Part shown: piece by piece, positions 1 to 31,198 of the stretch
How the letters are laid out: the number at the start of each line of letters is the position of its first letter
Numbering within the stretch: the stretch's first letter is position 1
IMG/VR virus record: IMGVR_UViG_3300005289_000075
Span: 1-31,198 of that record
DNA length: 31,198 bases
Reading direction: 5' to 3' (one strand)
Source: a virus
Made by a program: the position numbers and the translations under genes
Notes under the pieces: model-generated
The model's database searches: none
Seen by the model: only the letters and a program-made list of their open reading frames with translations
Told to the model about the DNA's origin: nothing

Positions 1-27
1 TCGATTTAAGGTTGATGGTGGTGAGTG

Positions 28-249
28 TTACGAGCTGTAAAGCGCACGGTCGTGCGCTTTATGGGCTGCATCGGTGTGTGGTCTGTCCGGCGCTGATCTC
101 CCGCATTGGCGCCTGACTCGATATGCCTCAGTAGCTGCCAAGCGAGGTGCGGCTTGCGCATCAGCCTGCGCATTCAGATCACACACCGATGCAGCCTGGT
201 GATGGGGAACCAGGTAGATCGGGCAGTTTTCGTCAGGCTGACGTGGCAC
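28..249 (-). CDS. Possible small early protein, unknown function (73 aa)
   Basis: A GTG-started reading frame begins 8 bases past the stop of the upstream minus-strand gene (257-529), so translational coupling is possible. The N-terminal part (for example CPIYLVPHHQAASV) reads like protein. The rest is basic and low in hydrophobic residues, and it runs through both arms of an inverted repeat (64-85 and 175-196) and ends in the hairpin at 39-60. No convincing Shine-Dalgarno is seen. It may be a real distal gene of the leftward operon or an open frame by chance in GC-rich DNA. I recognise no family. Confidence 0.25.
   Translation of the reverse strand: MPRQPDENCPIYLVPHHQAASVCDLNAQADAQAAPRLAATEAYRVRRQCGRSAPDRPHTDAAHKAHDRALYSS
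39..60. terminator. Perfect 10-bp hairpin, probable end of the leftward operon
   Basis: AAAGCGCACG at 39-48 and CGTGCGCTTT at 51-60 are perfect reverse complements with a 2-base centre. Read on either strand the stem ends in TTT. It lies downstream of the minus-strand early genes, where a leftward terminator is expected. The T-tract is short, so it may be weak or may be an RNA-stabilising end. Confidence 0.5.
64..196. repeat. 22-bp inverted repeat with 89-bp spacer
   Basis: Positions 64-85 and 175-196 are reverse complements at 21 of 22 positions (core ATCGGTGTGTGG / the complementary arm CACACACCGAT). The arms lie just downstream of the 257-529 gene. No transposase and no target duplication are seen, so this is not called an insertion sequence. 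Confidence 0.7.
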
Positions 250-256
250 TGGTTGT

Positions 257-529
257 TCAGTCGTCTTCGCCTTGGGCCAACATCTTTTCGATGTCGGCGG
301 CTGCCGGCTTCTTCCAGTTCTTGATCTGGCCTGTTTCCAGGTCGATGTTCAGGATCAGGTAGTCGCCGTAGTGCTCGCCGGGGAAGAAGTCAGGTACATA
401 CCCTTCGTAACTGCCCACCTCGTCGCCCTGCGCGTCCTGGAGACCAGCCGCAAAGCCGTCGCGCACCTTGATGTGAAGGCGAAGCTCGGTTACGTCGACC
501 TGAACCGTTTTCTGTTGGTTGATCTGCAT
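257..529 (-). CDS. Conserved small early phage protein, unknown function (90 aa)
   Basis: The ATG at 529 is preceded by GGAG with 8 bases between, which fixes the start. The protein is acidic and has no membrane segment or signal peptide. Residues about 1-30 alternate hydrophobic and polar (VDVTELRLHIKVRDGF), and the middle has a run of aromatic residues and Gly (GSYEGYVPDFFPGEHYGDYL), suggesting a small beta-rich domain. The C-terminus is a short helical acidic tail. It is the first well-supported gene of the transcript starting at the leftward promoter 1065-1093, the position where lambdoid phages carry N and accessory early genes. It has no Arg-rich N-terminus, so it does not look like an N antiterminator. 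I do not recognise a named family; it resembles hypothetical proteins common in Pseudomonas phages. Confidence 0.75.
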   Translation of the reverse strand: MQINQQKTVQVDVTELRLHIKVRDGFAAGLQDAQGDEVGSYEGYVPDFFPGEHYGDYLILNIDLETGQIKNWKKPAAADIEKMLAQGEDD

Positions 530-777
530 GCTTTGTTCTCCAGTGGATTCCCCCTGATGGGCCCCGCTTGAGGCCCACCGGGGAATCGTCTGGCGTCACC
601 GCCTCAGATGGCAGCTCTGCACTCGGTGCGTTGGCCTTGGGCTTCCCTCGCATCGCCTTCAATCTGAATACGGCGGTGGTCGTTGGGGATCATGTTGCTC
701 CGCGCTTGAGTGCAGCCCGTTGGCCGGCTGAGTAGGGCACGTATGCGCGGATTGCCGACCCGTTTTGTCGGCTGGAC

Positions 778-789
778 TTAATGCTTCAT
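778..789 (-). other. Minigene Met-Lys-His behind AGGAGG
   Basis: AGGAGG (799-804, minus strand) is followed after 9 bases by ATG AAG CAT TAA. The Shine-Dalgarno is among the strongest in the window, yet only three codons follow. The same frame can be read from an upstream ATG (825-823) as a 15-residue basic peptide. Either a translated minigene or a remnant of a decayed gene. Confidence 0.4.
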
Positions 790-876
790 TGGCAGGTTCC
801 TCCTATGGTTTTTGATCCGCGCCATGCTCGTCGCCGGGTTTCCCCACCACTGCCTGCTGCAGCTACTGGCTACGCA

Positions 877-891
877 TCAGGTGGCTCGCAT
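877..891 (-). other. Minigene Met-Arg-Ala-Thr behind GGAGGA
   Basis: GGAGGA (901-906, minus strand) is followed after 9 bases by ATG CGA GCC ACC TGA. The layout and spacing match the second minigene at 778-789. Confidence 0.4.
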
Positions 892-965
892 GGTTTGGCG
901 TCCTCCCATGAGGGGAGTCCGGCAGCTATCCAGAGGCTGCGTGGTCGACGACTTAGCTTGTCCCG

Positions 966-985
966 ACCCAGGTAATGGCCTGGGT
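966..985 (-). promoter_or_regulatory. Hairpin downstream of boxA in the leftward leader
   Basis: ACCCAGG and CCTGGGT form a 7-bp stem with a 6-base loop, 28 bases after the boxA on the minus strand. In lambda nut sites a boxB hairpin follows boxA closely. The distance here is larger, so a boxB role is uncertain. Confidence 0.4.
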
Positions 986-1012
986 GCGTCGAGGTGGTCA
1001 CGTCTGGTTGTG

Positions 1013-1021
1013 TAAAGAGCG
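1013..1021 (-). promoter_or_regulatory. boxA-like antitermination site (CGCTCTTTA)
   Basis: The minus strand reads CGCTCTTTA about 40 bases downstream of the expected leftward transcription start. This matches the boxA consensus of lambda nut and rRNA leaders, where NusB/NusE bind the nascent RNA. Confidence 0.5.
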
Positions 1022-1064
1022 GTGGCTGCCGGAGCTGCCCGCCGAGGTGATCGGCGTTGAGGGG

Positions 1065-1093
1065 ATTTAAGCAAGCTGAAATTCCAAGGTCAA
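1065..1093 (-). promoter_or_regulatory. Leftward early promoter (PL)
   Basis: On the minus strand, TTGACC (1088-1093) and TTAAAT (1065-1070) are separated by exactly 17 bases, a near-consensus sigma-70 promoter. One operator covers the -10 and a second covers the -35, so bound repressor would block RNA polymerase. Confidence 0.75.
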
Positions 1094-1126
1094 GCATGCT
1101 GAATAAATATTTTCAGTAAGCTGAAA
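1066..1126. promoter_or_regulatory. Three repressor operators at PL (OL1-OL3)
   Basis: Three 16-bp sites start at 1066 (TTTAAGCAAGCTGAAA), 1089 (GTCAAGCATGCTGAAT) and 1111 (TTTCAGTAAGCTGAAA). Their start spacing is 23 and 22 bases, about two helical turns, so dimers would sit on the same face. They match the perfect palindrome at 2300-2315. The motif is the best candidate for the CI/Cro binding site. Confidence 0.75.
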
Positions 1127-1134
1127 TTAGCAAG

Positions 1135-1160
1135 CAAAAAAAGACCCGCTCAAAGCGGGC
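1135..1160 (-). terminator. Intrinsic terminator after the DUF1654 gene
   Basis: On the minus strand CCCGCT-loop-AGCGGG is followed by TCTTTTTTT. It comes 9 bases after the stop of the 1169-1420 gene and before the PL operators, so that gene is a separate transcription unit. Confidence 0.85.
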
Positions 1161-1168
1161 CCGTGGCA

Positions 1169-1420
1169 TCAAATCTCAGTGAATTCACACCACCCGATTC
1201 GGATCACACCTGATTCCAAGCGCTCAACCCTTATCCCCGTCGTTTCCTCGATGTCAGCGAGAATCCTGGCCCAATCTGCCCTTGACTCTTCTGGCGCGGG
1301 CGTAAGCTCAACGAACTGACGCTTTTGCACATGTGGCGATGAAATGGCCTGCTGTATTCGATATCCGAGGCGCTCATAGGAGCGAGAGGGCGAATGTGAG
1401 AATGCGAGGGGCAGCATCAT
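1169..1420 (-). CDS. DUF1654 family protein, LexA-boxed
   Basis: A protein of 83 residues; GGAG lies 6 bases before tandem ATGs at 1420-1415. Residues about 13-80 carry the DUF1654 pattern known from Pseudomonas: SYERLGYRIQ, then a short helix with QKR, then the acidic stretch ESRADWARILADIEETTGI, then VIRIGW near the C-terminus. Function is unknown. It is a small soluble protein without signal or membrane segments. It stands alone between the repressor gene and the PL operators, with a LexA box 15 bases upstream of the start codon and its own terminator. That predicts induction by DNA damage independently of CI. Its position is that of the rex genes of lambda, but it shows no Rex similarity. 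Family assignment is from memory of the family pattern. Confidence 0.8.
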   Translation of the reverse strand: MMLPLAFSHSPSRSYERLGYRIQQAISSPHVQKRQFVELTPAPEESRADWARILADIEETTGIRVERLESGVIRIGWCEFTEI

Positions 1421-1434
1421 TGGAACTCCTTGTA

Positions 1435-1450
1435 CTGTATGTGCATACAG
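1435..1450. promoter_or_regulatory. LexA box (SOS operator)
   Basis: CTGTATGTGCATACAG fits the gamma-proteobacterial LexA consensus CTGT-N8-ACAG with 7-bp palindromic arms. It lies between the DUF1654 start codon (1420) and possible minus-strand promoter elements (-35 TTGAAA at 1471-1476, -10 GATAAC at 1450-1455, spacing 15). Confidence 0.85.
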
Positions 1451-1540
1451 TTATCTTGCCGCGTGTATTTTTTCAAGTCACCTCAATGCGTAATCCACCT
1501 ATACGTGTAAACAATTGGCACAGGTACAGCCTGCCAGGAC

Positions 1541-1571
1541 AAAAAAAAGCCCGGCTCTAGGCCAGGCTTTT
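1541..1571 (-). terminator. Intrinsic terminator of the repressor gene
   Basis: On the minus strand a GCC(T)GGC / GCC(G)GGC stem with a 5-base loop is followed by eight T. It lies 16 bases past the repressor stop and separates the repressor unit from the DUF1654 unit. Confidence 0.85.
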
Positions 1572-1586
1572 CGCGGGGAGGAGAGG

Positions 1587-2234
1587 TTAGAGCTTCATCA
1601 TCGCACGAACAACGACGCCGACAATGCGACAACCTTCCGCACACATCTCGACTGGATACGCAGGATTCAGCGGCTTCAAGAATCGCCTTCCGCCATCCTC
1701 AACTAACTTCTTGAACGTTGCTTCATTGCTGTCAGCGAGCTTTGCAACGACTAGCTTTCCTGAGATCGCTTCCACCTCAGTATCAACTAGGATCATCATT
1801 CCTTCGGTGATGCTGGTGCCTACCGGCGAGGTCATTGAGTCACCTTTGACCTCAAGCCAAAATGCAACGCCTTTCGAGTCGTAGTCGGACACTTCGTAGC
1901 GGTCCGAGAACCCCGGGGGAAATGGCTCAACAGCTTCGGCCCATGAGCCGGCTGCCACCCAGCTTATTACGGGGTAACGAAACGACATCTTGGGTTGCGG
2001 TATGGCCTCGACATTGGTCTCCTCGACTTCGGGACCCTCGCCGATCGCCAGCCACTCCGCTCGGAACCCAGTCGCTTTGGCGAGGGCGAAGAGGTTCTCA
2101 GGCCTGATGCTTTTGCTTTCGCCTGTAATCCACTGGGTTACGGCTGAGTTTGCGACGCCGCAAGCGGCTGCAACTTCGCCTTTTCTCATGCCGCTGACCG
2201 CAATGGCTTTGGCTATTCGTTCGTGTCGTTCCAT
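1587..2234 (-). CDS. CI-type repressor, helix-turn-helix plus S24 autoprotease
   Basis: A protein of 215 residues. Residues 5-65 are a Cro/CI-type helix-turn-helix (MRKGEVAAACGVANSAVTQW). Residues about 85-210 are a LexA/CI-like peptidase S24 domain. The cleavage site is Ala95-Gly96 (SWVAAGSW), the nucleophile Ser133 (KGDSM) and the general base Lys175 (ATFKKL), all intact. It should bind the palindromic operators at 1066-1126 and 2243-2315 as dimers, hold lysogeny, and undergo RecA-stimulated self-cleavage after DNA damage. The ATG at 2234 has no visible Shine-Dalgarno; lambda cI made from PRM is leaderless, and the same may hold here. It diverges from the Cro-like gene at 2344. Confidence 0.92.
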   Translation of the reverse strand: MERHERIAKAIAVSGMRKGEVAAACGVANSAVTQWITGESKSIRPENLFALAKATGFRAEWLAIGEGPEVEETNVEAIPQPKMSFRYPVISWVAAGSWAEAVEPFPPGFSDRYEVSDYDSKGVAFWLEVKGDSMTSPVGTSITEGMMILVDTEVEAISGKLVVAKLADSNEATFKKLVEDGGRRFLKPLNPAYPVEMCAEGCRIVGVVVRAMMKL

Positions 2235-2242
2235 GCGCTGAG

Positions 2243-2273
2243 TTTAAGTTAACTGAATTTAAGTATGCAGTTC
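2243..2273. promoter_or_regulatory. Repressor operators next to the repressor start
   Basis: TTTAAGTTAACTGAAT at 2243-2258 is a clear copy of the operator; TTTAAGTATGCAGTTC at 2258-2273 is a degenerate, abutting copy. They lie 9 to 39 bases upstream of the repressor ATG, so they are placed to control the repressor promoter. I could not fix a good PRM. Confidence 0.6.
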
Positions 2274-2287
2274 GCAGAATGGCGTCA

Positions 2288-2316
2288 TTGACTATGTTCT
2301 TTCAGCATGCTGAAAT
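2288..2316 (+). promoter_or_regulatory. Rightward early promoter (PR)
   Basis: TTGACT (2288-2293) and TGAAAT (2311-2316) are spaced by 17 bases. The best operator of the window occupies the spacer and the edge of the -10, as expected for a repressor-controlled PR. The start would be near 2323, ahead of the Cro-like gene. Confidence 0.65.
2300..2315. promoter_or_regulatory. Consensus operator, perfect 16-bp palindrome
   Basis: TTTCAGCATGCTGAAA is fully palindromic. Shared half-site CTGAAA also occurs in the sites at 1066-1126 and 2243-2258, which supports a common DNA-binding protein. Confidence 0.8.
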
Positions 2317-2343
2317 TCACGAACGCACCATCGAGGAAGCGCA

Positions 2344-2568
2344 ATGAAAACGCGTGACGCTGCTAACCATTTCGGCAGCAAGAAAAAGCTCGCCGACGCG
2401 CTAGGTATTCAGCCAAGCGCAGTGACCATGTGGGGGGAGCTCGTTCCGATCTCTCGCCAGTACCAGCTCCAAGTTCTCTCAGACGGAAAGCTTATGGCTG
2501 ATGCAAAGCCGTCTGCCGAGGAATGCCAGAAGTGTGACAGGACTGGCATTGCGCCAGTAGATGACTGA
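2344..2568 (+). CDS. Cro-like transcriptional regulator
   Basis: A protein of 74 residues beginning at ATG 2344 behind GAGGAAG. Residues about 8-35 form a Cro-type helix-turn-helix (KKKLADALGIQPSAVTMWG) in which a helix selects DNA by the sequence after GIQ. The family has about 60-75 residues, so the length fits. The C-terminal third holds CxxC (ECQKCDRTG), which Cro proteins usually lack. It is divergent from the S24 repressor across the operator cluster, the classic cI-cro arrangement, and should favour lytic growth by competing for the same operators. Confidence 0.82.
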   Translation: MKTRDAANHFGSKKKLADALGIQPSAVTMWGELVPISRQYQLQVLSDGKLMADAKPSAEECQKCDRTGIAPVDD

Positions 2569-2606
2569 AACACCTGCGGATCCATCCAGTACTGGAAAGG
2601 CAGGCG

Positions 2607-2637
2607 AAAAAAAACCGCCTGGCAGGGCGGCTTCTCT
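2607..2637. terminator. Hairpin after cro (tR1-like)
   Basis: CCGCC (2615-2619) and GGCGG (2626-2630) form a stem preceded by eight A and followed by CTTCTCT. It has a strong T-tract only on the minus strand; on the plus strand it is weak. Its place just after cro matches tR1 of lambda, where a leaky stop lowers downstream expression. Confidence 0.45.
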
Positions 2638-2659
2638 ACAACAAACATCGAGGTCGATT

Positions 2660-3406
2660 ATGCACTCCGCAATCGATGCCAGCAATACCAAGCTTGTTGC
2701 GTTAGCTGTTGGCGATTCGCCAAAACTGGCGCATCAGTTCATGTCTACCCGCGAGATCGCGCAACTCACTGGCAAGAGCCATGACAACGTGCTTCGTGAT
2801 GCACGACGCCTGGTCGCAGAGGGTGTCCTCAAATCTGAGGAGACCCCATACACCCATCCACAAAACGGCCAATCCTATCCAGAGTTCCTGCTGAGTCAGC
2901 GCGATACCTTGGTGCTGGTATCCGGTTACAACTCCCAACTGCGTGCCAGGATTATCGACCGGTGGCAGGATCTTGAGGCGAGGGTAGTTGCCCAGGTCCG
3001 AATCCCCCAAACCTTCGCTGAGGCGCTGCGACTGGCTGCCGATCAAGCAGAGCAGAACCTTCAGCTGCAGCAGGTCATCCAGAAACAAGCCCCGAAAGTC
3101 GCGGCCATCAAGCGTTTGGCTTCTGCTTGCGGGGCCATCTGCATCACTGATGCGGCCAAGCAGCTGCAGGTTGCCCCGTCGAAGTTGTTCGACTGGCTGG
3201 AGCAGAATCGCTGGATCTTCCGCCGCAAGGGCTCGAAGCGATGGATCGCTTATCAGCCTCGCATCACCTCGGGGCTTATGAAGCACAAGGTGACAGCCCT
3301 GAAACCTGACCCTGAAACAGGTATCGAGCGCGCCGCGTTTGATCCTCTGGTGACCCCGAAAGGGCTTGCGCGTCTTGCTGAATTAAAGGCTGGGGGTTCG
3401 CTGTGA
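2660..3406 (+). CDS. Rha family regulator with KilAC C-terminal domain
   Basis: I chose ATG 2660 (GAGGTCG 6 bases upstream) over an in-frame ATG at 2561, which overlaps cro and runs through a hairpin; the product is 248 residues. Residues about 20-100 match the Rha domain: MSTREIAQLTGKSHDNVLRD, then SYPEFLLSQRDTLVLVSGYN, then RARIIDRWQDLE. Residues about 115-150 are a helical linker (QAEQNLQLQQVIQKQ). Residues about 150-245 match the phage antirepressor KilAC DNA-binding domain (AAKQLQVAPSKLFDWLEQN, then RRKGSKRW). Rha proteins interfere with phage growth in hosts lacking IHF, and KilAC/ANT proteins act as antirepressors, so a regulatory role early in infection is likely. It is the first gene after cro. 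The stop overlaps the next start (GTGA). Confidence 0.85.
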   Translation: MHSAIDASNTKLVALAVGDSPKLAHQFMSTREIAQLTGKSHDNVLRDARRLVAEGVLKSEETPYTHPQNGQSYPEFLLSQRDTLVLVSGYNSQLRARIIDRWQDLEARVVAQVRIPQTFAEALRLAADQAEQNLQLQQVIQKQAPKVAAIKRLASACGAICITDAAKQLQVAPSKLFDWLEQNRWIFRRKGSKRWIAYQPRITSGLMKHKVTALKPDPETGIERAAFDPLVTPKGLARLAELKAGGSL

Positions 3407-4146
3407 GCGTACAAGCCATGACCTGGGCCCTGGCTATTCCGAAGTCCTCTCTAGAGAACCCTGCGGCTCGTCACGTCCTGCTCTGCCTAGCCAACTATGC
3501 CGGCAGCGATGGCCGCGGCGCCTTCCCGTCGGCTGCCACGCTATCCGAGGACACCGGCCTGTCCGAGCGCACCATCCGCCTAAAGCTCGACGAGCTGGAA
3601 GCGGCTGGCTGGATCGTCGCTGGAAACCAGGCTATCGCGGCTGCTTACATCGACCGCCGTGATCGCCGTCCCACTGTGTACGACCTTCAACTTAAGCGAG
3701 GTGCATCTGCTGCACCTCGTAGAGAACGGGGTGCAGCAAACCGCACGGGGTGCACTTCACAGCATAACGGGGTGCAGGAAAACGCAGAACGGGGTGCAGC
3801 AGCTGCACCCAATACGTCAGTTAACCAATCTACTCACTCTCTGCGCGAGCCATTCGAGATGTTCCTGGAGTGGGTGCCGGATCAGGACCTGCTAAAAGCG
3901 TATGCACTCCGTTCGGGGCTCACCCTGGACAACTTCGGCTCCAACGCAATCGCCGGATTCGTGCTGCACCACGACGCGAAGGGCTTGGCGCAGACCGAGA
4001 AGCAATGGCTCGCCGCCTTGGTCAACTGGGTGAAATTGGACTTGGCCCGGGCAGCTCGATCCGCCACCGGAAAACCGAGCGCGCAGCAATCGAGCACTTT
4101 CGATGATGACGACACGTCATGGCTCAACGGGGGGAATGACCAATGA
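3403..4146 (+). CDS. Replication initiator, O-like (winged helix plus DnaT-like domain)
   Basis: A protein of 247 residues starting at GTG 3403 inside the previous stop. Residues about 20-80 are a winged helix-turn-helix (FPSAATLSEDTGLSERTIRL, then a wing KLDELEAAGWIV). Residues 98-140 form a low-complexity linker encoded by the iteron cluster 3698-3810. Residues about 150-215 resemble the DnaT DNA-binding domain (FEMFLEWVPD, then ALVNWVKLDLARAAR). It is the counterpart of lambda O: it should bind the origin and recruit the loader encoded next (4143). The stop overlaps that next gene by 4 bases. Assignment rests on domain pattern, gene order and the internal repeats. Confidence 0.8.
   Translation: MSVQAMTWALAIPKSSLENPAARHVLLCLANYAGSDGRGAFPSAATLSEDTGLSERTIRLKLDELEAAGWIVAGNQAIAAAYIDRRDRRPTVYDLQLKRGASAAPRRERGAANRTGCTSQHNGVQENAERGAAAAPNTSVNQSTHSLREPFEMFLEWVPDQDLLKAYALRSGLTLDNFGSNAIAGFVLHHDAKGLAQTEKQWLAALVNWVKLDLARAARSATGKPSAQQSSTFDDDDTSWLNGGNDQ
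3698..3810. repeat. Iterons flanked by inverted repeats: candidate phage origin
   Basis: CGGGGTGCA occurs four times in direct orientation at 3727, 3746, 3768 and 3790 (start spacing 19, 22, 22). The cluster is bounded by GAGGTGCA/TGCACCTC (3698-3718) and GGGTGCA/TGCACCC (3792-3810), each with a 5-base loop. All share the core GGTGCA. Iterons inside the initiator gene are the arrangement of lambda ori within O. Confidence 0.75.
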
Positions 4147-4826
4147 ATCAGGTAGCCACCATCACCCATGGCCTTTGGGCCAAAGTTCAAACCGGCCAGT
4201 ACATTCCTGCTGGGGATACGCTTCCCGCCGAGATCAAGGCCGAGCTCGATCGCAAAACTGCTGCAGTGATCAATCGGCTGTTCCGTGATCTGCGCACCAT
4301 CTTCAGCGCGTGGAAACAGGCCTGGCCGGACATGAGCACGTACAAGGCCGCCAAGCAACAGTGGCTGACGGCGTTCCTCGAGGCAGGTATTAACACCCCC
4401 GAGCAACTGCAGTTCGGCCTGATGCGCTGCCGCCAGTCAGGACGTGAGTTCATTCCTGCGCCCGGCAAGTTCATCGAGTGGTGTCAACCATCGCCGGAGA
4501 TGCTTGGCCTCCCAACCTTGGCGGCCGCATTTCGCGAAGCTACTCGAAACGCCCATCCTGCGATGGCTGGCCAGGGGGGCTGGAGCCACGATGCTGTGTG
4601 GCACGCGGCCAAGGAGTGCGGCTTCGAGAACCTCAACAAACTGCCATCCGATGCCTCCTCGAAGCTGTTCGAGCGCAACTACACCATCGCCGTCCGCCGA
4701 ATCATGGCCGCAGAACCGCTGCAGAAGATGCCGCTGGCACTTCCCGCCGAGGTTTCCGGTAGTCGGACGCCAGAGGTCGGCAACAACGCCCTGGCGGCCA
4801 TGCGCGCCCGCCTTGCAGGCCGTTGA
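4143..4826 (+). CDS. Lambda P-like replication protein
   Basis: A protein of 227 residues; the ATG overlaps the stop of the O-like gene. It matches the lambda P family: AVINRLFRDLRTIFSAWKQAWP around residues 38-59, KQQWLTAFLEAGINTPEQL around 70-88, and the strongly conserved GREFIPAPGKFIEWC around 97-111. Lambda P delivers the host replicative helicase DnaB to the O-bound origin and then releases it through chaperones; the same role is inferred. The C-terminus (about 180-227) is less conserved. Being an O-P pair, it makes replication dependent on host DnaB. Confidence 0.88.
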   Translation: MNQVATITHGLWAKVQTGQYIPAGDTLPAEIKAELDRKTAAVINRLFRDLRTIFSAWKQAWPDMSTYKAAKQQWLTAFLEAGINTPEQLQFGLMRCRQSGREFIPAPGKFIEWCQPSPEMLGLPTLAAAFREATRNAHPAMAGQGGWSHDAVWHAAKECGFENLNKLPSDASSKLFERNYTIAVRRIMAAEPLQKMPLALPAEVSGSRTPEVGNNALAAMRARLAGR

Positions 4827-4850
4827 ACCCATCCGCTAGGAGCTTGATCT

Positions 4851-5147
4851 ATGCGTCAAACGAAGTTGACCAAGGCCGCGCGCGGACGGGAATGCCAGGT
4901 GCGCATCCCTGGAGTGTGCAACGGCAATCCCGAGACCACCGTCCTCGCTCACTACCGCCTGGCCGGCACCTGCGGTGTGGGAAAGAAACCGCACGACATG
5001 CAAGGCGCCTGGTGCTGCAGCGCTTGCCATGACGCCTGCGACGGGCGCAGCAAGGCTGTGGATCGCGACACTGCCCGCCAGTACCACGCCGAGGGTGTCA
5101 TGCGCACCCAGGCGGCGCTGATCAACGAGGGGGTTCTGGTCGCATGA
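4851..5147 (+). CDS. YbcO-like (DUF1364) phage nuclease-domain protein
   Basis: A protein of 98 residues with AGGAG upstream of ATG 4851. It follows the DUF1364/YbcO pattern of lambdoid prophages almost throughout: KAARGRECQVRIPGVCNGNP (residues 7-26), LAHYRLAGTCGVGKKPHD, then CSACHDACDGR, then GVMRTQ and INEGVL at the end. Cys and His residues are placed for a metal-binding HNH-like fold. In E. coli this gene sits in the nin region beside RusA/Q genes; the same position between the replication genes and the Q-position gene is seen here. The precise substrate is not known to me. The stop overlaps the next gene by 4 bases. Confidence 0.88.
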   Translation: MRQTKLTKAARGRECQVRIPGVCNGNPETTVLAHYRLAGTCGVGKKPHDMQGAWCCSACHDACDGRSKAVDRDTARQYHAEGVMRTQAALINEGVLVA

Positions 5148-5572
5148 ATGCTCCCGCCCCTAGCCCGTTCAAGGCCAAACCGGCTCGCGCCAAGCCCGTC
5201 GACAGGGAAGGGCAGGAGCAGGCCGCGCTAATGAAAGAGCTCCAGTTGCGCTACCCGCAGGCGTACAAGCTGATCTACCACGTGCCGAACGGCGGGCACC
5301 GAATCAAGGCCGTGGCTGCCAAGCTCAAGGGGCAGGGCGTCAAAGCTGGCGTGCCCGACCTGGTGCTTCCGATGGCGCGTGGTGGGTACTTCGGGCTGTA
5401 CATCGAGTTCAAGGCCAAGCCGCCCTTCGATGCCCCGGTGTCGCCCAGTCAGGATGCCTTCCTGCAGCTGCTGACGAACGAGAACTACCTGGCCATCGTG
5501 TGCCGCGGGAACATCGACGCCGTCGAGGCCATCCGCGCCTATCTGCTGCTGCCCGCCACGGTGGCTGCATGA
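5144..5572 (+). CDS. VRR-NUC domain nuclease
   Basis: A protein of 142 residues starting at ATG 5144. The VRR-NUC (PD-(D/E)xK superfamily) motifs are in order: Glu25 in GQEQAALM, HVPNGGHR at 46-53, GVPDLVLP with Asp72, YIEFKAK with Glu88 and Lys90, and Gln103 in SPSQ. This stand-alone phage form is about 90-150 residues, so length fits. Some VRR-NUC enzymes cut Holliday junctions or flaps, and a recombination or branch-resolving role in the nin-like region is plausible. The stop overlaps the integrase start (ATGA). Confidence 0.85.
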   Translation: MNAPAPSPFKAKPARAKPVDREGQEQAALMKELQLRYPQAYKLIYHVPNGGHRIKAVAAKLKGQGVKAGVPDLVLPMARGGYFGLYIEFKAKPPFDAPVSPSQDAFLQLLTNENYLAIVCRGNIDAVEAIRAYLLLPATVAA

Positions 5573-6867
5573 GCGCGACCCGTGAAGTGAAGCTGAGCGA
5601 GGCCGAGGTGCGCCGGCAGGCCGCAGACAAGTCGGTGCGCGACTTGCGCGACCCGAGACACCCGGGCCTGTACCTTCGCTTCTGGAGCAACCGAGAGCGT
5701 GGCACCTGGCACCTGGTGCGAGGCAAGAAGTGGGTACCGATCGCCCGTTGGCCCGACCTGACCGTGGCGGCCGTGCTGGCCGAGCTGCCCGCGCTGCGTC
5801 AGCGCCTGATGCGCGACCCGGCCACCGCGCCGATTGCCTCGGGCATGGCCACCGTAGGGCAACTGCTCGACTGGTACGGTAACCGCATGGCCCGCGACCG
5901 ATCGTTGTCGGCGAAGCGCAAGGCCGGCGCACGGTCCGCCATCGCCCAGCACCTGAAGCCGCGGCTCGATGACCTAGCCTTGGCCGAGGTGACTGCCGAC
6001 GCGTTGGACAGGCAGCTGATGTGGCCGTGCCAGGCCGAAGTGTCTCTATCCTACCTGCGGCAGATGTTCGCGCTGCTGCTGACCGCTTTCCGCCAGGCCC
6101 AGCAGCTTGGCCTGATCGACCGCAACCCGATGGCAGGGATGCGCTTCAACGACTTCACCAAGGCCAAGATCCTGCCCAAGGCAGCCCGCCTGCGCGACGT
6201 GCAACTCCCCGAGCTGATGCAGCAGTTGGCCCAGGCCTTCGAAACGGCCCCGGGCGACGCCATGCTGGCCCTGATGATGCTGGCCCACGGCACCCGGATC
6301 GGTGAGACCCGAATGGCGCGCTGGAGTGAGATCTCGCTGGCAGCGGCCGAGTGGTTCATCCCGGCAGCGAACACCAAGACCCGCACCGAGCACCGCCTGC
6401 CATTGACTGCCCAGGTCGAGGCGCTGCTGGTGAGGTACCGGGCGATTCAGCAGGGTCAGGGCTACGAGGGTGTGTACCTGTTCCCGAACCGTCGCGGCCT
6501 GTCGCTGAGCGAGACCCAGGCCAGTGCCGTGTTCACCCGCCTGGGGCAGGGCGAGTGGACCAGCCACGACCTACGCAAGGTGTCTCGCAGCACCTGGACC
6601 GACCTCGGTATCGACGGGCACATCGGCGAGATGCTGCTAAATCACACGCTGGGCAAGATCGCCAGCACCTACATCCACACCCAAGCCATGCAGCAGCGTC
6701 GGGTTGCGCTGGAGAAGTGGCACGCGTGGCTTGATGAGGCTGGCTTCGTGGCCATTCACCGCCTTACCAAGACCTTATTTGAAAATTCGCAGAATTCGCC
6801 GCAGGCCACAGCAGGCGTGGCGTCGAGCGACCTTACCGCATTTGTAATTAGCGAGGATTCGAAATGA
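5569..6867 (+). CDS. Tyrosine recombinase (integrase) in an internal position
   Basis: ATG 5569 overlaps the previous stop; the product is 432 residues. Residues about 5-75 look like the N-terminal arm-binding (DUF4102-like) domain (DLRDPRHPGLYLRFW). Residues 95-195 are the core-binding domain. Residues 205-390 are the catalytic domain with Arg243 (AHGTRIGE), Lys270 (ANTKTR), His333/Arg336 (TSHDLRK), His359 (LLNHTLGK) and nucleophile Tyr368 (STYIH). All key residues are present. It should join phage and host DNA at att sites. It is odd that it lies inside the rightward early operon with 4-base overlaps on both sides, leaving no room for an adjacent attP. The C-terminal 40 residues are low-complexity and AT-richer. 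Confidence 0.88.
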   Translation: MSATREVKLSEAEVRRQAADKSVRDLRDPRHPGLYLRFWSNRERGTWHLVRGKKWVPIARWPDLTVAAVLAELPALRQRLMRDPATAPIASGMATVGQLLDWYGNRMARDRSLSAKRKAGARSAIAQHLKPRLDDLALAEVTADALDRQLMWPCQAEVSLSYLRQMFALLLTAFRQAQQLGLIDRNPMAGMRFNDFTKAKILPKAARLRDVQLPELMQQLAQAFETAPGDAMLALMMLAHGTRIGETRMARWSEISLAAAEWFIPAANTKTRTEHRLPLTAQVEALLVRYRAIQQGQGYEGVYLFPNRRGLSLSETQASAVFTRLGQGEWTSHDLRKVSRSTWTDLGIDGHIGEMLLNHTLGKIASTYIHTQAMQQRRVALEKWHAWLDEAGFVAIHRLTKTLFENSQNSPQATAGVASSDLTAFVISEDSK

Positions 6868-7112
6868 ATATTTCCGAGCACGAAGCCGTCGCCTTCCTCT
6901 ACGGCGTGAATGGTCGAATCATCGGGCAGGTGATCATCGATGAGTGGTTCGGCTTGGACCTCGGCGAGGACGTGCCCGTCACGCCTCGGGAAGGAGGCCT
7001 GCTTGGCTTGGCGCAGTTCGATAAGCCGATTGTGGCTGGCAGTGCTGCCCTGCCGCGCAGCAGTTCGACCAGGCCTTGGCTTCGAGCCAAAAAGGGGCGT
7101 GCCCGCCAATGA
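6864..7112 (+). CDS. Small hypothetical phage protein (82 aa)
   Basis: ATG 6864 overlaps the integrase stop; GAGG lies 9 bases upstream. Residues 1-50 look folded (NISEHEAVAFLYGVNGRIIG, then DEWFGLDLGEDVPV); the C-terminal 25 residues are basic and Ser/Arg-rich. No membrane segment or known motif. The stop overlaps the next gene. It belongs to the early operon by its spacing. I do not recognise it. Confidence 0.6.
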   Translation: MNISEHEAVAFLYGVNGRIIGQVIIDEWFGLDLGEDVPVTPREGGLLGLAQFDKPIVAGSAALPRSSSTRPWLRAKKGRARQ

Positions 7113-7426
7113 GAAAAAGCCACGGCCCGGCTTTCAAGAAGGCCGTAATTGAATTGGATGTATGCCCTTTGTGCCGTGGGAGAGCGCTCACCAAGGGCGT
7201 GTTTCACGAACTGCCATGCGACCACTGCAACGCCTCGGGCTGGGTAGCGGCTGCAACTGGCGAAGCCCTGGCCCTGGATGAACTGGTGACCCAGCTCAGC
7301 ATGAGGCTACAGGCCGCTACACGGCAGATCGAGCAATTGAAAAGACCTCAGGCCGGCGGGCCCGAGGCTGGATATCAGGGAAGCAACCGGCGCGGCGCCG
7401 GCGGCACCAACTACACCGGGGATTGA
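7109..7426 (+). CDS. Small zinc-finger-like protein (105 aa)
   Basis: I chose ATG 7109, which overlaps the previous stop, over an in-frame ATG at 7076. Two CxxC pairs, Cys19-Cys22 (CPLCRGRA) and Cys37-Cys40 (CDHCNASG), resemble half of a DnaJ-type zinc-finger repeat (CxxCxGxx). Residues 55-80 are a likely helix or coiled coil (LVTQLSMRLQAATRQIEQL), and the last 25 are Gly-rich and disordered. Phage proteins of this kind often lie just before the Q gene. A nucleic-acid or protein-binding role is inferred; no family name is certain. Confidence 0.65.
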   Translation: MRKSHGPAFKKAVIELDVCPLCRGRALTKGVFHELPCDHCNASGWVAAATGEALALDELVTQLSMRLQAATRQIEQLKRPQAGGPEAGYQGSNRRGAGGTNYTGD

Positions 7427-7438
7427 GGGGGAAGGACC

Positions 7439-8125
7439 ATGGTTTACAGCAGCGTTTCGGGTGCAGTAGTTGCCGCTCTGGCGGCGGGCGAGAAGGGATC
7501 GGCGAAGGCCCAGGCCTGGCAGAAGCTGTACAAGTCGGCAGAGGAAGAGGGCGGCTGCTTGGCCTCATTGGGAGGCCGATCGGGCGGCATTGACCGCACC
7601 CAGGTGGATTATTGGGTGTCGGCGCGCCTACACCACATGCTCAAGGGCAGGCACTGGGATGCACTGGTCGCCAAGTACAGCACCAACAAGGCGAAGAAGG
7701 TTCAGGCGATCACGCTGATCCGGCCACTTATCGCGAGCCCAGCACCGACACTGTTCATCTACAAGGCGGTGACCGCGTGGGCCATCCCAAAGCTCAAGGG
7801 GGCACGCCGGAAGGCGCCGCAATCTGTGTCGGTAGACATCTCCCTGGATGCGTCGGCATGGCGCCGCGAGGCCACAGTCAATGCTGCAGTTGCCGCCGGG
7901 CAGGCCGCGAAAAGACGCATTGAGGCGTTGGAAGAGGATGTGATCATCCTGCCGGACAGCTTCTACGACATGAACACCTGGGATCTCGATGCTACGCCGG
8001 AGTCGACCCGGCGGCGGTGGAGGTTGGACATCAACGAGAAGCTGGCCGGGATGATTGACGACGCGCTGGCAGAGGTGCGGGTGATATTGGAGGCTGAGGG
8101 GCTGCTGATGAAAGAGGCTGCATGA
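7439..8125 (+). CDS. Putative late antiterminator (Q position), 228 aa
   Basis: ATG 7439 follows GGGGGAAGG. The protein is basic in the middle, without membrane segments. A conserved-looking core lies at residues 57-120 (QVDYWVSARLHHMLKGRHW, then DALVAKYSTNK, then PAPTLFIYKAVTAWAIPKL). The C-terminal half is helical and acidic. The Q assignment is by context: it is the last gene of the early operon, directly followed by a promoter-like TTGACA and then an intrinsic terminator, as Q is by PR' and tR' in lambda. Q proteins are very diverse, and this could instead be another conserved phage protein. I see no decisive sequence motif. Confidence 0.55.
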   Translation: MVYSSVSGAVVAALAAGEKGSAKAQAWQKLYKSAEEEGGCLASLGGRSGGIDRTQVDYWVSARLHHMLKGRHWDALVAKYSTNKAKKVQAITLIRPLIASPAPTLFIYKAVTAWAIPKLKGARRKAPQSVSVDISLDASAWRREATVNAAVAAGQAAKRRIEALEEDVIILPDSFYDMNTWDLDATPESTRRRWRLDINEKLAGMIDDALAEVRVILEAEGLLMKEAA

Positions 8126-8132
8126 TTGACTG

Positions 8133-8162
8133 TTGACATCAGTGAGCGACTGAGCGAAATTA
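8133..8162 (+). promoter_or_regulatory. Candidate late promoter (PR')
   Basis: A perfect TTGACA (8133-8138) lies 8 bases after the stop of the Q-position gene. An A/T-rich AAATTATC follows after 18-20 bases as a poor -10. About 40 bases further on is the terminator 8202-8235. Promoter, short leader and terminator resemble PR'-tR'. Confidence 0.45.
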
Positions 8163-8201
8163 TCCCCATCCTGTCATTCCTGCGCGTGTTGAGGAGTGAG
8201 G

Positions 8202-8235
8202 CGAAAAAGCCCGGCATATCCGCCGGGCTTTTTCG
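8202..8235. terminator. Bidirectional intrinsic terminator (tR'-like)
   Basis: GCCCGGC (8209-8215) and GCCGGGC (8222-8228) form a stem with a 6-base loop, with five A before and five T after. It ends rightward transcription after the Q-position gene and leftward transcription of the minus-strand gene 8236-8484. Late transcription must pass it. Confidence 0.9.
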
Positions 8236-8484
8236 TTATACGGCCTTTAAGTTCCACTCCTTATCAAGCCATGCGTTCACATCTTCACGCTTATGCGGTG
8301 CCCTGCCAGGAACGCCTTCAAGCTTGTGCGCTACCTTGCTCCGATTATCGTCGGACAAGGTGCAGTTTCTCGTCTTCAGGTAGTGGTCGATGAAGTACTC
8401 GACCTCCCAGGATTCGGTAAGAGAGACAAAAATCCGGTCGATCTTTCCCCGGTACTTCTTGTTGTCGTTACTGCTCCAAACCAT
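8236..8484 (-). CDS. Reverse-strand small protein in the late leader (moron), 82 aa
   Basis: I chose ATG 8484 because CTGGAG lies 8 bases upstream; a GTG at 8517 is in frame but has no such site. The protein is soluble and charged: KYRGKIDRIFVSLTESWEVE, then IDHYLKTRNC, then GRAPHKREDVNAWLDKEW. The helical EVEYF and VNAWL ends faintly recall DUF3606, but I do not assign it. It is alone on the minus strand, with its stop abutting the bidirectional terminator, and has somewhat lower GC than its neighbours. A possible extended -10 (TGCTAATAG, minus strand near 8524-8531) could drive it from the prophage. These traits fit a moron expressed in lysogeny. Confidence 0.7.
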   Translation of the reverse strand: MVWSSNDNKKYRGKIDRIFVSLTESWEVEYFIDHYLKTRNCTLSDDNRSKVAHKLEGVPGRAPHKREDVNAWLDKEWNLKAV

Positions 8485-8590
8485 TGCTAGTGCTCCAGTT
8501 AAGTGGCTGATTGCCACCTCACCCTATTAGCACGCCGTTTACTTCGGATCCATTGTGCTTTGGTCTGGAGTTGCCATCTATTTTCCTGAA

Positions 8591-8604
8591 CCCTCTACAG
8601 AGGG
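8591..8604 (+). promoter_or_regulatory. Hairpin covering the holin ribosome-binding site
   Basis: CCCTCT-AC-AGAGGG is a perfect inverted repeat whose right arm is the Shine-Dalgarno for the holin start at 8615 (10 bases away). In lambda, a stem-loop upstream of gene S (sdi) sets which of two starts is used. Confidence 0.5.
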
Positions 8605-8614
8605 ATTTCCCGAG

Positions 8615-8938
8615 ATGCCAAACATGCCCGAGAAGGATCCTGGCCTGTGGGCCGCTGTGCTCACTTGGGTTCTGGCCCATCAGCCTCAGCTGTATGCCGC
8701 TGGCTTGTCAGTCGCGATCGCCGTCCTTCGGGTGGTGTACGGCGGCGGCACTCGGCGGCAGATGTTCTTGGAGGGTGCCTTGTGCGGCCTCATCACCCTG
8801 GCCTTGGTGCCGCTGCTCGAATGGATGGGCCTGCCACAGGGTATGGCTACCTTCGCTGGCGGCATGGTCGGCTTCATGGGTGTGGAAAAGCTTCGCGGCT
8901 ATTCCGACCTGTTCTTGTCTCGTAAGGCGCAGGGGTGA
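8615..8938 (+). CDS. Lambda-family holin with two possible starts
   Basis: Two ATGs nine bases apart (8615 and 8624) give proteins of 107 and 104 residues; the shorter begins MPEKDPGLW, which matches the MPEKHD start of lambda S105. Three membrane segments are visible: about 14-35 (LWAAVLTWVLAHQPQLYAAG), 38-55 (AIAVLRVVYGGG region), and 66-90 (GALCGLITLALVPLLEW), followed by a basic C-terminus (LSRKAQG). Holins gather in the inner membrane and open it at a set time so that the endolysin gets out. An upstream in-frame ATG at 8555 precedes the Shine-Dalgarno and is unlikely. It is the first late gene on the plus strand, far from the other lysis genes at 30110-31074. Confidence 0.88.
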   Translation: MPNMPEKDPGLWAAVLTWVLAHQPQLYAAGLSVAIAVLRVVYGGGTRRQMFLEGALCGLITLALVPLLEWMGLPQGMATFAGGMVGFMGVEKLRGYSDLFLSRKAQG

Positions 8939-8941
8939 TCA

Positions 8942-9172
8942 ATGAATCGAAACCAGATTGCCACCGCCTACAGCCTGTTCTCCAAGCGTGACCAGGTGCA
9001 ACGGCGCCTGGATACGGTGCTGAGTGGATCCGGGGTTGCATTGATGTTGACCGGTGATTATCAGGAGCCGGCTGTGCTGGCTGCTGTTGTTGATCCACTT
9101 GCAGATCACTTCAGGAAAGAGCTCGAGCACATTGATGCTCAGCTCAAGTTGATGGGGTGGAGCGGCGAGTAA
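8942..9172 (+). CDS. Small hypothetical late protein (76 aa)
   Basis: ATG 8942 lies 3 bases after the holin stop, with AGGGGTGA as a Shine-Dalgarno. The protein is helical: residues 8-25 (TAYSLFSKRDQVQRRLDTVL) and 45-72 (LAAVVDPLADHFRKELEHID) look like two helices with a Gly-rich turn between, so a helical hairpin is likely. No membrane segment. Function unknown. It lies with other tiny genes (9232, 9462, 9699) between the holin and the packaging genes, where phages often carry counter-defence genes. Confidence 0.7.
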   Translation: MNRNQIATAYSLFSKRDQVQRRLDTVLSGSGVALMLTGDYQEPAVLAAVVDPLADHFRKELEHIDAQLKLMGWSGE

Positions 9173-9231
9173 CTCAGTCGCGCTCAAACCTTGATGCGCC
9201 GTTTCGTGGCGCGCCCACATGAGGACTCACC

Positions 9232-9462
9232 ATGGACAACCAGCACAAGAAGATCACCGGCTACCGTGACCTCTCCCAGAGCGAGATCGACGGAATGAAC
9301 TCGATCAAGGCCCTGGAAGCGGATGCCGGCGAGCTGTTCAAGCAGATCGGCCAGATTGACGGGGTTGATCAGCGCGCCTTGGCTCTGGCCAAAACCAACC
9401 TGCAACAGGGTTTCATGTGGTTCGTGCGTTCGATCGCTAAGCCCGCTGATCCTTTCAGCTGA
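9232..9462 (+). CDS. Acb2/Tad1-hairpin family protein, candidate anti-CBASS cyclic-nucleotide sponge
   Basis: A protein of 76 residues; AGGA lies upstream of ATG 9232. The whole chain fits the pattern I recall for the small phage Acb2 group: HKKITGYRDLSQSEIDGMN (5-23), IKALEADAGELF (25-36), then DQRALALAKTNLQQGFMWF (46-64) and VRSIAKP. Acb2 of Pseudomonas phage PaMx33 binds cyclic di- and trinucleotides and so stops CBASS effectors; the ligand residues I recall, Tyr11 and Lys26, fall at exactly those numbers here (GYR, IKA). If correct, it soaks up signals in the host cytoplasm during infection. It sits in the late operon among tiny genes; its stop overlaps the next start (TGATG). The assignment is by recalled pattern, not by search. 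Confidence 0.75.
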   Translation: MDNQHKKITGYRDLSQSEIDGMNSIKALEADAGELFKQIGQIDGVDQRALALAKTNLQQGFMWFVRSIAKPADPFS

Positions 9463-9686
9463 TGTCCAAGGCGCCTTACACGCCTTGCAAGCTGTACGTG
9501 GATGGCGCCGAGGGCATCGCAGTTGGCGACTTCATAACCACCGCAGCCGGATCTGCATACCTAGTGCAGGCGCTTCGAGTAAGCCGAACTAGGCCTGAGC
9601 GAAAGCACATGCACTGCCTGCGCTGGCCGATTCCCGAGGTGCCGGCGGATGCCCGGCGTTTCCAATTGACCTGGTACAAGAGATAG
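9462..9686 (+). CDS. Small hypothetical late protein (74 aa)
   Basis: ATG 9462 shares its A with the previous stop, so translation is probably coupled. The protein is a compact beta-rich chain: KLYVDGAEGIAVGDFITTAA, then SAYLVQALRVSR, then HCLRWP and RRFQLTWYKR. It has no membrane segment or signal and resembles small conserved proteins of Pseudomonas phages. It is co-translated with the sponge-like gene, so a joint accessory role is possible but unproven. Confidence 0.7.
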   Translation: MSKAPYTPCKLYVDGAEGIAVGDFITTAAGSAYLVQALRVSRTRPERKHMHCLRWPIPEVPADARRFQLTWYKR

Positions 9687-9698
9687 GGAACGTGAGCC

Positions 9699-9857
9699 AT
9701 GGCCCGCATGACTGTGACAATCGTCTGCCAACAGAGCTGGTGGCTCAATTACTACCTGGCCGGCGTCCTGGCTATGACCCGCATCACCGGACGCGAGCTG
9801 GACCTTGGCCGTGTACTGAGGTGGATAGAGCGCGGTATCAGGGTCGAGGTGCGCTGA
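9699..9857 (+). CDS. Very small hypothetical protein (52 aa)
   Basis: ATG 9699 is preceded by AGGGAACGTGA. The frame encodes MTVTIVCQQSWWLNYYLAGV around residues 4-23, then TGRELDLGRVLRWIERGIRV. The N-terminal half is hydrophobic and aromatic and could touch or span the membrane; the C-terminal half is a basic helix. Its stop overlaps the HNH gene start by one base (TGATG). Gene order and codon use support a real gene. Function unknown. Confidence 0.65.
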   Translation: MARMTVTIVCQQSWWLNYYLAGVLAMTRITGRELDLGRVLRWIERGIRVEVR

Positions 9858-10195
9858 TGGCCAGGCTCAGGACACTGGGCCCGCGCATCAAGGAAAGCGC
9901 AGGCTCGCGGGTCAAGGTGGTCACACCAGGCAGTTGGCGAAGCGGGATGACCAGCTCTCAACGTGGCTACGACTACCAATGGCAGAAAGCACGAGAGCAG
10001 TACCTGCGTGACAACCCGCTGTGCATCTACTGTGAACGGAACGGACGCACAACTGCCGCCAGGATTGTCGACCACATCGTTGCTCACCGTGGAGACATGA
10101 TTCTCTTCTGGGATCAGGCCAACTGGCAGAGCCTCTGCAAGCCTTGCCACGACTCCGTCAAGCAGGCCGAGGAGGCGGCGGGGCTTGGTGGCTGA
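9857..10195 (+). CDS. HNH endonuclease, packaging-associated
   Basis: A protein of 112 residues from ATG 9857 (an in-frame GTG at 9692 would overlap the 52-aa gene entirely). The HNH motif is complete: Cys56-x2-Cys59 (LCIYC), Asp72-His73 (VDHIV), Asn89 (ANW), Cys94-x2-Cys97-His98 (LCKPCHD). Residues 36-52 (RGYDYQWQKAREQYLRDNP) are typical of the HNH proteins encoded beside HK97-type terminases. Such proteins stimulate the terminase to make the cos cut. It lies directly before the cos-like stretch and the terminase genes. Confidence 0.88.
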   Translation: MARLRTLGPRIKESAGSRVKVVTPGSWRSGMTSSQRGYDYQWQKAREQYLRDNPLCIYCERNGRTTAARIVDHIVAHRGDMILFWDQANWQSLCKPCHDSVKQAEEAAGLGG

Positions 10196-10351
10196 CACGT
10201 CACCGGATTGCTGAAACCCCGCCCGGCGACATAGAAGCACGCCAATGACGTGCCGCGAAGGGGTGGGGGGTCAAAAGCTAGGGATTCTCATCTAGCTAGA
10301 CCGCCACCGACCCCACGTACATATTTTTTCCCGTTTCAGGAAAAGTTAACC
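10196..10351 (+). other. Non-coding cos-like region
   Basis: The stretch between HNH and small terminase holds no gene. It contains GTGGGGGGTC (10263-10272) and GACCCCAC (10308-10315 region) as facing arms, the phrase GGTCAAAAGCTAGGGATTCT, the palindrome CTAGCTAG at 10292-10299, and T6 near 10324. The G-rich run followed by TCAAAAG and then CCGCC is what I recall from the cos regions just upstream of terminase genes in HK97-like phages. The exact cut cannot be seen. Confidence 0.45.
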
Positions 10352-10828
10352 ATGGCTTTAACCGACAAGAAGCGGCGGTTTGTTGACGCTTTGCTGTCGG
10401 GTGCCACAAATCGCGAGGCGGCGATCGCTGCCGGATATTCGGAGAAGACCGCGTCGCAAGCGGGCTCCAAGCTTGCGAAGGACCCCGATGTCCTTGCTGA
10501 AGTCGGACGCCGGTTGAAGCAAAAGCAGGCTTCCAGCACCGAGGTTAAACCGTCTCGAAAAGTTAAAGCTGAACAGCCGCAGGTTCAGCAGGCTGATGAC
10601 TTGTCGCTAACCGAGACCGACGATCCGCGCGCCTTCCTGACTGAGCTAATGAACGCCGAATGCGCCGACATGCGTATGCGACTGGAAGCGGCAAAGACGC
10701 TGATGCCTTATGTGCACGGCAAGGTCGCCGACCAGGGCAAGAAAGAGCAGAAGGCCGAGGCTGCCAAACAGGTCGGTAAAGGCAAGTACTCCCAAGGCAA
10801 GCCACCCCTCTCTGTAGTGAAGAATTGA
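10352..10828 (+). CDS. Terminase small subunit
   Basis: ATG 10352 follows CAGGAAAAG; the product is 158 residues. Residues 1-60 match the terminase_2 N-terminal helix-turn-helix: LTDKKRRFVDALLSGATNRE, then AAIAAGYSEKTASQAGSKLA, then VLAEVGRRL. Residues 60-90 are a Gln/Lys-rich linker; 95-130 a helical oligomerisation segment (FLTELMNAECADMRMRLEAA, then KTLMPYVHGK); the end is Lys-rich. The small subunit binds the packaging site and feeds DNA to the large subunit encoded 3 bases downstream. Confidence 0.9.
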   Translation: MALTDKKRRFVDALLSGATNREAAIAAGYSEKTASQAGSKLAKDPDVLAEVGRRLKQKQASSTEVKPSRKVKAEQPQVQQADDLSLTETDDPRAFLTELMNAECADMRMRLEAAKTLMPYVHGKVADQGKKEQKAEAAKQVGKGKYSQGKPPLSVVKN

Positions 10829-10831
10829 CCT

Positions 10832-12511
10832 ATGCAATGGACAACAGCGTGCCCGGATTGGTGGAGGTGTCTTGCTGCGGGTGAGTCGATCATCCCCGAG
10901 CCGTTATTTCCCGAAGAGGCCGAGGCAAGCCTTGAGGTGTTCAAAGGGCTGAAGATCGTCGATGCCCCAGGAAGCCCGACGATCGAGGCCGCATGCGCGC
11001 CATGGGTGTTGGCGTTCGCTGCAGCAATCTTCGGAAGCTACAACAGCGAGACCGGTGAGCGCCTCATCCGTGAGGTGATGCTCTGCATCCCTAAAAAGAA
11101 CAGCAAATCTACGATCGCTGCTGGGATCATGCTGACTGCACTGATCCGCAACTGGCGGCTTTCGGCGGAGTTCATCATCCTGGCGCCGACCAAGGAGATT
11201 GCCGACAACTCGTTCATCCCGGCCAAGGACATGGTCAACAACGACGACGAGCTGAAAGCGTTGTTGCACGTGCAGCCACACTTGCGATTGATCACTCATC
11301 GCGAGACTGGCGCGACCTTGAAAGTGGTAGCAGCCGATAGCGACGTGGTGGGCGGCAAGAAGGCAGTTGGTGTCCTGATCGACGAAGCCTGGCTGTTCGG
11401 CAAGAACCCGAAAGCGGCCGACATGATCCGAGAGGCTACCGGTGGCCTGCTGTCACGACCTGAAGGCTTCATCATCTGGCTTACGACGCAGTCGAACGAG
11501 CCGCCAGCAGGCGTTTTCAAGTCGAAGCTGACCTATGCTCGGGGCGTGCGGGATGGTCGAATCGACGACAACCGCTTCCTGCCGATCATCTACGAATTCT
11601 CGAAGGAGATGATCAAAAGCGGAGAGGCGCGGAAGCCTGAAAACTTCCATCTGGTGAACCCCAACATTGAATACTCGGTCGATCGCCCCACCCTAGAACG
11701 CCTGTTCATGCAGGCTGAACTGGATGGCGAGGCTGAGCTTCGCGGATTTTTAGCCAAGCATCTCAATATCGAGATCGGCCTCGCGCTGATGTCGGACGCA
11801 TGGGTCGGCGCGGAGTTTTGGGAGGCTCAAGCTGCTACTTGGCTGAACCTTGATGAAATCCTCACCAGGTGCGAGGTGGTCGATGTTGGTGGTGATGGAG
11901 GGGGTCTTGATGACCTGCTCGGGCTAGCAGTGATCGGGCGGGAGGCTGGTACCCGCAGGTGGTTCCACTGGGCTCACGCTTGGGCACATCCTTCTGTTCT
12001 TGAACGGCGCAAATCTGAGGCGCCACGCCTCAGAGACCTGGAGAAAGCAGGTGACCTCACCATCGTCGAGCGTATCGGTGACGACGTAGCGCAGTTCGCG
12101 GCTATTGTGGCCCGGGTCAATGCCACAGGTCTTCTGGATAAGGTGGGTCTCGACCCTGCAGGGATTGGCTCTGTTCTTGATGCCTTGGCGGATGCTGAGG
12201 TCGAGGAAGACAAGATCGTCGGCATCTCCCAGGGCTGGAAGCTCACCGGCGCAATCAAGACGACAGAGCGCAAGCTTGCCGAAGGCACGCTCCTGCACTG
12301 CGGCCAACCGTTGATGGCCTGGTCTTGCGGTAACGCCAAAGGGGTGCCATCGGCCAATGCGTTCTTGATCACCAAGCAGGCTTCGGGCACAGCAAAGATC
12401 GACCCGCTGATGGCTACTTTCAACGCCGTTTCTCTGATCAGCCTCAATCCTGAAGGCCGAGGGGGAATGGACAACTTCATGGCTGGCATTCGGGACCCAC
12501 TGATCGCATGA
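10832..12511 (+). CDS. Terminase large subunit
   Basis: A protein of 559 residues of the terminase_1 (HK97 gp2-like) family. ATPase motifs: Walker A-like PKKNSKST at 87-94 and Walker B VLIDEAW at 181-187, then the coupling motif region (WLTTQSNEP). The C-terminal nuclease domain begins near residue 350 with an acidic DVGGDGGGLDDLLGLAVIG and continues past LDPAGIGSVLDAL. It is the ATP-driven motor and headful or cos nuclease that fills the capsid through the portal. Length fits the family (about 500-570). Its stop overlaps the next start (ATGA). Confidence 0.93.
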   Translation: MQWTTACPDWWRCLAAGESIIPEPLFPEEAEASLEVFKGLKIVDAPGSPTIEAACAPWVLAFAAAIFGSYNSETGERLIREVMLCIPKKNSKSTIAAGIMLTALIRNWRLSAEFIILAPTKEIADNSFIPAKDMVNNDDELKALLHVQPHLRLITHRETGATLKVVAADSDVVGGKKAVGVLIDEAWLFGKNPKAADMIREATGGLLSRPEGFIIWLTTQSNEPPAGVFKSKLTYARGVRDGRIDDNRFLPIIYEFSKEMIKSGEARKPENFHLVNPNIEYSVDRPTLERLFMQAELDGEAELRGFLAKHLNIEIGLALMSDAWVGAEFWEAQAATWLNLDEILTRCEVVDVGGDGGGLDDLLGLAVIGREAGTRRWFHWAHAWAHPSVLERRKSEAPRLRDLEKAGDLTIVERIGDDVAQFAAIVARVNATGLLDKVGLDPAGIGSVLDALADAEVEEDKIVGISQGWKLTGAIKTTERKLAEGTLLHCGQPLMAWSCGNAKGVPSANAFLITKQASGTAKIDPLMATFNAVSLISLNPEGRGGMDNFMAGIRDPLIA

Positions 12512-12669
12512 ACGCATTTCATATTTTCATCGCCTGCGCAGTGGTCGCTTTCTGCTTGGCATGCAGCGGGGTCTGGATGCTGGCTGGTACCGGCTGGGCT
12601 TTGCTGGCCGGATCGCTGAGCTTCTTCTGCATCGCTGGCTTCATCCGCAGAGGGCTTGTCAGTGATTAA
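12508..12669 (+). CDS. Small membrane protein between terminase and portal (53 aa)
   Basis: ATG 12508 overlaps the terminase stop. The chain has two hydrophobic stretches: about 4-18 (FHIFIACAVVAFCLA) and 22-45 (VWMLAGTGWALLAGSLSFFC), then a short basic turn (RRGLVSD). It would be a small inner-membrane hairpin. Its 3' end overlaps the portal start. Similar two-helix proteins occur at this place in other phages of this type; function unknown. Confidence 0.65.
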   Translation: MNAFHIFIACAVVAFCLACSGVWMLAGTGWALLAGSLSFFCIAGFIRRGLVSD

Positions 12670-13960
12670 AACCCTATCCCAGGCATTGGGCGCTGCTGCC
12701 ACCAAGCCTTCAGCCAGCATGAGTGAGTGGCTGGGGAAGACTATCAAACTGTCGGATGGCGGTTCCTGGAGTGCCTTTAACGGTGCCCAGTCCAGTAGTG
12801 GTAAGTCAGTCAGCGTCGACAAGGCCATGCGCCTGTCCACCGTGTGGGCATGCGTCCGTATCATCTCGACTTCGGTAGCCGGCTTGCCGTTGAGCATCTA
12901 CCGGCGGATGCCCGATGGTAGTCGAGAGAGCGCCCGTGATTTCCCGCTGTACGACGTTGTGCACAACAGCCCCAACGAAGACATGGCTGCCTTCCATTTC
13001 TGGCAGGCAGTTGTCGCCTCGATGCTGTTGTGGGGCAACGCCTACTGCGAGATCCATCGCTCTGCTGGGCGCGTCATCGCCCTGGACTTCCTGATGCCGT
13101 CGAGAGTCGATCTTGAATTCGACGACGATGGACGGCTCAGGTATTTCTTCAGACCCCGAAAGGGAGCCCGCCGAGAGATCCAGCGGCAGGACATGCTGCA
13201 CATCCCAGCCTTCACCCTGGATGGCCGAGTCGGGCTTTCTGCTATTCGGTACGGCGCGGATGTGTTCGGTTCTGCGATGTCTGCAGACGATGCCGCCAAC
13301 AGCACCTTCCGCAACGGCATGATGCCCACAGTCGCTTTTTCGGTCGACAAGACGCTTAACCCTGCTCAGCGCGTCGAATTTCGTGAGTACGTGAAGACAA
13401 TCTCCGGGGCATTGAATGCTGGCAAGAGCCCAGTGCTTGAGCAGGGCGTGAAGCCGGAGATGATTGGCATTAACCCTGCCGATGCGCAGTTGCTGGAGTC
13501 GAGAGGACATAGCATCGAGGAAATTTGCCGATGGTTCGGCGTTCCGCCCTGGATGGTGATGAAGACCGACAAGGGCAGTAACTGGGGTACCGGCCTGGAA
13601 CAACAACAGATCGCGTTCCTCACCTACTGCATCATGTCCTTCACGGCGCCGATTGAGCAGTGCGTGAACAAGTGGTGCATGACGGCTGTTGACCGGATCA
13701 AGTTCTACGCAGAGTACTCACTTGAAGCATTCCTGCGTGCGGACAGCGCCGGTCGCGCTGCCTATCTCAGCACGATGGGGCAGAACGGCTACATGACCCG
13801 AAACGAGGGCCGGCGGAAAGAAAACCTTCCGAGCATGCCGGGTGGCGATGTACTGACCGTGCAATCCAACCTGGTGCCACTTGACCAGCTGGGCAAGCAA
13901 AACGATAGCCAGGCCGCACGGGCCGCACTGATGAACTGGCTCCAACAGCCGGAAAAGTAA
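12662..13960 (+). CDS. Portal protein, HK97 family
   Basis: I prefer GTG 12662 (AGAGGG 7 bases upstream) over the in-frame TTG at 12656; the product is 432 residues. Typical portal features: SVDKAMRLSTVWACVRIIS early, LYDVVHNSPNEDMAAFHFW, LLWGNAYCEIHR, then SAMSADDAANSTFRNGMMP, and the stem-crown part ICRWFGVPPWMV and GTGLEQQQIAFL. Twelve copies form the ring through which DNA enters and leaves the capsid and to which the terminase docks. The C-terminal 40 residues are the usual variable tail. RBS-spaced protease gene follows after 16 bases. Confidence 0.93.
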   Translation: MIKTLSQALGAAATKPSASMSEWLGKTIKLSDGGSWSAFNGAQSSSGKSVSVDKAMRLSTVWACVRIISTSVAGLPLSIYRRMPDGSRESARDFPLYDVVHNSPNEDMAAFHFWQAVVASMLLWGNAYCEIHRSAGRVIALDFLMPSRVDLEFDDDGRLRYFFRPRKGARREIQRQDMLHIPAFTLDGRVGLSAIRYGADVFGSAMSADDAANSTFRNGMMPTVAFSVDKTLNPAQRVEFREYVKTISGALNAGKSPVLEQGVKPEMIGINPADAQLLESRGHSIEEICRWFGVPPWMVMKTDKGSNWGTGLEQQQIAFLTYCIMSFTAPIEQCVNKWCMTAVDRIKFYAEYSLEAFLRADSAGRAAYLSTMGQNGYMTRNEGRRKENLPSMPGGDVLTVQSNLVPLDQLGKQNDSQAARAALMNWLQQPEK

Positions 13961-13976
13961 ATCACGGGAGCAATCC

Positions 13977-14834
13977 ATGAAGCACAAGATCCAGTCTCGC
14001 GGCCTGCGCAGCGAGATGAGCCCGCGCGCGCTCGAAAAATGGAATCCCGCGATCCAGGCGGCCGTCGAGAATACTTCGGACACCATCACTGTATACGGAG
14101 TGATCGGCGAGGACTGGTATGGCGAAGGCATCACGCTGAAACGTATCGATGCCGCCCTGCGGGCCATCGGCGAGCGAGATGTCACCGTCTACATCAACTC
14201 GCCAGGCGGCGACATGTTCGAAGGCATTGCTATCTACAACCGCCTGCAGGAGCACAGCCACCAGGTCACCACCAAGGTGCTCGGCATGGCGGCTAGCGCT
14301 GCTTCGATTGTCTTCCTGGCCGGCAAAAAGCGTGAGGTGGCCAGCAGCGCCTTCCTCATGATCCACAACTGCTGGACCTGGCTCGCCGGCAATCGCAACT
14401 ACCTGCGCGATATCGCTGACGACATGGAGGAGTTCGACGCCGCAATGGCAGACCTCTATGCCGAGACCAGCGGCCAATCGACAGAAGACATGGCCGAGCT
14501 GATGGACGACGAAACCTACATCCGTGGCAAGCGTGCAGTTGAGCTTGGTCTGGCTACTGGGATGTTGTCGGCCACTGAGGTAACCGAGCGTGAAACCGAA
14601 GACGCCGCGCAAGCCAATGCACTCAAGGCCATGGATGTAGCCCTGGCCAAGGGCGGCATGCCTCGCTCCGAGCGTCGTGAACTGTTCGCCAGTTTCAAGT
14701 CCGGCATGCCTCGCGCTGCCGGCGGGGGTACGCATAACGCTGCCCCGCCCGATAAGCCCAGCGCTGTCGCGCCAGACCTCTCCGCCTCTCTGAGCGCGGC
14801 AACCAATCTCCTCAATTCTCTGAAAGGAAAGTGA
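13977..14834 (+). CDS. ClpP-like head maturation protease
   Basis: A protein of 285 residues; GGGAG lies upstream of ATG 13977. Residues 35-200 match the ClpP-type prohead protease: VYINSPGGDMFEGIAIYNRL at 71-90, nucleophile Ser107 in GMAASAAS, His130 in FLMIHN, then GNRNYLRDIADDMEEFDAAM and ETYIRGKRAVELGL. The last 80 residues are Ala/Pro-rich. It cleaves the capsid N-terminal delta domain and itself during head maturation, taking the place of HK97 gp4. The capsid gene follows 3 bases later. Confidence 0.92.
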   Translation: MKHKIQSRGLRSEMSPRALEKWNPAIQAAVENTSDTITVYGVIGEDWYGEGITLKRIDAALRAIGERDVTVYINSPGGDMFEGIAIYNRLQEHSHQVTTKVLGMAASAASIVFLAGKKREVASSAFLMIHNCWTWLAGNRNYLRDIADDMEEFDAAMADLYAETSGQSTEDMAELMDDETYIRGKRAVELGLATGMLSATEVTERETEDAAQANALKAMDVALAKGGMPRSERRELFASFKSGMPRAAGGGTHNAAPPDKPSAVAPDLSASLSAATNLLNSLKGK

Positions 14835-14836
14835 CC

Positions 14837-16024
14837 ATGGACTTTGAAGCCCAAGTCAAGGAACTCAACGCCAGCCTCAAGGGCATTGGCGACCAGATCA
14901 AAAGCCAGGCCGAGGCGACCGAAAAGCAAATCAAAGCCTCCGGTGAAATGAATACCGAAACCCGCGCCAAGGTTGACGAGCTGCTGACCAAGCAGGGCGA
15001 GATCTCAGCGCGTCTGCAAGAGGCTGAGCAGAAGCTTGTAAATGCCAACCGCGACCGTAACCAGCCTGAGCGTCAGCAGTCGGCCGGCGAAATCGTGGCC
15101 GCCTCCAAGGAAATGGAAGGCGTCGATTCCTCTTTCCGTGGCTCCCGCCGCATTCCTGTGACGCGCGCGGCAATCACTTCCGTTCCCGGTTCTGCTGGCG
15201 ACCTGGTAGCGCCCGACCGCCGTTATGGCATCCAGGCAATGCCCGAGCGTCGATTGACGATTCGCGATCTGATTGCTCCTGGGCAGACGGGCAGCAACTC
15301 GGTCGAGTACGTGCAGGAAGAGGGCTTCACCAATAATGCCGCACCAGTTGCGGAGGGCGGTGCTAAGCCCTATTCCGACATCAAGTTCAAGCTGGAGAAC
15401 GCGCCGGTGCGCACCCTGGCGCACCTGTTCAAGGCCAGTCGCCAGATCCTCGACGATGCCCCAGCCCTCAAGAGCTTCATCGACGCCCGTGGTTACTATG
15501 GCCTGAAGCTGGCTGAGGAATCGCAACTGCTCTTCGGTAATGGCACTGGCGCTAACATCAGCGGCATTGTCCCCGCCGCCCAGATTTATGCGCCACCTGG
15601 CGGCGTGGTGGTTGCCGGCGAGCAGCGCATTGACCGGCTTCGCCTGGCCCTGCTGCAAGCAGAGCTCGCCGAGTTTCCTTCCGATGGCATCGTGCTCAAC
15701 CCGATCGACTGGGCCATGATCGAGCTGTTGAAGGACGCCCAAGGCCGCTACTTGATCGGCCAGCCTCAAGGCGACACTCAGCCGACCCTGTGGCGCCGTC
15801 CGGTCGTTTCCACTCAGGCCATGCCGCTTGATGACTTCCTGGTTGGCGCGTTTGGCCTAGGTGCGCAGATCTTCGATCGCATGGACGTCGAAATCCTGAT
15901 CTCCACCGAGAACGACAAGGATTTCGAAAACAACATGGTCACCGTTCGCGCCGAGCAGCGCCTGGCTCTTGCCATGTATCGCGCCGAAGCCTTTGTGACC
16001 GGCCCTCTCACTGGCACGCCGTAA
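14837..16024 (+). CDS. Major capsid protein, HK97 fold
   Basis: ATG 14837 is 8 bases after AAAGGA; the product is 395 residues. Residues 1-75 are a charged coiled coil (delta/scaffold domain: LNASLKGIGDQIKSQAEATE). After about residue 100 the mature domain begins (the stretch RGSRRIPVTRAAITS is a plausible cleavage zone). The body has RRLTIRDLIAPGQTGSNSVE, PVAEGGAKPYSDIKFKLENA, HLFKASRQILDDAP, IVLNPIDWAMIELLKD and the closing WRRPVVSTQAMPLDDFLVGA, all gp5-like. It forms the icosahedral shell. A T-less hairpin at 16034-16051 follows the stop. Confidence 0.94.
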   Translation: MDFEAQVKELNASLKGIGDQIKSQAEATEKQIKASGEMNTETRAKVDELLTKQGEISARLQEAEQKLVNANRDRNQPERQQSAGEIVAASKEMEGVDSSFRGSRRIPVTRAAITSVPGSAGDLVAPDRRYGIQAMPERRLTIRDLIAPGQTGSNSVEYVQEEGFTNNAAPVAEGGAKPYSDIKFKLENAPVRTLAHLFKASRQILDDAPALKSFIDARGYYGLKLAEESQLLFGNGTGANISGIVPAAQIYAPPGGVVVAGEQRIDRLRLALLQAELAEFPSDGIVLNPIDWAMIELLKDAQGRYLIGQPQGDTQPTLWRRPVVSTQAMPLDDFLVGAFGLGAQIFDRMDVEILISTENDKDFENNMVTVRAEQRLALAMYRAEAFVTGPLTGTP

Positions 16025-16033
16025 CCCTTCTGC

Positions 16034-16051
16034 GGCCCCAGCAATGGGGCC
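16034..16051 (+). promoter_or_regulatory. T-less hairpin after the capsid gene
   Basis: GGCCCC-AGCAAT-GGGGCC, perfect 6-bp stem, 10 bases past the capsid stop and just before the Shine-Dalgarno of the next gene. No T-tract, so it is more likely an mRNA-stabilising or processing element than a terminator. Confidence 0.5.
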
Positions 16052-16067
16052 AGACTGGAGTATTCCA

Positions 16068-16598
16068 ATGGCTCGTAAACAGGAAACACCCGCTCCCGTG
16101 GTTGAGGACAAAGACCCTACCACGGCAACTGAAACCAGCGCTGGCCAGGTTGATGGCGACAACTTACCCATCCCGGAAGGTGTATTAGTCCCGCCAAACA
16201 ATGACGAGTCGGGTGGCCCGCCGGTTCCAACCCCTGCGGAGGGCGCAGGCCAGGGGCTACCAGCCGACCAGCGAGACCCGATTCCCGAATCGGGGTCGGA
16301 AGCAGTCATGCTGGCTGCCGAACCCGGCGCCTCCGGCGCTGAACCAAGCGATGGTGAAAGCAGCGGTCACTCCGCGTTAATGGCAACTGAAGCTGGGGGT
16401 GACACCGATGAGCCAGCGACAGGGGAAGAAGCTGCGGTCAGCCTCAATCCTGTAACCCTTCAGATCTACCCAATGAGGTCCTATATGGACGAAGGGGAAC
16501 TGCGTCGCCGGAGCGGTCCCGCTTACACGGTGCCGCGTCGACATGCCGAGGAGCTGGTGCGGCGAAAGCTGGCATCACTTGAGCCACTGAAGGAGTAG
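16068..16598 (+). CDS. Acidic, Pro-rich head-region protein of unknown function (176 aa)
   Basis: ATG 16068 is 7 bases after CTGGAG. Residues 1-125 are low-complexity, acidic and rich in Pro, Glu, Ala, Gly and Thr, with no predicted fold. Residues 126-176 look folded (VTLQIYPMRSYMDEGELRRR, then YTVPRRHAEELVRRKLASL). The end resembles the small protein at 17275-17445 in the pattern V-x4-(A/G)E-x-L(V/I)-x-R. It lies between the capsid and the connector genes, where a decoration, fibre or assembly protein could be encoded. I see no certain family. Confidence 0.6.
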   Translation: MARKQETPAPVVEDKDPTTATETSAGQVDGDNLPIPEGVLVPPNNDESGGPPVPTPAEGAGQGLPADQRDPIPESGSEAVMLAAEPGASGAEPSDGESSGHSALMATEAGGDTDEPATGEEAAVSLNPVTLQIYPMRSYMDEGELRRRSGPAYTVPRRHAEELVRRKLASLEPLKE

Positions 16599-16601
16599 AT
16601 G

Positions 16602-16943
16602 ATGCCGGTTATCAGCATGTCCATCGCCCGGCATCACCTTCGAGATCCCGATGATGATGACGAATACCTGGAGCTCCTGATCGAGGCGGCCGAAGGGCAG
16701 GCGATGGACTATCTGAACCGTCGCTTCTACGCAGATCAGCAGGCGCTGGATGAAGCTGTCGCTGCCGACGATGCCGGCGAGTCTCCCATGGTCTGCAACA
16801 AGCAGATCAAGGCTGCCTGTTTGCTGATCCTCGGCCACCTTTACGCCAACCGCGAGGACGTTGTGATCGGGACGATTGCCACCGAACTGCCGCAAGGTTC
16901 GAAGGCGCTCCTGACGCCGCATCGTATCGGGTGGGGCATATGA
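16602..16943 (+). CDS. Head-tail connector (HK97 gp6-like)
   Basis: Two adjacent ATGs (16599, 16602); AAGGAG fits the second (6-base spacing), giving 113 residues. The helical start ISMSIARHHLRDPDDDDEYL, then ELLIEAAEGQAMDYLNRRF and ICNKQIKAACLLILGHLYANRE-type helix, match the phage gp6-like connector family. These proteins form a ring beneath the portal. An extra loop of about 15 residues (DEAVAADDAGESP) lies in the middle. The stop overlaps the next gene (ATGA). Confidence 0.85.
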   Translation: MPVISMSIARHHLRDPDDDDEYLELLIEAAEGQAMDYLNRRFYADQQALDEAVAADDAGESPMVCNKQIKAACLLILGHLYANREDVVIGTIATELPQGSKALLTPHRIGWGI

Positions 16944-17266
16944 GGGCCGGACCGATGCGTCATCGGCTGCAGGTGGCTCATCGACACGAGGAGAGGAATA
17001 GATCCGGGGGCGCCACAGTGACGTGGCTGCCAGCTGCTCGCCCTGAAATGTGGGGTGAGGTTCGCACCCCAAGCGGTCGGGTCATTGCGGTTGCTGAAAA
17101 GCTGAGTGCTGTTGTAACCGCCGAAATCATCGGCAGGCCCCGCCCAGATATCGTCGCAGGATCGCGCCTGACACGTCGGGGGATCACCTACCAGGTTGAG
17201 GCCGTGTTGCCGGACAACGAAAACTCCTTGATGAGGCTTCTCTGCTCATCGGTACCTAACCCATGA
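16940..17266 (+). CDS. Head-tail adaptor / head closure protein
   Basis: ATG 16940 overlaps the previous stop; 108 residues. The pattern RHRLQVAHRHEERNRSGGAT, then WGEVRTPSGR, EIIGRPRPDIVAGSRLTRRG and ITYQVEAVLPD is that of the phage head-tail joining family (SPP1 gp16-like, PF05521). It closes the connector and attaches the tail. Beta-rich, Arg-rich, no membrane segment. The next gene starts 8 bases downstream. Confidence 0.87.
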   Translation: MRAGPMRHRLQVAHRHEERNRSGGATVTWLPAARPEMWGEVRTPSGRVIAVAEKLSAVVTAEIIGRPRPDIVAGSRLTRRGITYQVEAVLPDNENSLMRLLCSSVPNP

Positions 17267-17274
17267 GGTGAATA

Positions 17275-17445
17275 ATGAAAATTCGAGCACTAGGCCCGTT
17301 GACGGGCGCATCCGGTGAGCGGGAGAAGGGCGAAGAGTTCGAGGTCGACAAGGCCTATGGCGAAGGCCTCATTGCCCGCGGCTATGCCGAAGAGGTTACC
17401 GAAAAGGCCGAGAAGCCAGCGAAGGCTGTCCAGGCCAAGGAGTAG
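17275..17445 (+). CDS. Small hypothetical head/tail-region protein (56 aa)
   Basis: ATG 17275 follows ATGAGGTG; the product is too short to belong to a large family. MKIRALGPLTGASGERE is followed by GEEFEVDKAYGEGLIARGYA and a Lys/Ala-rich tail (KAEKPAKAVQAKE). The middle shares its pattern with the C-terminal part of the 16068-16598 protein. Comparable mini-proteins lie between head-closure and gp10 genes in many phages. Function unknown. Confidence 0.75.
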   Translation: MKIRALGPLTGASGEREKGEEFEVDKAYGEGLIARGYAEEVTEKAEKPAKAVQAKE

Positions 17446-17448
17446 TGC

Positions 17449-17949
17449 ATGGCTCGCCGGTCAAGCATCCGTGGTGATATCCGGCTGCGCCGGACATTGC
17501 GCAACATTCACAAGACCATGGACAACGAGCTACAGCCCGCGATGCTGGAGGCGGCGAATCGTATCCTGGAGACGCAGCGGCAGATGATGCCCAAGGACAC
17601 CGGCGCGGCTGCTGCGGCGCTAAAGGTTTACGTCTCGCCCAGCGGTCTGGATGCGCAGATCGGGATACGTGGCAAGCGGGACAACCGGCGATTCTTCTAC
17701 CTGCGCTTCATCGAGTATGGAACCAAGGGCTACATCGGTGGCAAGCGGGCAGGGGATCGCAACCGACGCGTTACCAACAAGAGCGACGGCACCCACTTTT
17801 TCGGCAAGTATCCGGACATTCCGGCCCGGCCAGCACACCCGTGGCTGCGCCCATCAATGCAGGTCAACCGAGAGTATGTGATGGCCGATATTGAGGCTGC
17901 TGTGCGTCGAACGCTGCGCAAGGCAAGTCAGGGGGTAGGCAATGGCTGA
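17449..17949 (+). CDS. HK97 gp10-like tail component
   Basis: ATG 17449 begins 3 bases after the previous stop; 166 residues. The family marks are ANRILETQRQMMPKDTGAAA (residues about 35-54), LKVYVSPSGLDAQIGIR, FIEYGTKGYIGG and the end PARPAHPWLRPSMQ. gp10-like proteins sit at the tail-head end and take part in tail completion. The chain is very basic at both ends. It overlaps the next gene by 8 bases. Confidence 0.88.
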   Translation: MARRSSIRGDIRLRRTLRNIHKTMDNELQPAMLEAANRILETQRQMMPKDTGAAAAALKVYVSPSGLDAQIGIRGKRDNRRFFYLRFIEYGTKGYIGGKRAGDRNRRVTNKSDGTHFFGKYPDIPARPAHPWLRPSMQVNREYVMADIEAAVRRTLRKASQGVGNG

Positions 17950-18328
17950 TCCGTCTCTAGCCTTGCAGGAAGCCATCTTCGCCAGGCTCCAGACCGAGGT
18001 GAACTGCCCGATCTACGATGGCGCGCCGCTGAATGCGGATATGCCGTATGTGTCAATCGACCGGGAAGTCTCGGTCAACAGCAGCCCGATCTCTGGCCGC
18101 AAGCGCGAGACGCGTCTGATCTACCTGTCGGTCTGGTCTGATGCCGTCGGGCAGGCCGAAGTCAAGCGCATCAACGGCGAGGTCATCGCCGCCCTGGATG
18201 AGCGCCGGCTGCCACTGGAGGTGGGACGCGCGGTTTCCGTGCGGGTCGAGCAGGCCGACGCTCAGCGGGATGCCGACGGTATCACCTACCAGGGCTCGAT
18301 CACCGTCCGCGTGATCACCACCCACTGA
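17942..18328 (+). CDS. Tail completion protein, DUF3168 family
   Basis: ATG 17942 lies within the end of the gp10-like gene; 128 residues. ALQEAIFARLQTEVNCPIYD, then MPYVSIDREVSV, then KRETRLIYLSVWSDAVGQAE, VKRINGEVIAAL and GSITVRVI match DUF3168 (gp17-like tail terminator/completion proteins, related to lambda gpU and HK97 gp11). It is expected to stop tail tube growth and make the head-proximal end. A GC hairpin follows at 18340-18352. Confidence 0.88.
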   Translation: MADPSLALQEAIFARLQTEVNCPIYDGAPLNADMPYVSIDREVSVNSSPISGRKRETRLIYLSVWSDAVGQAEVKRINGEVIAALDERRLPLEVGRAVSVRVEQADAQRDADGITYQGSITVRVITTH

Positions 18329-18339
18329 ATCACCCACTG

Positions 18340-18352
18340 GCCGCGCTGCGGC
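18340..18352 (+). promoter_or_regulatory. T-less hairpin before the tail tube gene
   Basis: GCCGC-GCT-GCGGC, 5-bp stem without T-tract, between the tail completion gene and the tail tube gene. Confidence 0.35.
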
Positions 18353-18383
18353 TTCTATCCAACGTGGCTTTGGAGGATCACCC

Positions 18384-18887
18384 ATGCCCGCAGAAGACAA
18401 CCTCAATACAGCCGCCGGCTGCCGCCTCTTTATTGGCAGTAAGACCGGTGCGACCACCAAAACCGAGTTCGAGGCCGACACCTATGTGCGTGTTGGTGAA
18501 ATCGAAGACCTCGGCGAGTTCGGCGACACCTTCAGCAGCGTGACCTTCACGTCGCTCGAGGATGGCCGTGTGCGCAAGTACAAGGGCACGGCTGACGCCG
18601 GCGACATGGCCCTCACTGTGGGCCTGGATAACGGTGACGCCGGCCAGAACGCGGTGAAGACCGCTCACAAAGATCGCAGCAAGGGTGACTACAACATCAA
18701 GGTGACCCTGAATGACGGCGACCCTGATGCCTCGCCGGCCATCAGCCCGACCACGTTCTACTACCGGGCAAAGGTCATGAACAACACCGTGGCTGCCGGT
18801 GCCGCGGACAATGTAGTGCGCCGCAACATCACCCTGGGCATCAACTCGGAAATCCTCGAGCTGCTGCCGGCCCCTGTAACCCCATAA
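18384..18887 (+). CDS. Major tail tube protein
   Basis: GGAGG lies 7 bases before ATG 18384; 167 residues. The start NTAAGCRLFIGSKTGATTKT, then YVRVGEIEDLGEFGDTFSSV, then VRKYKGTADAGDMALTVGLD and the later SPTTFYYRAKVMNN are typical of siphophage tail tube proteins (TTP). It stacks as hexamers around the tape measure. A strong ribosome site and flanking hairpins (18340-18352, 18892-18909) suit a very abundant protein. No Ig-like C-terminal domain is present. Confidence 0.9.
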   Translation: MPAEDNLNTAAGCRLFIGSKTGATTKTEFEADTYVRVGEIEDLGEFGDTFSSVTFTSLEDGRVRKYKGTADAGDMALTVGLDNGDAGQNAVKTAHKDRSKGDYNIKVTLNDGDPDASPAISPTTFYYRAKVMNNTVAAGAADNVVRRNITLGINSEILELLPAPVTP

Positions 18888-18891
18888 GTGC

Positions 18892-18909
18892 CCGGGGCTT
18901 CGGCCCCGG
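18892..18909 (+). promoter_or_regulatory. T-less hairpin with TTCG loop after the tail tube gene
   Basis: CCGGGGC-TTCG-GCCCCGG, 7-bp stem capped by a UUCG tetraloop, 5 bases past the tail tube stop, without a T-tract. Such a hairpin is very stable in RNA and would guard or cut the mRNA end rather than stop polymerase. Confidence 0.6.
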
Positions 18910-18927
18910 CCTCAAAGGACCTGCCTA

Positions 18928-19257
18928 ATGAACAACACGCTGCACGGTACCGTTACCGTCAAGCTGGGTGATGAAGAGTTCACCCTTACCCCAACCCTGA
19001 AGGCTGTGCGGGCGATCGAGAGCCGCTTTGGCGGCCTGCGCGGTGCTTCCCAGGCGATCAACTCGCTCAGCGTCGAAGGTTGCGCGGCCATCCTGGTGGC
19101 CGGCGCCGGCCTTGACGAGAAAGCCGCCAAGGCAGTGCCAGAGCAAGTCTGGCAGCACGGCGTTCTCGATGTGTCGACACAGCTGAACGCCTACCTGGTT
19201 GCGCTGTACAACCCGCGCGGCAAAGACCCGGGAAACGATCAAGCCGGGACGGCGTAA
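18928..19257 (+). CDS. Tail assembly chaperone (gpG-like)
   Basis: AAAGGA precedes ATG 18928; 109 residues. The chain GTVTVKLGDEEFTLTPTLKA, then VRAIESRFGGLRGASQAINS and QVWQHGVLDVSTQLNAYLVA resembles the gene-transfer-agent/DUF3356-type chaperones that replace gpG. With the frameshifted form (to 19508) it coats the tape measure before the tail tube polymerises and is not in the finished virion. The slippery heptamer at 19230-19236 lies 19 bases before its stop. Confidence 0.88.
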   Translation: MNNTLHGTVTVKLGDEEFTLTPTLKAVRAIESRFGGLRGASQAINSLSVEGCAAILVAGAGLDEKAAKAVPEQVWQHGVLDVSTQLNAYLVALYNPRGKDPGNDQAGTA

Positions 19258-19508
19258 GCGTCATCGAGGACGGAAGTTACGTTGACCGGCTTTATTCGAT
19301 CGCTACGGGGTGGTTGGGCTGGGCGCCGGATGTTGCTTGGCGCACGCCGCTTCCTGAGTTGTTCATGGCACTTGATGCACGGCTCGAATGGTCGCAGATG
19401 ACCAATCCCTTCGGCAAAGGAAAGGCACAAGGGGTCAAGCCGAAACCCAGCGCCTCGGCTGTGGCCGACAAGCTGCGCCAGGCCCTCACTGGGCGTGCGC
19501 GGTCCTGA
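18928..19508 (+). CDS. Frameshift product gpGT-like: join(18928..19236, 19236..19508)
   Basis: The second frame has no good start of its own and lies at -1 to the gpG-like frame. Slipping at G GGA AAC joins 103 codons of the first frame to 90 of the second (193 residues). The added part, including DGVSVIEDGSYVDRLYSIAT and GWLGWAPDVAWRTPLPELFM, matches the T-type chaperone extension that binds tail tube subunits. A TTG at 19314 could start part of it but has no Shine-Dalgarno. The G/GT ratio is fixed by slipping. Confidence 0.82.
19230..19236 (+). promoter_or_regulatory. -1 ribosomal slippery site GGGAAAC
   Basis: In the zero frame the sequence is CCG GGA AAC GAT, so G GGA AAC is a perfect X XXY YYZ heptamer. 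A 7-bp stem can form between AAGCCGG (19241-19247) and CCGGCTT (19286-19292), starting 5 bases downstream, and a GACG/CGTC hairpin (19248-19262) lies inside. These may stimulate slipping. Confidence 0.85.
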
Positions 19509-19560
19509 ATGTATCTGCCTCTATGGTACATTCCTCGGCTCATCAAGGAGGCACCATCAC

Positions 19561-19872
19561 ATGAAGAGACTGTTTGTCCTGCTGGCCGCGTGCGTACTGG
19601 CAGCATGCACTACCTATGGTAAACCGGTTACCCAAGCGCAGTTGGATCAAATTAAGCAGGGCGTCACCACTAAAGAGGAACTGCTGAGCAGTTTCGGGCA
19701 GCCGCTTGCCACGACAAGAAACTCTGATGGCACTCAGGTCTTGTCCTGGGGCTACACGAAAGTCGGCTTTGCTGGTTCTAGCTACGAAAACCAAGGCTTG
19801 AGCGTTGTTCTTGATGCAGCGGGCAAGGTTGCTAGTTTCACCACCACTGATATGGCAAATCCCTACAAATAG
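19561..19872 (+). CDS. Lipoprotein with SmpA/BamE-like fold (moron)
   Basis: AAGGAGG lies 9 bases before ATG 19561; 103 residues. The N-terminus is a lipoprotein signal (KRLFVLLAACVLAACTT) with a lipobox LAAC at about Cys16. The mature part, TQAQLDQIKQGVTTKEELLS, then SFGQPLATTRNSDGTQVLSW, LSVVLDAAGKVASFTTTD, follows the SmpA/OmlA (BamE) pattern of small outer-membrane lipoproteins. It stands between the tail chaperone and tape measure genes, where a structural gene would break assembly order, and has its own terminator (19891-19915) and lower GC. It is probably made in the lysogen and could change the host surface, for example in superinfection exclusion. Its promoter is not clear. Confidence 0.82.
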   Translation: MKRLFVLLAACVLAACTTYGKPVTQAQLDQIKQGVTTKEELLSSFGQPLATTRNSDGTQVLSWGYTKVGFAGSSYENQGLSVVLDAAGKVASFTTTDMANPYK

Positions 19873-19890
19873 CCACGACAACTTTCAACG

Positions 19891-19915
19891 AGCCCGGCCA
19901 TGTGCCGGGCTTTTT
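19891..19915 (+). terminator. Terminator of the lipoprotein moron
   Basis: AGCCCGGC-CATGT-GCCGGGCT followed by TTTTT, 19 bases past the lipoprotein stop and 18 bases before the tape measure start. Late transcription must read through it. Confidence 0.88.
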
Positions 19916-19932
19916 CGTTTACGGAGACCGGA

Positions 19933-22900
19933 ATGGCCGACCAACAAGTCCAGGGGATGCTGGTCCAGATCGAGGCGACTACCGCCCAGTTGCGTCGTGA
20001 GTTGGCCAGTGCGGATCAGTTGGTCGCGCGGTCATCCCAGGCGATTGACCAGAGTCTGGCTAAGGTCGATTCAGCTTTTGATCGGGCAGGCGCAGCGGCG
20101 CAGCAAGCCGGCACTCTCATGCGCGGCGCGTTCGCGGCAGTGGCCGGTGCCGGTCTGATCGGCAGCATCATCCAGCAGGTTGATGCATACGGGCAAATGT
20201 CTGACCGGATGAAGGCTGCAGCTGGTAGCGCAAGTGGGTACCAGCTGGTTCAGGATCACCTGCTACAAACTGCGCAGGAAACCTACCGGCCTCTGGCAGA
20301 GGCCCAAGAGCTGTATATCCGCACTGCAGACGTTATGCGTAGCCTGGGCTTCAACACCCAGGAGACTTTGGATATCACCGACAGCTTCAGCTTTCTGCTG
20401 GTGACCAACGCTGCAGCTGCTGATAAAGCCGGGTCTGCGCTGGGTGCTTATTCGAAGGCGCTGCAGACAGGAAAGGTCGAGGCGGATGGCTGGGTGTCCA
20501 TTCAGGACGCCATGCCGACCATCGTCACTGCGATTGCCACCGCCACCGGCAAGAGTGCCGAGGAAATCCGAAAGCTCGGCGTGCAGGGCAAGCTGTCGCT
20601 CGAAGACATCAATACCGGTCTGCTGCGCACCGTGGAGGTCAACCGCAAGGCTGCGGCCGACATGTCCACCAGCGTGCAGGACGCGATGGTAAACATCAGC
20701 AACGCCATTCAGGCGTTCTTGGGCGGCATGGAGGAGCAGACCGGCATAGTCGCAGGCTTTGCAAGCGTGCTGATTGCGCTGGCTGACAACGTGGACCTTG
20801 TGGCCGTGGCCATGGGCGGCGTCGGTGCAGCTGCGCTGACTAACTACGTTGTGAAAACTGGGCTGGCCGTGCAGGCTGCGCGGGCTGACCGGGTCGCACG
20901 TGTTGCCCAGGCTGAGGCAACACTACAGGCGGCGATAGCAGATCAGCGGAAGGCTCAGACGGCCACCATTCTCGCTGAGCGAGAAGCGATTGCGGCGCGA
21001 GGTACCGCAGTTCAGACCCAAATGTCCATTCAGCTAGCGACCGCGCGGACAAAGGAGGCCGCAGCAACCACCGCAGTAGCAACCGCTCAGTCTGGCTTGA
21101 AGGCCGCTTCGGCCGGTCTCCTTGCAGGCCTGGGAGGCCCGATGGGGCTGGCAATCATCGCCGGCACCGCAGCGGCAAGCTTCCTCTTGCTTCGCGACAA
21201 CGCGGACCAGGCTGGGGTTAGTCTGGAGGACATGCAAAAGCCCGTATCCCAACTGCGGGAGGACTTCCAGAAGCTCAATCAGGACCAGCGCGAAGCTGGC
21301 TTGGTGAAATGGCAGCAGGAGCAGATCAACGCTACGGACAAGGTCAAGGATGCCTACGGAGAGCTTGCCCAGGCCATCCGCTCTGCAACAGTGACAGCAC
21401 CTGTTCGCGACTCGGGCGGCCAGTACAACAAGCAGCTGTCCGAGTACCAGGGGATCATCGATCGGCTGAACGAGGCTCGTTCCTCTGGTGCCGACCTTGC
21501 CCCGATCCTCAAGGAAGTGGGTAATCGCCTGCAGTTGCCGGCGGCTACGATGCAGGGCTGGATCACCCAAGCCGGCGCCGTCAGCGATGCTGATCAGCGC
21601 TCAGGCCTGATTGCCGAAACCTTGCGTGTCCTCACTGGGGTCACCAAGGAAAACACAGTCGCGACCGAAGCGAACAATGCTGCGAAGAGCGGCATGAGCA
21701 GCGCTGGCCAGACTTACCTGGAAACCCTGCAGAAACAGCTCGGCGGCCTGCAAGACAACAATGACGCGATCAAGATCGCCAACCGCTACATCGCCGAGAA
21801 TGCGGACCTCACCGAAACAGATCGCCAGGCCATCCTGTCGGCAGCTAACGCCATCGAGGCGCAGAAAAAGGCCAACGACAAGGCGAACAAGTCCAAGCGC
21901 GAGGGGGAATCAAAGTCTGAGCAGGCTGCCAAGAAGCAGCTGACGGATTTCAAGGCAGCGGAGGAAGGCTACAAGCGCCAGATTGAGCTGATCAACACCA
22001 CTGGTGACAAGCAGAAGAACGCCACGGAAGTCGCGAAACTCTCCTTCGAACTTCAGGAGGGCAAGCTCGGCAATCTGTCGAAAGCGCAGCAAAAGCGCCT
22101 GCTTGAGTTGGCCGCCGAGCTGGATACCCTGAACAAGATCAAGAAGGCCAATGAAGACGACCTGAAGCTTAGCGCTTTCAAGGCTGCGCAGCAGGCCGGC
22201 ACACAGTCGGCGGTAAATGGCTATGCCCAAGAACTGGCCGGAATCGGCCTGGGGGACAAGGCCCGCGACCGTATGCGGTCTGAGCTGGCATTGCGTCAGA
22301 AGCATGTCGAAGACATCCAATCCCTGAATGAGCAGCGGAACACCGGGCAGATTGAGCCGGAGTTGTATGCGAGCGAAACACAGGTCCTCCAGGAGGAGCT
22401 CGACAATAGGCTGCAAGCTCAACAGAACTACTACGCGGCGATTGACGAGCAACAGTCCAACTGGATGAACGGCGTTCGTGAAGCATGGGCGAACTTTGCC
22501 GACGAGGCACAGAACTACTCGGCTCAAGCTGCAGATCTGACTAACAGCGCGTTAGGCAGTGCTCGCGGCGAGCTCAGCACTTTCATGACGGACGTTGCTA
22601 CTGGTGCAGAGGACGCTGGAGATGCGTTGAACAGTATGCTCGGAGGGTTTGCAGAGTCCGTTCTCAACGCGCTGGCTGATATGGCTGCTCAGTGGCTGAT
22701 TTACCAGGGGGTTCAGTTGCTTGTCGGCAAAACTACGCAGGCAAGCTCAGCAGGCATGCTAGCTGCGAATGCTCAGGCCACCGCACTTCAAGCTGGTCTT
22801 GCTGCGTTCGCTTCAACTGCGGCAATTCCTATTGTTGGTCCGGCCTTGGCACCTGCTGCCATGGCTAGTGCATTGACTGTAGCGACGCCACTGGCATCCG

Positions 22901-23325
22901 CCGTTGGCATGACGGCCATGGCCGGTGTCGGCTTCAAGGATGGTGGCTATACGGGGCATGGCCGCAAGGATGAGGTAGCTGGACCGGTGCACCGGGGTGA
23001 GTACGTTTTCGACGCCGAGGCCACTGCGCGTATCGGCGTCGGCACACTGGAGGCCATCAGTGACGGTCGCGCTGCCTTTGTCGGAGGTCCTGGCAGCTCG
23101 GCGCCGGTCGCTGCTGACCCGGTGGCTTCGCCAGGGATAGCTCCGGCCCAGCCGACACCCCAGGTGAATCTGTATGAGGATGCCAGCCGGGCAGGGCAAG
23201 TGCAGATGTCCACCGGGCCTGATGGTCGCCAGATCATTGATCTGTGCGTGGCGAACATCCGACAGGGCGGTGCGCTGGCCAAAGCCTACGAACAACACTA
23301 TGGAGCGAGAAGGGTGGGGCGATGA
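19933..23325 (+). CDS. Tail tape measure protein
   Basis: ATG 19933 (CGGAG 6 bases upstream) gives 1130 residues; an in-frame ATG at 19900 lies inside the terminator hairpin. The N-terminus (VQGMLVQIEATTAQLRRELA) and the region up to about residue 250 match the tape measure N-terminal domain (TIGR02675 type: AAAGSASGYQLVQDHLLQTA, ADKAGSALGAYSKAL). Long Ala/Gln/Lys coiled-coil stretches follow, with hydrophobic segments at about 395-418 and 955-1003. The C-terminus has GFKDGGYTGHGRKDEVAGPV and HRGEYVF, a standard ending. Its length sets tail length (roughly 1.5 angstrom per residue in the family), and it enters the cell with DNA. The stop overlaps the next gene (ATGA). Confidence 0.93.
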   Translation: MADQQVQGMLVQIEATTAQLRRELASADQLVARSSQAIDQSLAKVDSAFDRAGAAAQQAGTLMRGAFAAVAGAGLIGSIIQQVDAYGQMSDRMKAAAGSASGYQLVQDHLLQTAQETYRPLAEAQELYIRTADVMRSLGFNTQETLDITDSFSFLLVTNAAAADKAGSALGAYSKALQTGKVEADGWVSIQDAMPTIVTAIATATGKSAEEIRKLGVQGKLSLEDINTGLLRTVEVNRKAAADMSTSVQDAMVNISNAIQAFLGGMEEQTGIVAGFASVLIALADNVDLVAVAMGGVGAAALTNYVVKTGLAVQAARADRVARVAQAEATLQAAIADQRKAQTATILAEREAIAARGTAVQTQMSIQLATARTKEAAATTAVATAQSGLKAASAGLLAGLGGPMGLAIIAGTAAASFLLLRDNADQAGVSLEDMQKPVSQLREDFQKLNQDQREAGLVKWQQEQINATDKVKDAYGELAQAIRSATVTAPVRDSGGQYNKQLSEYQGIIDRLNEARSSGADLAPILKEVGNRLQLPAATMQGWITQAGAVSDADQRSGLIAETLRVLTGVTKENTVATEANNAAKSGMSSAGQTYLETLQKQLGGLQDNNDAIKIANRYIAENADLTETDRQAILSAANAIEAQKKANDKANKSKREGESKSEQAAKKQLTDFKAAEEGYKRQIELINTTGDKQKNATEVAKLSFELQEGKLGNLSKAQQKRLLELAAELDTLNKIKKANEDDLKLSAFKAAQQAGTQSAVNGYAQELAGIGLGDKARDRMRSELALRQKHVEDIQSLNEQRNTGQIEPELYASETQVLQEELDNRLQAQQNYYAAIDEQQSNWMNGVREAWANFADEAQNYSAQAADLTNSALGSARGELSTFMTDVATGAEDAGDALNSMLGGFAESVLNALADMAAQWLIYQGVQLLVGKTTQASSAGMLAANAQATALQAGLAAFASTAAIPIVGPALAPAAMASALTVATPLASAVGMTAMAGVGFKDGGYTGHGRKDEVAGPVHRGEYVFDAEATARIGVGTLEAISDGRAAFVGGPGSSAPVAADPVASPGIAPAQPTPQVNLYEDASRAGQVQMSTGPDGRQIIDLCVANIRQGGALAKAYEQHYGARRVGR

Positions 23326-23807
23326 CCGCAATTGCAACGCTGTACGCCTCTGGCGGCAAGGCGTGGATCATTCCAACCATTGAGCTTCGCTGCGCCTCCT
23401 GGCCTGGTCCCGTGTACATCTGCTCGGCGTTTGAAGATCTAGTGGCCACGACCGAGGAGGGCGTTCTAGCGACGTTCACGGCGACCGCCTTCGATGCCGC
23501 GCTGCCCAAACGCGATAACAGCGGTAACCAATCGCTGACCTTCGCTATCGACAACGTGACTGGCGTGGCTCAGCAACTGATCGATAAAGCGCTGGATGCC
23601 AGGGAGAAGATCACCATGATCTTCCGCATTTTCCTGTCTTCCGACTTGTCCGCACCGGCGGAAAAGCCATACCGCATGAACGTACTGAGCGGTTTCATGG
23701 AAGGGGCCAGCGTGCAGCTGCAGGCCGGCTACTTCGACTTCGTCAACCTCGCCTGGCCAAGACGCAAGTACACCTTAGATTTCGTTCCCTGCCTTAGGTA
23801 CACCTGA
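23322..23807 (+). CDS. Tail tip protein, DUF1833-like
   Basis: ATG 23322 overlaps the tape measure stop; 161 residues. [20 protein letters not shown], then [52 protein letters not shown] and [20 protein letters not shown] fit DUF1833, found just after the tape measure gene in many Pseudomonas phages. It should be part of the distal tail, in the place of lambda M/L. Next gene begins at the last base of its stop. Confidence 0.85.
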
Positions 23808-24208
23808 TGTTCGATCAATATCTCACCGCCACCTATGAAGATGGCGGGCGCGGCCCTGCGCGCTTCGATTGCTGGGGAATGACCCGGTTGGTGCGCCACC
23901 AGGTATACGGCCTGCCGTTGTTGCCGAGCTGGGGGTACGTGCGCAACACCATGCCTAAGGAGTTCACTCGGGCTGTAAACCTTGAGGCATCTGCGATGGA
24001 GCGCTGCGGGCCGGAGGTAGGAGCTATTGCCTGCGTGTGGAGGGGCGACATCTGCATTCATGTTGCGCTGATCGTCGAGGTGGAGGGCCGGTTGCACGGC
24101 CTAGAGATGAAGCCCAGCGGGGCAACCATAAAGCCGCTTCGGCGTTTTCAAGACCAGTATCTGAAAGTGAGCTACCACCGTGATCGAATTCTACCCGAGC
24201 AAGCTTGA
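23807..24208 (+). CDS. NlpC/P60-type tail peptidase
   Basis: ATG 23807 shares a base with the previous stop; 133 residues. It has the active-site Cys22 in [12 protein letters not shown], and His85 in [12 protein letters not shown], as in NlpC/P60 (C40) enzymes such as lambda gpK. A region of about 40 residues between them ([12 protein letters not shown]) is short. It likely cuts peptidoglycan cross-links during DNA entry or processes tail proteins. It overlaps the TipJ-like gene by 29 bases. Confidence 0.83.
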
Positions 24209-27200
24209 GGGATCTCCACTGGAGCGCCACAAGACCGATCAGGTTATGACTATTGAAGGGTGGCTGTTCCAGAACATTCCAGGCTATACGCCGCGTCAGT
24301 CGCCGCCTATCAGCGTCGAGCTGAACGGTGTGTTCATCAATCCCGAGCGTTGGGCGAAGACCGACTTTTCACCCCAAGATACCGTTCGCATTTATCCAGA
24401 GCCGAAGGGAACCGGGCTGGAGGTCGCGTTGTGGGCTGTGGTTGCCGCGGTGGTTGCCGTCGGCGTGGTGATGATGACCCAAAGGCCGTTGTCCACTCCG
24501 CGCAATCAGGGTCGGTCGGGGCAGAATCTGAACCTGGCCAAGACCACGGGTAACCAGGTCAAAGTGGGTGACGTTATACGCGAGGTTGCAGGCAGGACTC
24601 GCATCTTTCCGGACTATCTGGTCCCACCTCGGCATCACTTCGTCAACGAGACGGAACAGTGGGTTGAGCTATTGCTGTGCGTTGGCATCGGAGAGTTCGA
24701 GATAAATCCCACGGACGTCAAGATCGGCGACACCACGCTCGCTTCGCTCGGCAGCACTGCGCGATACAAGGTATACGGACCAGGTGAGTCACTGGCCGAC
24801 GAGTCAGCCCGGTTGTGGTGGCATAACTCGACCGAAGTCGGTGCGACAAACACCGGATCTGGCGGCCTTACCCTCACCAACACCACCCAAGTTGCACAGC
24901 AGTTCAGCGGCAATGCTCTGCTGGCTGCCGATCTGGTGTTGAGCGTTCCAGACGGAGCGGGCTGGTTCCCGTTTGGCTGGGATAGCGGCATGATAGCGCG
25001 CGTTGAGTTGCCATATCCGTATACCTTCACTGCCCCGATTGATGGCGGCGCGACCATTGTCAGCGGTCCGTATCTGCCCATGCTTCAGGCGCTCATCGGC
25101 ATGCGGATCGAGATCGCTGGCGCCAATGCTGGCAACTATGTTGTTGCGAGCTATGAGCCTGAGGTGCCCGGTACCCCGGCCGTGCCTGGTAGCGCGTCAA
25201 TGGTCACCGGAAGCGCGGCGCCTGCTCGTTTCAACTTCGATGTGGTGTCGCTGAGCTTCACTGTATCGCGAGGAGCGAGCAGCTTTCCGGTATCTCTGAA
25301 TACGAACGTTACAAACCTTGCAGGCCTCGTTTCGGCGGTGAGTGCGTCACTGTCCGGTACCGGTCTGGTTGCATACGCTTCCTCCGGGAGGCTGCGCATT
25401 GCAGAGCAGGCCGCGCCATTCACCGGCTCGCCGTTGTCTATCACTGGTTCTGTCACTGACATCCTCGGTTCAAGCCCTGCGTTCGTGACGGGCTTTAAGA
25501 CAGAGGCGGCCACGGATGGGCAGTACGCCCGCATGACCATGGCTTACGACGGTGGCGCTCCGGCGGTGGGGCTGCAGCCAGGATTGCTGCTGGCCACGAT
25601 TGGCTATAGGGGGCTGCGGTACCGGATAACGGAAGTCTCCGATGACTCAGTGGAGGATGACAGCGCCACCCCAGAGGACGAGAGTCACGGGCCGTCGGCG
25701 ATTACGGTCGTTCGATTGACTGATACAGGTGCAGTGGACGATGACTGGTTGGGCTTCGACGCCATGCAAACCAGCGATGTATCGGTTGTGCTGGACTCTT
25801 CCACAACTGAAGGCGACTGGGCCGGATCGTTCGCAGTCTGCCCGGAGAATGAGGTTGTCCGTCGCGTTGAATTGGACTTCTTCTTTCCCGCTGGCCTGAT
25901 TGCCTACTCGAAGAAAGGGCGGCAGGTTGAAGTAACCGTCAAGGTCGAGGCCCAGTATCGTGACATAAACACCGCCGGGAACTGGACAAGCGTTTTTTGG
26001 ACGTTCAAGGCGGCTCGTCGAGATCAGATCGCATTCACCCGGGCCATCAACTTTCCTACCTACATGAGGGGGGAAATGAGGGTTCGCCGAATCGGCGAGG
26101 AGTCGTCGGACAGCAATCAGCAAGACCGTGTGCAGTGGTATGGGCTCAGGGCACGCATTGATAAAGCCCCGCTGCGTTATGAGGGAGTCACCACGATCGC
26201 GGTGTATGCGCGCGGCGGCACTAAACTTTCGGCTCAGTCCGAGAGCCAGGTGTCGCTGATAGCCACCCGCAAGCTCCCTGTCTTGGTCAATGGCGCCTGG
26301 TCGGAGCCAACGGCTACCCGCGATATCGCGCCGTGGGCGTCTTATGTTTCGAAGTCGGTTGGGGCGACAGATGATGACGTAGATATCGAAGAGTTCGTGC
26401 GGTATGGCGCCATTTGGCACAGCCGCGGGGACTACTTCGACTTTTCAGTGGAGGAGGCGGGCACGGTCAAGGAAGCGCTCAACGATGCTCTCAAAGCTGG
26501 ATTTGCAGAGTTTACGCTTGAACGAGGCCGGATTACTCCGGTGCGTGATGAGCCGCGCAGCCAGATCAAGAACATGTACACGCCGCAGAACATGAACGGA
26601 TCCCTCAAGCGCTCATTCACCCTGCCTGCGCCTGACGATTTTGACGGTGTTTCCATCAAGTACCGGGACCAGAGGACCTGGGCTGAAGAAACGGTGAGGT
26701 GCAGGCTTCCAGGTGACGCCTTTCAGACGGTCAAGGAAATCACACTCGATGGGGTCACAGATCGCGACCGTGCTTGGCGCTACGGCATGCGTCAGCGTCG
26801 AGCCCAGGTCTATCAGAACAAAAGCTATAGCTGGGGTACTGAGCTCTCCGCGCTGAACAGCGGTTATCTCAACTATGACGCGGTGGCCGATGACATTCCT
26901 GGCTATGCGCAGTCATCAATCATGACGGGCTTCTCCGCAGGAGAGGGGCCGGTAGTGATCGAAAGCAGCGAGGCTTTTGTTTGGAGCGAAGGGCAGACAC
27001 ATGTTCTTGCAGTGCGCCGGCCAGACGGTTCGATCAGCGGTCCGTGGGCTGCGTATCGAATAGATGACTACCGCATCGCGATCCAATCTATCGACTTTGT
27101 GCCGGATCTTTCCCAGCAGATTGAGCCGCCTCACCTGCTGTTCGGGATTTCGACACGGTGGTGCTACCCGGTTCTGGTGACCTCAATAGAGCCAGGTGAT

Positions 27201-27281
27201 TACTCGGCGGAAATAGAGGCCATCAACTACGACGTTCGCGTCTACGCAGACGATGACAATTTTGCTCCCGAGGATGCTTGA
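24180..27281 (+). CDS. Host specificity / tail-tip protein (gpJ, TipJ-like)
   Basis: GTG 24180 gives 1033 residues; the overlap with the upstream gene suggests coupled translation. Residues 1-80 look like the gpI-like N-terminal fusion ([20 protein letters not shown], then [15 protein letters not shown]). Residues 81-100 are a hydrophobic segment ([16 protein letters not shown]). The core after 120 has [20 protein letters not shown] and [20 protein letters not shown], then DTTLASLG, typical of TipJ. A segment at about 330-442 seems inserted (Ala/Ser/Val-rich, hook-like). The later part includes [20 protein letters not shown] and [20 protein letters not shown]. It forms the central tail tip and touches the host receptor. 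Confidence 0.9.
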
Positions 27282-27283
27282 GG

Positions 27284-27766
27284 ATGCTGTTACTTCCTGG
27301 TGGTCTTCCGTTGCCAGTTGCTGACGGCTACGGCTTCAAGCCAGTCAGCCCAATAGTTCGAACAACGATGGCGAGTGGCAGGGCAATGCAGCGTCGCCGG
27401 TTTGGCAGCGTTCCAACCATCCTGCGAGTAAGTTGGATCTTGTCGACCGAGGAAGCAAAGTTGTTTGAGGGGTGGTGTAAATGGGAGATCGGCTGGGCAG
27501 ACTGGTTTCTTTGTCCCATCAGAACACCTTTAGGGCTTAAGCCGACCCGCTCCAGATTCATCGATATCTACGAAGGCCCAGAGTTTGTCAGTGACGATCT
27601 GTGGCGATACACGGCCTCCTTGGAGCTGTTTGAGTTGCCCATTGTCGATGAGGCTGCTTTCGCAGAGTTGCTCCTTGGGATGCCTTTGCCGGTCATGAAC
27701 GAAGCTCTAACTGCCGAGCTTATGCGTTGGTACACCAAGTCTTGGCCTGGAGCCCAGATCAATTGA
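27284..27766 (+). CDS. Conserved tail-region protein of unknown function (160 aa)
   Basis: I prefer ATG 27284 (GAGGATGCTTGAGG upstream) over the in-frame TTG at 27278. The start MLLLPGGLPLPVADGYGFKP, then RQ-type RRRFGSVPTILRVSWILSTE, then EAKLFEGWCKWEIGWADWFL and DLWRYTASLELFELP correspond to a protein found after the J gene in many Pseudomonas siphophages. It is not a fibre by composition; a role as tail-tip or fibre accessory is inferred. A strong terminator follows. Confidence 0.8.
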   Translation: MLLLPGGLPLPVADGYGFKPVSPIVRTTMASGRAMQRRRFGSVPTILRVSWILSTEEAKLFEGWCKWEIGWADWFLCPIRTPLGLKPTRSRFIDIYEGPEFVSDDLWRYTASLELFELPIVDEAAFAELLLGMPLPVMNEALTAELMRWYTKSWPGAQIN

Positions 27767-27773
27767 ATGCTCG

Positions 27774-27795
27774 CCCGCTCATGCGGGTTTTTTTT
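27774..27795 (+). terminator. Intrinsic terminator before the tail fibre gene
   Basis: CCCGC-TCAT-GCGGG followed by eight T, 8 bases past the stop of the previous gene. Confidence 0.9.
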
Positions 27796-27809
27796 CGCCT
27801 GGAGTTTCT

Positions 27810-30050
27810 ATGAGCGTAGCTACTGACAGTCAGCTGTTTCACGAACTGGTGACCAACGCTAATGCCCTGTTCCTGTCTGATGCTGACTTCGTCACGATCA
27901 ACGGCATCACCAAGCCGACGTTGAAAAAGATCTATGCCGAATTCCTTGCGAGCATGGGCGTGTACACAACGGTCGCGGACGGCCTTGTTGCGACGAACGG
28001 AACAGGCACCAATAATCGGTTCTTCTCTGTTTCGGCGGCAGGCGATAAGGCGGAGATGCGGTATCGTAACGATGCCGGGGTGGCCGTCGAAATTTCCTCT
28101 CTGTTGTCCTGGAATACGAACTCGCTGACCATCAACCGCGGCAAGGTTTATCCGCTGCGCAGGATGACCAGAAACGGTATCACCAGTGCAGAGCCAACCG
28201 CCTTTAGCAAGGCGATCCTTAACATCTGCATCATTGGAGCCAGGCCTGGGAAGTATTACCGGCTGGCCTATTACGTAAACCGCTCGAGCTCGCTGGGTCC
28301 TACCGCAAAGCCAGACGGCTGGATCATCGAAGAGATCGACCAGGAGAATTACGCTACCGCTGCGAACTCGGTCACGACCGTCATCAACTACACGGACGCA
28401 GGCACTCCTACGATCACGCGCGATGGCATCCAGACTGTCGTGATGTCTAGCACCGTTGTCCCCGACCTACGCATCCTGATCACACTGGACACGGCAGAAC
28501 TACCTGCCCTGGGTACGCCAATCGCTGCGAACAACAGCGCGCAGAACGGCTACAGCTACATCATTGACCCGAGCCGCTACATCCCGGCAAAGAGCGACAG
28601 CACCAGCTCAATCACCATTAACGCCGGGCAGATAGCCCCATTCAGGTCGGTTAGCCGTGGTGGTGGCGTGTCTACGCCGAACACACTGCAGACCCTTGTT
28701 ATTCTGCATGCTCGTGTAATCAACGCTAAGCCTGGAAAGTACTACGGCCTGCGCTACTTTCAGAACGGCAACGCCGCCGTAGTGCCGGCTGCCGATGGCT
28801 GGATCGTAGAGGAAGTCGACATCGTCGGCTATGACGCCTCGGTCATTAGCAACGGCAACAGCATTTCGGCCCTGGCCGACCCGCAGCCGAAGATCGACCG
28901 TACACTTGGCGTCCAGACCCTGCTGATCAACACCAAGAGCGATGTGCGCATAGAGCTAGTGCTGGACGCCTCCAAGCTGCAGGCATATGGCAACCAGTAT
29001 GGGATGAACTTCGTCCCACAGAACGGCTATTCGCAGGTAATCGACCCGGCCTGCTATGAGTTCCCTGTCGCAGGCAACGGGACGGGGCCGCGCGTCTCCT
29101 ACACCCTCGACGCTGGGGGTAAGTTGACCCTGAGTTGGCCGGATGGTATCGGCACGCGGGGCTTCGTCTTCGGACCGAATGGCGAGAACAGCCTGGCCAA
29201 CTTCGCCCAGGTGATCCTTAACGGGGGCACGATCAGCTCATTCGGTACCGACTGGTTGCCGCCTATGATCTTTGATGCTGTCAACAACGGGGACGGATGG
29301 CCTTATCTCGAATTCACCGGTGGCAACCACCGGGTAGACAACAAGCTCACCGCAGCCTCTGTGCTCTACGTTGTTGAGGCCGACGGTGTACCCCTGACGG
29401 GCCCAACCAGTGGCACGGCTGACCGGCTCACTTGCCGCATCGTCAACAAGCTGATGGCTGGCAACACCGTGAGCCTGGGCCGCTACCCCGTGCTACAGGC
29501 CTTCCAGGTCGACTTCATGCCTGGTGTGTCTGGCGTGCATGCCGAAATCATGGCGCTGGAGGACGTGGATATCTACACCGACTACGCGTGCCAGATTGTG
29601 ACCACGGGTGTAAACGACACTCTGTTCTACTTGGGCGGACAATTCCCGCAGCCGATCCCATTCGACAGTACGGTCAACTCAGGACTCCCAGCCGATTACC
29701 CTGACGCGTGGGCGGTGCTCACCACCAGCGCGAACGGTCAGTTGGCTGCCTGGATCGACCGGAAGTATGGCGTGGCAGCCGAATCGCAGATCTTCGAGAA
29801 CTACGGAAAGATTATCGGGGGCGGCGGGATCTCACCCAAGCAGTACACGACGGCGATCAACAGGGAGCGTGTGCGCAACCCGGCCAACGCCATGCGGCTG
29901 CAGGCAGGCAAGAGCTACCAGTGGCGCGGCGGCTATTCGTGGGGCCCTGTCAGTCTGCCAGATGGCATGGTGGCCACCCTGCGCTACATGGACGAGTGGC
30001 GGATCCGCCGAGCGTTCGCCGAATCGGCAAGCACGGTCCTTAAACCGTAG
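27810..30050 (+). CDS. Tail fibre / receptor-binding protein with tandem domains
   Basis: GGAG precedes ATG 27810; 746 residues. The N-terminus (residues 1-60: VATDSQLFHELVTNANALFL, then INGITKPTLKKIYAEF) is the anchor seen in Pseudomonas tail fibres. Residues 108-258 and 269-418 are two copies of one domain; both carry KPGKYY or RPGKYYRLAY-like and DGWI(I/V)EE(I/V)D motifs and end QNGYS(Y/Q)(V/I)IDP. Residues 430-746 form the distal part (WPDGIGTRGFVFGPNGENSL, then IDRKYGVAAESQIFENYGKI). Fibre length and place before the lysis genes fit a host-range determinant. The boundary terminator upstream and another at 30071-30092 make it a cassette. Confidence 0.87.
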   Translation: MSVATDSQLFHELVTNANALFLSDADFVTINGITKPTLKKIYAEFLASMGVYTTVADGLVATNGTGTNNRFFSVSAAGDKAEMRYRNDAGVAVEISSLLSWNTNSLTINRGKVYPLRRMTRNGITSAEPTAFSKAILNICIIGARPGKYYRLAYYVNRSSSLGPTAKPDGWIIEEIDQENYATAANSVTTVINYTDAGTPTITRDGIQTVVMSSTVVPDLRILITLDTAELPALGTPIAANNSAQNGYSYIIDPSRYIPAKSDSTSSITINAGQIAPFRSVSRGGGVSTPNTLQTLVILHARVINAKPGKYYGLRYFQNGNAAVVPAADGWIVEEVDIVGYDASVISNGNSISALADPQPKIDRTLGVQTLLINTKSDVRIELVLDASKLQAYGNQYGMNFVPQNGYSQVIDPACYEFPVAGNGTGPRVSYTLDAGGKLTLSWPDGIGTRGFVFGPNGENSLANFAQVILNGGTISSFGTDWLPPMIFDAVNNGDGWPYLEFTGGNHRVDNKLTAASVLYVVEADGVPLTGPTSGTADRLTCRIVNKLMAGNTVSLGRYPVLQAFQVDFMPGVSGVHAEIMALEDVDIYTDYACQIVTTGVNDTLFYLGGQFPQPIPFDSTVNSGLPADYPDAWAVLTTSANGQLAAWIDRKYGVAAESQIFENYGKIIGGGGISPKQYTTAINRERVRNPANAMRLQAGKSYQWRGGYSWGPVSLPDGMVATLRYMDEWRIRRAFAESASTVLKP
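28131..29063 (+). repeat. Two diverged tandem domains inside the tail fibre gene
   Basis: Codons 108-258 (28131-28583) and 269-418 (28614-29063) encode the same pattern in the same order: IN(R/A)G, then PGKYY, then DGWI-EE-D, then TR or RTLG(V/I)QT, then ALG or AYG, then NGYS-IDP. Protein identity is moderate, so the duplication is old. Confidence 0.7.
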
Positions 30051-30070
30051 AGCCTGCATTTACATCGACG

Positions 30071-30092
30071 CCTGCCAAGTGCAGGTTTTTTT
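30071..30092 (+). terminator. Intrinsic terminator after the tail fibre gene
   Basis: CCTGC-CAAGT-GCAGG followed by TTTTTTT, 20 bases past the fibre stop. Confidence 0.9.
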
Positions 30093-30109
30093 GTGCCTGG
30101 AGAAAACAC

Positions 30110-30556
30110 ATGACCACACCACGCGGTGTCCGCAACAAGAACCCTGGCAACATCGATTACAACCCTCGCAACGCCTGGCAGGGCCAGCTCGGCCTGGAAG
30201 AGGGTGTATCCAAGCCGCGCTTCGCCCGCTTCGACCATCCCGAGAACGGCATCCGCGCCCTGGGCAAGCTGCTCATCAACTACCGCGGCAAGGACGGCAT
30301 GCCGGGGGTAGGTGGGATGGGCATCGACACCGTGCTCGAAACCATCAACCGCTGGGCGCCGAGCAACGAGAACGACACCCAGGCCTACGCCGCTGCAGTT
30401 GCAAAGCGCCTGGGCGTTCGGGCCACGGACCCGATCGACATCAAAGACCCGGCCACGCTGCGCGGGATGGTGCTCGGCATCATCATCCACGAGAACGGCG
30501 GCAACCCGTACCCGTCGATGATCATTGATGAGGGTATTCGGCGGGCTTTGTCATGA
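30110..30556 (+). CDS. Peptidoglycan hydrolase-like protein (P5-type), probable endolysin
   Basis: TGGAG precedes ATG 30110; 148 residues. GVRNKNPGNIDYNPRNAWQG at residues 4-23, then RFDHPENGIRALGKLLINYR, then TVLETINRWAPSNENDTQAY and IIIHENGGNPYPSMIIDEG fit the 'structural protein P5'-like lysozyme-superfamily enzymes of phages. Glu47 in HPENGIRAL region or the second Glu in HENGG are possible catalytic acids; which cannot be fixed here. No signal peptide is present, so it needs the holin (8615) to reach the wall. It is directly upstream of Rz/Rz1 and overlaps them (ATGA). It could also be virion-borne. Confidence 0.75.
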   Translation: MTTPRGVRNKNPGNIDYNPRNAWQGQLGLEEGVSKPRFARFDHPENGIRALGKLLINYRGKDGMPGVGGMGIDTVLETINRWAPSNENDTQAYAAAVAKRLGVRATDPIDIKDPATLRGMVLGIIIHENGGNPYPSMIIDEGIRRALS

Positions 30557-31074
30557 GTGTTTGGCCTGCTACGGCTGCCACTGTGCTTGTGCTTCTGGCG
30601 TCCCACTGGGGCGCGTACCAGCACGGCCTATCGGTAGAGCGGGCGAAGGGCGCTCAGGTATCAGCGCAACGGGACAGTGGCGACCGCTTGGCCGAGGTAA
30701 TCGGCGAACAATCCGCACGCCAAGAAGAACACCGAAGCGCAGACGCGCAGCAAGAGGCGAGGGTAAAAGCGCATGAAGAAAGAACGATTGCTGATGCTGG
30801 CGCTGCTGGCGCCGATGCTGCTGGCCAGCGGCTGCGCGACGAAGGTGCCAAGCTCGCTGCCACCGTCAGTTGCCCCGGCACGGATACCGCCGCTATCGCC
30901 CGAGGCCAGGCAGCCTTCCGCGCCGCCATGGTGCTTTCCGACCTGCTCGACCGGTCTGTCGTCACGAATCGAGAGCTGGCGCAGGCTTATGACCGAGCCA
31001 GGATCGCCGGTGAGCAGTGCTCCCGGGAGCACGACGCCCTGATCGCAAAGCGGGCGTCAGGAAGCGCCCGCTAA
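30553..31074 (+). CDS. Rz: Spanin, inner-membrane subunit (Rz-like, DUF2514 type)
   Basis: ATG 30553 overlaps the previous stop; 173 residues. One N-terminal membrane segment (WPATAATVLVLLASHWGAYQ) is followed by a long periplasmic coiled coil rich in Ala, Arg, Glu and Gln (QRDSGDRLAEVIGEQSARQE, then AQQEARVKAHEERTIADAG), and a terminal part with Cys (SCPGTDT, EQCSREHD). This is Rz architecture with DUF2514 composition. With Rz1, encoded inside it in another frame, it spans the periplasm and fuses the two membranes after wall breakdown. It ends the lysis cassette. Confidence 0.87.
   Translation: MSVWPATAATVLVLLASHWGAYQHGLSVERAKGAQVSAQRDSGDRLAEVIGEQSARQEEHRSADAQQEARVKAHEERTIADAGAAGADAAGQRLRDEGAKLAATVSCPGTDTAAIARGQAAFRAAMVLSDLLDRSVVTNRELAQAYDRARIAGEQCSREHDALIAKRASGSAR
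30773..31042 (+). CDS. Rz1: Spanin, outer-membrane lipoprotein subunit (Rz1), nested in Rz
   Basis: ATG 30773 lies in the +1 frame wholly within Rz; GAGGG is 9 bases upstream. The 89-residue product starts with MKKERLLMLALLAPMLLASG, a lipoprotein signal with lipobox LASG-Cys21. The mature part is Pro-rich (SSLPPSVAPARIPPLSP, then PSAPPW), as in Rz1 of lambda. It would be lipid-anchored to the outer membrane and bind the Rz C-terminus. Mature length of 69 residues is longer than lambda Rz1 (40). Charge and frame make chance unlikely. Confidence 0.85.
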   Translation: MKKERLLMLALLAPMLLASGCATKVPSSLPPSVAPARIPPLSPEARQPSAPPWCFPTCSTGLSSRIESWRRLMTEPGSPVSSAPGSTTP

Positions 31075-31100
31075 TTATTCGAAGGCTTCATGCAAAGAGA

Positions 31101-31176
31101 GCGGCCACCGGGGATGCGTCAACATCCCTGCTGACCGCCGAACCCGCAGACCATACCTGCAAGCCCAGCCAAGGCT
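31101..31176. ncRNA. Candidate structured RNA at the right end (three hairpins)
   Basis: Just past the spanin genes, 31075-31198 holds no gene. Three hairpins follow one another: GCGG-CA-GGGGATG with CATCCC-TG-CCGC (31101-31138, loop CGTCAA), GCAG/CTGC (31146-31160) and AGCC/GGCT (31162-31176). The sequence recalls the phage c4 antisense RNA family as I remember it from Pseudomonas prophages, but no complementarity to the start of the 2660-3406 gene was found by eye. The strand is undecided and the element may continue past the window. Confidence 0.4.
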
Positions 31177-31198
31177 CCCGCTCTGTGCACAAAGCACG

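Follow-up and report, generated by a model that had tools for sequence, protein, structure and literature searches.

A short member of the Acb2 family, predicted to act as a cyclic-oligonucleotide sponge, encoded among the lysis and packaging genes of a Pseudomonas-type temperate phage

Introduction

What is the protein of 76 amino acids encoded at 9232–9462 of a viral genome record, among short co-directed genes with a holin on one side and HNH endonuclease and terminase genes on the other, and what might it do? The window, by which we mean the whole stretch of DNA analysed (a virus record of 31,198 bases), had been given a sequence-only reading, in which this frame was put forward as a candidate Acb2/Tad1-type sponge for cyclic nucleotides. 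It is now well supported that the product belongs, in a short form, to the known Acb2 family, whose proteins mop up the cyclic-nucleotide signals of bacterial defence; it is not a new system. Very probably the gene encodes an Acb2-family sponge, a claim in which the family comes from sequence profiles, the monomer fold from a predicted model and the sponge action from characterised relatives.

The Gene and Its Place in the Phage

The gene, called acb2 below, runs on the plus strand from ATG to TGA (9232..9462). A likely ribosome-binding site, GAGGA, can be read from the sequence at 9221..9225 (+), six bases 5′ of the ATG, and the stop codon overlaps the ATG of the next gene (TGATG, 9460–9464). 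The sequence-only reading was exact in its coordinates and strand, in the stretches of the 76-residue frame that it quoted and in the numbering of Tyr11 and Lys26.

Upstream of acb2 lie genes for an integrase (5500–6867), a protein of 228 amino acids (7439–8125), a holin of the Phage_holin_3_1 family (8618..8938, +; PF05106, E = 4.2e-33) and a 76-amino-acid protein of unknown function matching phrog_5415 (8942..9172, +). The DNA around the 228-amino-acid gene is matched by phage PseuP_222, whose features there are an anti-termination regulator and a hypothetical protein. On the 3′ side the order is two small proteins of unknown function, the first of 74 amino acids (phrog_15907; 9462..9686, +) and overlapping the acb2 stop, then an HNH endonuclease (9857..10195, +; phrog_589, E = 2.8e-39), the small and large terminase subunits, recognised by terminase families, a portal, a protease and the major head protein. 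With integrase and holin upstream and terminase, portal and head genes downstream, acb2 thus lies among the lysis and packaging genes of an apparently temperate tailed phage of Pseudomonas type; the late-operon location proposed earlier was right, given the holin, HNH and terminase family matches.

Family Membership

The Pfam profile search that had been suggested as a check gave a match far over the cut-off: PF24729 (Acb2_Tad1_hairpin) scores 70.9 bits, the cut-off being 27 (E = 9.9e-20), aligning residues 10–70 with positions 1–58 of the 58-position profile. When the PDB was searched with the single sequence, three distinct matches were obtained, the p26 Acb2 entries 8h2j (E = 2.4e-13) and 8ixz (1.2e-12) and T4 Vs.4, 7uq2 (0.0057). 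With a profile of 14 rows (alignment A3) the same entries reached 1.7e-31, 2.7e-30 and 7.7e-9, respectively, the next PDB sequence standing at 0.39. We take chain p26 (8h2j, 8h2x, 8ixz) to be the Acb2 of Pseudomonas phage PaMx33. PHROG 717 is also matched (E = 1.1e-22), and it is from this family that homologues of T4 Vs.4 were drawn in PMC10097602. PADLOC and NCBIfam returned no family for the 76-amino-acid protein at E up to 10. The earlier family reading is therefore supported by the PF24729, PHROG 717 and PDB 8h2j/7uq2 matches, and its word "divergent" is fair with respect to the solved proteins, as identity in structural alignments is 34–42% to Acb2 and 23–26% to Vs.4.

The setting might also suit an accessory protein of lysis or packaging with no more than a likeness to Acb2, the more so as the gene lies in such a stretch in phages U2 and 5400 too and an antisense ORF there is annotated in one record as an Rz-like spanin. 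This reading is disfavoured, and indeed extremely unlikely, because the proteins matched by sequence profile and by structure are sponges with characterised biochemistry, because the gene also occurs in very different phages (for example of Erwinia, Serratia and Salmonella, ~340–360 kb) and because the window has an Rz-like spanin family match of its own at 30553–31074.

Predicted Structure

An AlphaFold model of the monomer, made with alignment A3, contains two helices of at least four residues (16–40 and 47–68) and no strand of at least three (mean pLDDT 85.7, pTM 0.66), and is thus a long antiparallel helical hairpin of the kind that marks Acb2. The two ends are modelled with less certainty, at a mean pLDDT of 57 for residues 1–10 and 66 for the last block; the short N-terminal helix with which Acb2 is described in PMC12043709 is absent from the model, in which residues 1–10 have this low pLDDT.

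In a Foldseek search of the PDB, ranks 1–8 are all Acb2 or Vs.4 chains (probability 0.98–1.00), although the E values are modest, the best being 1.9e-3 and none reaching 0.001; the ninth is another protein with an E value of 1.5. The top three rows of VIA-align are 8h2x, 8h2j and 7uq2 (Z 7.0–7.3, rmsd 2.5–3.2 over 67–72 residues), with an unrelated chain at Z 6.6, and a Z of about 7 is common for helical proteins. Several of the BFVD matches bear the name Acb2/Tad1 hairpin, none with an E value under 0.001. The fold comparison proposed earlier thus came out in favour of Acb2 and Vs.4 as the best matches of the predicted monomer. Since Foldseek E values are modest and such Z scores are usual for helical proteins, the fold alone is insufficient, and it serves to back the sequence evidence.

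The model bears on a second reading, that of a Tad1-like anti-Thoeris sponge binding gcADPR, which is suggested by the helical hairpin that the Pfam family name gives to Acb2 and Tad1 in common. Tad1 is described as an N-terminal antiparallel beta sheet domain followed by C-terminal helices (PMC12043709). A protein of 76 amino acids, modelled as two helices, has no room for that domain, and a Thoeris role is less likely for this reason. The Tad1-type reading was rejected on the absence of the beta domain and is very unlikely to be correct.

Ligand and Interface Residues

How much of the Acb2 ligand site is retained by the short form? In the printed alignments, residue n of T4 Vs.4 corresponds to window residue n + 3 in the first part and n − 13 in the second. 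The ligand contacts of T4 Vs.4 are Y8, H11, K23, R79 and F82, Y8 and K23 contacting cGAMP, H11 forming a hydrogen bond and F82 stacking, and its hexamer residues are L29, A66, A73 and A77, as given in PMC10097602. Three of the five ligand residues are kept in the window protein (Y8 as Y11, K23 as K26 and R79 as R66) and two are changed (H11 to L14 and F82 to A69). The placing of Tyr11 and Lys26 at ligand positions, claimed in the sequence-only reading, is borne out, for they equal Y8 and K23 of T4 (PMC10097602) and carry the same numbers in solved Acb2 p26.

At the matching places p26 has L14, K26, R85 and A88; having Leu and Ala at the T4 H11 and F82 places, it has both differences from T4 in common with the window protein, and it is a proven sponge. 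Further likenesses to p26 (8h2j, 8h2x, 8ixz) are the N-terminal block MDNQHKKI.GYRDLSQ.EID, Y11, the two-helix hairpin and, as window/p26 pairs, R48/R67, T55/T74, R66/R85 and A69/A88. Unlike p26, which has 93 amino acids, the window protein has 76 and lacks 19 residues of the hairpin tip, and it has W63-F64 where p26 has A82-I83. T4 Vs.4 (7uq2) shares with it PF24729/PHROG 717, the hairpin, counterparts of Y8, K23, R79, A66 and T68 and a small residue at A73, but differs in having H11 and F82 in place of Leu and Ala and in its longer hairpin. The hexamer residues L29, A66, A73 and A77 become A32, A53, G60 and F64, and S74 of T4 falls on Phe61. With Ala32, Phe64 and Phe61 at the places of L29, A77 and S74, the interface packing must differ from that of T4.

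These differences might mean a specialised sponge of the same fold and family: the binding of cyclic dinucleotides would be lost or altered in the short form, which would sequester cyclic trinucleotides for the most part, or the other way round. The absent 19-residue tip of solved Acb2 and the Phe residues at the places of T4 A77 and S74 would fit this reading, as would R48, which corresponds to R67 of Acb2 and is invariant across all 14 rows of A3. R67 of Acb2 presumably serves the trinucleotide site. The dinucleotide residues are, on the other hand, kept: among 90 distinct stop-free frames, Y11 varies in 0/90, K26 in 1/90 and R66 in 1/90 according to the per-site table, and the invariant columns of A3 include Y11, R12, D13, R48, R66, A69 and P71, with K26 nearly so. 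A specialised sponge is possible but rather unlikely.

The short form is common: of the 229 matching phage records, the best 60 include 56 whose record coordinates cover the length of the query to within one codon. It is a natural minimal construct; if di- and trinucleotides are both bound, the hairpin tip would be dispensable.

Proposed Mode of Action

In all likelihood the protein works like Acb2, and by analogy with relatives an outline of its action would be as follows: the protein would be made from the lysis/packaging transcript, in lytic growth or upon prophage induction, if the timing is that of its relatives. Its two-helix hairpins would assemble into a homo-oligomer, which is a hexamer in the solved relatives. 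Cyclic dinucleotides would be held between protomers, where Tyr11 would provide the stacking surface and Lys26 and Arg66 would lie at the phosphates. CBASS signals would then be kept off their effectors without being degraded, giving an anti-CBASS effect by sequestration.

Does acb2 travel with CBASS? Across 199 genomes of one Pseudomonas genus, no acb2–CBASS association was found, SMODS being above cut-off in two of the 19 acb2 genomes and in 18 of 199 overall. These two are G061 and G063, and in G061 acb2 and the SMODS cyclase lie on one contig, ~46 kb apart.

Spread and Selective Constraint

Relatives of acb2 were matched in 229 phage records, which include the very different Erwinia, Serratia and Salmonella phages mentioned above. 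A chance open reading frame is ruled out by these matches together with the PF24729 E value of 9.9e-20 and the median dN/dS given below. In species genomes, 44 loci were found, 32 of them named Pseudomonas, by a scan that used the query's own peptides and so was tuned to close relatives; one of the 44, L045, matches only weakly (35%), within a frame of 307 amino acids, and is probably spurious. IMG/VR gave 327 confirmed acb2 stretches, of which 80 were kept. The family is common: in one Pseudomonas genus (that of genome G001, Pseudomonas sp. GM79, which holds locus L003), acb2 scores above cut-off in 19 of 199 genomes and has a match at E 0.001 in 21.

Selection was assessed, with the window copy as reference, on 109 nearly complete frames sharing 80% or more identity with the query (93 distinct at the DNA level). 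The median dN/dS is 0.037 (median dS 0.89, median dN 0.041), taken from the 105 comparisons, out of 108, in which dS was usable and exceeded 0.05; the ratio is a rough figure because dS is high. The gene is under purifying selection. Median identity of acb2 is 94.7% among loci fetched with acb2 as the query, that is, a set chosen for similarity, and the contrast with neighbours is biased by that choice: relative to the window copies it is 36.8% for the holin (38 loci) and 35.1% for the 228-amino-acid protein (43 loci). Other neighbours, where found, are closer, namely the portal (89.7%, 16 loci), the protease (85.6%, 13), the 74-amino-acid gene (87.8%, 10) and the phrog_5415 gene (94.7%, 4). 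The high dS speaks against a recent sweep of acb2 and in favour of constraint.

In contig 25 of Pseudomonas sp. RIT623, two acb2 copies (L010 and L026) lie ~7.25 kb apart with a leader hairpin before each, and the second copy has K26E, a change at a ligand residue. In Pseudomonas phage vB_Pae_U2 (L323, 2980–3675) the acb2 frame is unannotated, and the label "Rz-like spanin", given to an overlapping ORF on the opposite strand, appears to be a misannotation. Other relatives in phage records are labelled "NAD/FAD-utilizing enzyme". The Acb2 assignment offers a function for genes that are labelled hypothetical or mislabelled in these two ways.

A Leader Hairpin Found at Many Gene Junctions

Just 5′ of the acb2 ribosome-binding site lies a leader hairpin (9177..9214, +), matched by model R1 with 36.5 bits, a circular score since R1 was built from relatives plus the window copy itself. 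The outer stem of the window copy is imperfect; a local stem (9196–9200/9208–9212, GCGCC/GGCGC) is intact. The hairpin stands at the same place in relatives, with exact complementary arms ending 18–23 bases before the acb2 ATG at 68 of 125 loci, and is visible by eye in 82 of 92 distinct Pseudomonas-type leaders; it falls into three groups by sequence, between which changes in the arms compensate one another. In phages 5400 and U2 only 13 bases separate endolysin from acb2, and hence there is no leader hairpin at this place. Alignment A1 consists of these 82 leaders, the ten hairpin-less ones (L014, L020, L049, L051, L065, L074, L084, L095, L109 and L123) being omitted, and alignment A2 of 73 of 74 distinct trimmed pieces, L023 being omitted for its missing 3′ arm.

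Is the element an RNA stem? Covariation speaks on both sides. In favour of a stem, 85.7% of cells are paired as compared with 77.3% in shuffles and the score is 0.223 as compared with 0.103, none of 500 shuffles being as high for either. Against it, changes on both sides occur in only 3 of 12 pairs, a count that all 500 shuffles reach and that lies below their mean of 4.5, sliding by one column gives a score of 0.228, and the changes track the sequence groups. Such mixed covariation makes a protein-binding DNA palindrome and an RNA stem equally possible.

In eight whole genomes, where 150 of 2006–3006 candidates were scored per genome, at least one to six R1 matches each were found at E 0.01, including matches on both strands to one palindrome. 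The element can be described as an inverted repeat of ~36 bases with arms CGCGCCAC.../...GTGGCGCG or CGCGACAC.../...GTGTCGCG, at gene junctions of Pseudomonas-type prophages; it is seen at window 9177–9214, in the leaders of L002–L125 and in L126–L204, and is often oriented, directly after a stop codon and before a ribosome-binding site. An acb2-independent pattern scan yielded at least 120 stretches, of which 80 loci were analysed, with 85 oriented matches among the matches listed. Among these, 29 of 85 have an upstream ORF stop within 15 bases together with a downstream RBS-like motif and an ORF within 50; the same arrangement was seen at 54 of 4000 places taken at random and, with the orientation reversed, in 2 of 85. 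An Rfam search of 8000–10500 gave eight matches at E up to 5, none over the gathering score and none at 9177–9214, and no title on such a Pseudomonas element appeared among the top literature matches on start-associated sequences or on the arm words. The idea that the hairpin is specific to acb2 is refuted, with 4 of the 85 oriented matches, among the matches listed, directly preceding acb2; the scan shows that it is a general gene-junction element of Pseudomonas-type prophages.

Natural Nonsense Alleles

Three of the 109 frames, though otherwise conserved, carry a nonsense codon, at codon 43 (TAA, L119), codon 41 (TAG, L121) and codon 37 (TAG, L027). Another relative, L030, has TAG at codon 57 and stands outside the 109-frame set owing to a small in-frame deletion, and L031 has lost the N-terminus of acb2. 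Two of the 19 acb2 genomes in the genus of 199 show one TAG, G023 and G134, the latter fitting the L030 locus in place and span. As the scans kept best matches, these counts give no population rate.

A natural stop at Acb2 codon 37 is reported for PaMx41, in which a CBASS-resistant mutant replaces the stop (X37Q; PMC10419184), and T4 is reported to escape Panoptes through loss of Acb2 (PMC12657218 and PMC12657230). There may be a tie between the prophage nonsense alleles and Panoptes. Tentatively, and at rather long odds, compact Acb2 in Pseudomonas prophages could be kept as a gene that selection turns on and off, intact where CBASS is met and struck by repeated nonsense alleles (codons 37–43, plus 57) where Panoptes-like guards punish sponges, with expression behind a hairpin reused at many gene junctions. 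The alleles allow it to be tested directly whether sponges are selected against in nature by Panoptes-type guards, and together with the repeated gene-junction hairpin they may be the less known side observations on this family.

A trace of such alleles may already stand in the databases. Residues 1–42 of the window protein match phrog_29522 (E = 5e-29), a family of unknown function, over its whole length of 42 amino acids, which is the length of a nonsense allele like that of L119 with its stop at codon 43; judged by this length and match, phrog_29522 is probably a family of truncated acb2 frames.

Follow-up and report, generated by a model that had tools for sequence, protein, structure and literature searches.

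Organization of the locus

The window that we analyzed is the whole of IMG/VR virus record IMGVR_UViG_3300005289_000075, 31,198 nucleotides. Genes for terminase, portal, capsid and tail tube proteins are followed by two overlapping open reading frames (ORFs), which we call G-like and T-like, and then by genes for a small lipoprotein, the tape measure protein and tail tip proteins. The overlapping pair thus lies between the genes for the major tail protein (phrog_158) and the tape measure protein, with one lipoprotein gene preceding the latter. The features of the locus are listed in Table 1.

Table 1. Features of the putative tail-chaperone locus and its flanking genes
Feature	Position	Strand	Details
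Major tail (tube) protein	18384..18887	+	phrog_158 major tail protein, E 9e-30; Pfam TTP families sub-threshold
Putative G-like tail assembly chaperone, zero frame, 109 aa	18928..19257	+	stop TAA 19255-19257; phrog_6454, E 8e-45
Putative slippery heptamer G_GGA_AAC	19230..19236	+	P-site GGA, A-site AAC; all 146 distinct homologous -1 loci have GGGAAAN in phase
Predicted T-like C-terminal extension, -1 frame	19230..19508	+	stop TGA 19506-19508; GT-like fusion 194 aa; phrog_7493, E 2e-24
Spacer, heptamer to hairpin, 4 nt	19237..19240	+	
Putative stimulatory hairpin	19241..19292	+	outer helix AAGCCGG/CCGGCUU; inner helices include the zero-frame stop codon
Tape measure protein	19933..23325 (start may be 19900)	+	PF20155 TMP_3, E 1e-45; phrog_339, E 1e-194

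The lipoprotein gene (19561-19872) encodes 103 amino acids (MKRLFVLLAACVLAAC...) and matches phrog_3135, whose function is not assigned; there is also a weak BamE-like match to PF04355 (19.9 bits, below the cut-off). A hairpin resembling an intrinsic terminator lies 3′ of the gene (19890-19912), and gene and hairpin together look like a moron. When the interval between the chaperone pair and the tape measure gene (19509-19932 in this phage) was compared with those of 144 related loci, 39 of the 145 had at most 100 nt and all others had 345-1215 nt. At least a dozen small proteins with no relation to one another are encoded in the inserts, and many of them carry a signal peptide, a lipoprotein signal or membrane helices. 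This gap is a variable cargo hotspot, described here for the first time. The superinfection-exclusion moron gp15 of HK97 occupies the same neighborhood; a literature search for lipoprotein cargo at this spot in Pseudomonas phages returned no direct precedent.

Identity of the two halves

The families matched by the G-like and T-like proteins, phrog_6454 and phrog_7493, are both listed as of unknown function. The original prediction labeled the first protein a DUF3356-type chaperone. That label proved weak, as the match to PF11836 (Phage_TAC_11, formerly DUF3356) is confined to residues 7-36 and scores 19.9 bits (E 8e-4) against a cut-off of 27.8. The -1 product of this phage did not match Phage_TAC_6 (PF09550; cut-off 23.4 bits), and profile searches detected no sequence relation of the pair to lambda G or T.

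The predicted fold of the G-like protein (pLDDT 87) resembles, at marginal E-values, viral models in BFVD, several of which carry the annotation tail assembly chaperone. Searches of solved structures by sequence and by fold yielded nothing meaningful, leaving the G-like model without a solved counterpart, and the T-like half gave a poor model (pLDDT 69). Since there is no solved counterpart, the PF11836 match is weak and the fold matches are marginal, we assign the chaperone role mainly from position and frameshift architecture. We propose that phrog_6454 and phrog_7493 probably have tail-chaperone function, an assignment that is new for these two families.

A putative slippery heptamer in zero-frame phase and a startless second frame

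From 19228 to 19257, the zero frame reads CCG GGA AAC GAT CAA GCC GGG ACG GCG TAA, so that the GGGAAAC heptamer falls in the phase G_GGA_AAC six codons 5′ of the stop. This agrees with the original prediction, which placed G GGA AAC in the zero frame shortly before the first stop and described an open downstream -1 frame without its own start. The latter point also held. The -1 frame is open from a stop at 19113 through its TGA, and it contains no ATG, GTG or TTG before the conserved SYVDRLYSIATGW core; the first such codon is a TTG at 19314, downstream of the core. Reinitiation at a standard start cannot supply free T-like product in this phage.

The strand analyzed contains four copies of GGGAAA in its 31 kb, all phases included, giving a probability of ~0.6% that an in-phase match would fall within the 141-nt overlap by chance. 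GGA accounts for 10% of the Gly codons in the phage. Slippage at the heptamer would produce the junction ...KDPG-N-RSSRDG..., in which the residues are G102, N103 and R104.

The heptamer is invariant across homologous loci

We collected 259 loci by scanning viral contigs four times, guided by protein sequence, scanning bacterial genomes once and searching named phages. Both domains were present in 149 distinct loci, with the second domain in the -1 frame in 146 and in the same frame in three. The named hosts of the 146 loci are nearly all Pseudomonas, and the closest relatives in named genomes come from the Pseudomonas putida group and other Pseudomonas species.

All 146 distinct -1 loci contain GGGAAAN in X_XXY_YYZ phase near the zero-frame stop. 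The third codon of the heptamer is AAG in 89, AAC in 55 and AAA in two. The Gly codon is invariably GGA, and the codon before it, which encodes nine different amino acids, invariably ends in G. The patterns of the profile-based scans came from conserved cores and not from the heptamer; among the single-sequence scans, one of the six patterns in one scan (GKDPGNDQ) touches it. Most loci came from core patterns, so the 146/146 result is essentially not circular. The -1 ORF opens one codon 5′ of the heptamer, where there is a -1 stop, in 45 loci, and exactly at the heptamer in nine.

In the -1 frame beyond the zero-frame stop, variability at the three codon positions was 0.147, 0.061 and 0.431, highest at third positions. 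Purifying selection acts on both frames. Judged from this comparison of sequences, a chance origin of the heptamer is untenable.

One alternative is that the second ORF is expressed independently, by reinitiation after termination or by internal initiation from a non-standard start, and that the heptamer is incidental. Consistent with this, the zero-frame stop forms a GTGA stop/start overlap in 32 of the 146 relatives, though not in this phage, and in P. aeruginosa phage records the second half is annotated as starting at the GTG of this motif. The heptamer of all 32 ends in AAG and never in AAC, which may reflect shared ancestry or, alternatively, reinitiation that supplements frameshifting only in AAG lineages. 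In GTGA loci, reinitiation may add some free T-like product. However, no ATG, GTG or TTG precedes the core in this phage or in 81 of the 146 loci, and independent expression leaves unexplained why the heptamer is invariant and locked in phase and why its Gly codon is always the same rare one. The single-ORF relatives described below also suggest that the two domains function as one chain. We consider independent expression very unlikely.

Relatives that encode both domains in one ORF

Searches with the second domain identified ORFs of ~200 amino acids in alphaproteobacteria, including Rhodopseudomonas, Sulfitobacter, Yoonia, Jiella and Nioella, among others. In the four that we tested with profiles (Rhodopseudomonas, Sulfitobacter, Yoonia and Jiella), both domains are encoded in one frame. 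These four proteins match phrog_7493 with E-values of 5e-21 to 2e-27 over most of the profile length, and phrog_6454 more weakly. Their second halves score 15.3-23.3 bits against Phage_TAC_6, all under the 23.4-bit cut-off. Comparing the profile of the G-like family with the Jiella protein aligned 102 columns at 95.7% probability. None of the four has an XXXYYYZ heptamer in this gene. We also found a split relative in Rhizobium phage RHph_Y21, with GGGAAAC in phase, between the tail tube and tape measure genes. The existence of single-ORF and split forms of one protein strongly supports the view that the two frames are intended to yield a joined product. The single-ORF relatives of this pair are described here for the first time.

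The single-ORF gene lies directly 3′ of the capsid gene in the two loci checked. We found G-like and T-like domains as one ORF in the alphaproteobacterial prophage-like regions L186, L194, L197 and L201 (around 2600-3310), and in L194 an HNH gene follows the ORF. A search of five such alphaproteobacterial genomes did not identify a second copy of the single-ORF gene.

As these alphaproteobacterial relatives are single ORFs of about 200 amino acids, the break between the frames might instead reflect a normally continuous gene disrupted by mutation or by a sequencing error. Against this, the same -1 layout recurs in 146 distinct loci with both frames under purifying selection, and these loci include sequenced isolates (phages VW-6S, Alize and 5400) and dozens of Pseudomonas genomes. 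We rejected a frame break or assembly error, which these independent sequences refute and to which we assign a practically negligible probability.

A predicted hairpin downstream of the heptamer is under selection

The original prediction also included a potential stem at 19241-19292. Here it was accurate: the 52 nt fold with a predicted energy of -23.5 kcal/mol (z -3.86), and none of 200 dinucleotide shuffles was as stable. Since the spacer is 4 nt, the description of the stem as starting 5 bases later is correct if counted from the last base of the heptamer. Over 12 diverse relatives, the fold z averaged -2.2 in the 65 nt directly 3′ of the heptamer and lay between -0.5 and +0.5 at offsets of -260 to -20 and +80 to +160.

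We separated RNA structure from coding by randomizing synonymous -1 codons downstream of the stop according to the codon usage of the phage. The real site was more stable than its recoded versions (mean z -1.27 over 51 relatives, with 35% at p<0.05), and two control windows in the same gene showed no excess stability (z -0.11 and +0.17). In the 3′ arm, the Arg codon is CGG in 84 of 90 sequences, whereas CGG makes up 20% of the Arg codons farther along the gene. The partner arm, AGCCGG, occupies two positions one base apart in different clades, and hence different codon phases. In an alignment of 45 sequences, 86.8% of the hairpin cells pair, versus 26-58% when the hairpin is slid. Column covariation in this alignment revealed no double changes above shuffles; the region is coding, and one clade has its 5′ arm displaced by a base. 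An Rfam search returned chance matches only. Some AAG clades have a weak hairpin or none, and in more distant groups the hairpin differs. By the recoding comparison, the predicted hairpin is stronger than coding explains and is under selection; its role would presumably be to stimulate frameshifting.

These data also bear on whether the fusion could arise from transcriptional slippage by RNA polymerase, which in principle would generate the same protein. Slippage by RNA polymerase requires long runs of A or T, far longer than three, and the site has only runs of three G and three A. Moreover, the conserved codon phase and the downstream hairpin fit slippage by the ribosome. Given the short runs, the conserved phase and the hairpin, we rejected transcriptional slippage as extremely unlikely.

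The A-site codon and hairpin strength

Loci with AAC in the heptamer had a mean hairpin recoding z of -2.3, compared to -1.2 for AAG loci, and weak hairpins were found in one of 45 AAC loci versus 20 of 55 AAG loci. Only four heptamer switches occur on the tree, too few for a comparison of AAC and hairpin strength by independent pairs; in a phylogenetic regression, p was 0.011 using z and 0.32 using folding energy. In a distant AAC group whose site precedes the stop by 13 bases, hairpins are weak or at most moderate. The association of AAC with strong hairpins, which is new here, is therefore tentative. In bacteria, an AAC A site is expected to slip less than AAG. Possibly, AAC is paired with a more strongly selected hairpin that holds the G:GT ratio constant across switches between GGGAAAG and GGGAAAC, an idea that we regard as conceivable but doubtful. 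This large, clean family, with two A-site codons, varied hairpins and single-ORF relatives, would make a good comparative set for studying control of the chaperone ratio.

A model for production of the two chaperones

Our data argue that this locus very probably uses -1 programmed frameshifting of the lambda G/GT type to produce a 109-amino-acid G-like and a 194-amino-acid GT-like chaperone. This reading, which the original prediction had proposed for the tail chaperones, draws on gene position, the phase of the heptamer, its invariance in 146/146 loci and the startless second half, together with purifying selection on the -1 frame, a hairpin beyond what coding explains and the single-ORF relatives. 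Slippage itself, how often it would happen, what the hairpin contributes and the activities of the two chaperones are inferred.

In this model, most ribosomes would translate 18928-19257 to yield the G-like chaperone, which would coat the tape measure protein. On a minority of ribosomes, slowed by the hairpin while GGA occupies the P site and AAC the A site, both tRNAs would slip back one base onto GGG and AAA. These ribosomes would then read CGA in the -1 frame and terminate at 19508, and the extra domain of the resulting GT-like protein would recruit the tail tube protein.

The T-like half is annotated as a separate hypothetical protein in MK510977.1, OR683400.1, PQ758390.1 and MF975720.1, and as a hypothetical gene of its own in records such as those of vB_Pae_CF183a, Alize, 5400 and VW-6S; in all of these it should be a joined coding sequence.

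Comparison with known frameshift systems

The mechanism itself is known, standard biology of tailed phages. The frameshift that produces lambda G and GT, and its wide conservation, have been reviewed (PMC5009743), and others have measured 6-7% frameshifting in experiments on two chaperone genes (PMC3711429). The GGGAAAC heptamer, noted by the original prediction as a variant suited to study, is not new, as it was predicted earlier in Burkholderia phage KL1 (PMC3483164) and Caulobacter phage Colossus (PMC3556154) and, as G_GGA_AAC, in haloarchaeal virus HCTV-1 (PMC5009743).

As in lambda, where the site is G_GGA_AAG, two overlapping frames lie between the gene for the major tail protein and that for the tape measure, the -1 shift would occur at G_GGA_AAN, the second frame has no start of its own, and position is kept despite low protein similarity (PMC5009743). 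Unlike lambda, the A-site codon is AAC rather than AAG, a well-supported hairpin lies downstream, and the pair has no sequence relation to G or T in profile searches. In systems of this type, a downstream stimulatory structure is frequent, although not universal, and tail assembly requires G and GT at a defined ratio. Among Pfam chaperone families, the likeness to Phage_TAC_11 (PF11836) is the weak N-terminal match of the G-like protein, below the cut-off, and that to Phage_TAC_6 (PF09550) comes from the second half of the single-ORF relatives, just under the cut-off.

Colossus (PMC3556154) and HCTV-1 (PMC5009743) also have the same heptamer in a chaperone pair; both are distant phages, compared here by the heptamer. 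KL1 gp18/gp19 (PMC3483164), although its site is immediately 5′ of a TGA stop and the prediction came without a broad comparative test, resembles this phage in site and position: both have the same heptamer, the same gene position and an extra gene before the tape measure gene, and in KL1, as here, a possible stem-loop lies within the next 35 bases.
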